A stretch of DNA of 64,000 bases from Heterotrichella gracilis (lineage: Eukaryota > Sar > Xanthophyceae > Tribonematales > Xanthonemataceae): NCBI GenBank assembly GCA_032358255.1, contig JAULBX010029931.1, positions 62,001 through 126,000 on the forward strand, read 5' to 3'. The notes under the pieces were generated by a model, which searched no databases, was not told where the DNA came from, and saw only the letters and a program-made list of their open reading frames with translations. Below, piece by piece: positions 1 through 64,000 of the stretch. Position 1 is the stretch's first letter. Every line of letters starts with the position of its first letter. The translations under genes were made by a program, and so were the position numbers.

Positions 1-1272
1 CTGGTACCCACCTGCAAGCTCCTTGAAAAAAATGTTGCCATGCGTAACCACGCACACGAGGGCAACATATACAGGCATGGACAAGCCCAGCCTGCTTTGG
101 AAATCCCTGCATGTGCACAGGTGGACTGTCAGGATGAAAATAGGAAGGAAAGAAAGAAAACGGCCACAGGTGACAAGCCAGGCACAAAACACACAACAGG
201 GCGTGCTCCTCCTTGCCAACAATCCAAAAAGGCATGTATCACAAGGCCTTGGATGTGCAAGCAACATGCACAGGCTATGCAACCATTACTAATATTCCAC
301 TGGGTTACTTTCAGACGAGCGTTTGGTGACTTTGTGCCTTGTTCTCACTGTTCAGTCGTATATGGAGGCCAAAAGCTTGCATGCTTTTAGGGTTCAAATG
401 TGGGTGTCCCTGCAACCTTAGGGATTTGGTACCCAATATTATATTAGAAAGAATAATGATAATTGCACCAGGTAAACTTTACCTGGTGGCTTTAAGCACA
501 AGTTTTGACCTCAAAGCTACAGTAATGTCACTGCAACAGTAGCACAATATGTCCCATGGCTGCAGCCGCAGAGCCCAATGGTGCAAGGACAAGAGAACAG
601 CAGAAAAGCGTCACAAAAGGCGGCATGCACAATGTGCATGTCATGCGCCCGACGAATTCTTCCAGGAGGTTGTTTATTTATTGTCTTTGGGAAACCATGC
701 AGCAGATCATGCGTGCTGACATCCTCTCAAAGTCTTGCATTGGAAAGAATAATAGTTGAAAACAAAAGAAAAGCAGTGTGCTGCAGATGCCCGGCGGCAC
801 CGCAGCGCCATACCAATCACATGTATGCATTTCTCTTCTTAAATCCCTGCTTGCCCTTCCTTAGGACAACATTCTTACTTCACTAAGCTTTCTTCGCTTT
901 TGCTTTCAAAAATCAAACCAGCCTGCCTGTCAATACTTAAAAGTGCATCCCTGCGGCCATAAATATTTACATTACTTTGCTCCTCTGACCACTTTGCACA
1001 TAGTCAGATCCCCTGATGCCTTGCCTTTCCACGAGCGCCTCATGCTGCGGCCCTAAGTGCAACCCATCCAGCAAGTCACCATGACCAGTAGGGATTACTC
1101 TGAAGCGCACTCATACATCCCTCTAAATTCCGCCCCCAAGACAGCCAGGTAGTGCGCCACTCTTCCGCATCAGAGTGCACCATCTTTCGATGCCAAGGTG
1201 CGCCACTTGTCGCCATCGCACAAGGTGGGTGGAGTGCCACATGGCCGCAATGCCCAGCTGCCAAGTGGCGCC
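1..1272. other. Left flank, no gene recognised
   Basis: No exon with a recognisable product was found here. Two features stand out. Positions 466-488 form a perfect 23-base palindrome (arms CACCAGGTAAA and TTTACCTGGTG around one C). Positions about 295-430 resemble the 5' flank that precedes both copies of the duplicated gene to the right (around 4695-4818 and 7677-7806), including the TAGGGTT...AACC(C)TAGG inverted motif, so a decayed third copy of that flank probably lies here. Bases 1076-1272 are the likely 3' UTR of the minus-strand gene ending at 1273. Confidence 0.5.
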
Positions 1273-4200
1273 TCATGCCCATGCCAGCACCACTAGGCCA
1301 AACACAAGGGCAGCGGTGGCCAGGCAGCCAGCCAGCACCCAAGCAAATGCCTGCGCAGCGATGCAACATGCGGGTATTCAAATTACACAAAAGATTGTGC
1401 TCCCAAGGGCGTCGCGCTAAACACATGTGTTTTTCCTACATTCAGCAACATTCAGCAGCAAGAATGGTCAAAACACAGAACAAGGAAATCTCTTGGGTTG
1501 GGTTTGGTACAAAGATCTTGCATGAAGCGCAGTGTCACACTGAATCACCAGCTGCTTGGTCCGCAAGCCGCATGTGCGCTGGATGGTGTTCAGCCCCTTG
1601 TCCACAAAAGGAGCCAAAACCACTGCGCCACCTGCTCGCGCCACCTGGCAAAAATCAGGCATGCAATCAGCACCACTGAAAGCTGACTATGGTGACAATT
1701 GAAATTCGATGGATGAAGGATGCAAGCCATGCAAACATGTTTCTGGCAGAGTGGCCCAGCACCACACAAGGATGTACGAACCTTTTCTACCAGTATGGCA
1801 TACCCAACAGTCACAGCGGAATAGCCACCCTCAAACAGCAAACACGCAAACAACACCCTCTCCAGCAGCACGCCAGCCCTCCCTTCCCCTCCCCTTTATG
1901 ACCTCAACCACGTAACATCACCCCGTATCACCACTCCGCTTCTACACGCCCACCACTCCAGCGCTTACCTTTGTCACCTGGCTGCCGGCCCATGTGAGCG
2001 CAAACACCTCCACAAAGCGGCGCATGGCACCCGCCACACCAAGCCCTGTGGGGACAAGGGGGGGGAAGCTGTGGGAGGCGGTGCAGGCGGGCGGGGCCAG
2101 CGGGGGGTTGTATGGAGTGAATTGTTTGTTGCAGACGCCAATTTGAGCAGTGTATGGACATCGGAGCATACATGTGCTGCATGTAACATCTGCCAGTGGA
2201 GAACACGTGTGCATGCATGTAACATCTGAACAATGGAATACACAAGTGCATGCAGTTGTGAATACGACCATCCAGGGGCTGGACAGCTGTGTGCAGCGGG
2301 TACATTGCATGTGCAAACCTGCCATCCCCGTCCAATTCCACTATTTGTAACGCTCGCGGCAAGCATGTCGGTCCTACGACTTAAACCATTCTGTGCAAAA
2401 ACTCATGCTTTCGGTCCTTCCTAACCCCTATGCCCTGCACTATGGCTCAAGGGCATGCATCCTGGCAAGGTCAAATGTGTTCTATCATGTGCACCCCTGC
2501 CTACACCCCACCTGTCGGCACCTTGATGCCATGATGGTGTACCCTCGCTATGTCAAATCTGCGCAATGATGTGCACCCCCTGCCTTGGCCCCCACCTGTC
2601 GGCACCTTCATGCCGTGATGGCGCACCCTCGTTAGGTCACATGCACCATCACTAGGTCAATTGCACCCCATCATGTGCACCCCCTGCCTATCCCCACCTG
2701 CCGGCACCTTGATGCCATGATGGTGCACCCTTGCTAGGTCACATGCAACCGACCATGTCCACCCCTGCCTAGCACCCACCTGTCGGCACTTTGATGCTGT
2801 GATGGTGCACCCTCGCTAGGTCACATGCACCCTCACCAGGTCACATGCACCCGGTCATGTGCACCCGCTGCCTGCCTCCCACCTATGGGCACCTTAATGA
2901 CATGGTGGTGCACCCTCGCTAGGTCAATTCCGCGCGATCATGTGCACCCCCTGCCTGGCCCTTACCTGTCGGCACCTTGATGCCAAGATGGTGCACCTTC
3001 GCAACGTCACATGCACCCAGTCATGTGCACCCCCTGCCTGCCTCCCACCTATGAGTGACCCCAATGGCAGTCTAATGACCAGCACTGGCTGTGAAATAAC
3101 TAGTGCCATTGAACTGGATGAAAAACATTGACAGTCACTACTACGCCGGTCAAATGCACCCGATCATGTGCACCCCCTGCCTGCCCCCCCACCTGTAGGC
3201 ACCTTGATGACGTACACCCATATGAACAGAAAGGCAGCCGTGTAGTACAGGGTGTTGAGCAGGCCATAGGCAACCACGCCTGCAAGGCCGAGCTCCCGTA
3301 GCTGGCTCCGAAAGCTGCATGAGCACAGGTGGGTTGTCAGGAATCGCAGGCGATGGCGCAAGTGGCAGGGGGTGGAGGTGGAGGTGGAGGTGGGTGATCG
3401 AATGTGCAGGCATTGGTGGGTGATGGAGGGGATGGCGGGCTTTTGCAGTGCATTTGCTCGTTGACATTTCCCGACTGCGTAGATTGCACACTACATGCAT
3501 GCCCGCCTCACGGCTCGTCTGGGAATAATACCGTATAATACACAGGACATGCAAGCAGTGCGCACTGAGGGGTGGACAAATGGCTTGATGTAGGGTATGC
3601 CATATCTGTATGCGCGTATGGCACACTGCAAGCGTGCTCACCTCCCCTTCCATTACGACCAAGCACAGGGTGTGATGCAACCAGAGCGCAACATCTTTAT
3701 TCATGCTCTACACTCAAAACCTTTCCCAGTGCATTTAATACAAGTTTGCACAAAAATATCCAAATGCTGTGTAATAACCGGCCTCCCCCATCCCACTTGT
3801 CCTCCCCGTGTGTCTCACTTTCTGCCAGCTCCCTGGGGTGGGTAGGTGCCATTGCTAGGGCCAGTAGTCACCCCTACCGCCACTGCCGGGCTAGTGCTAC
3901 TGCTGGTGCTGGTTTCCATGTTCAGTGCGGCCTCATCCACACCTGGAGCTGGCACAGGGGCACTGCTGCCGTTGCCACTACCACTAGTGCTGCGCATCAC
4001 CTGTGCAACGTGGGGCAGGCGGTCAGTGGCATAGTGCGAGGCTGTAGTGTGCAATATTCCGCTGTGTCTATGCGCAAAGCCTCCGTTTTAGTGATAGTGC
4101 TGTGGGTTGAGATTGGTCGCATTGAGGTACCCTAGACCCTAGACCCTAAACCCGCTGCTATATGCATGCATATGCAATAGATAAACTGCACGACGCAAGC

Positions 4201-4604
4201 AAAGCCAATACTGTGTTGTGGAGACTTAATCAATAATATCGGTTGCGTGCTGTAGATGGACTGTGGGCAAGTTTGAAATAGTCGACAGGAGACTCCGTTG
4301 CTATATGCATGCATATGTGCACTTGGGACGGTCAAGTGTTGCAGCACAGTGGTGGTAACTCAGCTGCTGATCACCCAACAGGTGGTCTATACTACACTCG
4401 TAGCACCTGCACCATTGCGTACGCGGTGCACAATAACGAGGCGTATTGGGCACTAATTGATGAGTGGGGTGAACTTACTCTCGGCCCTTTGGTGGTGCTA
4501 CATGGACGCGAGGCTTTGGACACTAAACTACTGTATCGCCCAAGCTTTTTCGTGTGTCGGAGACACGGTGCGGGACGGTACGGCAACGCCACCAAGGAAG
4601 CCAT
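1273..4604 (-). CDS. Plastid-targeted conserved membrane protein, 6 exons
   Basis: Exons on the minus strand: 4479-4604, 3819-4000, 3193-3314, 1969-2045, 1549-1644, 1273-1350. They total 681 nt (226 aa) with every splice phase consistent. The first 42 residues (MASLVALPYRPAP...) look like a chloroplast transit peptide and are followed by a Ser/Gly/Pro-rich linker. The body carries a membrane segment (GVVAYGLLNTLYYTAAFLF), then WAGSQVTK, RAGGAVVLAPFVDKG and a final hydrophobic helix ending VVLAWA. I recognise this core as a conserved plant and algal plastid protein of unknown function. It may be a distant relative of the DUF1279/FAM210 family, but that is a guess. The conserved IKVPTG join supports the exon 3 donor at 3192. 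Intron 3 carries a minisatellite that copies this donor. An in-frame ATG at 4691 is possible, but the ATG at 4604 is the one conserved in the duplicate. Confidence 0.8.
2509..3211 (-). repeat. Intronic minisatellite of duplicated 5' splice sites
   Basis: Copies of the motif CACCTGTCGGCACCTTGATG (plus strand) start near 2509, 2593, 2695, 2777, 2880 and 2963. A worn copy starts near 3046, and the authentic splice site at 3190-3211 is the eighth member. Spacing alternates at about 83 and 103 bases, with 144 before the real site. On the minus strand each unit reads as the end of exon 3 plus its donor (ATCAAGGTGCCGACAG, then GTGGG), followed by a G/C-rich linker with GGGGGTGCACATGAT. Confidence 0.8.
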
Positions 4605-4818
4605 GCTATCCACCAACTGCCCCACTGTCTGAGCAAACGTTGCAGCCACACTCTCAGATAGGAGGAATAGGCCAAGACAAAATTCGGTCAACTGTCTTCC
4701 ACTGGGTTACGCGCAATCCTGAAACTTGTGCCATGTTCGCCTAAGAACGCAGTCCGGAAGGCCTTTATCATTCGGTATTTGGCTCGCTAGGGTTCTCAGT
4801 GCAACCCTAGGGGCTTGC
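3640..4818. repeat. Segmental duplication, copy 1
   Basis: This block holds exons 1-2, intron 1 and the 5' flank of the membrane-protein gene. It matches 6590-7806 in order: exon 2 with its GTGAGA donor, a telomere-like tract (4131-4153 here, 7072-7099 there), TATGCATGCATATG-like palindromes, exon 1 of identical length (126 nt), then a flank ending in an inverted telo-box (CTAGGGTT, 8 bases, AACCCTAG at about 4788-4811). Exon lengths and splice sites are conserved better than the intron. Confidence 0.7.
4131..4153 (+). repeat. Interstitial telomere-like repeat (CCCTAGA/CCCTAAA)
   Basis: Three CCCTAGA/CCCTAAA units lie inside intron 1 of the membrane-protein gene. The same position in the duplicate, 7072-7099, also has a degenerate tract, so it predates the duplication. 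Confidence 0.75.
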
Positions 4819-6275
4819 GTGCACCCTTGAATCGCCCTCACCACCACCACACCCCACAATCCTCCCCATCGCAGGCGGACAGGCGGACACCACACAGCCC
4901 GTCAACAGGCTGAAATTGTGGCTGACCTTTACCCTCCGTTGCTTTCTGCTTCACCAATATATTACAATTTTCTGCGACCTCGAGGCTACAGTGGACATAG
5001 CAATGGCTTTGAAATCTATTGCTCTTCTTCATTTAGTGGCATAATTAGTGAGCTGCAGCTGCTGCAGCCAATGGCACAACTGCACCTGAGTTGCCAGCCT
5101 TGGCACCATGCAATGCCCTACAAAACCACAGCGCTCTACACAGGTATAAATCATATGTTCGATCACAATTGTGCCTTCAAATTATGAAATACAATGCAAA
5201 CTTATGCTACAGCAAAGCAATTGTGCAGATCTCGTCAAACGTTTTTGTCTCAAAAAGATAGAAAAAGTGCGGCTCACGAGGCATGCACCAAGCCAGCACT
5301 GCTGGCAGCAGCGATGAAAAACACCCAGAACGGTTTCTCTTGCAATGGTCAGTGAAGGCGCCTACCGCCAAAATGTGCTCCCTAAAACCCGACCCTTGGC
5401 TGATGGCGCGTGCTCAGAATAAAGAAAGGTTTAAAGCCCATGAAAGCCAAGGCAAATGGTATCTTACACGGCCTTTTTTTGCAATGTCTCAAGTTGTGAG
5501 CTTACTCAAGTGTGTGCATGCAACTCCCCTAGAAGTACCACAATGCACATGACAGGCAGGACGGAATGCAACCAATGTGTGGTCATCAAGGTCCCTTTTC
5601 ACACCAAGAAGCATTTTATCGCAAAGTCTTGCTTGCTGTTGTATCCCACCCTCCCTCTCCTCTTGATTTCCCTTGTCCTCTACTTTATGCCGACTCCCTG
5701 AGGTGGGTGGGTGTCATTGGTAACCCGGTGGACCCCCCACCCCACTGCCAGTGCTGGAGCTGGTGCTAATGCTGGCATTTAGTACACCTTGCTCCACTCC
5801 TGGACCAGACGCAGGGTACCTCTCCAAGGAAGCGCACACTCTACCACTGGGCCCTACCCCACTGCGCACCCACAGGGCATATGGTCAGTTGCATGAAGGC
5901 AGAGGTGCCATGCGTCAGCCACGTATACCCAATACCTCGTGTTTGGCTTGAAATCTCCTAACTTGTAGTAAAGTGAACAAGTACATTCAACAGCCACGGC
6001 CTTTAGCTTCATAGCCAGCTTTAAACTCCGCACACCTGAACTACACAGTCCGGCAGCAAACTGCCCCTTCCCCCACATCGAATCAACCTGCCACATTGCT
6101 GCCACCCCTGACCCGTTCCCCATATTTCCCACCCCTATAAATATCAATGCACTAACGGTATAAACAGTGCCATGATGTAAATTGCGGGGCACAACTTGAG
6201 CAAGGCTGCTGCTAAACTGGCTGTGGTATGCAATGCATGTGATATCCGAAACAATGGCACCTCCCCAGCTCCTAC
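4605..6275. other. Between duplicated genes; decayed fragment, no intact gene
   Basis: No intact gene was found. Bases 5640-5840 are a degraded third copy of the exon 2 / intron 2 border (compare CCCTGAGGTGGGTGGGTGTCA here with the same border near 3832 and 6738). On the minus strand its reading frame is broken and the donor has changed from AAAGTGAGA to AAAGTAGAG. Exons 4-6 expected for the duplicate at 6276-7579 were not found here. Confidence 0.45.
5640..5840 (-). pseudogene. Fragment of a third copy of exon 2 of the membrane-protein gene
   Basis: The segment resembles the end of exon 2 in both full copies, with the same C/T-rich run, CCCTGAGGTGGGTGGGTGTCA-like border and TGGAGCTGGTGCTAATGCTG tract. 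The minus-strand frame is interrupted and the splice donor is no longer canonical. It is probably a partial duplication that decayed. Confidence 0.5.
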
Positions 6276-7579
6276 CTCTGTCCGCCTACCCCACAGCAGC
6301 AGGAGGTCGCTGATCCAGATCATGCCGTACACACATGCACAAAAGTGCGCCACTGAAGGCATGCCATACCCTGCGGGGCCAAGGGGCGCACAGCTGTGTG
6401 AGGGGCGCAGGCCAGCATGGGTGTGCATGCAGGGGGCAGTGTAGGGGCGGGGCGGTGTGGCGGCATGCAGGGGAAGGGCATGCGCTGCTGAGGTGCATCA
6501 TTATCTTTTTACTGCAATGACGATACACTGCATGCACGTGCACCTCACCGCTTGCCTTGGAATACCCCAGCGCATGTTGCAGGCACAATGTCATGCAATC
6601 ACTGTGAACCCATCAATGAGCACGTTCAGAAGTGTTAAAAGCGAATGTTTAAACTCGAAATTCCCCTTTCGTGTTTTTACCCCACCCTCACCCTCCCCTT
6701 CTCTCATCCCATGTGTCTCACTTTCTGCCAGTTTCCTGGGGCGGGTGGGTGTCATTGGTAGGGTTGGTGTTTGCCACTTCCACTGCTGGCGTGTTGGTGG
6801 TGGTACCATTTTCCACGCCCAGTGCGGCTTTATCCACATCTGATGAACTTGGTACAGGGGCACCGGAGCCACTGCCACTGGTACTGCCACTGCCACTGCC
6901 ACTGCCACTGCCGCTGCCGCTGCCGCTGCTGCTGCGCACCACCTGCACAAACTGCACAGTACAGGCATGCAATAGCATGGAGTTCAGCTGTAGCTGTGCA
7001 ATTTTCTGCTGTGTGCAGGCGCAAGCTTCCGCCTGACAGCAGTGGGTTGAGCATGTCTCGAGAGATAGTACCCTAAACCCTAGACCTCAAACCCTAAGCA
7101 ATTTTTCCATATGCATGCTTGTGTCTACAACACCAGGTAGTGCACGTTTCAAGGTGAGAAAACCACCTTATATCTCACTGCAAGCCCCATAAACCAGTCT
7201 ACGGCTGTTGCTGCAAGTGGGTTGTGGGCAGAAGTAAAGCACGGCCCTGACTGCTATTGGACACAGCCCTGACTGCTATTGTACCGACTGTGTGCAACGC
7301 TTATGACTTAGGAGGTTCAAGTGATGGAGCACTGTGGTGGTGAGCCAAGCTTCCCATACTGGTGTTTTATGGTACCATATCGCAGCCTTGAGACACTCCA
7401 ATGAGCAAGGACATTCATAATAGTTGGCATGAGGCATGTGTGGGTGCACGTACCCTCGGCCTTCTGGCAGAGCTGCTTGTACGTGGGGTTGTGGGGACTA
7501 GACTACTGTTCCGAGTAAGAGTTTTAGTTTGTCGGAAATACGGTGCGGAACGGTACAACAACGCCACCACGGAAGCCAT
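6276..7579 (-). CDS. Diverged duplicate of the plastid membrane-protein gene, probably incomplete
   Basis: Exon 1 is 7454-7579 (42 codons, MASVVALLYRSAPYFRQTK..., the same length as in the gene at 4479-4604). Exon 2 is 6722-6942, with the same phase and the same AGAAA/GTGAGA donor, and is expanded by Gly-Ser repeats from (CCACTG)n-type codons. A candidate exon 3 at 6276-6393 (alternative end 6290) keeps phase and encodes a hydrophobic stretch (GMIWISDLLLLWG), but shares only LG-AG with its counterpart. I could not find exons matching WAGSQVTK or RAGGAVVLAPFVDKG downstream. It could be a pseudogene, or a gene with a new 3' half. Confidence 0.45.
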
Positions 7580-7806
7580 GCATTTCAACTTGAGGCAAGT
7601 TCTGAGCAAGAATGCAGGCCCACTTCAAGCAGATACAGGGAAAATAGGTACAGAAACGGTTCGGTCCACTAAATCTCATCGGGTTACGTTCAGTTGATCA
7701 CCTGAGAGCTCAGAGAGCTTGAATACTTGTGCCGTGCTCGCGCCATAGCCGATATGTTTGTGCATTCCTTTTGCTAGGGTTTTCAGCGCAACCCTAAGGG
7801 GTGGGT
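6590..7806. repeat. Segmental duplication, copy 2
   Basis: This is the counterpart of 3640-4818, covering exon 2, intron 1 with its telomere-like tract (7072-7099), exon 1 and the upstream flank. It ends in the same inverted telo-box motif (GCTAGGGTT and AACCCTAAGG, about 7774-7799). Exon lengths are 126 nt in both copies for exon 1, and 182 versus 221 nt for exon 2; the difference is in multiples of three and comes from a trinucleotide expansion. Confidence 0.7.
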
Positions 7807-9059
7807 ATTTATATTTCTTTTTTTACCATTTAATTTCCTGAGACTTTACCTGCTGGAGTTGACACAGCAACATCCACAAACAAACAAACAAGCAGACAGG
7901 CATTCCCAGCCGCCATCGGCTTATTGCCTTGTGTGCCCCTAGAGGCAACCTCCACAACAAGGGTGGCCAAGAGTGGGGGGTGCCACTGTCGCAAGTGCTA
8001 CAATGACGATTCCAACAAACACTGTCGCATTTACTGGAAAACTTGGCAAACTTGGGTAAATCAGTATTTACAGATCCAACTGTGCATGCATTAGACAGGA
8101 ATATTACATGCGACTTGATCTTATCACAAACAACATCACCGCTAAAAAGGACAACTCCAGCGTCTGTACCAAAGGACTATGTACCATGGCCAGGACGTAC
8201 AGGTATCAGCAAATCCTCCCTAGGAATTTCACACCTCACACGGGGTACCCATACACGTGTCATGTGCCCTCTGGATGCAATGAAGTCAAACAAGTCAATC
8301 ATAAAACCCAATCTGCGGGGTCGACGCAATGGCGTGTGCTTGCCCGTAATGCTGACAACCTGATCAATGGGTGCGGCAGGCGTTGACCCATCCAGCGCAA
8401 CACCTGCAATCATGCAGAGGTGCATCAATTTGTCAAACCCCGCTATATGGTCAAGATGACAGCCATTAACGCAAAATACACCACCCAGCCCAGGCCTGTG
8501 AAACATTATGCCATGGGTGATTACAGATGGTATTCACTCAACATGAAATGTATCAAACACAACAAGTTTATGTGCAACATTCTGTTGCAATAAACACATA
8601 GTGATTGTAAAACAGCATGCGTACTGAGCTGGTTGGAACCCCTTGTACGGCATATTTCCCACAATGTCATGCAAAAGGTCTAAATGTCAAAACACCGTGT
8701 ACTTGTGCAACTGCACCTAATCCAAATCTGCAACATCCATGATGAAGTCCAAACTTGCCACACATTCATTTCATGAAGCCGACTCAAACAGCGCACCATG
8801 CTCTCCCTTTCAATCGGACCAAAATGATGCTATCATGCATTATACTATGTTACTTTATTTCTAGATTTCACCGACACATGTGCATCTAGTCCACTTTTAC
8901 ACAAAATCCACTGCCGCATACAGCAGTTGCTGTGCACGCCCTGCGCTTGTTACTGCCCACAAAGGCCTTGGAAAACACTAGGCCCTTGAGCCAATTTCCA
9001 ATGGCCAGCAATGCAGTCCAATGTGCAACAGCATCACACGCAGCCTGTCCACCCATGGC
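7807..9059. other. Intergenic; one weak minus-strand ORF
   Basis: A 109-codon minus-strand ORF (8177-8506) contains a plausible internal acceptor (TGATTGCAG at about 8408-8416). Its segment VALDGSTPAAPIDQVV...GHGT reads smoothly to a stop, but I recognise no family and no upstream exon. The rest shows nothing that I can assign. Confidence 0.3.
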
Positions 9060-11648
9060 TCACTGCGCGAGCGGCATTCTCAAGCTGCTGTTGTTGGTAA
9101 CGTTGCACTGAGTGCTGCGCACTGTTCCAGTGCCAGTAGATGCACTTTGTGAGCTCTGCGTCTGGCTGTTGGCCCCGCCTGTGGGGCACACGTGTGGCTA
9201 GGTGAGTATTTCCGTAAGTGAGCCAGGAGCTACACCGGCGCTTTGCTATCTGTGACTCGGGATACCCATGACTGGAGGAGGGAGAAATTTTCATAATCCA
9301 AGTTTGCAACTTACCTGTTGAAGTGGAGTAGGATGAAGAGGATGCGGCATTTCCACCAACAGTGGTGCTGGTGGCTGAGCCAGGCCCTCCAACGCTTGTT
9401 GACGAGGATGACGCGCCGTTTCCTGAGCCTGCAACAACAAATACAATTTCTCAAGCTAGCATGTGTCTGCAAAAAAAAACCATAATGCTCTTGTCTGCTG
9501 AGGTGGCATCACATTACATGGCATTGCTGCGTGTTCGTTTACTGATGTAAGTATATTCAAACGACGTAACATCTGATTCAGAAACAAAAGGGGGGAAAGC
9601 CGTCTAGCATGCGGTACGACTGCTTTGCACAGACAAATGCTCGATGCGGGCAGCCATTGAGATTCCCAGAATGTTTTGCTTTGCTCTGCAGATTCTATAC
9701 AACCGCAGCTGGTTAGTCACAGGACCAGCACAAATATAATGTCACAAACAACAGGTGGAGGAACACAGAGAAAAAGGTTCACTGAATTTTACGGAATAGG
9801 TCGGTGCGCATACCTGCACAAGTGAAAGTGCCCGAAACCTCAATGCCGCAGGTCCAGTACACATCGGCCGAGGGAACTGGGATGTTGGCCAGCTGCTGGC
9901 AGCCATTGGTGCTTCCAAAGCCTCCAAAGTTGATACCACCTTGGAACGGGAAGCCGGACGAGAAGGCGTTGAATGGGCTCTGCATGTGTGCGCAAAGTGT
10001 TATTAAACCCTAGACCCTAAACCCTAAATCCCACTGTCTGTTGTTGCTGGTACGTGTGCAGAGCACAGTGGTTGTAGCGTATTACACCACAGCCCAATTC
10101 ATTTTGTGCCAAGACTGGCACAAGACTCTTACCCGCTACCACGCCATGCATGGTCTACTCCCAGGTAGCATGCGCACAAACGCACTGTCAATGCATGGTC
10201 AGTTCTGGACCACCATCTGAAAGCCACTATTCCAGTGCAAGCTTGCACAGTGCCTCAGAAGAACTTCTTTCTGACGCTACTGGATGCAATTTAGAAAGCA
10301 GCGGCACATTTGGTATTTGGTATGAACCTGCCTAGTGTACCTTACCTGAAGGCTGCAGCTCCCCTTTGTGTAGCGCACCACCCCCAGTCCCGAGGATGAG
10401 CCCGCGATTGTGGTGGCACTGGTCCCATCGATGAACACGCTTCCAATGCCAGACAAGCCCACGTTCACGGTTGAGGTTGTGCCCACAAGGTACACGTCGC
10501 CTGTCCCAGAGTTGAAGATAGTGGTGGCTCCCAGCTGGCCCGTCACAACCATGGACCCGGTCCTGCACAGTGCAAACAGAAAGTCATGCCATTGCGGCAA
10601 ATGAAATGCAATGCCATTGCGTACTATAAAAGACCTTTGCTACAGGTATTCCGGGTCAGCATGGAGGGCGGCATTACTCGTACACGCTGTGCAGCGCTGA
10701 GCATGCATGCACTGCTTTTGGGCCCGGCCTGATGCTTACAGTGAGTTCATGAGGTTCCAACTTTGTGAACTTGCAACATGTACGTTGACCAATGTCACAT
10801 GTATCGCAACAGTTGGCAATGGCCTGGCTTTGTGCAAACAACATTACAAGGGCACCATTTTCATGCGCATACTCACCCAGCATTCTGCAGCACCAATTCC
10901 TGAGCTGTAATTCCGTTGACGTATATGACACCAACGTTTGCAGAGGCAGCGGTGAACTTTGGCACGTTGAAGCCCCTGTCCACAGCCACATCCGCATTGG
11001 GGGACCTGACCGTCACAGACTGCAATGCGCCAGCTGGCAGCGTGACCTTCACCTTGATGGCTTGGCTGGTGGAAAAAGGTTTGTTGGTCTCCAAACGCAG
11101 GACGCCATCTGCGAGGGCAAGAGCAGGTGTTGCTCAACACATACCATTCCAATAGTGAGTTAGCAAACACAAGGGCAAGTCAGAATATGGTGGCTTAAGC
11201 AACACCAGCATCCATAGGGTATTGGGATTCACATGGGGATACAAAGGGCAGTCTGTACTATGCTACAACATGGGACCCCCCTGAGCAGCTAGTACGCCGC
11301 ATGGGCCTCCATGTGGCAGCAGGGCAGGGAACAGGGTGGCAGTAGCAATGGATCCGAGCCAATGCCAGGCAGCCCAATCAGTGAGCTGACACCAAGGGTG
11401 CCAACTGCCTCATTTTGAACAAGCATAGCCATTGTACCTGTCACAGAAGCTGCGATTGCAGCCTTCACAGCATCCTCAGCATCAACTTGGACAGAGTACT
11501 GGTCAGCAGGGCTGATCAGGACACTGAAAGGAGTGCATACTTCGATAGCACTGAATTGCCTGTCGTTCTGCCCCAAGGCCATCATGTTCATGCCCTTGGT
11601 GACAGCAAGGACAGCCACAGTAGCAATGAAAAATTTGCTTGGAGCCAT
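9060..11648 (-). CDS. Secreted protein with DUF2807 (putative head-GIN) domain, 6 exons
   Basis: Exons: 11438-11648, 10877-11108, 10346-10562, 9814-9979, 9315-9428, 9060-9178. They total 1059 nt (352 aa) and all phases agree. It starts with a hydrophobic signal-like segment (MAPSKFFIATVAVLAVTKG) and then FSAIEVCTPFSVLISPADQ, the typical opening of the DUF2807 beta-helical domain. Further hallmarks are DGVLRLE and repeated short strands such as GTGDVYLVG and GIGSVFIDG. A cysteine-bearing exon follows (GCQQLANI...YWTCGIEVSGTFTC), and the C-terminus is a Ser/Thr/Gly-rich tail with possible N-glycosylation sites (NVTNNSS). DUF2807 is mainly bacterial, where it occurs in putative adhesins. I infer a cell-wall or extracellular surface role here. 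Intron 4 holds a telomere-like CCCTAAA tract. Confidence 0.8.
10004..10031 (+). repeat. Interstitial telomere-like repeat
   Basis: Three to four AAACCCTA-type units lie in the intron just upstream of exon 4 of the DUF2807 gene, about 25 bases from its 3' splice site (exon 4 starts at 9979 on the minus strand). Confidence 0.7.
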
Positions 11649-13257
11649 AGCACGTTCGCTGCTGTCTTGGGGTTAATACCCAGTTGGCTAACAGTTTCGT
11701 CAACAGTGTAACGGCACCCAAAACAACGCAACAAGAACCCTTTTATGAAGTGTCGCGTGAGTAGCAAGGTTGCTCCTTTGCAAACGTGATGGGTCTGTCA
11801 GGAGGAACTGTGAACCACCCTCTAGAAAGATATCCGAGGAACCACCGACAAGTGGACCAAGAGTACTGTACGTTGAACGTTGCAGGAAAGGTGCAACCGA
11901 GAGCGAGGCTAGCAATTGAGGTTATGCGAGAACAAGCAGTGCAACAGGCTTGTACAAGTATATGCGACGTTCACCAGCAAGGCTTCTGGACGTTTCGTTG
12001 ACAGCTGTTGCTTGATCTGAGGAAGTTCCTCCGAGGGGTGCATGTGCATGTGGGCGCGATGATGTGTACCGATTTGCCGCGGGCATGTGATTCTTGCAGT
12101 GCGGCTGATTTGCAGGGACTGAGAATGTTCTGAAGGCACGCGTGGCAGCGGCCCAAAACCCTTCGAAACTAAACCAGGGTGGAACTCGAAGGGTGCATGT
12201 TCCACCAACGTTCCGCAGAGTGGCTGGAGTGAGAGCTCCCCAGGGTGTGCACACGAAGATTAAGCCTTGATCCCCATGGCCAACCCCGCCTGATTTGTCC
12301 CATGATACTGGGAAATTTGACAGCTTACAAACAGTCATGCTACACAAGGAGCGTGCTGCAGTGAACATCAATGGCACCAAAAGGAAAGGAACTAATAAAA
12401 TGCAGAATTGTCCGAATCACGCTTAGCTTGTTTGTACAAAGACTAACACCAGGGCGCGCCGCATGGCATACGCTTTAGCCTATGCTCTGCAATCAATGCC
12501 AGCATGCCAATCGCACATGGTATTGGAAGTGAAAAAGCGCAACAGTTTGGGTACGGAAAGCATAATACCAATTGATCATTGACGTGCTTAAACGACACAC
12601 ATATTTTAGCCAGGCGCCCTGGGACCTGTAATCCTGACACTGCCAGGCTGCCTGATCCAATGACCAAGCCAACGACTAGTATACAAGATTCCAACGGCTT
12701 GAGAAACTCCATGGAAAACTTCACCATTCATTGCCGCTGCTTGTGAGTTAGTGAAAATCTGACAGCACATGTGCGCGAGTATGCCTGGTAAAATACACAA
12801 CCTCCTACTCTGCCGGCAAAAGGTCAGCTGTAAATATACGTGTGGTAACTAAAGGTGCCACGCAAACCAGAACTGTCTACTAGGCATGGATTTGGTCCGC
12901 CAATATTATCACAAGGCTTGCATGACTGATAAACAAGTGCAAAATGACTGATAGCTTGAACATCGTCTCCACATCTGCCATACCATGCAAATCAATGCAT
13001 TGGCTCTGCTTACTGTGCAATAAACACTGTACAACCATATACACAGCAAAGACTGTTGGCACACAAGCTACGACATACTGTGACATGGAATGGATGTGCC
13101 ACATGCGTCATAACAGCACACCACATCGAATGTATCAGGTAGGGATCGCCTACTTTACACACCACTGGTTTTTGCCTTGCCTGATACAACCAGGGTCCAA
13201 GCTTGCCCACAGCAACCTAGCGGCGCCTCCAAATCTGCAGTCAACTGCTGGTCTGAG
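11649..13257. other. Intergenic; two uncertain minus-strand ORFs
   Basis: The minus strand has a 152-codon ORF (11922-12380) and a 94-codon ORF (12443-12727) opening with a hydrophobic helix (CILVVGLVIGSGSLAV). Joining them through plausible splice sites breaks the frame, and neither resembles a known family. No confident gene. Confidence 0.3.
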
Positions 13258-14979
13258 TTAGGCTGCCCTCCTCCTGCCCGCCTTCACAGTGAGCACCCCA
13301 TCCATCACGTCTGCCCTCAGGCTGTACAGGTTGACGTCATATGGCAGCTGCCAGGTGTTGACAAAGGGGCCAAACTCAAACTCCTTTCGAACCACCTTGC
13401 CCGACACTGCAATCAAGCAAGGCCATTCAATTTGGTTCTTACAACTCATGTTGTTGCAGCCCAGGCATGTAAATTGGCAATTGGCAATGCACTGCAAGAC
13501 ATGGCAAAAGCTGGACCTTTCGAGTAAATAAGGCGGTTGCTACAAGACAGCACACCATAGCAGCATCAAGTGACTAATGCATGTTTAATGATCAATACCT
13601 GGCTTCCGATTTCCTGAGATTTGCAGCTTGCGGCCACTACGCAGCATCACTCGAATGTCCTCTACAAAGCCACAAACAGCTCGTCAATCCGCAATGGACA
13701 TTTAATTCCCACCATAGCTTTTGTGAAACGCATGACGCTATGACTGGAGCTGTCAATGCATTGGTGCACCCAACCACAGCACAGCCTGCGTCATGCAACC
13801 ATTTTAATGGCTCAGTGCGCACCTAGTTTCACCCCAGGCACTGCCATGTGCAGCTCGTAGCCAAGGTCATTGCTTGTCACCACAGCCTGCAGCAATTTGG
13901 GGGTAATCATCATGCCAGGCCCACTACATTACGCATTGCAGAAGCATTATGGGTCATGGTGCTGAGGTAGAATTGACAACATGGCGCAGAGTACCCACAA
14001 GCATTACCACGCGTGGATACCTGTGCATGCATATGCCACAAATCCGAGATTAGCTGTGCACTTCCCCCTCATGGGAGGATCAAATAAATCGTCACCTGTG
14101 GTGCCCAGCCTTGGTTGACCCATGTCTTGAAGGGCGCAGGCAGGGTGGTCAGTGACGGTTTGCCCCCCTGTACATTCACCCTCGCGCGCTGGACCACACC
14201 CTTGCCCGCGCGCACAGCTGGCTCCTGGCCACCCCTTGCAGCCTGAGTCGGGTTGATGGAGGGCAGTGGCAGGATCTCTGGCTTGTGCTGCAGCTCTGAA
14301 AGCATTGGCCTGGCGTACGCTGGCTGGGTGTATGGTGGGGGTCTTGCCGACATGGCAGAAAGTGGCACAGGGGGTGCTGGTGGCCGCGGGGGTGGGGGTT
14401 GCAGCAGCTTCGTTGCCAACAGCAGTGCGTGCTCTGTGTGCGCAGCAGCAGGTTCCTGGTGTATGAGGGTTGGGTTAGTAACAGGGCGCTCATCACAGGT
14501 GGCAACGTGGCACTGAGCAAGCAATAACTTGAGGGCTGGAAGTGACTTTGGTGTGTTGCAGCAGTAGATATTTGACACAACACAGGAGGGTCTGAGACAC
14601 ACCTGGCAGGAGGTTGGGCGTGCGAAGGCGGTCTTGTCGCCTTCAGGGCGACCAAAAGCTACCCTCTGCGTTGCTGCACATGGCTGCACACCAACACAAG
14701 CTTAGTCATACATGGGCACAATTAACGCGGAACCCGTGGAGAGCACAAGCTCTGAAAGGGTGGAAAAGAGAACCCTTTGCACACAAGCCAGTCTGCAGGC
14801 AGATATTTTCCAATGGGCAATGTGCAAGTGAAAAACCAAGCTGCTTGTTGCGACACCGTTACCTGCAGCTCCAAGCTGGAACCCAAGCCGCTGTGCCCGT
14901 TGTTATTGGCAAAGTGGCCAGCAAATACTACCAGGCGTCTCGTGCTGAATCGCGGGGTACCGAGGGTTTGGCTGTCCAT
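13258..14979 (-). CDS. Hsp20/alpha-crystallin-domain protein, 6 exons
   Basis: Exons: 14863-14979, 14603-14665, 14096-14455, 13823-13886, 13599-13661, 13258-13406. They total 816 nt (271 aa) with consistent phases. The C-terminal ~95 residues form a small-heat-shock alpha-crystallin domain: a leading strand with GYELHMAVPGVKLEDI, then LRSGRKLQISGNRK, and near the end LPYDVNLYSLRADVMDGVL, matching the usual 'LP..V....A.L.DGVLTV' signature. There is no I-x-I tail; it ends GRRRAA. The N-terminal two thirds is unusual: a Pro/Gln-rich stretch (LLQPPPPRPPAPP) and basic segments without a recognisable domain. The family prevents aggregation of unfolded proteins. The long low-complexity N-terminus may set its partners. 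The start is taken at 14979 because an in-frame stop lies just upstream. Confidence 0.82.
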
Positions 14980-15720
14980 GTTGTCTCGTTGTGGGTGAAC
15001 CTAGGTCTAAGCGTCCACAGTAACTTGTCGAGCCACTGCCTCTGCTAGAAGATGGGTCAAGAAGAAACTAGCAAGTGCACCTATGGGCAAGTTGTGTTGG
15101 AAACACAACACATGCATGCATGCATAAAAGCTGAATTGCATGTAAACATGCACCAGAAGGCAGACGGGGGAGTGGCAGGGTGACTCACTAAAAGGCTCGA
15201 GTTCGGGCGATATGTAGTCAATACCAGATGACACCCTGCAAATTTCTAGTGCCAACTGTAAAAGTTTCAAGGTACTTGTGTTCAAACGCGGGCTGGTTGT
15301 CGTGAAGGGCATTTAAACGTTCGATGCGTATGCATGCATATGCCCGCCCACATTGCCATATCACACATTTTGCTGTAAATCTGCCCCAAGTAATCGTTTT
15401 TTATTGGTTTGAAGACGGCCTTACATAGATTAGCAAGGGGATGGCGCAGTTGCACAAGGTTCCACGGTTTGACGAGCAAGGACGAAAAACATTTTCTAAC
15501 CTTAGGAGCCCTGTTGCCGAGTAATAGTACTGAGAGGTATCTGTTATGCTTGGGAGATTAGAAGCATAACCACAACTTTGACCAAAAGAAGCTACAGAAC
15601 AACCATCCGAAGACTGGCACACAAATCAAGATGCGGCATCACAAGGGGATGCCATCAGCCATCGTGGCCGACAGTTGCAAGCAGTGACATAGCGGTGCAC
15701 CTGAGCAGGTAGTTGACTTC
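14980..15720. other. Divergent promoter region between Hsp20 and MBD genes
   Basis: The two genes are transcribed away from each other. A minus-strand ORF (15007-15312, beginning MPFTTTSPRLN) ends its open part at a good donor (TTTTA/GTGAGT near 15187) and could be a 5' exon of the Hsp20 gene. However, the reading frame upstream of the Hsp20 ATG has a stop, so it would have to be noncoding. A TATGCATGCATATG palindrome lies at 15329-15342. Confidence 0.4.
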
Positions 15721-18700
15721 ATGACGGTAGTAGTAGAGTCATCTGCCACCAACCAGGCGCCACCTCAAGCTATGCCTGCAGCTGCCAACGGCATACATGG
15801 TGAGCAACCCACGAGCAACCTTGACACCGAGGAACAACCAGACAGCAACCACAAGGAACCTCCACTAGAACCTCCACTTGACAGCAATCACGTCAATGCA
15901 GCAGCCAGTTCGCCTGCTGCCTGTGGTGCTCCCGACAGCAGCGAAACCCTCCACTTTGACGAGATCCTAGAGGGTTTGGCAGGCGCGGTTGAGCAGGAGG
16001 CAGCACTGGAATGGCTCAGCACTGCAGAGGCCATGCAGCTTCCAGAGATACCCGAGGGGTATGTCACAGTCGATGACCAAGGGTACGACATGCGGGTGGG
16101 CGTCCAGCCCAAGCGGCCGGCGAAGGTGGAATCGGACAGCGAGGATGCAGGGGAGGAACACCATGCACCGCGCAAAAGCAGCAGCTCAGGCAAAACTGAT
16201 GAGGCGAGTGAGGGCTCAAGTGGCGATGACAGCGATGATGATCAGGGGGAGGACAATGGTCGGGTGCAGCGCAGCACAGCCTCCTCCCAAGATCAGGACA
16301 CTGGTAGGTGCAACCCGAGGACTGCCTGTCTGATATGGGATTGTATGCCGCATCACAGCATGATGGGGTTTCAGCATTGCTCAAGCATTTGAACCCTCTA
16401 TTGGCGGTTGATGGTGTGGTGCCAATAGTTGCTGAATCATGTAGCCTTTCGTTGCAGGGGGGGGGGATGATAAGGATGCAGGTGAAACACCCAGAGTCAG
16501 GAAGACAATCAAGAAAAAGGGTCCAAGGGAGGTTGACTACTATGGAATGGATCCTGGATTGTTTCAGGTAATGGGGCGTAGTGAGCAACGCCATTTGGCA
16601 CATGCCGCATGAGCAGAACCACCATGCAATATGCTAATTATTTGGCTTTGTCCCACGCTTTGCATGAGCACATGAGGATACAGAATACAATTTAGAAAAT
16701 CTCCAAAAATATGTTCTGGTGTTTGTTCATGCACTTTAATGCGTATGCACCAGATGCAATTGACTAACATGCCCCATCCGCAGGAGGGCGAAGTTCCAGG
16801 AAGGCCCAAACAAGCCCTCCCGCCTGGCTGGAAATGCATTCGGAGGTCGATTGTCGAAGGTAGGATACACAGGGACTACAAGCTCTACTACAGCCCCAGC
16901 GGCCGGCGGTTTCAAACATTCGCTACAGCGGCAAAGGCTTTCGACAGTGACTTGCCCTCTAAGAAGCAGAAGAAGGGTATGTTGGGCACGCTGGGGAGAT
17001 GCTGCGTGCATGTGCCGTGGTGCACACTGTGTGTCCTTTTATCTGCTGCAGAATGTGGTGCAGTTTCTGGTTCAATAAATGATTCAATTTGGATATATTA
17101 TTGACTGCCCATTTCAGTACAAGTGCCTGTGCAAAATTATGCGAGGTATCTGCTTCTTATAGGGGAGGGTTGTGCATATGATGAATCATAGGCCGTGATT
17201 GATTTGATCAATGGTTACCGATTATCTGTGTTACCTGTACAACCATGCGCAGGTACGGCAACCATCAATGCGCCGATCAATGCGCCCAGCAATGCCCCCA
17301 GCAATGCGCCCAGCAATGCGCCCATCAACACGCCCAGCAAGGAGTCTGCCAAGGAGCACAGCAAGGAGCCCATCAGTGCACCTGCTGCTATTCCAGACAA
17401 CGCTGCAGACGGAGACGAAAGAGCGCCTGCTGAGAGAGCGCCTGCTGAGAGAGCGCCTGCTGAGAGAGCGCCTGCCAACAGAGCGCCTGCCGACAGAGCG
17501 CCTGCCCACAAAGCGCCTGCTCCTGCATCTGTGCCTTTCTCTGCAGACCAGCTGCCGCGCGGTTGGCACATGGAGGCAGTCCGGAGGGTGAAAGGGATCA
17601 AAAGCGCTGTTGACAAGTAAGCGTTGTTCAACTTGGCAAGTAACAATGTGTTCTGCATCTGCAAAATCCAAATGATGCACTGTAAGGGTAAAGTTTTTGA
17701 GACAGTGCTTCATCATTGGAATGGAATATCTCCACGGCAGCTGTTGGCCTGAGGAGATGCAACGCCACAGGGTAAATGCCATGCCTTCGTGCGTTTACCT
17801 TCGAATGACGGGACACATTTCTAATGTGCTGCATGGAGCATGTCACCCTCCAATTTTGTGCAAGGGGTTCATAACAACTTCAATTGTTTGTGCTAAAGGT
17901 GCAACTGTGCCTTTTCACAAATATCGTGATTGCGGTGCAGGTACTATATTTCACCTTCCGGCGAGAAATTCACCTCCTTGAGAAAAGCCCAGCAGCGCTG
18001 GGCAGGAGAGCCAAATTTCGCCCTCCTACACGAGGTTCTCCTGTCCATTGCCGCACACCCCTTGGCACCAGTGAGTGCTGGGCAGGAGCTGGCGCTGCAG
18101 CGGGCGCGGCACGTGCTGTGGGTGGAGGAGGCGATGCATGCGGGCAAGGGGGAGTGTGCCGTGTGCATCGAGATGGATGCTGGAGTGGGAGGCAAGTGGA
18201 GGGGGAGGGCCAGGGGTTAGATTGCTTGCATGGTGCAAGCAAGTTAAGTTACAGGAAAATTAGTTATACCCTGCACCCAGCCAATCTGACGTCAGTGCTA
18301 AGGATATCTGTATACCTGTGATATCTATCTTTCTCTTTGCGCCATGGCTTTTGGTGCAAAGAACCACTCTTGTTTTCCGCCCACTATTTGACCCCGTGAC
18401 AACTTGTGTTTTTGCAACGTATTGATGTCTCGTCCTTTATTGTGTGCAATGTTTTCCACTTTTGGTGTGGAATTTAGCCATCGTTTAATCTTTCGTTGGA
18501 CCAAAAGTGCAGCACACTGTAAGTAGTCATAGACCGGCCGTTTTAGTACAAATTTATGCAAGGCATCTGCTTTTTCTACGGCAGGGTTATGCGCAACTAA
18601 CTAATGAATCATAGGCCGATCGTTGCTTTGATTAATGATTATGGATTATCTGTGACAGGTGTGCAACCATGCGCAGGTACAGCGCCCATCCATGCGCCCA

Positions 18701-21160
18701 TCAACAAGCCAAGCAGTGCAGCTGCTGTCGTTCCAGACAATGCTGCAGATGGAGACGAGAGAGTGCCTGCTGACAGAGCGCCTGCTGACAGAGGGCCTGC
18801 TAAGAAAGCGCCAGCTGACATGGCGCCTGCTGACATGGCGCCTGCTGACATGGCGCCTGCTGACATGGCGCCTGCTAAGAGAGCGCCTGCTAAGAGAGCA
18901 CCTGCTGAGAGAGCGCCTGCTAAGAGAGCGCCTGCTGAAACAGTGCCTGCCGAGAGCGCGCCTACTGACAGCCCGCCTGCTGACAGTGCCCCTGCCGAGA
19001 GCGTGCCTGCCGACAGCGCGCGTGCTGACAGAGCCCCTGCTCCTGTATGTGCACCTTTCTCTGCAGACCAGCTGCCGCCTGGTTGGCACATGGAGGCAAT
19101 CCGAAGGGTGGGAGGGACCAAACGCGCTGTTGACAAGTAAGCGCTGTTGACAACAATGTGTTCTGCGTCTGCAGATAAAAACCAATGTACTGCAATGGTA
19201 AAACTCTTTAGACAGTCTTCATCACTGGAATGGAGTGTCTCCATGGCTGCTGTTGGTCTGAGGAGATGCAGCGACATAGGGCTATGCCATGCCTGGGTGT
19301 GGGGGTTTCGCTTAGCGGGACGGGACGCATTTCTGATGTGCTACATGGACCGTTTCACCCTCCAATTTGTGCAGAGAGGATGCAAAAACCATCAATAATC
19401 TTGTGCTATAGCGCAGCTTTGCCTTTTTACACATATTACGTTTGCGGTGCAGGTACTATATTTCACCTTCTGGTGTGAGATTCAGGTCCCTGAAGCAAGC
19501 ATGGCAGCACATATCAGCTCAGGGTGCCATGCCCTCCCCGCAGCCATTGTCAGGCCTCGCCCTCCTACACGAGGTTCTCCTGTCCATTGCCGCACACCCC
19601 TTGGCACCGGTGAGTGCTGGGCAGGAGCTGGCGCTGCAGCGGGCGCGGCACGTGCTTTGGGTGGAGGAGGCGATGCATGGGGACCAGGGGGAGTGTGCCG
19701 TGTGCATCGAGATGGATGCTGGAGTGGCAGGCAAGTGGAGGGGGAGGGCCAGGGGTTAGATTGCTTGCATGGTGCACGCAATCATTACAAGAAATTTAGG
19801 GTTTAGGGTTTAGGGGGACATCCTAAACCCTAAACCCTAAACCCTAAACCCTAAACAGAAATTTAGATGTACCCTGCACCCAGCACCCAGCCAATCTGAC
19901 GTCAGTGCTAAGGATATCTGTATACCTGGGAAACCTATCTTTCTCTTTGCGCCATGGCTTTTGGTGCAAAGAACCACTCTTGTTTTCCGCCCACTATTTG
20001 ACCCCGTGACAATGTGTGTTTTTGCAACGTATTGATGTCTCGTCCTTTATTGTGTGCGATGTTTTTCACTTTTGGTGTGGAATTTAGCCATCATTTAATC
20101 TTTCGTTGGACAAAAAGTGCAGCACACTGTCAGTAGTCATAGACCGGCCATTTTAGTACAAATATATGCAAGGCATCTGCGTTTTCTACGGTAGGGTTGT
20201 GCGCAACTAACTAACGAATCATAGGCCGGTCGTTGCTTTGATAAATGATTATGGATTAGCTGTGACAGGTGTGCAACCATGCGCAGGTACAGCACCCACC
20301 CATGCGCCCATCAAGGAGCCCAGCAGTGCATCTGCTGCCGTTTCAAACAGCACTGCAGATGGAGACGAAAGAGCGCCTGCTAAGAGAGCGCCTGCTGACA
20401 GCGCGCCTGCGGATAGCGCGCCTGCTGACAGCGCGCCTGCTGAAACAGCGCCTGCCGAGAGAGCGCCTCCTGACAGAGCACCTGCTGAGAGTGCGCCTGC
20501 TGAGAGAGTGCCAGCTCCTGTATCTGTGCCTTTCTCTGCAGACCAGCTGCCGCCTGGTTGGCGCATGGAGGCAATCCGAAGGGTGGGAGGGTCCAAACGC
20601 GCTGTTGACAAGTAAGCGCTGTTGACAACAATGTATTCTGCGTCTGCAGATAGAAAACCAATGTACTGCAATGGTAAAACTGTGTAGACATGCCATGCCA
20701 TGCCTGGGTGTGGGTGTTTTGCTCACCTGACGGGACGCATTTCTGATGTGCTACATGGAGCATTTCACCCGCCAGTTTGTGCAGAGAGGATGCAAAAATC
20801 ATCAATCATCTTGTGCTGCGGCGCAGCTTTGCCATTTTACACATAATGTGTTTGCGGTGCAGGTACTATATTTCACCTTCTGGTGTGAGATTCAGGTCCC
20901 TGAAGCAAACATGGCAGCACATTACAGCTCAGGGTGCCATGCCCTCCCCGCAGCCATTGTCAGGCCTTGCCCTCCTCCATGAGGTTCTCCTGTCCATTGC
21001 CGCACACCCCTTGGCACCGGTGAGTGCTGGGCAGGAGCTGGCGCTGCAGCGGGCGCGGCACGTGCTTTGGGTGGAGGAGGCAATGCATGCGGGCAAGGGG
21101 GAGTGTGCCGTGTGCATCGAGAGGGATGCTAGGGTGGGAGGCAAGAAGAGGCGGAGGTAG
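15721..21160 (+). CDS. Multi-MBD (methyl-CpG-binding-like) protein, 9 exons
   Basis: Exons: 15721-16303, 16458-16567, 16784-16976, 17253-17616, 17941-18191, 18677-19136, 19453-19730, 20287-20611, 20863-21160. They total 2862 nt (953 aa) and every phase fits. The N-terminus is acidic and Ser-rich (nuclear type). Four MBD-like domains lie near residues 243-285, 395-440, 632-675 and 833-878. Each has LPxGW, a basic strand and YYxSPSGxxF, for example VDKYYISPSGVRFRS, which is the core of plant and animal MBDs. MBDs 2-4 are on duplicated exon pairs. The first exon of each pair has Ala/Pro 5-residue repeats (xRAPA) and the MBD first half. The second has the other half plus a ~60-residue module (ALLHEVLLSIAAHPLAP ... 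ECAVCIEMD) that I do not recognise. The introns after 18191 and 19730 start with GC. Role inferred: reading DNA methylation or bridging chromatin. Confidence 0.85.
17105..18240 (+). repeat. MBD exon-pair unit 1 (oldest, most diverged)
   Basis: It contains the upstream intron end (matching ...ATGCGCAG before each unit), exon 17253-17616 and exon 17941-18191. Its linker repeats differ from units 2 and 3: four-residue NAPS/NAPI repeats precede the RAPAE repeats. Its second exon is shorter (251 nt) because it lacks a stretch present in the other units (HISAQGAMPSPQPLSG). Confidence 0.8.
18241..19800 (+). repeat. MBD exon-pair unit 2
   Basis: Nearly identical to unit 3 over exons and introns. The block from TACCCTGCACCCAGCC (18269) to ATGCGCAG (18676) recurs at 19870-20286 with few changes. 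The linker has roughly two dozen 15-base repeats encoding x-x-A-P-A. Confidence 0.85.
19797..19856. repeat. Head-to-head telomeric repeat between MBD units 2 and 3
   Basis: Three TTTAGGG units (19797-19817) are followed by a 6-base spacer and five CCTAAAC-type units (about 19822-19856), giving an inverted repeat able to form a long hairpin. It sits in the GC-AG intron that separates the duplicated exon pairs. Flanking copies of AGAAATTTAG on both sides (19790 and 19857) suggest it was inserted into the site, possibly during break repair. Confidence 0.85.
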
Positions 21161-21300
21161 ATTCTTATATCTGTGGCAATTGCCTTTCATCCTTGCACCC
21201 ATGGCTGTTGGGGCAAAGAACGACCCTTGCTCCTACCCACTACCTGACCCGTGACAGTTTCTGTTTTGCATTTGCTTGAACATATTGATGTATGATACTC
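19857..21300 (+). repeat. MBD exon-pair unit 3 (terminal)
   Basis: The last copy of the duplicated exon pair. Its linker has about a dozen x-x-A-P-A repeats. At the position where units 1 and 2 have the GC donor (G/GCAAGTGG) this copy reads GGCAAGAAGAGGCGGAGG and runs to TAG at 21158, so it ends in a basic tail (KKRRR). Confidence 0.8.
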
Positions 21301-22241
21301 GTCCTTGGCAATTTATTATGTGTAATGAGTGGAATGCCCTGAACCGACGGCGTCAGCCAAAGTGATTCTCCAGGAGTCATTTGTTCTGGGTACTTTCCTT
21401 TGCTTGGTGTAGCAGCAACCGTTAGAAAGAAAGAAAGGACGGGAAGGCACAGAGGCGTAATTATGGGACAAAGTGCGCTGACAAAGTGCGCATGCGTGTT
21501 CCTTTGTTGTTTTGTAACACGGTAACCAGGGATACCAGGGCGCCCACGAGGCCATGGCCGACAATGCCCTCAGATCCTCACAACCATATCCTGTACGTCC
21601 GTCTTCAGGCTCTTTCAAGCTGTCGGAAATCTGAGATGTATGCCTGCACCGTTGCCAACCGCAGCTGCACCTGATTCAATCAAAGTTTAAAAATCAGTTG
21701 CAAGACAAAAATTAAAATGAATTATTATGAAACACTGAAGCCATGCAGAAGCGACCAATTGTGTGTCGCGACTCTTAATTAGTCTGTTCGAACACTGCTT
21801 GTCCTGAACCACACAGCTTCACACGCCTAGGAGGCCTTTACTTTCTCGACTGTCAAGAAGCAACAGACAAACACGTTTGCAGTCGCCCACCTAAAGTTAC
21901 CTGCACATGTCCCACAAGATATTCCTTGCAAGTCAGGTTTTGATGCCTCAGTGGGCTCGAGCGCTTTACTTTGCTACGATCGTTGTCTACCTTGACCAAG
22001 AAGGTCAATACGAAGGGGAGTTACACCCTTTGCACGATACACATTGTACCTCCGAGTCAGTAACTGTTGCAGTGTCCAGCCAAGCTCTGCGATATTGATT
22101 TTTGGACACAAATTTTCTTCTGTTTCCTCACTCCAAAGTGGAAAACAGCTATCTTTTTAGGTGTTTCAGCACTAGTGGTTGGCTGTCAAGTATATCTGAC
22201 ACTCCTCTCCTCACTGAGCCACAGCACTTGACAAACACACA
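21161..22241. other. 3' flank of the MBD gene and upstream region of the NTF2-like gene
   Basis: No coding exon could be supported. Bases 21180-21330 still resemble the sequence downstream of the earlier MBD units (TTGGGGCAAAGAACGA, ATTGATGTATGA, TCGTCCTT), so the duplication extends to about 21310. Confidence 0.5.
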
Positions 22242-23579
22242 ATGCAGAACCCAGAGGAGGAGCTAGAAGGGGTGATAAACACACTGCTCCATGCACCACT
22301 GGAGGAACAGCTGCAGATGGCGCGCAAGGTGTACACCAGCAATGTCACCCTTGTGCATCCACTGCTAGAGTGCCAGGGGCGCTCAAAAGTGGCAGCAATA
22401 TTTACCTACTGGAAAGTTGCCAACTTGGGCAAGGGGCTTCCATCCGCTGATGTGTTGCGAACTGGTGAGTCACTCACTACTCCACCACTGTGGGCATTCA
22501 CTACGCCATGCGGTACTAGAGTTTACTCCCTTCATTTGTTTTAGCTGGTTTGCTGTTTATATTGCAACGATTTATATGCTGGATTGCAAAAGCCCAGCTT
22601 GAATATTGCCGGCAATCTTGGGTGCATGTTAATAATATTAGTTTATTAGTTTACCTCTCGTAAAATCTAAGTCTGGACTCTTAGGTGTTGTTGGCATGGA
22701 AGCCCTGTAATGCATTTACAGTAGAAGTTGCGATTGTGCGGCTGGGCCTGTAGGAATGCCCAGCCATAATGGCAATGATTGGCATCGCCATCGTCATCGC
22801 CATCGCCATTCGTTTTTCCCTGCGAGTTGCTCCGACCGCCTTAGTCAGACAATAAGCTAATTTAGTACCAACAATAGTCTTTTGTTTAGTACTTGGATTA
22901 ACCTACGGGGAACTGGGACTGCATCGCAGAGAAAGCGGCAAAGAAGGACATCATGTTTGTGGACATCGTCGAGCACATGAGGCCAATCTTCTTCCCATGG
23001 TACACCATCAAGCTGCACATGCACCTCATCCTCCACCTGGTGCGCACGCCTGAAGGATGGAAGATTCACTGTCAGGTGAGCTGCAATGTGGTAGTCAGTG
23101 CTCAGATGTATCAGCTACACGTACTCATGTAGACCATGCAATGAACTTGTGCAACTGCGGGCAACCGGTGTAAATTTCACTTTCACCACCCTTGCCATAC
23201 ACCATTACAGTGTTTTGGGCAAAGCTCAAGTGTGCAGGTGAACATATTTACTGGAGCTCGGTTCATGAGTCAGCCCGTCCGCCAAGCCTTGTGCACCCTT
23301 TTCCCCTTTACATTGAGACGTGCATTGCAGGAAGACTACATCCTCTTCGAGTCGTTCCTGGAGTCCTTGCCTGTCATCGGCTTCCTGTACAGGCATGTGT
23401 ACCGCCACCTGGTCACCGTTGCCATTGTGGGCTCAACCAGCCTCATCTACAAGCTGCTGGACAAGCACGGGGTGGTGCAGGCTGATGATGGCTACGTGCT
23501 GGAGCAGACCAACCACGCGCCCTCGGTGCTGGATCCCAAGGGGACCACCAGAGCGCACGAGCGTGCCGACACGCTGTAG
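22242..23579 (+). CDS. NTF2-like (SigF-like/SnoaL-type) protein, 3 exons
   Basis: Exons: 22242-22464, 22930-23075, 23331-23579. They total 618 nt (205 aa), phases consistent. The start MQNPEEELEGVINTLL is followed by ARKVYTSNVTLVHPLLECQG, which matches the opening helix and 'HP' strand of NTF2-like proteins described as SigF-like in fungi and algae. IVEHMRPIFFPWYTIKLHMH and LVRTPEGWKIHCQEDYI fit the cone-shaped beta sheet. A hydrophobic segment near the end (HLVTVAIVGSTSLIYKLL) suggests membrane association. No catalytic residues can be assigned and the function is unknown. Intron 1 carries a CATCGC microsatellite at 22785-22812. Confidence 0.72.
22785..22812 (+). repeat. CATCGC/CATCGT hexanucleotide microsatellite
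   Basis: About four and a half units in intron 1 of the NTF2-like gene. Confidence 0.7.
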
Positions 23580-25142
23580 CAAGGGGTGTGTCCAAACTGA
23601 GTGATAGTACTATCGTCATGCCTGGGATGATTGCGTTACTTGGCTCAGGTGCATGACAGGGGTTTGAGGGTTTGTCACAGTTTTTAGTTGCAAAATTGCT
23701 ATGATGGAAAGCGCTTTCAGAATGCGCATTGGTGAAATCAACTGCTGCTTTGGCTGATATAGGTAAAACTTGAGTTAATTTTGATGATGATCATGCTCAG
23801 TAGGAATTGTTTTACAGCTATGGCCAGCAATTGCTGGTAAACAGGGAAGGGTATACCATAATCGCTACGTTTGAACGATCTGCATGGCTGCTGCAAACTG
23901 CCACTGGCTTGAAGCTTTCAAACCCGTCAGTGTTGTACAGTGATGGCCACAAGTTGCGGGTGCCTTGCCTCCTCCTCACGGTTGCAGATTTCAACTGTGT
24001 AATTATGAAGTGTGACTGCTCCTTTTTGCGACTGTCGCACACACAAGTTCGCTCAATGGGATGCGAGGTGCAGGGAAGCATACTTGGCGAATCTTATCTG
24101 GAGATTGTTGGTGGTGCTGCTGTCTTCCAGCACGGCAAGCAGCTTGGACCTTTCTACTGACCAGTAGGAAAGAACGGTGTCGAGTACTGCAAGGCATTTG
24201 CATGCTGCCAGCCAGCTACGTATACGGGGATGATTGGTGCGATGTGGGCGTCCCCATCCCACCCTCCGACGGATCCCCATGTGGCGCGTGCATCCAAAAT
24301 TGCACCCGGAGGACGGGTTGCGATACGTTGGCCCAATGCTCTAAGCTCCTGCACCTGTTCCAGCTGTGTTCCTTTGCTTACTGACAAAGTGTTTGGTATG
24401 CGGCGGTGACCATTGTGGTTGAAGTACTTCGGTGTGCTTGTTGTTCCACAATGCATGCATACGTGTTGCTCACGCCAAACGGGTGACCACACATAGGCAT
24501 AAAAGTCAAGGTTCGAAGCAACCAGGCATCAGGTAAGCCATTCATGAGCCATGTGCAACAAGTGTGCGCATGACTACTAGCTGAACTTGCTATGTGACAC
24601 CATATTGCCAACGTCACTGGGCCCAGCAGAGTGCCGCACTGCTGTTACTGTAACAGCTAGCTGCCCGTGTGCAACAGCCTTGGCAAGGTGCAATGCACCA
24701 AAAGATCAGAGTTTACCACCTATTTACACACATCGAGCATTGACAGTGCATTCGTATGCCCTGCAAGGCACTCGATTTTTCTGTCACACGATTGCATATG
24801 TATGTGCTCCCCAGAGAGAGGAGCCGTGGGCACTGCTGTCACAAAAAGCTCCTCTGGAATACATATATGCATGCATGGTCTATTTTCCTGTGTGACAGTC
24901 GTTGACGGTGCAGATGATGCCCGGTCATTGACATGTCAAGTATGGCACATCTCAAGAGCAACGCCAGTGGAGGCATTTGTGCATGAGAAATGTCAAGCTG
25001 CTGCAGTCACTGTGACAGTGTGAAGGCCAGTGTGAAGGCCAGTGTGCCCCAGCGCCGCCTTGGAGGCTGTCCCTGTGAGGGTGCCGGGGATCACCCTAGT
25101 GTCACGTTGTCACTGGCGCACCCTCAAGGGACCACAGCAGCC
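23580..25142. other. Intergenic, no gene recognised
   Basis: Open frames up to 117 codons occur on both strands (for example 23807-24160 plus) but carry no family signature or convincing splice pattern. CAGTGTGAAGGC is directly repeated at 25016 and 25028 just upstream of the GT61 gene. Confidence 0.4.
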
Positions 25143-28100
25143 ATGGTATCAGTATCAGCACCACCCTGGCAACCATTTGGAGTTCCGCACTACCTGATCC
25201 TCAGCGCATGCTTACTCCTCCTCGCCCCCACTTCCCTGGCCCAAGTAGACCCCAATCCCAGCAGTCACGAGGATTCTACTATGCACCAAGGTATCCACAG
25301 TTCATCATTGGATGCGGTGGCCGCTACTCCCACCGCCCACCGCCCCCACAGCTCAGAGGCAGCCCTTTTGCTGCTGCAGCATGCATTGCAGCGGTCAAAT
25401 GACTCACCTTTTTCATCGCCCGGCAGCAATGACACTTTTGAACAGCGCCATGTCAGCCACCAGGCCACCACAGACCAGCATGGGGACCGCAGCGGCAAGG
25501 GAAAGGGTGAGGAGAGGGTGCGCGTAGAGGACACGAGCAGCAATCCACTGGCAGGCACTGTCAGCGTGCAATCCCAGTGCAGTGCAGAGGTTTCTGACGC
25601 GGTGGCACAGCAGGCAGAGGGGCTTGAGCAGTCGAGGGGCTGCCTACACCTAAACAAGGTGGGGGGTTGGCAAGTTGAAGCGGGCATAGCATGCCACAAT
25701 AACGTTGCAGAACCTGGTGCGCAACTTGGCAGCGATCAGCTTGCTTGACAAAGGCATTTAGGCCTGTAGCGTACAGCACAGCAGGGCTTATACATCACAC
25801 CTGGACTGAGGCGTTTGGAAAATGAAATTCTTATATGTTTCTGTTTCTTTCTTCCTCTCAAAGCTTTACCAATTGTAATAATTGAGTTTGTGTCAACCCC
25901 TGATACCCTTCTCCAACCCTGGTGACCTTGCAGGTGTGCCTGGATCAGCAGACCATCATTATGCATGCGCCAGAGTACCTCCCATCTCACCCGCAAGCGC
26001 AGCCATTACCCACCTTCTCCTTGGATTACGCACGCTACAACTGGCCCTGGAAAGGAGGGATTATTGGGGACATTTTTCAACGGGGGAGCCACCTACGGCC
26101 ACCTGACATTGCATTGCGGGTGCCGACCCGCGTGGAGCCATCTGGTAGGTGAACATATGGGTGGAAAATGGTTCAATAGTCTCATACATTCCGGAACACA
26201 GCTAATTGAGAAGGGAGACCTTCATCTGCATGCGCACATGCCTGTAACTGATGCTCGCAGCCAGTTTGCACTTCCTTGGAGAGGGAATTTAGTTAAAGGC
26301 ATGCTGGCTGCCCAACAAAATCTGGCTGCCAATCATGGGCTCAGGTTTTGTTATTTTGCGGCGCGCAAAGGCTTGTGTTGGCGTCACAGCCCATAAAATT
26401 TCTGGCACGCATTTTCCTGGTAGCTGACACAATGTGCTTGCCTTGCAGAGGACCTTCTCCACCCCGTGTTTGACAACTGCACCACCCCCCTGCTGTTCCA
26501 CTCACGCTACCTCTACAACTACGGAGAGTTCCTGTCACGGGCAGCAATGCCACTGACTGTTTTGCATGCGCATGACCTCATCTCCAACGCCACCCGGCTG
26601 GTGGTGGGATCCCCACACGGCATGGCTGTGGATGCGTTTGTGCCCCTGCTGCTGGCCCCCTTGGCCTCCATCCCTGTGCAGACATATGGTGAGATTTCAG
26701 CCCGGGGTGGTAAAGGGCCCCGCTGCTTCCAGCACATGTCGGTGTGCATGGTGGACGGAGGGGTCCCGGCAGGGTCGGAGTTCCAGTTGGCAAAGTCGGT
26801 GGGGGATTATTACGCACCCCAGATTGCTGCGTACAGGGATGGCCCTGTGTGGACAAGCAGTGGCAATGGTGGAGTGCTGAAGGTGCTGTTCAGCCTACGG
26901 AAGGGCAATGTGCGCAGGTGCGGCATGCAGTGCCGGCCTGACTGCATGCATTTCAATCTTGTGTACATATCGTTGGGCTAATTAAAGTAGCTAAAAATAG
27001 AGGTCTGTTTCAAAAGGTTGAAAGCTAATCCACAGTGGCGTCAAGGTGCAAGCATATTCAAAACCTCAAGCCTATGCACATGGGTGCACAGGTGAAGCAT
27101 TGGGCATTATGCATAAATCAAACGTTTATCAAGTCTTGGCCACCATGGATACGGACTGGTGGAGGTCCTGTCCTAATATTTATTTGTTTGCCGTCCAGGC
27201 TCATAAACTTGCGCGAGCTGCTGCGCCGCTGCAACCACCATTCCCCCTCCCCTCTCCCCAACACTACCAACCCCCCTGCCTGGCGCCGCATGGAGTGCCA
27301 CACGTGGCAGTTTGGGTCCCATGACATGCTGCACAACGTGGCGGCCGTGAGGGGGGCGGATGTGCTTGTGACGGTCCATGGTGCTGAGAGCATGAACAGC
27401 ATTTTTATGCGGGAGGGTTCATCGCTGATAGAGGTGAGACATACTGTGGTGGCACGTGTGCAGATACATATTTAGCCGTATAATAAGGATGTAGCCCTTT
27501 AAAATTTGCAGCTCATGCTTGAATGTGCGGGGCGGTCCACCATTGCTGGGTCTGTGGTGCGGCGACCCTTCAGATGGCTACGCATGAAGGATTTGCCTAT
27601 CAGTGGCTGACTGCGATAAGGCCTGTCTGTAACTGTGTTGAAGAGTCACTGCAATCCTGAGCCAATGCCGCAGCAGTACCACCTGGTTGTAGTGGCATGC
27701 CAAAGGGTTTGTCAAGCCACTGTGGTTTATGGTGAGGAATCCTTGCAAGCAGGCTGTGCAATGGCATCTTTGGTAGACCCTAAGAAAATGTCAAATAAAA
27801 CCCCCTTGCACTACTAGCTATCCAGAGAAATTATGTGCACAGATTCGGCCCTACCAGCTCGGCTGGGCAGACATGTATGCGCATTCAACGCTCAGAGGCT
27901 CGGGGTTCAAGGTGCATTTCTGGGGATTGAATATACAAGGTAAGGGATTGGGAGGAAGTTTTTGTTGTGACCTTATGTTTTAACAGCCTGGACCTGTATG
28001 CACGCAATCATGTCCCATTTGGCTTGACTGCCATTACCCAATTGATTTGGTCTCGCTATGTGGATTAATGTCACCCCGGGTAGTATCTGCACCAGCTTAA

Positions 28101-28435
28101 AAGCCAGGTTAGCATGGATTGGTATTATTGTACCTTATCACAGCACCTTGCACCCTACAGACCCTAGCCTGTCAGAGTATGGCCGCCTGGAGGTCCACCC
28201 AGGGGAGCACAGGATTTTGGCAGGACGGGACAGCAACGTGTTCCTCCCCTGGCCAGTGCTGCGCCGGGTGCTGGGTGACATCATGCGGGTCGGGCGCGAC
28301 AGGGGGGCATATGTGGAGGCATATGTGGGGAATGGGACGCTGTGGAATGTGTACAAGGGGGTGGTGCTGCAGAAATGGGTGCCGCCTGGGGTGGCGGCGC
28401 AGGTTGTTGCCCGTTGGCGTGCAGAATCAGGCTGA
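25143..28435 (+). CDS. Glycosyltransferase family 61 (EOGT/XylT-like), 6 exons
   Basis: Exons: 25143-25658, 25934-26144, 26449-26917, 27199-27433, 27843-27939, 28161-28435. They total 1803 nt (600 aa), phases consistent. It is a type II Golgi protein by layout: a short cytosolic start, a signal anchor (HYLILSACLLLLAPTSLA) and a long variable Ser/His-rich stem with N-x-S/T sites (residues ~35-165). The catalytic half contains SRYLYNYGEFLSRAAM, GDYYAPQIAA, LRELLRRCN and the family hallmark VHGAESMNSIFMREGSSLIE followed by IRPYQLGWADMYAHS. GT61 enzymes transfer xylose, arabinose or GlcNAc onto glycans or cell-wall polymers from nucleotide sugars; the sugar cannot be told here. The start is the ATG that places the anchor at the N-terminus; the frame stays open upstream. 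An alternative terminal exon lies in intron 4. Confidence 0.82.
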
Positions 28436-29155
28436 GGTGGTTGTAAACAGCTGCAGCTTGTGACTTTTCGTGTCTTTTCATGTCCAACCGGTGTGGGGTT
28501 GGTTGTGTGGAACTGCGATGTCTTGCGTTGAATGGTTTTACTGAGGCTGGTGCCTCTTGGTACAAGTTGATAAACCCATCCGTTGGTGTATTACACAGCG
28601 CTGTGCTAGTTGTATTAAATTTCATTTGGGTTTGATGCCATTGCATCATATTGCGTTCAACCGGTTGTGGCCATCCTAGGGTTGAATTTCCCGGCATTCT
28701 TCCTGGTACATCCCTTACAGACATGTATTGACATATAGGACGTGGATATGTTTTTTACAAAATAACAGTTTGATGAAATAACCTGCATCGTCGTATTAAA
28801 TAATATAATAAAGAAATGTTGAACCATTTCATCCCCCGTTCCAGTGCACTATTGTGCCTCTTATCCACTCCATTGCTATCGAGTGTGGCTGCTGCACTCT
28901 GGCTTATCAAGCGACCACGCAACAGTTGCAAGCTGTGGAAGTGGCTGCTTAACGTCGCAAGTTCAGGTTATTACACGCGCAGCAATCTCGTTGCTAACTG
29001 CTGAGCCCACCCCAACGTTGGCGTCTACGTTTGTCGAACAGTGTGTCCCTCTCTAGCCACACCACAACTAGGTGCTAGAACGCTTGTAGTTCAACACTAG
29101 GCTGTACCCACTTCCTTGCAAGATATCAACCTATAGTTTGTTCAAGGGAAGTAAT
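28436..29155. other. 3' UTR of GT61 and short intergenic region
   Basis: A TTGTAAAC motif at 28440 resembles the UGUAA polyadenylation signal used by chlorophytes. No other feature was seen apart from an AT-rich stretch at 28740-28830. Confidence 0.4.
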
Positions 29156-32100
29156 ATGGGTTTGCTGGGCGCTGTGCGGGTCTCCCGCCCAGTCCAGTGC
29201 AACCTGCACCCCGCTACCAGCACTCCACCTAGCTCCCTAAGACCGAAACCAAGTACTGCCATTCCACAAGAGCCACTCGCACTTAAACTACCCAAACCGG
29301 CCAGTGTATCCGGTATCGTGGCTGCCACTTCTAGTTCGGACTCACAGTCTCAGTCTCAGCTGGATGGTGGCATGGTGTCCCTCACAGATGCCAAGAAGAA
29401 GAAGCACAGGACGCGAACCCGCCGTCCGGAGACAGCTCCCAGGGTGGCCACGAAAGTGGAGGCTACTCCTTCGGAAGTTGCCAAGTTCTCAAAGTACGAG
29501 CAGTCATGAAGATGTCTTGCACTGCATCCCACATGCCTATGCCCATGTCTCACAGCAGCTCCTAACGGACAACCAGTGGTCTACACCACTAGGCACGTGT
29601 GGTAGCCAGTGTGTCGCGACCATGAACCTGTGCTGTGGCCACAGGTGGTGGAAAGCACTGGACAGGATGCCGCAAACTGCGCGGGTGGTGGCTGTGAAGC
29701 AGGTGCGTGTCGTCACACAAACGTGAAGCACCTGTCCTTCTGTCAACTAACTTTTGAGGGTCCTATACAACTTTGCATGGGTAGTTGTGCCGAGTTGACC
29801 AGTGCAGGGAGTCTCACACACCCGCGCTTATAGGTTGTCGCATTAACGGGGGTGCTACTGCTGTGTGCAGATGATGCGTATCGACGAGCAGGGTGCGTAC
29901 ATCTCGCTCATCAACACTGTCCAGCAGGATGAGACAGTGTCAGGGGAGGGCAGTGATAGGGAGCCTGAGGAGGGGAATGGGGAGCAGGCCTTCAGTGGCA
30001 GGCTGAGCCGGCGGTGAGACCCTAACGCAAACCCTAAACTGCGCCCTGGCGCAGGCAGGCACAATTGACCGGTACTCAGCTTGAGCCAATCAAATTGCGC
30101 TTGACTGCATGCCTGCGCACCCAACTTGCTGCATAGACTGTTCCACAATGAACTATTCCCATTGAATTCCGTACCTGAACCGGTAAATGCAATATTTGTT
30201 TCAAAATGGTAAATAAAAAGAGGAAGCAAATTTTATAGCTGGCGTCTTGTGCCTCAGGGATGCCCGGTTTGTGAAAGAGGTGGTTGCCGGCAGCACCCGG
30301 CTGCGCCTGAAGCTGGATTACATCATCACCCAAATCAGCACCAAGCGGCCAGAGCAGCTTGATTCACCCGTTCGCCAGGTGGGAATTCATGATTAATCAA
30401 AATTGCTGCTAACTCGGTCGCAACATCCCTGCCAGCTGCATGCCTTGTCAACCAACATTATCCACCATCCCCAATGCCTTGCCTGCCATCCCATGCTGCT
30501 CCATCACCTTGCATCCCAGGCATGGCCATCGCCCAACTGCACTCCACCCCGCCATGGCGGCGTATCGCCTAACGCCCCCACCACCCAGCAGCGCAAGCCT
30601 CGCCAAAACCCTCCCCAAACCTTAGCCTGTGCACCCCCTCCAGGTGCTACGCATGCGCCTGTACGAGGTCATTGTGATGGGCCTGCCTGGCCATGTGCTG
30701 AAGGAGCATGTGGATCTGGCAAAGAGGGCGGTGGGGCTATCGGTGGCGAGCTACGTGAATGGTGAGCGGTGTTCAAGGAAAAAATATTGGGGATTGGGTG
30801 GGGCGGGACCTGTCATGGGCTGCAGGGGTGGCCGCTCAAAGGATCATTGGGGGGCCAAACGCCTAAATTTGTTGGCGGATGGCGGCAAATTGGTTTTATG
30901 CAGCGCTAGCAAGGAAAATAGAGTATTAAAAATATACAAACGGATACAAGTAAAAGTGCCCGTTGCAGACAAGAGGCGGCATCTTCCATCCTGCCTCTTC
31001 CCTTGTCGCATCATGGCCTTCCCCCTATTGCAGGCGTGCTGCGCACTGCCGACAAGCTGCACTCGGAGGGCGCCCTCCCCTTGCCCCCCGTGCCAGTTGG
31101 CAATGAGCCGCTGACCGAGCAGGCTGCCGCGCTGTCTGTGCTGTACTCGCACCCGCAGTGGATGGTGGAGCGGTGGGTGAGGCGGTATGGGGTGACTGCC
31201 ACCATCCTGCTCATGGAGCATAACAACAGGTGGGTGTGTGCATGGTCGAGAAACTAGAATTCAATCCATTCTAATCACACAATAATAAAGCCTACAAAGC
31301 AGAAACGTAGTTGTTGCCGCATCGTTCCTGAGTCCACCACCCATTCGACTAGTGATGGGGTACCAGTATTGCCTATCTCATGTTATTTTCACAAGCTGGC
31401 TCGCATGGCTTGGCATCGGGGCATGGCTTGGCATTGGCGACTTAATGCACTCACCAATAGCCTCCCTTATGCGCACACACCCCCTTCCCCCCTCTGTGGC
31501 GCATCCATGTCCATCATCCGCCCCACAGGCGGCCCGCACACGGCGTGCGCATCTCCCCGCCACAGCCCACCACCACACCAGCCTCCACCACAGCCACAGC
31601 CGAAGCAACCACCAGCGCGGCACCCACAGCCGCAGCCACATCCACATCCACAGCCACAGCTACAGTCACAGCTGCCAGCCCCGAGGAGTTCATTCAGGAG
31701 CTGCAGCAGGCTAGCAGCGAGATCAAGGCCATTCCCTCCCCGTTCCTCCCGCGTGAGTTTGTGCGGGTCACTGAGGGGCTGCAGCGCCTGCTGCGGGCGG
31801 GGTTCATTTACAAGGGGAAATGCCAGGTGGGGATGGACGGGGGGAAGGATATGTTGCCAAATGGTGATCACTGCAAATGGGTTGGGAGGAATTCTAACTT
31901 GGCGGGGGGTCAATTGGCATGGAGCTAATCATATCAAAGCACAAAGTACATTGCACTTGCATGCACTTCTGTAGCACGTGCTTAGATTCCATGGTGTGCA
32001 ACACCCAGTCACTGGGTGAGGGAGTTGCAGCCACCAGGGTGGCGGCATAGCAATAACGGGGAGGTCACATGTGTTGCAGGTCCAGGATGAGGCCGCTGGC

Positions 32101-33481
32101 CTGGTGGTGGCGCTGCTGGACCCTCAGCCAGGCGAAACCATCCTGGACGCCTGTGCGGCGCCAGGTGGCAAGACGCTGTTTGCCGCAGCACGCATGCACG
32201 GCAAGGTGCGGGGCAGCTGGTTAGCTTTCATTATCCCTGAGCTTAACTTTCAAGGCTTGTTTGCGATTTAAACTCATGTACCAGTATTTCAGCGCACTCG
32301 CGCATTACCGGCCTTAATGTGTTTGTGGAATTCTGCTGCATCTCTCACCGTCCACTGTCAACTAAAACCCTCACTCCCTTTCAGTTGGCCAAAGTTCTGG
32401 AAGGGCCGCAGCGGGTATCCATGATTTGCCATCCTTGCCTCAGTCAACAACGACTAGAGTCATAAGGGCCTAGTGGGTGTTCCACTTAAAGGAAGACTGT
32501 CACTGGCACCAGCATATGCCAGTGGATCTAGATGTAACGCTTTGTAAAGTCTAGCATTGATTTATGCTATTCTTTATGGGTACAATATTCTGCATGATTA
32601 TGTAGTGTGTAACCTGACTTTGCTGTGTGCAGGGCCTGGTGGTGGCCACCGACCTGAGCGAGGCGCGGCTCAAGCCCCTGGCCACCGCAGTGCGCAGCCA
32701 GCGCATGGGGGACATAATACAGATACACGCCACCGACCTGCGCACCTTCCCAGGGAACCAGCCCGCCGGCGCCGCACCCCTGCCCACTACCTATGACCGT
32801 GTGCTTGTGGATGCTCCCTGCTCGGGACTGGGTGTGCTGGCCAAGCGGGCTGACCTGCGGTGGAGGAGGCAGGAGGGCGAGCTAGCGCAGCTGATGACGC
32901 TACAGGTGGGGGCCAGGGCGGGGAGTGGGTGTGATGCCTGCGGCTGTTGTGTAGCATGAGGCTGGCTGGCTGTCTCTGTTCCAATTCAAATCATCGTCGC
33001 AGTGCTGTAGGCCAACCCCAGCTGAAATGCATTTGACGCTGTTTACTGCGCTCTTGTGGCCCGGCTTGCAACATAAGCACCTATTTTACGCTGTGTTGCA
33101 CCCATAATAGCAACTGCGCGTGTGCCACAAAATTGCGTACCCCTCCCCCCCTCTCCATCCGGTCACCATTTGTATACCCACGCCACCAATTACACCCCTG
33201 CCCTCGCACCCTCCACACAGGATAACCTGCTGACCGCCGGCGCGCGCCTGGTCCGCCCCGGAGGCCTGCTGGTGTACAGCACGTGCAGCATTGAGCCGCA
33301 AGAGAACGAGCAGCGAGTGGCCGCCTTCCTGGGCGCCCACCCGGACTTTGCGCTGGAGGCGGCGCCAGTTGGGGTGGTGCCGAAGGAGGTGATCAGTGCG
33401 CACGGATTCCTCAAGACGCTGCCGCATGTGCACGGCATCGACGGCGCGTTTGGGGCGCGGCTTCGGCGGCGCAGTGCGTAG
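29156..33481 (+). CDS. RsmB/Sun-family rRNA (cytosine-C5) methyltransferase, probably plastid, 10 exons
   Basis: Exons: 29156-29493, 29645-29702, 29871-30013, 30258-30378, 30644-30761, 31034-31229, 31529-31826, 32080-32205, 32633-32905, 33221-33481. They total 1932 nt (643 aa), phases consistent. An N-terminal transit-like leader with a basic stretch ([13 protein letters not shown]) is followed by a NusB-like domain (ARVVAVKQ ... GAYISL ... [16 protein letters not shown] ... [14 protein letters not shown]). A Rossmann SAM domain follows, with [16 protein letters not shown] (~445), [18 protein letters not shown] (~528, catalytic-type Cys) and [13 protein letters not shown] (~579, second Cys). 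The family makes m5C in small-subunit rRNA (position 967 in E. coli). Exon 7 inserts a Thr/Ala/Ser low-complexity tract that bacterial RsmB lacks. Plastid location is inferred from the leader. Confidence 0.88.
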
Positions 33482-34513
33482 CTGGTGGTCGTGCGGGCGT
33501 GGCGCTTGGTGGTGGTGTGCTGGTGCTGGTGGGGTGCCAGTGGGGCTTATAATAGCTAGGCTATGTTGGCAGCCTGTGGGTTGTGGCCCTCTGCAGCACA
33601 CAAGGCTATAAGCTGTGCTTGCAAACACCAGCAGTCAGAAACAATTGCAAACGGTGTTTGGAACTGGTGAGGTGGTAGCGGGTTTCACATCCTGCTGTAA
33701 CGTTACTAGGCATGCCACGCTTCTGATACAGGCTGCACACTAATTTTGAGTGCCTCATGCGTGCAATCACCATGAACTATCTGCACACGCACATGCTACG
33801 GCACCTGCGTGGCTGCAACACGTAGCCGCAGGGGCAGGTTGCCAGTGCACTTGAGTACTCTGCAATGCAGCTGACTGATTGAAACGTGCATGCATGCACG
33901 TCCCCCAGCTGACCGAAGCGTAACGCCAATACCCATGTCGCCGCCGCCTCTCAGCGACCCGAATCGGCGCTCTCGTGTCCTTTGTTGAAGCGACTCGCCA
34001 CGTAGGGCTTCTAGAAGTCTTGCCCCCTGAACTGACGTCACCACCACATGCGGCCTGTTAGGGGCCACCTCCCCACGCCGGTCTGAACCACCTTGGTTGC
34101 TCCGCTGTGACTCAGAGATAACGCAGCCGCAATACCATTTTGCCATATACGATCTTTTAGGCTTTCGATCTCGTCAGTCTCCGCAGAGGGCGCGTTAGCA
34201 TCCGTGCGGGTAAAAGGTGCGTCTGTAGCAAGTACGATGCATGCATGCAGTGCCTGAACAGGGACACCGCTTCGCCACCTAGCGGTTCAGTGTGGATCTA
34301 GTGGGCATTTTGTTACAACGGTGTCCAATAAAACCAACTACAAATATAAGGGATGTCATCGAAACAGAGAGAGCTGCTGCAAGCTCCACAACTCGCATGC
34401 CGGTGGACATGCCGCTAACGTCAAACTCACTTCGACTGCACAGCACAGCACAGAACACGACCATCTATTCCAATTTTGTGTTAACTTGATATGTGCACTG
34501 TGCAGGTGACAAA
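33482..34513. other. Intergenic, no gene recognised
   Basis: A 116-codon minus-strand ORF (33796-34146) has an Arg/Gly-rich sequence but no recognisable family. TGCATGCATGCA palindromes occur at 33890 and 34238. Confidence 0.35.
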
Positions 34514-35333
34514 ATGGGCGCAGCTAGCAAGAGCGTTGCCTGGTTGGCGTGGGCTCTGGCCTTCGCCTCGTGGTGCGTTGCCCTGGGTGGTCTGGCAGCG
34601 TCACAGGAGTCCTGCAGTGCTCAAGCTGACGACTTCAACGCTGCCGCCACCATCCCACTCTTCACCGGCCCTTGCAGTACGTATCCACCACACCTGCCCT
34701 GTTTCGCGTCATCACCCTACCTCATTAACATTGACTGTCCCATGTCACCGCCAGTCGTCGCGGCACCCTCCGTAACCCACCTCTGGCTATGCACCCACAG
34801 GCAAGTACTTCCGGTGGTCATGGTGGTCCGTAGCTCTGGAGTTCTTCACCTTGGCGCTGGTCCCTGTGGTACTGGCTACCCCCACCTGCTGGAACAGCTT
34901 CAAGCCCTCCCTCATGGCACTGCTGGCAACAGCCACCGTCCTGGGCATGCAGACAACCTCCAACTTCCAAGTGATGTACGACTGGGTAAGTGCAGCTCTG
35001 TGCTCCAGTAAGGCTGTGACACCAGTATAGTATCTGATGTCCTTTCACAATCCCAACAAACCATATGTCCAAAGGCAGTCCACAGTGCTACACCACACCA
35101 TGCAACCCATACGCGTAGTGTCCACACTGTATTCTTGAAAGGTAACCCCTACTGGCGAATTCCTTCAGGTGGACAACACGCCCAACTTTTCCACCCTCGA
35201 GGCCCGTGTCAAGACCGGTTTTGCTGGCTTCCTCATGTACAGCACCGCCAACTACCTGCTCATCCTCGCCCTTGGCTTCATCTCCCCACCAGCACTAGCC
35301 ACAAAGCCAGAGTCTGGCGTGAATGGCGCTTAA
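34514..35333 (+). CDS. Small four-helix membrane protein, 3 exons, unknown function
   Basis: Exons: 34514-34676, 34801-34985, 35169-35333. They total 513 nt (170 aa), phases consistent. Four hydrophobic segments are evident: SVAWLAWALAFASWCVALGG, VALEFFTLALVPVVLA, PSLMALLATATVLGM and GFLMYSTANYLLILALGF. The second helix is preceded by WSWWS, and a loop carries SNFQVMYDW. The layout (four helices, short termini, small loop with Cys) recalls MARVEL/CASP-like proteins, but no motif is decisive. Similar anonymous four-helix proteins are common in green algae. The gene converges with psbQ (ends at 35333 and 36117). Confidence 0.75.
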
Positions 35334-36116
35334 GCTAGGACTGTCTAGGCTAGGCAACAAAGCTGGGCAGTATGGCATCTGCCCACTAATGGCCACAGAG
35401 GCTGATAGGCTGGGATCATGGTAGTGCTCATTCAATCTTTTCTCAGAGTGGTGGGTTAGGAGTCACAGTTGAAATAGAGGCAAAGGGTTGCACACAGCGT
35501 GGGCACAGGGAAATAGGTAGAAGTACTTCAGGTTGGTTGGGTTGTGTACCTGCATTGATGGGCTTTTGGTGCAATCAACTCCTCAATCCAGTCAGCTTAT
35601 CCTCCATGAACTTTATCAGCCAAAGCGGTGCACACCATTTTGCAGCTGCTGTTCAAATAATTTTATCTATCGACTAGGTACTGATATTAATCAGAAGCGG
35701 GCCCTCCCAGGCGGCCTCTGGAGTCTTTCCGCAACAATGGCTGGAAAGCCAAGTTTTGTAATATTGAGCAGTTCTGTAGGGCCCCAAAGCGGTGCCCGAA
35801 TCGCCCTAGGCCGCACATATACGTGACACAATGTGACGTTGCAATCGCTGCAGTGTCTGCATGCGAACGCTTCATCGACAATGTTGACACCGGTGTTCAC
35901 AGCGGGCGCAGAAGGTTGTTACAAGCCAGAGTAACAGTACAATAATTTGAATATGGTAACAGACAAAGCTAAGCTAGCCTAAGCACCCTCTGCCACTGCC
36001 TACGCTATACAGCAGCTCTTGAACGTGCAAAAGGTGGGAAAATTGTGGGGTCTCTTCTCTCAACAGGGAAGCAACAAGCAGGAAGCAAGAAGCAGCACCG
36101 AATTGCCATGGCGCGC
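35334..36116. other. Convergent 3' region between the four-helix gene and psbQ
   Basis: Both neighbouring genes end here. No exon was found. Confidence 0.5.
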
Positions 36117-38172
36117 TTACAGCACTGCCAACACTGCGTCCAAGCTGGACTTGGTGGACTCCAGGGCCTTGAGGGCGGAGGACTCGTTCTTGCTGCGCAG
36201 GGCGAAGTCAAGGGCCTCAACCTGCACAAGGGGTAGACAACATTTGTCAGCCACCCTAAAACCAAACAGCCGGAACTAGAAGAAAGCCTTCTAGCATAGC
36301 ACCGGGTTTTGCCACTCGATGGTATCAATGTGGTGGAGTAGCAGTACCAACAATAACCCACCCGCCCAGTCATCAGCATGTAAGTAGCAGGCCACCAAGT
36401 CACGCATCACAGAGCACCGATATGATACTGCACAGGACAGTTGTGGGCAAGTAGTGCACAGTGTGCGTACCTGGGACAGGAACTCCTTCTTCAGGGCCAG
36501 GGCGGCCTTCTTCTCTGCCTTGGGCTTGGCATCAGCAAAGGCGTTGATGTCAAAGCGCAGGGTGCCCACCTGGCGGCGCAGCTGCTCGCGGGCCTCAGTC
36601 CTACAGGCAAAGCAACAGGCAGGTCAGCCATTTGGCACGTCAAGGTGACCAACAATAGAGGAACCCCTTTTCTGGGCTTGGTGCTAACAGCACCACTTCA
36701 GTGGCGCAGCCTAGTGTATGTTGCCAAGTGCACTGTCCGGTATCATGTCTTGGTCCATACCAATAGTTTGTATGGGTACATGCTAGGGCTTGGGTCCTCA
36801 CCAGTAGTTCTTCTTGATGAAGGCCTCCAGGTCGCTGTCGATGCGCTTCTCAGACTCAGTCAGGCGGGCCTTGGTCTCAGCCAGGGCTTCGCGGGCCTGT
36901 GTGAAGCCCTCACGCTGGTTCTGGGTCAGGTCAAGGTCGCGGGCCTCGTAGATGATGTCGAAGCCGGTGGCCAGTGCTTTCCTGTCATCGATAAGGTCCA
37001 GGGCCTTGGCGCCGCTGGCAGAGATGGACAGGGCAGCCACACCAGCGAGCATGCCAGTGAGGACCTGCGGGTGGGTGGAGCTTGTGAAGGGAGGTGTAAT
37101 GGGTGTGGGGGTGTATCGCTGGCGGAAGTGGGTGGTGGGCAGGTGGAGGGTGGGTGCACAGAGGGGCACCTGGTGAGACTTCTTGTACACAGGCATGTGC
37201 CAAGGCTGCTGAAGGTGCCAGAGGCTACTGGAAGCTTTAGCTACTTGTTGCAATGACATACAGACAGGGGAGGAGGGGGGGAAGGGTGGCACTTACTGCG
37301 CGGCGGGCCACCTCTGGCTCGGTGGAGGCACGGCACACCAACGCCCTGCAGCAAGGTATGTCTCAGTTACAGCTGGGAGTCATATTCCTGTGACATGCAG
37401 CCACTCTTGATGCACAACCTGCTATTGGGTTGCCTTAGGATGGATACCCAGGTCCAGCCAGGTTTCAGGGTGCAATACCCAAAATCCTGGTTGTGCAACA
37501 GCATGACGTGCAGCCCTGTTCATACGAATCGAGGCTAGTGCACGAGGTCGACAAGACCCCCAACCAAGCCGCAAACAGGATCCCTCGATTCGCTACAGAT
37601 TGGCCTTATCCAAACAGCCGGTCGCCTGAGTTGGCAACTAAATTCAGCTTTCTTGGGCCAACTACTGCAAAACGTGTACGAATTGCGCTCTGAAAGCTCT
37701 CGTGACAACTGCGCAAGCCAAAAACCCTAGCACAGTCGCCAGCACCGATGCCGCGATATAAAGGTCCATGTGGGCAAACCAACCTTGCGCGCCCTGCATG
37801 GAGGCACAGTCGACGTCAGGCACGGATTCAATTGGGTAATGGCAGGCCAAAGCAGGGGAAAACGGCAAAGCAACTCACCAGCTGAGCGAGTGGCCTTGGT
37901 GGCGACCGCGGCCCTGCGACATGACAAACGGAAAGGGTGAGAAGGCTGCTGCACGGGCGCCCAATTGAGTTGCCATGCAAGAAAGTTCTTTTACAAAGTA
38001 GTGGGTTGTCCAGGTCGTGGAGGGATTCGATAACCCATTAGTGAGACTATTAATGGGCAACTAGAGGGCTGTCGAGCAAGGTGACTAGTGCGCTGTTCAC
38101 GGACGTGGCATTAGGCTGATCAACACCGACTGACCTCTGGGCGAAGGACGTCTGCTGCACGACGGCGTTCAT
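36117..38172 (-). CDS. psbQ: Photosystem II oxygen-evolving enhancer protein 3 (PsbQ), 7 exons
   Basis: Exons: 38135-38172, 37879-37913, 37784-37793, 37297-37345, 36802-37064, 36471-36600, 36117-36221. They total 630 nt (209 aa). The 10-nt exon 3 (GGCGCGCAAG) is needed to restore the frame, and with it every phase fits. A stroma-targeting part ([13 protein letters not shown]...) is followed by a lumen signal with twin arginine ([20 protein letters not shown]) and an AKA-type cleavage site. The mature domain opens [20 protein letters not shown] and continues [16 protein letters not shown], the four-helix PsbQ fold. It binds the lumenal side of photosystem II and stabilises the Mn4CaO5 cluster at low Ca2+/Cl-. 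The first three exons match those of the neighbouring rpl4 gene in length, phase and sequence. Confidence 0.93.
37784..37793 (-). other. psbQ: 10-nt microexon of psbQ
   Basis: GGCGCGCAAG lies between an acceptor (TCCATGCAG) and a donor (GTTGGT). Without it, exon 2 (phase 1) cannot join exon 4, which needs two preceding codon bases. With it the leader reads ...[13 protein letters not shown]. Confidence 0.75.
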
Positions 38173-39031
38173 CTTGCTGGTTGTTGCTGCGATCCCGGGA
38201 TGGGTGGGAGGAAGGGAGTTGGGGGAATGAGCAAACCTGGAAGATGCGCTGCAAGACAGCTAGCACTGGAGTCGTACAAGTAGAGTTGCAAACTTCTTGG
38301 AGCAGACCAGCAGCCCACTTCGTGTGGAGATAATCTTCTTGATTGGCTCCCCCGGTCCTTTTCAGATCTGCTCCGGTTGGACCGGAAATCGCATCGGTCC
38401 AGCTCAGCAATCCGAGCAATGAGCTGAAATTCCAGCCCAAACCCTATATGTACCCTATTAGGGTAATGAAACCACCACATTTTAAGAAACCCTTGCCTGG
38501 CTTGGCCATTGCTGAGCTGTTTTTGCTCCAGAGAGACAGCAGAATCTCTTCCTTATGCCTGTTTTGCAGTCGCCCCCCATGCACATGCAAGCAACCTCAA
38601 ATGCCTCTCAACAGTGTACCCGATAGATGGAGTGCCCACCTTTCAACCCAGCCAATTTGCGCAGCATTCAACCTTTCATGGCGGTGTACCACTTAGGTCA
38701 GATGTGACTGTCATACATTACAGAAGGAGGGGTTGCATAACTCAGTGTGATGCGTGTATCCCAGGGTAACATCTCACCTACTGACTATCACAAAATCCCA
38801 TACTGTAAGACCTGTTGGTACCGTGCGCACTGCCACAGGGCGTGCAGTCCTGCAGGCAACGTCGCACACTCCACAGAAACCGTAGCAATGCTTCACAGGT
38901 GATGCATGAACATATGCACCGTCAAAACTCCGCTATACAGGCTGTCCTTCCGCATGGCCCGACTGCTGTTCAATGCCCCTCACGCCATGCCACCTCCACT
39001 GCCATTAGCTGCCGCTGTTCAGCATCACAGC
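38173..39031. other. psbQ promoter side and 3' end of rpl4
   Basis: No exon was found. Telo-box-like AAACCCTA and a CCCTATTAGGG palindrome occur at 38441-38464, about 280 bases upstream of the psbQ ATG, in the likely promoter. Confidence 0.45.
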
Positions 39032-40889
39032 TCATGCTGTCTGGGGGCCGTAGAACTCCTGGATGAACGCCAGGGCCTCCTTCTCAATCACGATCTTGTC
39101 CGCGCGCAGCACGTCGTACACCCTGATGGCATTTGCGGTGTTCAGCTTGAGCTTCTCCACGTTGCGCGCCGACAGCGTCAAGTTGGCGTCAACCTCGGCG
39201 GTGATGACCAGCGCGTACTCCTCCGGGGACACACCCAGGCCCTCAAGGGTTTGCACCAGCACCTTGGTCTTGGGCTCGCTCAACTTGCCCTGCGCGCAGC
39301 CATGGCACCGTCAGGCTTGGATGTAAGTGGCCAGTCCAGCAACACACTCTCTTGGCCTTGCAGCTGCTTAGCTACTTAGTTACCGGTTGTACATGCATTC
39401 CAGCAATACAGCAACCATACCAGTCAGTCTTGCACATGCGGCGCCAGGCAGCTCTTTCCTGGCACTGTTTGAACCACCCGTTGATTCCACGCAACCTGGG
39501 TCGCGCTGGAGAATGTCTTGCAGTGCAGTTGTTGTGAAAACCCTACAAACCCTAGCGGTTAAGCAGAGCCTCTGCCCCATGCAAACCTTTGAAGCTGTGT
39601 GAATGAGCATTTCGTACCTTCAGCCCCTCCACCACAATGGTGTCTGCTGATGCGCTCTGCAGGGCTGTGGCCAGAGCCAAGCGCCTCTCCTTCTTGTTCA
39701 TCTTGATGCTCCAGTCCTTGGTCTGCACGCACATACAAGCAAGGACTGTTCACCAACCCAGTGCACGCAGTGTCTGGGCACCCTTCAACACATGTGCAAG
39801 GTAGCATACACTGCATTGGTTTCCTGAGGCATGCAACTGCACCAGTGCAAGCTTGCAGCACTTCTCTCACCTTGGGCCCAAACACCACACCACCACCGGG
39901 GAAGAGCGGCGACGTCGTGGACCCCACCCGGGCGTTACCGGTTCCCTTCTGGGAGTATGGCTTCCTGCCACCACCCCGTACTTCTGCCCTCGTCAGGGTG
40001 TTTGCGTTACCCTGCAACAACCAGCCAGAAGGTTGGCACCCGCAGTACTGGATCCACACATGGCCAAGCGTGAGAGACGGGAGAGGGAGGCATACCGAGC
40101 GGGCGTTTTGCCGGACATGGACCAGGTATCTGTGCACCAGCCCCTTTGCTGTGTCGGTTGCAACCTTGAGGGTAAGGTCAGTTCCGCCCTGGGAGGTTCC
40201 GTCAGCGGACTTGACGGGCAGGGTGGTAGTTGCCACTGATGACATGGCCACTGTCAACTGCTTCCTTGGGACAGCCACCCGTGCGCGTGATTGGCTGCAA
40301 GATGCAGGTAACCCATTCAGGATTGAAGCAGCATTTGTGGGCTCCTTCCCACATTGTGCGATGTGTGCAAATGCATTAGCTAGTGCATCACCAGGTGGAT
40401 GCATGCAGTTCCTATCACATCCGCGCGTGGAAGCGCCAGGAGGAGCAATGCACTGCATGCAAGTGCACGCTTGGCTTGCTGTTAACAGAGTATCGCGAGC
40501 CCGGGAGTTCAGCTGGTGGGTCACAGTACTAACCTTGAGCATCCTGCAAAACACCACACACAATAGGTCAAGTAGGGTCCAATTGAACCGAGACTAAGCG
40601 AACAAACTTCAGCAAACCATGACAAGCCCAACCCACCTGAGGAATGGCTGGTCCTGGAAGAGAACGCCCCCCTGCAAGGAACAGTAACAGTGGCGTTTAG
40701 GGGAGAGAATCCAAGTCAGGTACTGTGAACAATGCAACCCAATGGACGAGTGGTCTGTGGCGTGAGACCCCACGCTGTGTCTCTACTAGCCACCTATGCT
40801 ATGCAGCGGTCATATGCAACCCATACACGGCCAGGTGCAAGGCTGTGGACTGACCTCTGGAGGAACGAGGTCTGCAACAGAGCACTCAT
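39032..40889 (-). CDS. rpl4: Chloroplast ribosomal protein uL4c (L4), 7 exons
   Basis: Exons: 40855-40889, 40637-40671, 40534-40543, 40096-40294, 39871-40011, 39618-39722, 39032-39289. They total 783 nt (260 aa), phases consistent, with a 10-nt exon 3 (GATGCTCAAG). A transit peptide ([18 protein letters not shown]...) precedes the mature protein. The uL4 signature is complete: [14 protein letters not shown], then [20 protein letters not shown] and [20 protein letters not shown], the extended loop that lines the ribosome exit tunnel. The C-terminal fold follows, with [20 protein letters not shown] and [19 protein letters not shown]. It is a core component of the plastid 50S subunit, binding 23S rRNA. 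The gene is nuclear, as is usual for L4 in green algae. Confidence 0.93.
40534..40543 (-). other. rpl4: 10-nt microexon of rpl4
   Basis: GATGCTCAAG lies between TTTTGCAG and GTTAGT. It carries the frame from phase 1 to phase 2 exactly as the psbQ microexon does. Its internal ATG is not the start; the ATG at 40889 is. Confidence 0.78.
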
Positions 40890-41781
40890 GCTTGCTCCTA
40901 GTACGGGCCCTGCAAGCCCCCTCGTGCAGTTATATTCTACGGCTGGGTGCTACCAGCGTCCTGACATAAACGATTCTTCCAATTTCAGCTCCGAGCAGTG
41001 GTGGCGAGCTGCGGTTTGTACAGCTTACGACTTCGAAACAGGCGAAACTGGCGGCTTTCCGTGGCCACGACAACTTTTTTGTGGCCCGGCGGGAAAGGCG
41101 GGACAGGCGGTGCACCGCCGTTCCAAGGGGTAGTACCTGACGATCATTTCCGCCCCCAGTATCGACCCAGGCCCTGTTTCATTCCGCTTTGCAGCTTCAC
41201 AATGTCCTGGAAACCCTGAGTGCCTCCAAACTAATGGGGTAATTTTGAGCAGCACAATCACTACTACTCTTAAGAGCTACACCACCAATTTACTGCTGGC
41301 AACGCACGTCTTGAGCTCTCCTAGACCATGTCAAAGGGGCGTGCTTCCTGCAAAGCCTGTCTACAAGCTAACTAGCACTTGCTACCCAGCATTCCTGCCA
41401 GTAGAACTGGACCGCAGAAGAATCCAAAAAGCAACGCTAAGGACCAATTTGGCCACTGCGCACTACACGGCATGGCACCATGGCGCCGCTCCTACCGCCA
41501 TGCCATGGGTTCGAACATGAAACTGCAGGACACGCAGACTCTCTGGACCAAACAAATGTCACGTATACATGTAAATCTGCAACTCAAAAACTCAAAATCA
41601 CTACCTGTACCAGCAAACCTATGCACCAAAGGGCCCCACCCCCCACCCCACCACATCCACACCCCCACAACCACACAGAGGTAGTGCGGCATGGCACACA
41701 CTCCACTATACTGCTCTTAACGCAAACAGGGTGAGAAATTTGCAGCTGGACCCCCCTTCAACCTCTCCCCCCCTCTCGCAC
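40890..41781. other. rpl4 promoter side and 3' UTR of the RPI4-like gene
   Basis: No exon could be supported. Bases 41630-41670 are a C/A-rich run. Confidence 0.45.
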
Positions 41782-44766
41782 TCAACTCTCCCCCTTGCTG
41801 CTCTGACTTTGCGAGTCCTTGAGCTGTTGCCCCTTGACCACGGTGATCGGCCCCCGTCGGTCCGCCACCACCGCCACGTCAGCAATGTCCAGCATGAGCC
41901 CATGTGTCACCACGCCAGGCACCTGCTCCATCTCGGCTGCCAGCTCAGCATAGGGCACTTCCTGGCCGTACAGCACAAGGGGGCCATCTGCAGGGGAGGG
42001 CAGAGGGGACAGGTTGGCAATGATGTAGCGTTGCTGTGTGGTGACTTGGCGGAGGTGATTCTATAATGAAAAAGACATGCTGGGTGCTGGATAAGCAGAA
42101 AAGAGAGTAACGCAACAGGACGGCCATGAGCACGAGTCATGCCCACGAAAGGTGCATCACACTGAAGTGCACATGCACGACACGCGAACATGCATCTGAG
42201 CTGTGTAAGGTAGACAGCATGGCCTGTGCGACATCCATGCAGCCCACAGTGTTGCTGCAAATACCCAGTTAATGTATGAGCACCCAGGCCTATGCACCCA
42301 GGCAGTGTACGCCATGCACCCCTGAGGGCAGGCACCTGCGAACCACACAGCAAAAGGAGGAAACCACTCACAGAACTTGACATCCAGGATGTTGTGGCCG
42401 TCCGAGCTGACGTAGGGGTTGTCGCCCCCCCTGGGTCCCGCGGTGCCCTCCGCAGATCGCCGCCTGCACAGCAAGCAACAGCAGGCACGTGAGGGGCCAC
42501 CCATGATCAGGCAGGTAGGGTAATTGATAGGGTTTTTGGAGGTTGCACACAGACGTGGGGTTTTCGCGCTGCCCATAGCGCTTTTGGCTTGGAGTACAGA
42601 ATGATACACCACCCAGATGGCCTTGAGCTGTCAAAAAGTAATGTCCCCTGCCAACACCAACTCACTGCTGCCTATTGTTCGGCCAGTGACGCTCATGCAC
42701 GGCAGAGCAATGCACAGCTAGGCACACCAGGAACCAAGCGACCAGGCAAAATATATGCTTTGCCTTTATTCACTGATAGTGCAACATGCGCATCTCGACG
42801 CATCGTCAAAGGTGTTGACAGCATGCTGCATGCTGGTGCACGGCATGCTGGCTGTGTCCCCCAAATCCCCACCATATTTCTGCATCCCCCAAAAAGATGT
42901 CGTCCAGCTCCTCTGCAGGCCCCTCCCAGTCCTGTGCCTGGATGACCACCGGCAGGGTGCCCTTCAGGCGGGGGACAACCTGTGCAGGGGAAGGGCGCAG
43001 CGTTGGGTAAGCAGCGGGGATGATTAATAAAATTCCTGCCCTTGCTGTCTCATGCAAAGCAGAAGCATGGGGTTGAGCAATCCAGTAGGAGTTGCAGCAC
43101 CAAACTCGGGGAGGATTAATGGACACGCCTGCTGCAAGCACTTTGCAAGGACCTCAGTACCTCCACTCCACGAGGGAAAACCCTGCCGGAGTGTGCGCCA
43201 TAGCACCAAGTAACAGGTCACTTAAAATCATACCCACATGATCTTGCTCCTCTCAGGCTCCCACTAACTTGCACCTCCGCCACCTCCACCCACATGGCAC
43301 CCTCAACCCATCCCACCCACCCTTGACTGCCCATCCACCAGCGCCACAAAGGTGGTGGCCGCCTGGGCCACCCTGCGCAGGCGGGGCAGCTGCGGCTGGG
43401 CGGGCTCGCTCACCCTCCCCGTCACAAAAGCCAGCCCCCCTTGGGGACTGCCATCCAGCTCGTCCACCTCGCTGAACATCACATCCACCTGGCACCAGGG
43501 GGAAATGGGGGGTGAGGACAAGGGGAGGGGTTGATGCGATGATGGATGGGGGGATTCATGCAGAGGGCAAGGCGCGTCAAGTGTTGCACAAGGTTGAAGG
43601 AAAGTGCACATGCCCGTCAGGGTTGTCCCTCGAACCCCTGTCAATTTACTTGCCCCGCCTCCAACCTGCAACTCCCCTGCCGTGCATTCTTGCCCACCAA
43701 CACCTCTGCATAGGGTCTCACCTGCCGCGTGGCTTCTAGTGTGGTCTGCGGCAGGCCGTGGAAGGCGGCCTCCCCAGCAGCAGTGTCTGACGCAGGTATG
43801 CACAGGATGTCCTTCAGCTTGTGTTCATGGATCTGCTCTGATAGGTACTCTATGGCTAGGTTGGCCTGGGTAGGTAGGGTAATGGTTAGGGTGAGGCACT
43901 GCTCAGTGTGGGTTTTTTAAATGACAGGAGGTTTGGCCTGTGGCGCCTATGGCGTGCCCTGGAGTGGGAAGTTAAGATGTGGCAATTGAAATGGAGGAAA
44001 CTAAATGCACAGCACTTGGCATTCAGACGTGCGTGCCAGATAAGAGAGGTGTACGTGGGGCAGATAAGTGAGCAACCATTCCGCGGGACAGTGTGCGCAC
44101 CAGGAGTCCAGTCCCCAGCCCCACCACGTCCCCGCTCTTCACGTAGCTGTCAACAGCCAGGGCTGCTGCTGCCCTGCACGTGTCACGGATTTTTTTCAAT
44201 TCAAGAGTGTAGTGCACTTCTGTGCGGGGGGTTGGACAAGCGCACCACTTGCTGCACCACATGTATGCATGTGGCAGTGAAGATCAAACGCCAACCTTCT
44301 CTTGCACACCAATTGACACCGCAGAGGCTCAAGTTACTACAAATGTAAGTGGTACACGCGGCATATTCGGCGCCTACAAAACTAAACCCACCTGCGATGG
44401 TCGCTGCTGACTTGCTGCGCAGAGCATTGTGGGACACGTTTGCTGCGGCTTACGCCCACCGACCGCCTGTGAATGGATGCAAAGCCGTTATTATTACTTT
44501 TACTAGTGAGCACAGGCGTTGTCGATATATTGTCCCGCGTTGACAAACCGCAAGGTTTTGACCACAATGCATGCATATGCGGGCCTAGGCACACCAGGGC
44601 CACGACGCCAGCCGCATTGTTACAGACAGTGGGCTGGAATGCACACAAGGTTTGTTGCGATACGTGTTGAAGAAGCGATGTGCGCTCCGACAACAGCTCC
44701 CCACCTGGTTTGCACTCGCCCAATGCAGGGCACCCTGCCACTGCTACTCAGTACCCTGGCATCCAT
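41782..44766 (-). CDS. Ribose-5-phosphate isomerase-like protein (RPI4-type), plastid, 7-9 exons
   Basis: Well-supported exons: 44392-44442, 44101-44219, 43722-43865, 43321-43488, 42873-42979, 42372-42463, 41782-41987. Tentative 5' exons 44705-44766 and 44593-44633 give a Ser/Arg-rich leader (MDARVLSSSGRVPCIGRV) and keep the frame (990 nt, 329 aa), but the donor at 44592 is weak. The fold is RpiA: ELKKIRDTCRAAAALAVDSY, VKSGDVVGLGTG, ANLAIEYLSEQIHEHKLKD, ILCIPASDTAAGEAAF, FVALVDGQS and PGVVTHGLMLD. The sugar-phosphate loop and catalytic site differ from true RpiA: GTGST is GTGLL, DGADE is SEVDE, and the KGGGGA motif is PQGGLAF. This resembles the plant plastid 'probable ribose-5-phosphate isomerase 4' group. 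Activity is doubtful. Confidence 0.75.
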
Positions 44767-45593
44767 CCTCAAGTCCTTCGCTGTATGATGCACAAACTGC
44801 GCAGCGATGTTCACGAAATCCTTCTGTGTTTGCCACCGCTTTTGGTTGCGTCAACTCTATAGTTGGGCTTGTTGCTGTTCTTTTATCTGAGCCTTGACTC
44901 AAGGCTTGAGCCAGCTTATTGCTAATAATTGCCGCAGTGTAAAGGGCATAACTATTCGGCGACCTCGCACACATACCGCTTGTGTCGTGACAAATAGGAG
45001 TGGCCAATCAAATTATCTGTTCTTGGTCCCAGATCAAAGTCTGTGAACTTGTTTTCTCCCGCATGTGTCTGGCCGCCGCATGTGTATGCATGCATGTGAC
45101 GCCTACGTCTATAAACCTTACCAACTATAGACGCACCAACTCACTGAATTACCTATTGTGGATTGTGGGTTTTGCCACTGGGAATGCTGAGGCGGGGCAC
45201 TTCACTGGTTACGGAGCAAGTACAGGTATTACATTTGTCCAAGCAATAGGCAGATGCTGGGTCCACAAACGTTACCAACTGAGTAGGCGAGAAGCAGGAG
45301 CAGTACCTTAAACATCTTTCTTAGAAACTCACCCGACCGATTGCTGTATGTATTCATTGGGAAGCCGCTCACAGAGGGTACACTCTTGGCCATCTGCTGG
45401 CCTTAGCTCACACTGCTGGTGGCACACCTGATATATACACTTCCGCATGCACAGGTGTGGTTCATTTGTTTATCTTTTACTTTGCTTCAGGTATAGGCTA
45501 TCCAAATTGTAGCACTTCATCGGTGGAGCCACAAACGGGTTCCGCTCATCGGTGGCGATTCCGCCAACCCAGCAGCGCCTCCCGGCAGAACCA
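44767..45593. other. Divergent promoter region, RPI4-like and RNase M5 genes
   Basis: An in-frame stop (TAG at 45510) precedes the RNase M5 reading frame, but it also forms an acceptor (AATTGTAG/CACTTC). An upstream 5' exon of RNase M5 is therefore possible, though none was identified. Confidence 0.4.
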
Positions 45594-46559
45594 ATGCACA
45601 TATCAACAGGAGTGCGTATGCAAGCGCAAGGCAGTAGCAAGCAGCCTGCCCAGGGGCCCAGCGGCGTGCCTAAGCAGCGCAGGAGCCCAGCCCCCAGCCC
45701 GTCCAAAAACCCTGGCAAAACCCTACCACCCAGACCACCCCTACCAGCAGCACAGCCACAAGGCAAGCCCCAGCTTGGCAGGTCCACCCTGCAAGCCAGC
45801 ATCATAGAAAGCCAAAGGGCCCTTTCCTCCCCATTCCTGTCGCCCACTCAAGGTTCCTCCCCTCCCCCGTCCGGCACCAGGCAACACCCTGCCCATAACC
45901 CTAAGGGTCTCGCCACGCGTGCGCACCAGTCAGTCAAGCCAGTCTTTGCAGAGCTGATTGTTGTGGAGGGCTTCAATGACAGGAAGGCAGTCACTCAGGC
46001 AGTTTCCGCCAACGTGTTTGTCCTGGGTGGGGTGTCTGTGGTGAAGGATGCAGCGGTGATGGCGCGGGTGGCGCAAGCGGCGGCCAACCACCCTCGGGGG
46101 ACCATCATCCTCATGGATCCGGATATGTCTGGGAGGCAAGCGCGCAGCCAGATTGAAAGGGCGCTGCCTGGCTGCCGGCATGCCTTTGTCCCCACCGAGC
46201 TCGCAACCACGCATGAGGCCACCGCATGGCATGACGCGGGGGATGTCGGGATCGAGCATGTGGCGCCGGCGGTGTTGCGGCAGGCGTTGGCATCGGCGCG
46301 GATGAGCGACCCTGGGCGGGCGGAGTTTTCTCGGGAGGAGCTGATTTCCTGGGGATTGGCCAACAAGTTTGGGTCCCAAGGGGGGAATGTGAAGCGGAGA
46401 CGGGAGCTGCTGTGCAGGATGTTTGGGCTGGGCATGTGTGATGGCAAGCAGTTGTTGGATCATTTGAATCGGTATGGGTTTGAGCGGCGGGAGGTGGAGG
46501 GGGCGCTGCGGGCGGTGGAGGAGGTGGTGGAGAGGGAGGAGCGAGGGGCTGGGGGGTGA
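45594..46559 (+). CDS. RNase M5-like protein with TOPRIM domain, single exon
   Basis: 966 nt (321 aa) without introns, unlike all neighbours. A Pro/Ser/Gln-rich basic leader (residues 1-115) precedes the TOPRIM domain: FAELIVVEGFNDRKAVTQAV (catalytic Glu), VFVLGG, then GTIILMDPDMSGRQARSQIE (the DxD pair). HAFVPTELATTHEATAWHDA and DVGIEHVAPAVLRQAL follow. The C-terminal DUF4093-like part has NVKRRRELLCRMFGLGMCDG and LLDHLNRYGFERREVEGAL. In Bacillus, RNase M5 cuts 5S rRNA precursor on ribosomal protein L18; a plastid 5S-processing role is inferred from family and leader. The start is the first in-frame ATG (45594); an upstream exon is possible because the frame is open back to 45513. Confidence 0.85.
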   Translation: MHISTGVRMQAQGSSKQPAQGPSGVPKQRRSPAPSPSKNPGKTLPPRPPLPAAQPQGKPQLGRSTLQASIIESQRALSSPFLSPTQGSSPPPSGTRQHPAHNPKGLATRAHQSVKPVFAELIVVEGFNDRKAVTQAVSANVFVLGGVSVVKDAAVMARVAQAAANHPRGTIILMDPDMSGRQARSQIERALPGCRHAFVPTELATTHEATAWHDAGDVGIEHVAPAVLRQALASARMSDPGRAEFSREELISWGLANKFGSQGGNVKRRRELLCRMFGLGMCDGKQLLDHLNRYGFERREVEGALRAVEEVVEREERGAGG

Positions 46560-47944
46560 GACAGTGACTTGTACTCTCTCAACCTGCAGCAAGTGTCATC
46601 CTCATGGGGGTGGAACTGGTGGCCACATTGGCATTCTTCAATTCCAGAGGGTAGTGTAAGATTGGGCTAGCGCCAATTCTACACATTTTGCAATAATTTG
46701 ATTTTATTCATTCTCTCCTTTTTCTACAGGCAATTTTTTGCCTTATGCTTTGACTACATTGGCACAGGTCAATCTCCATGCGCTGTGCACTGACATCCGC
46801 TTGGATTAACAAGGCAACGTGTGTATACTGAAAGTGGAAAAGTTTGGGTAAACTTTTGCAGGCTTCGTATGTGGAAGAGCTATTTAGATGTTGACTGAAT
46901 AACTTCGGCGTAATCCAATTACGCCCCGCATTTTGCAAACTTTGAATTGTTATAACCATAGGATGATAGTCTTCCAAGTGGAGCACCGCCTACAAGCCAT
47001 CTAGTCAAGCACACCCACAAGTTTAGCTCTTGGTGGAAGATTTCACAACGCTTTGTGTATGTCCCTGTGTGTTTTGCACAACAACTATCGTATCGATAGT
47101 ACGAGAATGGCTGGCCAGCCCACTAAGTGGCAGGCACTGTGTTCAGCACCATGCAATAGCAATGGTTGCAAGGCCTAGGGTTTGACCTAGGGTAAGGGTT
47201 AGGGTTTCAGGTCCCCTGCTGACAAGTCGACGGGTGATCAATGCGGGTTGAAAACTGATATAAACTAGTTGCACTCGGGAACCTGTCGGAACTGTTGACT
47301 TTGTAAGTGAGTCTACCTCTTGCCTCTCCTGGTTGCACCCGCAATACGACGGTATATAGATGCCAACGGGGTAGTTTATTTACCTCAATCCTTTTCACCT
47401 CAATCCTTGCCACTGGGCAACCCACCCGAGCCAAGCTCCTTTTTCACTCTAACACTGTACTTTGAGCGCATGTTAGCGTGCGGTGCTAAGCCGCTCTGTC
47501 AGGGTATGTTTGCAAGGCACCTGCCCCAAGGTCTGGGCTTGCTGAGGTCAGCCCCTCGTGTCAAACCTTCACCGCAGTTCAATCGTCTCGTGAGCAGCGA
47601 GGCGACTGAGGTTGGTCGATACTTTGTACCCTGGTCTTGCGTTTATTGTGTCGGGTATAGGTGGGCTTTCTTGTTTGTCGTGCATGCAAGGTATGCATGC
47701 ATTGGCCCCCATAACGCATGCCCACCATGACTCTTGCCCACCCAATTCCAATAATCCTATCAAAGCCACTGAAGTACCCTTGCTTAAATACACAACAACA
47801 AAGGGGTTGGTCGTGTGCAAGCATAAAATTTTTGCTTATTATGTAGCTTATTTATTTGTACAATTATGTAAATAAAGCCACTTTTTTGTGTGGTTATAAA
47901 CTGTGTGACAAAGTCATAAATTACTCTTGCCCATGCACATCCAG
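46560..47944. other. Intergenic / 5' region of rtcB
   Basis: The first exon(s) of rtcB should lie here but could not be fixed. One candidate is ATG at 47470 with donor CAGG/GTATGT at 47502, but its phase does not fit exon 47945 directly. A telomere-like tract (AGGGTTTGACCTAGGGTAAGGGTTAGGG in pieces) lies at 47177-47206. Confidence 0.4.
47177..47206 (-). repeat. Degenerate telomere-like repeat
   Basis: Three to four TAGGGTT-related units lie in the upstream region of rtcB. Confidence 0.6.
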
Positions 47945-50900
47945 GTAGAAGATGCAGCAGTTGCCTCCAGGCCGACCTTGCCACACATTATCGAGACCAA
48001 AGGCGTGCCGGTAAGGGCTCGCCATGGACCATCTGCAACTACCATGGCGTGCAATGTGACAATTCCCCCGCAGTAAAGGATCAAACTGCTGCTCGTGCTG
48101 CAGTGCTGCAGTGCTGCTGGTTTTGCAAATTAACCAGGCTGCTATTTTGTTGCTCGTGCCCAGGTGCTGCTGTACGATCCCATTGGTTGCAATGCTGCGA
48201 TGCACCCCTGTTGCGAAAATATTCATACTCGAATAAGAATATTGAATAAGAATATTGCTAATCAATGCTCGTGCTCAGGTGCTGCTGTATGCCCCCATCG
48301 AGGAGGTTGAGCCTGATGCTATTGGCCAGCTGATTAAACTTGCAGAGTCGCCTCTACCGGTATGCTGATGCTCCAACCACCCCATGGTTGCATTTAGACG
48401 CCATAAAGCGCTGCAGCACTATGTTTATTCTTTATCATTTATTATTTCTGCTGCTGCATGGTTTTCCTTCTGTGTGTTCTTGGGCGCTGCATGGCTGTCA
48501 TTGGTGTAAAAGGGCTGATTTGCTGTTGCTGGCTGCGCACAGGTGGGATATGTTTCTGCGATGCCAGATGTGCATCTGGGCAAAGGGGTCACGGTAAGCG
48601 ATTATACGTGATAAGATGTGATTATATGTGACTGTGAGCAAAGTAGTTTTAGTAGGGGGCTGGAGCATACCTTGGGTGCTCAGGATAAAATGGGTGCACA
48701 GATTTGATGCAATGTCTCTGCAGATGGTTGTGTCTGCAGATTACTGCAGATTACTTTATTACCAATGCGCACATGGTGGATGCTGCAAGCTGATCTTGGC
48801 CAATGCCACATTGTGCTGAGCAATGGCTGCCATTGGTGGCTCAGTCTTGCAAAATTGCATGGAAAATATAAACTAGCCATGTTGCTGTCAACCCACCTGC
48901 CAGTGGCACCACAGCTGCTGATCAAAGCAGTTAAGCAATGCGGACACTTTGTCAATTTGCTACATCTCTGCGATCATTTGACTGAAGGCTCTCATTTTTT
49001 GCACCGCAGATTGGGACAGTGTTTGCCAGCGACAAATATGTGTGTCCCAATGCAGTGGGAGTCGACATAGGTGAAGTGAATGCATACCATTCATGCATCC
49101 GGCACCTTGAATGCTCAAATTGATTAAGTAAATGTACCCAAAAAAATGGTTTCAATATATGTGCACATGAACTGCAGACCATGGCTTTGGCTTGGGAAAT
49201 TGGTTGTCCACTTCCCTGACCAGGTTAATCAAACGTATATCCTCATGGGAAAGGCTGCTTTGGTGTGCACCATGGTCACAAGCCATCCCAATCAAACCCT
49301 CTAACTTATCACCAAACTAACCCCTAGCCCATGTTTTTCTCCCCTTGCCAGGCTGTGGCATGTGCGCTGTGCCCATCCCTGGCCTGCACCAGGATGACTT
49401 GTCGGACAGCCACCTCAAGAAGATCCAGCAGCGGCTCAAGCAGCTGATACCCACAGGCAGGCTGTTAGACCCTAGGCTAGGGTGTGGGGGGTGGTAGGAA
49501 TTGCGCGAATGCACAGGCTTGACGCTGGCCCTCATGATACCCTTATGAACAGGACCCATTAGTGATATGCATGGCGGTACAGCCGTGGGTTATGACATGT
49601 CTCACTTCCGAGTCTGTGCGACACTGAGGTGCGGGATGATAAGGCATAGGCAGCACTAGTTACTGTGGCGCCAACCTCCAACCTTTGGCATTCCTGCAGG
49701 TCCCGAGCAGCACAAACAACAGCTGGCAGGGGTGGGCGACGCACTGGATCAGATCTCCGAGGCCCATGCGCCTAGCCAATGGCTTGAGGCAGCTGCATCT
49801 GAGCGCAAGGTGGCCCTGCAGCTAGGGACACTGGGGGGTGGGAACCACTTCCTGGAGGTGCGGAGTTCAACCAGCGTTTGTGCATGAAGCGTGCTTCCTT
49901 GCATTGATAGTCAATGCCAATTGCATACCCTGGTGAACCACTGCGATTCCAGCCACTTGTCATCATTGAACCAATAGCGATGTGTTATAAATAATGATGA
50001 ATTGTGAACGAAGATATTATGAAATTATTTTCTGTTTCCTCCTACTTGCATAATTTCCAGCAGTACAGCCAGATTCGCTCAGCCCAAAGTACCTCGTCCT
50101 GTCCTGGCACTGCTGATACCATCTCTGCACCGACGGTTGTCAATGCAGCTGAATCACATTGCAGCAAGGCCAATTATTGACCTGCATTTCCTCCCTTGAC
50201 AGGTTGTGCACGATGAGACGGGGATGGTGTGGCTCATGCTCCACTCAGGCAGCCGCAACATTGGCAACGTGACAGCCCAGCGCTACGACAAGATTGCGCA
50301 GGGGGATATGAAGCAGCGCGGCAGGCGGGCTGAGGGCGGGATTAACTACTTGGAGATTGATTCAAATGAGGGGCAGGCCTACCTCCAGGTGAGGGTGACA
50401 CATGACTAGAAACACATGTGTGTGCAGTGATTGCACGATAGTGAGAACACAACATTGACTCATTGTAAAAGATAATTCTTGTCATGGTTGTACGTTGTTA
50501 TTACAAATCAATTACCTGTGAAATCGACTAATCTGGGATTGGCAGTTGAAAATGATGCCATTGCTTTTCCCGTAACCAACTGAAATGCCAATTGAAATGC
50601 CAAAGATGAAATCGCAGCAGCTACTGATTGCTGTATGCTGCCAGGACATGAATTGGTGCCAGGCATACGCATTCCGCAACCGTGCCGCCATGATGTCACT
50701 CATGGAGGAGGCCTTGGCCGAGGTGAGCGGGGCCAGGGCAGACCACTCCAAGGGAATCAACATCCACCACAATTACTGCTCGTGCCAGCGGTGCACATAT
50801 ACGGTGCGTAGGCTTGCCGCTGGGTTTCCCGCTGTCGGCACTTGCTTTTCCTGAGTAAACGGTATGCTGGCAATTCCTTTGGCGGGAATGGTGCTAATAA

Positions 50901-51759
50901 ATAAGAAGGGCCTGCAGCTATTTGTTCAGAGGGCTTGCAAACATTGTTGAAGCAGTCTTGCCTGGTTGGGCAGTATTGGTGACTGCGTTGGTGTGGCATA
51001 ATATTGAGCAGCGCCTGGGGAAGGGGATGACGCCGTTTCCCCTGGCCCTGCAGGACCCCCGCACAGGCGAATCCACCTCGCGTGACCTGTGGGTGATGCG
51101 CAAGGGGGCCACCAGCGCCCAGTATGGCGAGCTGGGCCTCATCCCGGGGTCCATGGGGGTGGGGAGCTATGTGGTGCGGGGCAAGGGGGAGGCGCAGTCG
51201 TGGTCGTCCTGCTCCCATGGGGCTGGGAGGCGCATGTCGCGCACGCGCGCAAAGGCAACCATTTCCCAGGTGGGCTGGGCTGTGTGGAAACCCTTGGTTT
51301 GTGCACTGTGGGAGTTTGCAAGCAGAGGGGGGTGTACTCATACAAACGATCATATTGGGTTGGAAATTTCTGTATCTGTTTCGTGGGAGTTGTGCTGCTG
51401 GAAGTCTGCCCTGGCCACAATGCTTGCAGAATGCCCCTGCAGGGTGAATGGCTTGAAATGTTCTCTCTGCGGCTGTTGTAATTACCCTTGTAAATGTTTA
51501 CTGCGGTATATCACATGCATTTGGGTCATTGTGACTGCCATGTCCCGCGCGCGGCCTGACACCGCACCTGCTCCCCCTACCCCAGGCTGATTTCGAGGCG
51601 TCTGTGCGCGGCGTTGTGTGCGACACCGACCCCGCTGTGCGCGACGAGGCCCCCGCGGCCTACAAGGACCTTGGGGAGGTCATGCGCAACCAGGAATCGC
51701 TGGTGGATGTGGTCCACAGGCTGCGGCCTCTGGTCAACGTCAAGGGGTTCAAGACATGA
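47945..51759 (+). CDS. rtcB: Bacterial-type RtcB RNA ligase, 10 exons seen, 5' end unresolved
   Basis: Exons: 47945-48010, 48279-48359, 48543-48593, 49010-49070, 49352-49456, 49700-49857, 50203-50388, 50645-50803, 51054-51269, 51586-51759. They total 1257 nt (418 aa plus stop), phases consistent; only a short N-terminus is missing. RtcB motifs: AMPDVHLGKGVTIG, VGVDIGCGM (metal-binding Cys), LGTLGGGNHFLE (Asn/His), LHSGSRNIG, NIHHNYCSC, LIPGSMGVGSYVVRGKG and SCSHGAGRRMSR (the His that takes GMP). RtcB joins 2',3'-cyclic phosphate or 3'-phosphate ends to 5'-OH ends with GTP and Mn2+. The N-terminal part (IIETKGVPVLLYAPIEE) matches the bacterial branch rather than animal/archaeal RtcB. The intron after 49456 begins with GC. 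Confidence 0.9.
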
Positions 51760-53469
51760 ACTGCTAGTTTTCTGCTTTTTTAAACCTACCCCGGCCTGTG
51801 CAACATCCGGCATGCCATGTGGGTGTCATGTTGCCATCTGGTACCATGCCAGGGGTATAATTTTATTACCATAGTCCAATCGCCAGTGTGGGGCACAGTA
51901 CCCTGCTGACGTTTCATAGGTTGATGCCATATGCCCCTCCTCCGTCTTAATGTGTATTTATTCTCCCCTGCACCATATGCAGGGGGGTGCTAGAAGGTTG
52001 CCAGCAGTTCTTGTGCTACGCCGCTGGCGATGCACGTTGCTTTGCTTACTCTCGTCTGACATAGTGATTTTGTCTCCAGACAGAGGCTCTTGAGATTTCT
52101 TTGGGCCCGGGCCACTAACCATGCACGAAATACCGCACGAGATGGCCCATGCCAACTTGGACGTACTGCGTGGTAGTACCCACATTTGTTGCGAGTATGT
52201 CAGGCTGATGCTAAAGATTTGACCGCATCGTACACTTATTATCCGCAATGTCCAATGGACTCTTGAGGCGTGATCTGATTTATGGCCGTTGATGATACAA
52301 CATAATCATTCATAATAAATTGTCGCGTCGCCGACAGGACACGCAGCCATGTTGTTACATGGCAGTATTAGAGCCCCAGGGCTCATTCGAACATGGTACA
52401 TTCACCGCAGTCCCAATTTAGTCAGCAGTGGCAGCCCTCAGGATCCCTCCCGGATCTAGGCTAGATCATTGAGCTGAGCCTCATCATTGATGGGCATACA
52501 ACGCTTGACAAGGCCAATTACCAATCCTTACACAGTGTAGTGACTATCAACGCGTTGATACAGGGCTACAAGGCATTGCCAGACAGTGCCAAAGCTTCTC
52601 CCCTGCTTTCTGGGTGACAAGAGCAACGGCATGTCTAGGAACAGCACCCCAGTGCGTCGACCATAGTGGGATACTCTCTTATCAGGAAAAATCAGTGATA
52701 TATGCCATCATAATGGTTTGGAATAAAACGGGTCTGTCTGTCCAACAATCTATCAGATATGATACATAGCTACCATGATAGCTAGCTAAGCAAACGCAGT
52801 GCAACATGATTTGGGCTGTGTACTTTGGAGTACACAATCACTAATTGCAGGCAGCAAGTGCGTGACATACAACTGTGACTCAAAAGCCGGGAAATCGTCC
52901 TGCGACGTCTATGGTGAAGTTTAGCTAAAGGCAAGCACGCTTAGGAAGCCAAGCTCTCAGCAGGCACTCTATGCAGTTTGCTAGTCTGTATATACGTTCT
53001 AAAAATACAAGTGTGGAGCCAATGGCTTAAGGCCCTTTTATTGATGGAGCCCATGGCAATAAATGCAGCCAAGTTCGCCTGTACTCTATGTTTGCATGCT
53101 TGTAAAAATACAATGAAGCAGTGTGACAAAGTGACACCAGCCGTGGCAATTAGAGCAAAACCATGAACAACAATGCGCTGTATAAGCCTTCCTTAGGCAG
53201 CGCAACGATAAAACACAACACCGGCAACTGTGCCAGCGCAATCCCACAACAAGAATGCCGACCACAAGGCAGCTGGATCAGGTGTGCTGCCCACCTCCTA
53301 ATAGTCATGGCCAGAAATAAGAGCAACAGAGAACTGACCTCCCTGGTTGCCACAAGACTCCAATGCAGACGAATGCCGGGCTCACTGCTGATGGCTGGAC
53401 AGTCTGGAGACAACAGGGTGACCTTTTGCCTCAGCACTTGACACTCAGCTGTGAAGTAGCTTGACATAT
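51760..53469. other. Convergent intergenic region, no gene recognised
   Basis: rtcB and the minus-strand gene at 53470 both end here. The sequence is AT-richer than the genes. No ORF above about 100 codons with a family signature, no tRNA-like cloverleaf and no repeat array were seen. Confidence 0.45.
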
Positions 53470-54145
53470 TCAGTCGCACAGCACAGCAAAGCCACCCACA
53501 ACATGCAGCTTGAGCCGCTCCAAGTCGATCTCAGGCAGTTCAACTGCAGAGTTCCAGGTGCACCACCACCCCTTCACCAGTGCTGACGCCTTTGCCAACA
53601 GGCCATCAGCCACCCTTGCGTCACTGCAAGTTGCGGTTGTAGACCCAGCAACATCATCTTCGTCACTCCCCAAGAAATCCGCTGGTAGGGAAAACACACC
53701 GTGCCTCCCACTTGGTGATGGTGTGACGGGTTCCAGGTCAAAGCTCGGATCCATACTGACATCTGGATAGGTAGGTGAGCCAGCAGGGTGCCTTGCGTGC
53801 AGATACTTGAGCCTCAACTGGTTTGCAGCTGCTGGCAAGAAGGCGCCTTGGTCTGAAGTGCTTGCACCTACAAGAAGTGAGACCAAAACCACTGATAACC
53901 TTGTGTACACCGTTTTTGCAACGCCGTGCTCAGAAAGCAGCTGCCAAAAACGTTGTAACCTCTCTGTGCATGGACCCACTGTGAGCTCCTCTGAACAGAA
54001 ACCCCACTGGCATACCTTCGCTGATTGTGTAGAGAGAAGACCTGCTTCCCCGGAGCCTGGTGTTCTCAAAATAAGCCAGTTCCAGCCTCGTCCGTTCCTC
54101 CTCACAGTAGTCCCTCAATACCTTGGTGCTCAGGGCTTTGCACAT
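53470..54145 (-). CDS. Hypothetical protein, 2 or more exons
   Basis: Exons 54016-54145 and 53470-53867 join in phase (528 nt, 175 aa from the ATG at 54145). I do not recognise the family. The first exon is charged and helical (VLRDYCEEERTRLELAYFE). The second has a Pro/Ser region, an acidic patch (GSDEDD), an aromatic stretch (VKGWWCTWNSAVELPEID) and a hydrophobic C-terminus (LKLHVVGGFAVLC). An upstream exon at about 54438-54507 (MVEPRTRFDRDSRRP..., donor ACG/GTAAGT) is likely part of the gene, but it ends in phase 2 and would need a linking exon that I could not identify. Confidence 0.55.
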
Positions 54146-55118
54146 CTGCAGGCCAGCCAGAGGTGTGCTTCAACAGCTAGTCAGAAGGAACTTTTTAAAG
54201 GGTAACCCTCTAACTCCGTATTGTCAACTGAGAACGAGACCCGCCATCCAGGACTAGTATACCAAAGCTGTTGAGAGCTCGGGTGAGTGCAAAAGAATGG
54301 CACAGCCGGCGAAGAGAGGAAGCACACAGTGCGATATTAGTCATTGCACATTAGTAATGCGGGACTTTGATCTCCGAAACCATGACCGGATGCCAAGCAA
54401 GACGCGATTGAGTTGGACCCCACAAACGAGAAAGGTAGAAGGCGCTTACTTACCGTGAGGTACCAGCGGCGGGGCGTCGCGAGTCTCGATCAAAGCGGGT
54501 TCTTGGCTCCACCATAAGCAGGCATGGAAGGCCACCCTCCCTCCCTTGGGCGAAAGTTCACCGCTGTGGGCGTAGTTTCACCGTCTACAATAGAGGGTTG
54601 GTACCTTGGTGTCTTTGACGAACAGTGGAGCTTACAACGCGGGTCCGTTTGCAGGTCTGAACTCACAGCCCCTACTCAACACTTTGGGCACAACAGCGCA
54701 TTCCCAGCACAAACAAGCGAGATCACAGGCTACAACGTCGTTCGCCACTCAAAATAGGTCAACTACCACTCGAAAGCGGACCAATCATTTGCATCTGCGC
54801 TTCAGAGGGTGGGTTCATTGCAGACGAAGGGCAGCACTGGCACACTATGTCTGCGACAAGTGTCTTTCGTGAGTATGGGAGGGGAGGGGGGATATTTCGA
54901 GTGTGCACAACTGCTCCTCATTTAAAACCCCCCATCTTGGGGCACAAATCGTCCTCCAGCCGTAATTTGTGCTGGTTGCTGGACCGACCCCCCTCCAAAT
55001 GCACTGAAATGTTTCGACCTTATTTCACATTTTGACTCGAAGCCTGCTCGTCCGAACCAAGTGGCAGCCTAGACCGCTTCACAAGGGTACCCAGGTTGAA
55101 GCGACGGGCAACAGCTTT
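54146..55118. other. 5' region of the hypothetical gene and 3' end of the F-box gene
   Basis: Apart from the possible first exon at 54438-54507, no feature could be supported. Confidence 0.4.
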
Positions 55119-57947
55119 TCATTCAAGCGGCTTCGCCTGGGCAGCTCGTACCTCGCACCACGGAACCCACAATGATCCCGCGCCTGCATGCATTGGTGAA
55201 TGGCATGGCATGCAACGCCCAATAACGCCTATTTTGCCTGGTGTAGGCAAAATTACAAAAGAAGGCCCATCATGATGCATCATCAGCTGCCCAATCAAAC
55301 ACTCGCCTGAGGCTGCAGAGACAGCAACTGGAGTACCAAAGCCATTGCAGCGCCGCCCCTGCCCAATACACAAAAAAAGATGCACCGCCGCTGAGCATCC
55401 CAATATTACATCACAGAATTAATATGCCATGGTACCGCAAGGGTATGCATGGCGCAGAACACTGGTCCAATTACAGTAATCCCAGTGTACGGGTCAGGCT
55501 GCTTACCACGGTACCCTCCTCAGGGTCCCAGGCGGCAAAAACAAATGGAGTACCCTCAATGCTGACATGCAGCACGTGTACACGTTGCCTTGACTCTACT
55601 GGCTGGGTACAGGGTGCAGCCAAAACCTCCCCAGTGCACTGGCTAGGCTGGCATCATCATCAGCAGATTCGTCTCCACTCCCCTCTGACGAGCTTCCAAA
55701 GCACCCTCTTGATAGCCGCTGAAGCACCTGCGCACACCGCATGGCAACGCTTGGATCGTGACCTTCCACAGTCCTGCCTAGGTGAACTCAGCTGGCGTGC
55801 AGTACACACGGCGGCCAGGAGTAAAATCGCAAGAGCTGCAGCAATACATCAAATCCAACACTCAAACCCATGTTGAAAATCCGGACAATTTACGGATGTC
55901 ACCCACCTGGTATGATATGCGAGGGTACATGCAAAAAATGCATTGTCCCTGCAACACCCATTGCGCATATTGCCAAAATTGCACCCTAACAGCCTTAATT
56001 TAGCTTTGCGCCACTCACCTCCCTGATGCTGATGGGCTTGACCTGGCTCAGCAGCGCTGCCTGGGCATCTTCGTCCCCCGACCTGCACGTGACATTACAA
56101 AAAGCCGATTTAACCATTTCACAATGCCATCGGCCATTCACCCATTATGTACCGATGGCATCCCGCCTGACACCAGATCTGAAGCCAAAGCCAGAGTCAC
56201 CATGGGTCCCCCCCAGTGCACTTGCACGCATGCGTCCCCCCTGTGGTCCCTGTGCCTCACCTGCACGCCGCCAGCAGCGCGTGTTCCTCCTGCGGGGTGC
56301 GCCACGTCAGCGCCACCTCGGACCGCCGCCAGTGCATGCGCCCCGAGGACCGCATCGCCCGGGCGCTGCGCCACATGGCGGCGCTGCGGGGGTCGGCTGC
56401 GGCAAGGGGGGAAAACAGTTGGCCAATAAAAAGGGGATGGTGGAGGTTGGGTGCTGGCCAGTGCCGGCGTGCTGGGTACTGGAACTTCCAGTGGAAGCAA
56501 GGGGTAGAAGGGATGTGATTTAGGTAAGCTATGGGTTGTTCCTCCATGCAGCATGCAAACTCACCTAGCGCCACCCATCCAAACCGCACCCGCGCGCACG
56601 CATCCGGCCCCGGCCACCCACCAGGCTCCACCCCGGGTGGCCCCACCACCCGCCACCCCTCCTTGGGCAGAAGATTCTGGCGCAGCACAAGCATGGCCAT
56701 GTCGTACACGGGCTGCCACAGGCTGTCATGTGACGCCAGCTGGCGCCACTCTCTGCACACACCAGAGGCCGCGGCCAGTGACGCGGGGTCCAGTAGGATG
56801 AACATGTGGTCCAGTACCTCCCTTGGGAGCTGGGCCAGGGTGGCAGGGGGGTCCTCGTCAGAATCAGGGGAGGAAACACCTGCAAGGGGAGGGCTCTGCA
56901 TCATTGTTATGTTATTCTGACACAATGGGGCTTCTCCTAGCAGCCGAATAACAGGTTGCCTACTTTCCTTCACAATGAAGAGGTTCCTAAGTATCCCCGT
57001 GTACGGAGCCGCACCAGGGTCAGCAAATGGGCTGCTTGCTAAAGGCTTGTAAACCCTATATTAGGGTTTCCATCCACAGCACGCACCTCCTTTCCGCTGC
57101 CTGCGCTTCAGCTCCAGCTGGCGCCGCTTGTACTCCCGGACCACTGCGGTGCGCTTTGCAAGGGGGAGCACTCGCTCAGCAGCAGCCACCAGGGCTGCCA
57201 CCCGCGCGCTGTGGTGGGGCCTGCGCACAATAGGGTTTTGTTTAGGGTTTTCTGGTGGGGTACGGCTTTTTACCCTTGTAGAAGCGCGCGTATGTGCAGT
57301 GTGGTGTGCAAGGTGTAGAATGCAGGTGCATAGGGATGGCCTTTGGTGCGGGCCCAACCCTAGAGCTAACCCTGTTTGCACCCTTGAGCACACTCAAACG
57401 CTATTGTGGCGAAAACCAAAAGTGCAAGGCCTAATCCAGTTCCGAGCGCGCTGCAACATACAAATTCATGCAAACATTTATTTGTTTTCACCTGGAGAAG
57501 AGCTGCAGCGCTTTGAGTGTGTCCTCTGTCAACTGGTTGCGCGCTGCTTTGCTGCCATAGGTGGTGTACAGGTGGGTCAAGCAGGCGGTCAGCTCCTCAA
57601 CCGCACGAGGGTAGTCGGACCTGAATATATATAAATCTTTTGTTTTTCGTGGCTATTCAGAGGGCGCTGACGTTGGGAAGTTCTGTGGGCGACGCATAAT
57701 GCATGCATATGCCATATAACAATCCAGTAATGGAGTCAACAACAGCGCGATACGCAGCGCGATACACAGGTCCGTTAACGAGACAACGTCATGATGCTTT
57801 GATTGTGTGCCTATTTGCCTGATACCTTCGCTCAAGGGCCTCAGATATCTGTGCCTCGCGGTACTTGTCCAGTGGCATCTCGACTTCGTCCTCATAGTCG
57901 TCAGAGTCGCTGCTGTAAGAGGCCACTGCCTTTGTCTTTAAGGGCAT
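55119..57947 (-). CDS. F-box protein, 9 exons
   Basis: Exons: 57826-57947, 57492-57620, 57087-57220, 56565-56879, 56261-56396, 56019-56082, 55810-55835, 55507-55588, 55119-55358. They total 1248 nt (415 aa), phases consistent. The N-terminus is acidic (SYSSDSDDYEDEVEMPLDKY) followed by two helical segments rich in Arg/Lys (VVREYKRRQLELKRRQRK). The F-box is near residues 138-185: LAQLPREVLDHMFILLDPAS, then LAAASGVCREWRQLASHDSL and W. F-box proteins recruit substrates to SCF (Skp1-Cullin-F-box) ubiquitin ligases. The C-terminal half (PFVFAAWDPEEGTVGRR, then GFGTPVAVSAASGECLIGQL) would be the substrate-binding part; no known repeat is visible. Exon 7 is only 26 nt, and the acceptor of exon 8 has a poor pyrimidine tract, so that join is the least certain. 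Confidence 0.75.
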
Positions 57948-58977
57948 AGCTCGCTACTCCTTGCCTCGAGATGCTACAAACTCACTGCTCAAAAGTATTG
58001 CCACACACTACCTGTTTGTAGCAATGTGGCCAGAGTTGTATTTGCAAACCGCTTGAAGGTCACTGAAGTGGTGTTGATGAGAGTCCCTGCACTATGCTCT
58101 TGGCCTGGGTATGCTTAATGTCAGGTGATAGGTTAGCAAGTTCTTCCGCCGCATCAAAAGGTTTATGTGCTTGTTAACAAAGGCTGGAACTTCCTGTGGC
58201 AGAGGTCGTGCTCCACCCTAAATTAGGGTTTTCCGTCCAGCCCCTCAAGCCACCCACCACACCTACCCTAGGCTTCTCTAATCAGGAATACCACTGGCAA
58301 CGCCACGGCAGAAAAAAACTGCGTATCATATGAGATAAGAATATTAGAGGCTAGACTATACAGATAGAATGCACGCTTCAAGGGGGGCGCGAAACATCCT
58401 ACTACCATGTGAGAAGGAAGGTAGCCAACCCAGCAACGCAGGCTTCCTTCTCACATGGAATCAAGTTATGATCTAAATCGTCCAGCTGTGGCTGACAAAA
58501 AAATGCTGCTGAGCAATCACCCAATTCACCGCATGGCCTCCAAGACTATGCGACCTCATAAGCAGCGCGTGAGCAAAGGGCGCTGATGTTGGTGCCAGGA
58601 GCCCCCAGGCAGGGGAAGCATTTCGTGAAGCAGCTGCAGTAATATGACGCTGTGCTGGGTGACCTTGCCTCCTCGCCACAATACTACAACGACCTCACGA
58701 GATGCACATCTGCCAGGGGGGTCCTGCCACCAGCACCAGCTACCCTCTGATCCCACACTGCTCCAAGCAGTGCACCCTCCTCCAAGCAAGAATACCCTCA
58801 TCCAGTGAAAACCCCATCAAGAAAATTTAGGTTGCCCTGGCCTGCCATCACAGCAGGCTGGTGAGGCGAACGGTGGTTAAGGGCTACTTTAAGCAGTGCA
58901 CCTTCCTCCAAGCAAGAATTATCCCCTCCAGTGGACATCCCATCCCAAAATTTATTGCCCCGTAATGGTACTTCACA
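57948..58977. other. Intergenic; duplicated 3' tail of the LRR-hydrolase gene
   Basis: Bases 58735-58895 repeat 58890-59018: GCAGTGCACC(C/T)TCCTCCAAGC, then AGAAT, then GTGAGGCG(A/C)ACGGTGG and AAGGGCT. The distal copy keeps the minus-strand stop region of the neighbouring gene in degenerate form. A CCCTAAATTAGGG palindrome lies at 58217-58229 and a TTCCTTCTCACATG motif occurs in inverted orientation at 58410 and 58445. No gene was found. Confidence 0.5.
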
Positions 58978-59018
58978 TCACAGCAGATTTGTGAGGCGCA
59001 CGGTGGCTAAGGGCTGAC
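58735..59018. repeat. Tandem duplication of a 3' exon tail, ~150 bp unit
   Basis: Two degenerate copies, about 58735-58895 and 58890-59018. The second includes the stop codon of the LRR/hydrolase gene (58978-58980) and its last ~12 codons. The first lies wholly downstream of the stop. Confidence 0.65.
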
Positions 59019-62000
59019 CGCATGCAGCCATGATGGCCCCCCTCACGATGGGCGCCAGCTTGCCCATCCGGTCCAGGCCAATGGCCAGTCGGTGGGTTGA
59101 CAGGGGGTACACCTTGTGGGTCACGCAGGGGGGGAGGAGGCGGGCCTGCAGGGGAGGGGATGGAAAAGGGGAGGGAGGTCATGGAGGGAGAAAGGGTGGG
59201 TGGCATTAGGGAGGGAAGGGGAGAGGGATGTGGGCGGAGAGGGGGGAGGATGGCTTGTTGCAATAGATAGTGGGAAGGCAGTGGTGGGTGGTGTTGTGCG
59301 TCTGTGCACAGGAGACCTACACATAAGCACCCTCATCCACAGCTTAATCATGTGCAACCTCATGACCATAACACAACATTCACTGGATTTTTTCAACATA
59401 TAGCATAAGCAGTCTTTGAGAACAAGCAATACCCTGCCCACCTGCTCCAGGTCGTGTAGCCAATCCCCGGTGTGTGCGGTCACTGCCACACCCTCCCCTT
59501 GCACAGCTTCCATCAGGCGCTCACGCAGGGTGGCGTGCCAATCGGAGGGCTGGCCGGGGCGGATGGCAGAGGAAGTGAGGCACACCTGGCATCAAAGAAA
59601 GGGGCGCAATGATGGTGAGTGGCTACTGCAGTCAGTTGTGGCGGCTGATGTGGACATCTTTTGGCAGTGGCCGGCACTTTTGCATGCATGCAGTGAGCTG
59701 AGGCTGGTCGATGTGACATGGTGAGCGCCAGCCATGTGAGGCTTGCTGAAATTGCGATAGGCACTTGAGCTGGATGCACACTGAGAATAAGAGTTGACAA
59801 TTCAACTGTTGTAACCCTCCTACCACTGCCATACTGGTTGTACAGCGATTTCAATTGCACTCTAAAATATATTCCAGCTCATCACTATTCCTCACCTGAG
59901 GGCAGAAGGCATGCACTGTGGTGGCCAGCTGGGAGAACATCAGCGCCGCAGTCGCCCCCATTGAATCGCCTATCATCACAACCTTGGAGTAGCGCTGGGT
60001 GATGGCGCTCAAGCGGTCCCGGTACAGGCCAATCCCCTCATCGCCACCTGGCAGGCAACAGGGCGACAGCCAATGAGAATGCAGGAGAGAGTCCACTTTG
60101 GAGTTTTGTTGGGAATGCCATGAACGGTGATTGGGTCCAATTGACATTGGATTATGGGAGGTAATGAGTAGGGAGCACGGCATGGATGACAGTCATGGGC
60201 AGCCGCATGCAAGACGCGCTGCAACCAAGGGATTTTCAACATCCTGATGTAGAGTTTCAAGGTGTGGCGGTGGCATACCTGAGTACCAGGAGCGCTTGGG
60301 GTCCACCACATACAGCACATCAAACTCCATCTGCTGCGCACCATCTTGAACCTCTTTGGCGATGCGCTTGAGCAGGCCTGCCCAGTTGGGCACTCCGGGG
60401 GCGCTGCCAAATGCCACCACAAGCACCTGGCTGGCTGCAAACGGGCGCAATGTCAACCCCGTCAGAACACACTGTCACCGATTGCATGGGATGTCGATAT
60501 TTGCATTGCGAATGTTAAATGTGGGATGATTGAGCACATGCACGTGTGCAGATTGAGGGGAACAGTACACTGGCATCAGGACCCCACTGATCACATTCAA
60601 TTCGGTGTAGGCCATGTCAGGATATATTGGTGAAACACAACTGACAATATTGGTGCACTCTTAAGCTCAGCATTTCCAATCCCGTACCTTTACCGCCAGG
60701 TGCTCCTCCTAGTTGCAGTTTGAAGTACCCCACCCCTTGGCTCGCCACCTCAGATATCACCAGCCTCCCCCCCAGTGCAGCCGCCACCCGCTCATCCACC
60801 CCCCCTGCCTGACCACCATCCACCCCCACTGTCTGCAGGGTGGCATTCTCCACCACGGCCCCCAGGAATTCAGTTAAATTCCCCAGATCTGGGTTACCTT
60901 CTAGCCAGATGCTGCGCAGGGAGGGGAGGGATGCAAGGGGGATGGGGAGGGAGTGGAGGTGGTTCCCGTAGAGGAGGAGGGTGGTGAGGCTGGTGAGGTG
61001 GCTGGTGGAGGTGGGGAGGGAGCGGATGCGATTATCGGCGAGGGACACATCCTGAAGGGACTGCAGGCGTGGAAGGGGGCCATATTACCTACTGTCAAAT
61101 TCCTCCGCAAGCAGAACAATCTATCAACCTCAGTAAAAAGCAAAGCAAAAAGTTAAGGAAAACAAAACATGGGCAAATCAGAATATTACTCCGCATCAAT
61201 CAGATGAGCGACACTTGAGCAAAAGGAAAATTCATCTTTCCCCTCGCATCCTCACCTTGAGCTCTCCAAAGCCCTCTGGCAGTGCCTCCAGCCGATTGCC
61301 TTGCAGCGCCAGCTCCACAAGGGAGGAAAGGCCTCCAAAGTCCTCAGGAAGGCTAGTCAAATCACTCCCATGCACCTCCAGCTTCTTCAACCGCTGGAGG
61401 TTGTGTATCAAAGGGGGCAATTCAGACAGCCTGTTCCCCCCCAATGCCAGCTCTTCCAGGGAGGTGCAATCACAAATTGAGGAGGGGAGGGAGGTGAGTC
61501 GGTTGCCTGCCAGTGACAGCTGGTTGAGCAGGGCGAGTGAGCCCATGGAGGAGGGGAGGGAGGTCAGCAGGTTGCCGTGGATCCATAAGCCCTGCAGCAA
61601 TGGGGTGCACCATCCATTAGGTACATGCATTCCACCAATACAGCCTGATTAGCAGTCAGGTTTGCCCATGCAGCGCCAAGCAGTTCAGTCCCGGCACTGT
61701 CGTACCATAATGGGGGGTGCATAGTGAAAGCCAGGCATGCCACACCAAAACCGGACGCACACACACTGTTCACTCACAAGGGCGGTCCACTGATTGTGCC
61801 ATACAGTACCAAAGCTTGGAATATCCTACACAAACCCTATAGGTAGGTAACACAAAAGGAACCCTAAACCCTAAACCCTACACAGCACCCTACCTCCAGC
61901 TGGCCCAGCCCCCCCACCCCATCCGGCAGCTCCTGGAGGCAGTTCCCTGACAGCTGGAGGCGCTGCAGGCACTCGAGTTTGCTGACGTCGGCAGGCAGCT

Positions 62001-62490
62001 GCGCCAGGTTGTTGCCAGCCAGGGACAGCTCCTGCAAGGGTTTGGGCAGGGTTTCAGGCAGAACCAAAGCGGCAGACTACGATGCGTCCTAGCAAGGGAT
62101 GAGCTTGGCCGTGCTGTGCGTGACGCCAGGTCATGGTGTCACATGTGTCACGGGACATATAATGCAGGGGTAATGCAGGACGCAGGGCGCGGCCGTAATT
62201 AGGAGAATTTCCTTCTGTGTGGATTGGGTTGCACACACCTTGAGGTCTGTTAGCTGCCATACTTCCGGCGGCACCTCCTTCAGCTGCAACTCACTCAGAT
62301 CCAGCCTGTCTGTGGACGCTGCTAGCTCCAGTTTCATGTTGATGGTCCTGTTAAGGTCTGCGCGTTCTGAGGCTGCTGTCGCCGTGATGATGGCATGGCG
62401 ACTGCGGCGCTGGCGGGCGAGGTGGGGTTTTCGACAGGGCTGGAGTGGGTGGTGGGTACTACAAGTGGTGGTGACGGTGGAGGCGAGCAT
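58978..62490 (-). CDS. Leucine-rich-repeat / alpha-beta-hydrolase fusion, plastid leader, 8 exons
   Basis: Exons: 62239-62490, 61894-62031, 61256-61591, 60688-61060, 60279-60434, 59896-60047, 59442-59585, 58978-59145. They total 1719 nt (572 aa), phases consistent. The leader is transit-like (MLASTVTTTCSTHHPLQP, then ARQRRSRHAI). Residues ~65-330 are leucine-rich repeats of the Ras-group/Shoc2 type (LxxLxLxGNxLxxLPxx), such as ELSLAGNNLAQLPADVSKL and LALQGNRLEALPEGFGELK. Residues ~420-572 look like an alpha/beta-hydrolase core: VLVVAFGSAPGVPNWAGLL, the nucleophile elbow VVMIGDSMGATAALMFSQL, then TVHAFCPQ and HTGDWLHDLEQ. The exon that ends the LRR part splices in phase 1 straight into the hydrolase part, so this is one gene. 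Substrate unknown. An Asp/His pair after the Ser is plausible (GDSM, then D and H), but the catalytic residues are not proven. Confidence 0.8.
61859..61882 (+). repeat. Interstitial telomere-like repeat in an LRR gene intron
   Basis: Three to four AAACCCT units lie in the intron just downstream of exon 2 (exon ends at 61894 on the minus strand). Confidence 0.75.
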
Positions 62491-63901
62491 GGCTGTGGGT
62501 GTGGCTGGTGGTGGGTGTGGCTGCTGGTGGGAGGTGATGGGCCAAGCTGGCTACGCCTAGTCTGGGACCGGGTCAAGTGACCAAGCTGCTAGCTGTATGC
62601 AGTGTTGCTTGATAGCTATAACTCCAGATGCTTCCCAACCCTCTATGCTGCTGCTCGATGGAGGTTCCCAGCTACAGAGTGGAGGTGGTGGTGGGTGACG
62701 TGCTCTGCTGCAAGGCTAGATCCGTCCTGGAAAATCGGGAATCTGGAAGGGCAGTCAAATATATCTCAGTTGTTTCATAGTTCAGTGGACGTGTGTGCAG
62801 GGAGTGAGGTGGGTTGATGGCTAGGTTGGTGGCTAGCCGTTGCATGCACGTCCCAGCGCAACACGGCCGCAAGGCATCCCAGTGCAGGTAGCTGGTAGAC
62901 TTCAATGAACAGCGGAGAAAGCGCATGGTTTTGTGCTGTGTGGCGCAAGAATTAGTGCGTAATTCACAGCCGACAGGAATGCATGCATGCACACTGACAG
63001 CCATGCATTGCATGCACATTTAGGCTACAGCGTACTTACCGGAACTCCACGCGCGACTTGAACGCTTGGCTGTTTACTGGGTAGAGATAACACTAGAACC
63101 CTTCTTGCAAAGTGACTGATTGCCAGTGCTCGAGACCTAGTAGGACCAGTAGTATTTGTTTGTGCAACTGAGAACTGGGGCGGGATAATACGTGCTGTAC
63201 GTAACGCTGCAACGTCAATGGATGAATGCGAAAGCCAGGTTCGCACTGCTGTTAAAGCGCACCTGACCGTCCAAACACGCTTCCCAAGTGCGCACTGTTA
63301 GCCCTACAACGACATGCTACCAAACTGGATAAGGCTTGGATAAAGACCCTTGGCATTCTGTCCAAACAGTCTCACGGTCCGTCCATAGGGCCCAACCATC
63401 ACGCTTCGTTACCGTAAGGACTTTGCTGCTACTGGGCACTCGCCTAAACTGCCCCAAAGGACGCAGACCAGGATGCAGACCAGGTAAGGCATCCTAGCCA
63501 CATGCCACTGGCCAAGTGCCACCACCACCCACCACCCACCACCCACCAGGCGTTCACAGTCAATGTGTTGCTCAGGCTGCTCTCACAAGGAGCACAATGT
63601 ACCAGCTTGCCGTCGTCCTCCAACGCCCTGGCGCCCTGCTACACACCTTGGGCGTTCACAAGGACACAGGTGGGTGGTTGGCAAGACATAGCCTGCGCAG
63701 CGCTTTGCAAGACACCTGGCACTCTACCTGAGCCATATACTTGCTATAGGGTACAAGACTGCACCGTGCTGGTTGGAACCTATGCCGCTGAATGTTTGCC
63801 TAGCAAGTGCCTGCACTTTGGGTGTGGGATGTCATGTGCGCGCGCGCATTTTGCTTTGGTGGTATGCCACTGTGCACACTCACCATAATCCCCATACCCT
63901 C
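62491..63901. other. Intergenic, promoter side of the LRR-hydrolase gene
   Basis: No exon was recognised. A CACCACCCAC direct repeat runs from 63521 to 63549. Confidence 0.4.
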
Positions 63902-64000
63902 TTACACGCGGATGACCACATCCCACTCAGGCTGGTAGCAGCCGCAGCCCCAGCCACCACCCACTCCTCCACAGCCACCAGCACCTCCACCACCGCACAC
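63902..64000 (-). CDS. Gly/Cys-rich protein, C-terminal part only
   Basis: An open minus-strand frame enters from the right edge and ends at TAA (63902-63904). It encodes a Gly/Cys-rich stretch (GGGGAGGCGGVGGGWGCGCY) followed by QPEWDVVIRV and the stop. The Gly-rich tail with regular Cys suggests a cell-wall-type or zinc-binding protein, but too little is present to assign a family. Confidence 0.45.
   Translation of the reverse strand: MCGGGGAGGCGGVGGGWGCGCYQPEWDVVIRV

Follow-up and report, generated by a model that had tools for sequence, protein, structure and literature searches.

Neighbouring nuclear genes psbQ and plastid rpl4 begin with matching small exons that probably descend from one leader cassette

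How do two functionally unrelated genes come to begin in the same way? In the window, the whole 64,000-nucleotide stretch of DNA analysed here, psbQ and plastid rpl4 lie next to each other on the minus strand; both are nuclear genes that encode chloroplast proteins. A seven-exon model of each (Table 1) yields a stop-free product, a 209-amino acid PsbQ (PF05757, 128 bits) and a 260-amino acid uL4c (PF00573, 193 bits). By predicted splicing, both genes open with three small exons, of 38/35, 35/35 and 10/10 nt (psbQ/rpl4) and phases 2-1-2; exon 1 ends in CCAGAG/GTCAGTC in each, and the third is a 10-nt coding microexon, better supported in psbQ than in rpl4. The initial annotation had described these exon ends, lengths and phases, which hold exactly to the base, and the exon-1 junction and both microexons with their GTTGGT and GTTAGT donors are present as it stated. 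Only the first ~26–27 residues are encoded by these exons, the processing-site part presumably coming from the gene-specific exon 4. From sequence comparison we consider it probable that the three exons and three intron positions descend from a single leader cassette, whichever way it was copied.

Table 1. Predicted exons of psbQ and rpl4 in window coordinates.
Gene	Exon	Position	Strand	Length (nt)	Phase at end	Remarks
psbQ	1	38135..38172	-	38	2	12 residues + split Arg
psbQ	2	37879..37913	-	35	1	within top model, independent training
psbQ	3 (microexon)	37784..37793	-	10	2	GGCGCGCAAG; donor GTTGGT
psbQ	4	37297..37345	-	49		ALVCRAS region, presumed stromal processing site; not common to rpl4
psbQ	5	36802..37064	-	263
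psbQ	6	36471..36600	-	130
psbQ	7	36117..36221	-	105		stop included
rpl4	1	40855..40889	-	35	2	11 residues + split Arg
rpl4	2	40637..40671	-	35	1
rpl4	3 (microexon)	40534..40543	-	10	2	GATGCTCAAG; donor GTTAGT
rpl4	4	40096..40294	-	199		remaining transit peptide + start of mature uL4c (border presumed)
rpl4	5	39871..40011	-	141
rpl4	6	39618..39722	-	105
rpl4	7	39032..39289	-	258		stop included

The two leaders resemble each other more than common transit-peptide traits would explain. When the leader exons are joined, psbQ and rpl4 align with a score of 23, compared with 8.5 ± 1.7 for sequences resampled by a first-order Markov model, and 0 of 2000 resamplings scored as high. The best of six blastn matches between the two neighbourhoods (28 nt, 86%, E = 6e-4) covers the final 21 nt of exon 1 and the initial 7 nt of intron 1. 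At the protein level, the leader peptides (29 amino acids) score 52, a value reached by 7 of 7310 unrelated PsbQ × Rpl4 N-terminal pairs; over 46 residues, 0.08% of unrelated pairs are as high. Against 14 other leaders of the genome, the psbQ leader scores at most 36 and the rpl4 leader at most 32. Intron positions and phases are shared, including the intron at the junction between leader and body, in predicted splicing for which the rpl4 model is the weaker. Three introns placed randomly in each leader would agree this closely with a probability of 5.7e-5, assuming uniform placement and no splice-site preference. Acceptor/donor pairs that match or exceed the weaker of these sites in strength enclose exactly 10 nt only twice in the window (both strands), at the two microexons. 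The other 12 spacings tried (4–16 nt) hold 0–3 such pairs each, 11 in total, so it is the place of the microexons that is unusual and not their number. RNA folding of the stretch from exon 2 to the microexon was unremarkable (z-scores of 1.19 and 0.99).

Outside the exons the likeness fades. Introns 1–3 show no similarity between the genes (the observed score is equalled or exceeded by 284, 44 and 280 of 300 randomisations), nor do the nearest 200 and 60 upstream bases (170 and 515 of 1000 randomisations as high); over the upstream 850/900 bases, 15 of 300 randomisations were as high. Copying of the introns is thus attested solely by their positions and phases, and an old event has to be assumed. 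The initial annotation had proposed a leader module duplicated together with its introns and microexon: the common origin of the leaders is well supported by exon likeness, positions and phases, but likeness of intron sequence is absent.

If the cassette is indeed homologous, the evidence leans towards psbQ as the donor. The psbQ leader scores 64 against the PsbQ of Myrmecia bisecta, 58 against P0033 and 57 against P0087, and the QR at the exon-1 junction recurs in PsbQ P0002 (Myrmecia bisecta) and P0087. Protein comparison alone does not show that the Rpl4 leader descended from PsbQ, because Rpl4 leaders of other algae match as well. Over 46 residues, the window PsbQ leader scores 67 against P0123, the Rpl4 of another alga, and 59 against the window Rpl4; the higher match runs through a common ALVCRAS. 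Measured against window PsbQ, P0002 and P0087 together, P0123 reaches 51.7 and the window Rpl4 49.0. When P0002 and P0087 are the only references, the window protein (44) is equalled or exceeded by two of the 85 other Rpl4 N-termini (46.5 and 44). As a side observation, RARVAVPR at the head of rpl4 exon 4 is similar to two PsbQ leaders, those of Myrmecia and P0087, the top two of 86; taken as a longer PsbQ/Rpl4 homology it was set aside, since other Rpl4 leaders do equally well over 46 residues, and it is kept as a lead.

The scheme that we infer, in its splicing and direction as in its tandem step and protein import, would have the cassette copied once, locally, between psbQ and rpl4. A tandem duplication could have begun in a 5′-proximal intron of an rpl4 gene lying upstream and ended in psbQ intron 3. 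This would place a second rpl4 body behind the psbQ start and leader, giving the observed order and orientation in one step, and the original upstream rpl4 copy would later have been lost. A remnant of an older plastid rpl4 was looked for and none was found, which tells against the scheme. That a single tandem duplication would account for the gene geometry counts for psbQ as the donor. The cassette would start plastid import of PsbQ and uL4c as a transit peptide, with exon 4 supplying the cleavage-site part. We put forward tentatively, as a possible but rather doubtful history, that an established nuclear gene for a plastid protein had its leader replaced in this way, with the start, leader introns and microexon all coming from the adjacent gene through one tandem duplication with intronic breakpoints.

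Copying in the opposite direction, from rpl4 into psbQ, or from a third gene since lost or diverged, falls within common descent and is not an addition to it; we regard it as unlikely, though it carries appreciable weight. Two copies by themselves give no direction, and Rpl4 leaders turn over fast (median score 18–22 at 60–70% mature identity), too fast for a readable history or for calling the rpl4 leader foreign. However, since the PsbQ leader matches those of other algae, a copy into psbQ would need to predate the split from Myrmecia, and in the present gene order a move from rpl4 to psbQ would take two steps instead of one. A third donor is disfavoured by the failure of pattern searches to detect a third copy.

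The reading of a common cassette also depends on the gene models, which differ in quality. We scored splice sites and codons from other genes only (independent training, on a set that includes doubtful rival models of the LHC-survey loci L022 and L095), alongside a first scoring set trained on psbQ, rpl4 and LHC exons. With independent training the psbQ model was the top model at all three penalties, its microexon included, although the donor of that microexon ranks no higher than the top 14% of GT sites in the window. The model of rpl4 is the weaker one. It is quite unlikely, but conceivable, that the true rpl4 leader uses other exons and that its 10-nt exon is not spliced in: the best independently trained model lacks the microexon (13.0 versus 12.5 at the mildest penalty), which is in none of the top three models at the two harsher penalties, and no automatic run returned the full exon 1, the automatic models either keeping just its last 17 nt behind spurious upstream exons or dropping it. 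Skipping from exon 1 to exon 4 keeps the frame, because exons 2 and 3 together make 45 nt, and the nearest database Rpl4 (P0121, 87%) begins downstream of the leader. Against this, all six splice sites of rpl4 introns 1–3 rank among the best 4% of the GT or AG sites in the window by independent scoring, and the strength of the independently trained psbQ model tells in the same direction. With training on psbQ alone, the highest-scoring rpl4 model has the 35- and 10-nt exons and the exon-1 end TSFLQR, a score shared by a model with a shorter exon 2; exon 2 and the microexon stand in the top models of both other automatic runs (trained on psbQ only, and on psbQ, rpl4 and LHC). A transcript that joins exons 1, 2 and 4 needs the microexon to stay in frame.

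How unusual such a leader is was gauged from other plastid-protein genes of the genome. The survey covered 19 loci. Fourteen were LHC loci, chosen among 30 fetched (of 43 matches) for a match that starts within profile positions 1–12; four were PsbP-like (of nine matches) and one was PsbO. Five without a readable leader were left out (L030, L037, L085, L086 and L087), leaving 14 leaders; for L014 and L084 the leader was taken from the sequence by visual inspection. First exons at L016, L022, L033 and L095 vary with the settings, and the survey takes them as 39 nt at L016, 78 nt at L022, without a leader intron at L033 and 77 nt at L095. In the chosen models, 9 of the 14 leaders have one intron and none has two introns within the first 85 nt, which makes three leader introns unusual; rival models of L022 (39 + 35 or 21 + 35 nt) and L095 (27 + 20 nt) would place two there. 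Three LHC leaders (L015, L019 and L021) have one intron position in common, at K/G, so leader intron positions can record descent in this genome.

Convergence, in which green-algal transit peptides favour motifs like QTSF, introns favour AG/G and the match in small exons is coincidental, is improbable, the least credible of the alternatives: the LHC leader L034 does begin MAALTQSTFL with no intron in the leader, QTS or QSSF motifs occur in other algal PsbQ and Rpl4 leaders, and a few unrelated pairs score equally high, but three agreeing intron positions (about 6e-5 under random placement), the 0 of 14 leaders with two early introns in the chosen models and the joined-exon match all speak against it, odds to be weighed against all the gene pairs that might have been noticed.

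The cassette appears to be confined to this pair. No third copy came to light when the 68.5-Mb genome was searched by pattern. The exact exon-1 junction occurs four times, at the two genes and at two places where no such leader was seen by eye. With up to three mismatches, the exon-1 core matches the two genes at zero mismatches and seven other places at three (L007–L010 read in context, L011–L013 judged from the matched letters), compared with eight for a reversed-pattern control. The pattern M(N/S/T/I)A...AGAG/GT gave ten matches, and the eight besides psbQ and rpl4 show no such leader, as judged from the matched letters. Only psbQ and rpl4 are at zero mismatches among the 95 matches of the microexon pattern; its reversed control (19 matches) is no fair yardstick, given the splice signals built into the forward pattern. 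None of the 28 loci examined of the 93 others has a resembling leader; at L066, L082 and L083 a 35-nt second exon is possible, but the peptides are unlike the cassette and these candidates were rejected. Searches with the Rpl4 leader alone, of genome contigs with PsbQ and of viral contigs with Rpl4 found nothing. The third neighbour, a ribose-5-phosphate isomerase-like gene, yielded no convincing leader model and has no CCAGAG/GTCAGTC junction within two mismatches. The initial annotation had pictured a ready-made targeting unit that other nuclear genes for plastid proteins may carry, to be recognised by the exon-1 junction and small exons; the patterns led to psbQ and rpl4 only, and all 14 other readable leaders differ. 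Wider spread of the module is not supported, and diverged copies may exist.

The psbQ/rpl4 leader would be a local case of a known process, the gain of a transit peptide by copying an existing leader. The transit-peptide link between rpl32 and SOD was reportedly first studied by Ueda in 2007. As described in PMC8018952, nuclear rpl32 of Populus and other Malpighiales took its transit peptide from the chloroplast Cu-Zn SOD gene by exon shuffling, so that there too the gene of a plastid ribosomal protein uses a transit peptide that belonged to another, unrelated nuclear gene whose product works in the plastid. In that account (PMC8018952) the plastid genome had newly lost the body, and a duplicated SOD gene served as donor; psbQ and rpl4, by contrast, are both nuclear, the presumed donor lies next to its recipient, and the cassette includes three introns as well as a 10-nt exon. 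A leader exon possibly derived from LI818 is reported for PETF of Thalassiosira oceanica, and it too is proposed to be a module taken over by copying from a gene of photosynthesis; that diatom case, as given, involves one exon and a tentative donor, compared with three exons of matching phases here (PMC3022921). Intron-mediated recruitment would be common to psbQ/rpl4 and chl-fus (cEF-G), which gained its transit peptide via a phase-1 intron according to a paper on neighbouring genes; the donor is unnamed in its passage on this event, and the psbQ/rpl4 junction is in phase 2 (PMC4522979). Plant microexons of 1–15 nt are described as conserving size and phase within clusters of similar genes; the 10-nt coding exon is like these in kind and unlike them in that the same microexon stands in two unrelated genes (PMC8831610). 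Genome annotation is said there often to miss small microexons, so further cases may be hidden (PMC8831610).

Traceable origins of transit peptides are few, and in this case the genes presumed to have given and received the leader are neighbours and both nuclear, with three introns and a 10-nt exon serving as the fingerprint of the copied unit. Finding the cassette in psbQ but not in rpl4 of related algae would allow the event to be dated and its breakpoints to be mapped. If the reading of a single duplication is true, capture of a leader from an adjacent gene would be a general and testable route by which plastid targeting signals are exchanged, long after plastid gene transfer.

We rebuilt psbQ and the plastid rpl4 gene (product uL4c) from the minus strand of the window, obtaining complete open reading frames that Pfam recognises as PF05757 (PsbQ) and PF00573 (uL4c), respectively. 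The initial annotation had described a common leader of three exons, the third a 10-nt microexon, and all of its coordinates and motifs that we checked were correct, confirming the observation. The three exons encode about residues 1–27 of PsbQ and 1–26 of uL4c, and exon 4 of each gene is predicted to supply the remainder of the transit peptide (including the stretch ALVCRAS in PsbQ), with presumed borders. Chloroplast uL4c structures align from uL4c residue 51 (6eri), 52 (5h1s) or 36 (28jw), which fits a uL4c leader of roughly 35–50 residues. Transit-peptide leaders of this type have an established function in import. As exons 2 and 3 together make 45 nt, skipping of both would be frame-neutral in either gene, and would leave a transit peptide 15 residues shorter.

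Features of the psbQ–rpl4 region and of the remaining window
Feature	Position	Strand	Description
psbQ		minus	rebuilt model, 7 exons: 38, 35, 10, 49, 263, 130 and 105 nt
psbQ exons 2 and 3	37784–37913	minus	between phase-2 introns
rpl4		minus	rebuilt model, 7 exons: 35, 35, 10, 199, 141, 105 and 258 nt
rpl4 exons 2 and 3	40534–40671	minus	between phase-2 introns
Presumed ribose-5-phosphate isomerase-like gene	41785–44300	minus	upstream of rpl4, same strand
Head-to-tail units	17199–21191		three units of ~1.4–1.6 kb that in places are up to 97% alike; every unit carries a 15-bp minisatellite (AGAGCGCCTGCTGAC or close) in ~7 to 19 copies; looks like a gene or repeat in local expansion
Array	2457–3052		~83-bp units; period 186 also detected

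Exon prediction with splice and codon scores taken from other genes only, at three intron penalties, returned the psbQ 38-35-10 structure as the top model at all three. For rpl4, a microexon-free model scored 13.0 against 12.5 for a microexon-containing one at the mildest penalty, and the microexon was missing from the top three models at the harsher ones. Training on psbQ alone gave a best rpl4 model, tied with one having a shorter exon 2, in which spurious exons precede a 17-nt piece with TSFLQR at its end, followed by exons of 35 and 10 nt. The reciprocal training on rpl4 alone gave best psbQ models with the 35- and 10-nt exons plus spurious upstream exons, and training on psbQ, rpl4 and LHC exons together reproduced psbQ as drawn and gave 6-17-35-10 for rpl4; the full 35-nt rpl4 exon 1 was returned with none of the training sets. 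By the independent scores, the psbQ microexon donor ranks only in the top 14% of GT sites in the window, and the remaining leader splice sites of both genes are in the top 4%. Acceptor/donor pairs of such strength spaced exactly 10 nt apart occur twice in the window, at the two microexons. Twelve other spacings gave 11 pairs altogether, so any given spacing should produce roughly one pair somewhere in the 128 kb of strand; the telling point is that both 10-nt pairs lie in the correct place. If exons 1, 2 and 4 are taken as given, the frame of both genes requires an additional 1 mod 3 nt, which the 10-nt exon provides. The joining of psbQ exons 1 and 2 is backed by the PsbQ of Myrmecia bisecta, MNAVAMQTVSTQR-AAVVGKSVRPAA.

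Homology of the two leaders is likely. The joined leader exons scored 23 at the nucleotide level, compared with 8.5 ± 1.7 for randomised sequences (0 of 2000 as high); for exons 1, 2 and 3 singly, 1, 16 and 17 of 300 randomisations were as high. Because transit peptides are mutually similar in any case, the peptides were judged against other PsbQ × Rpl4 pairs: 86 PsbQ and 85 Rpl4 N-termini out of 240 listed database proteins, each starting with M and at least 195 (PsbQ) or 238 (Rpl4) aa long. The window pair scored 52 over 29 residues, reached by 7 of 7310 pairs among the proteins listed, and 59 over 46 residues, reached by 0.08% of them. Against this, the window PsbQ scored 67 over 46 residues with the Rpl4 of another alga (P0123), via ALVCRAS. 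Fourteen other readable leaders of plastid-protein genes in this genome (LHC, PsbP-like, PsbO) scored at most 36 with the psbQ leader and 32 with the rpl4 leader; 4 of the 91 pairs among them scored at least 52, every one LHC–LHC.

Intron positions were also compared. When three introns per leader were placed uniformly in simulation, equal exons 2 and 3, with exon 1 equal or 3 nt different, arose at a frequency of 5.7e-5. Among the 14 other leaders (five further loci with unreadable leaders being excluded), the chosen models place one intron in the initial 85 nt of nine leaders and two in none; rival models of two loci, L022 and L095, would place two introns each there.

The claim that a whole module was duplicated, introns included, holds in part: the exons are probably homologous, but introns 1–3 align no better than randomised sequences (284, 44 and 280 of 300 as high). 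The 850/900 bases upstream scored 22 against 16.7 ± 2.7 (15 of 300 as high), and the nearest 200 and 60 upstream bases showed no likeness (170 and 515 of 1000 as high). Given this dissimilarity of introns and near-upstream sequence, the copy must be old, or else the noncoding parts were never common to both genes.

Spread of the leader through the genome, as originally proposed, is not supported. Four pattern searches of the 68.5-Mb genome, with contexts read for part of the matches and the others assessed from the matched letters alone, yielded no third leader of this kind; their reach extends to copies with an exon-1 core diverged about as far as psbQ from rpl4, and more diverged ones may escape. 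PsbQ and plastid Rpl4 each have a single high-identity locus. Elsewhere, contig C123 holds a PsbQ-like stretch (30%), C717 a further L4 (66% over 35 residues in the conserved core), possibly mitochondrial, and C222 an uninterrupted L4 match at 35% identity. C222, outside the window, also carries several FKBP-domain open frames of 190–355 aa; it could be a bacterial contaminant.

As for the direction of copying, psbQ is somewhat favoured as donor. The window PsbQ leader resembles other PsbQ leaders (Myrmecia bisecta, 64; database proteins P0033, 58, and P0087, 57). The window Rpl4 leader reaches at most 32 among 85 other Rpl4 proteins, a value that is no proof of foreign origin since Rpl4 leaders are poorly conserved generally (median 18–22 at 60–70% mature identity). 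It scores 44 with two outside PsbQ leaders, equalled or beaten by 2 of the 85 other Rpl4 proteins. A proposed tandem duplication, with its ends in a 5′ intron of rpl4 and in psbQ intron 3, would fuse the psbQ leader to an rpl4 body and leave the product on the strand of psbQ and upstream of that gene, the present layout; loss of the first rpl4 copy would additionally be needed. Transfer from rpl4 to psbQ, the less favoured direction, takes a duplication plus a deletion. In one source, a PsbQ (P0015) and an Rpl4 (P0162) are named scaffold17.g481 and scaffold17.g466, which hints at psbQ–rpl4 linkage in another alga if both names belong to one species.

Microexons of 1–15 nt are described in plants (PMC8831610). 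Among the papers listed, from a library that lacks most subscription papers, no title or abstract opening reported the psbQ/rpl4 leader. Related cases are rpl32 with a SOD leader, a transit peptide from another nuclear gene (PMC8018952), PETF of T. oceanica, whose leader may come from LI818 (PMC3022921), and chl-fus, which gained its transit peptide through a phase-1 intron (PMC4522979). Capture of a transit peptide from another nuclear gene is already known, and psbQ–rpl4 is probably a further case.
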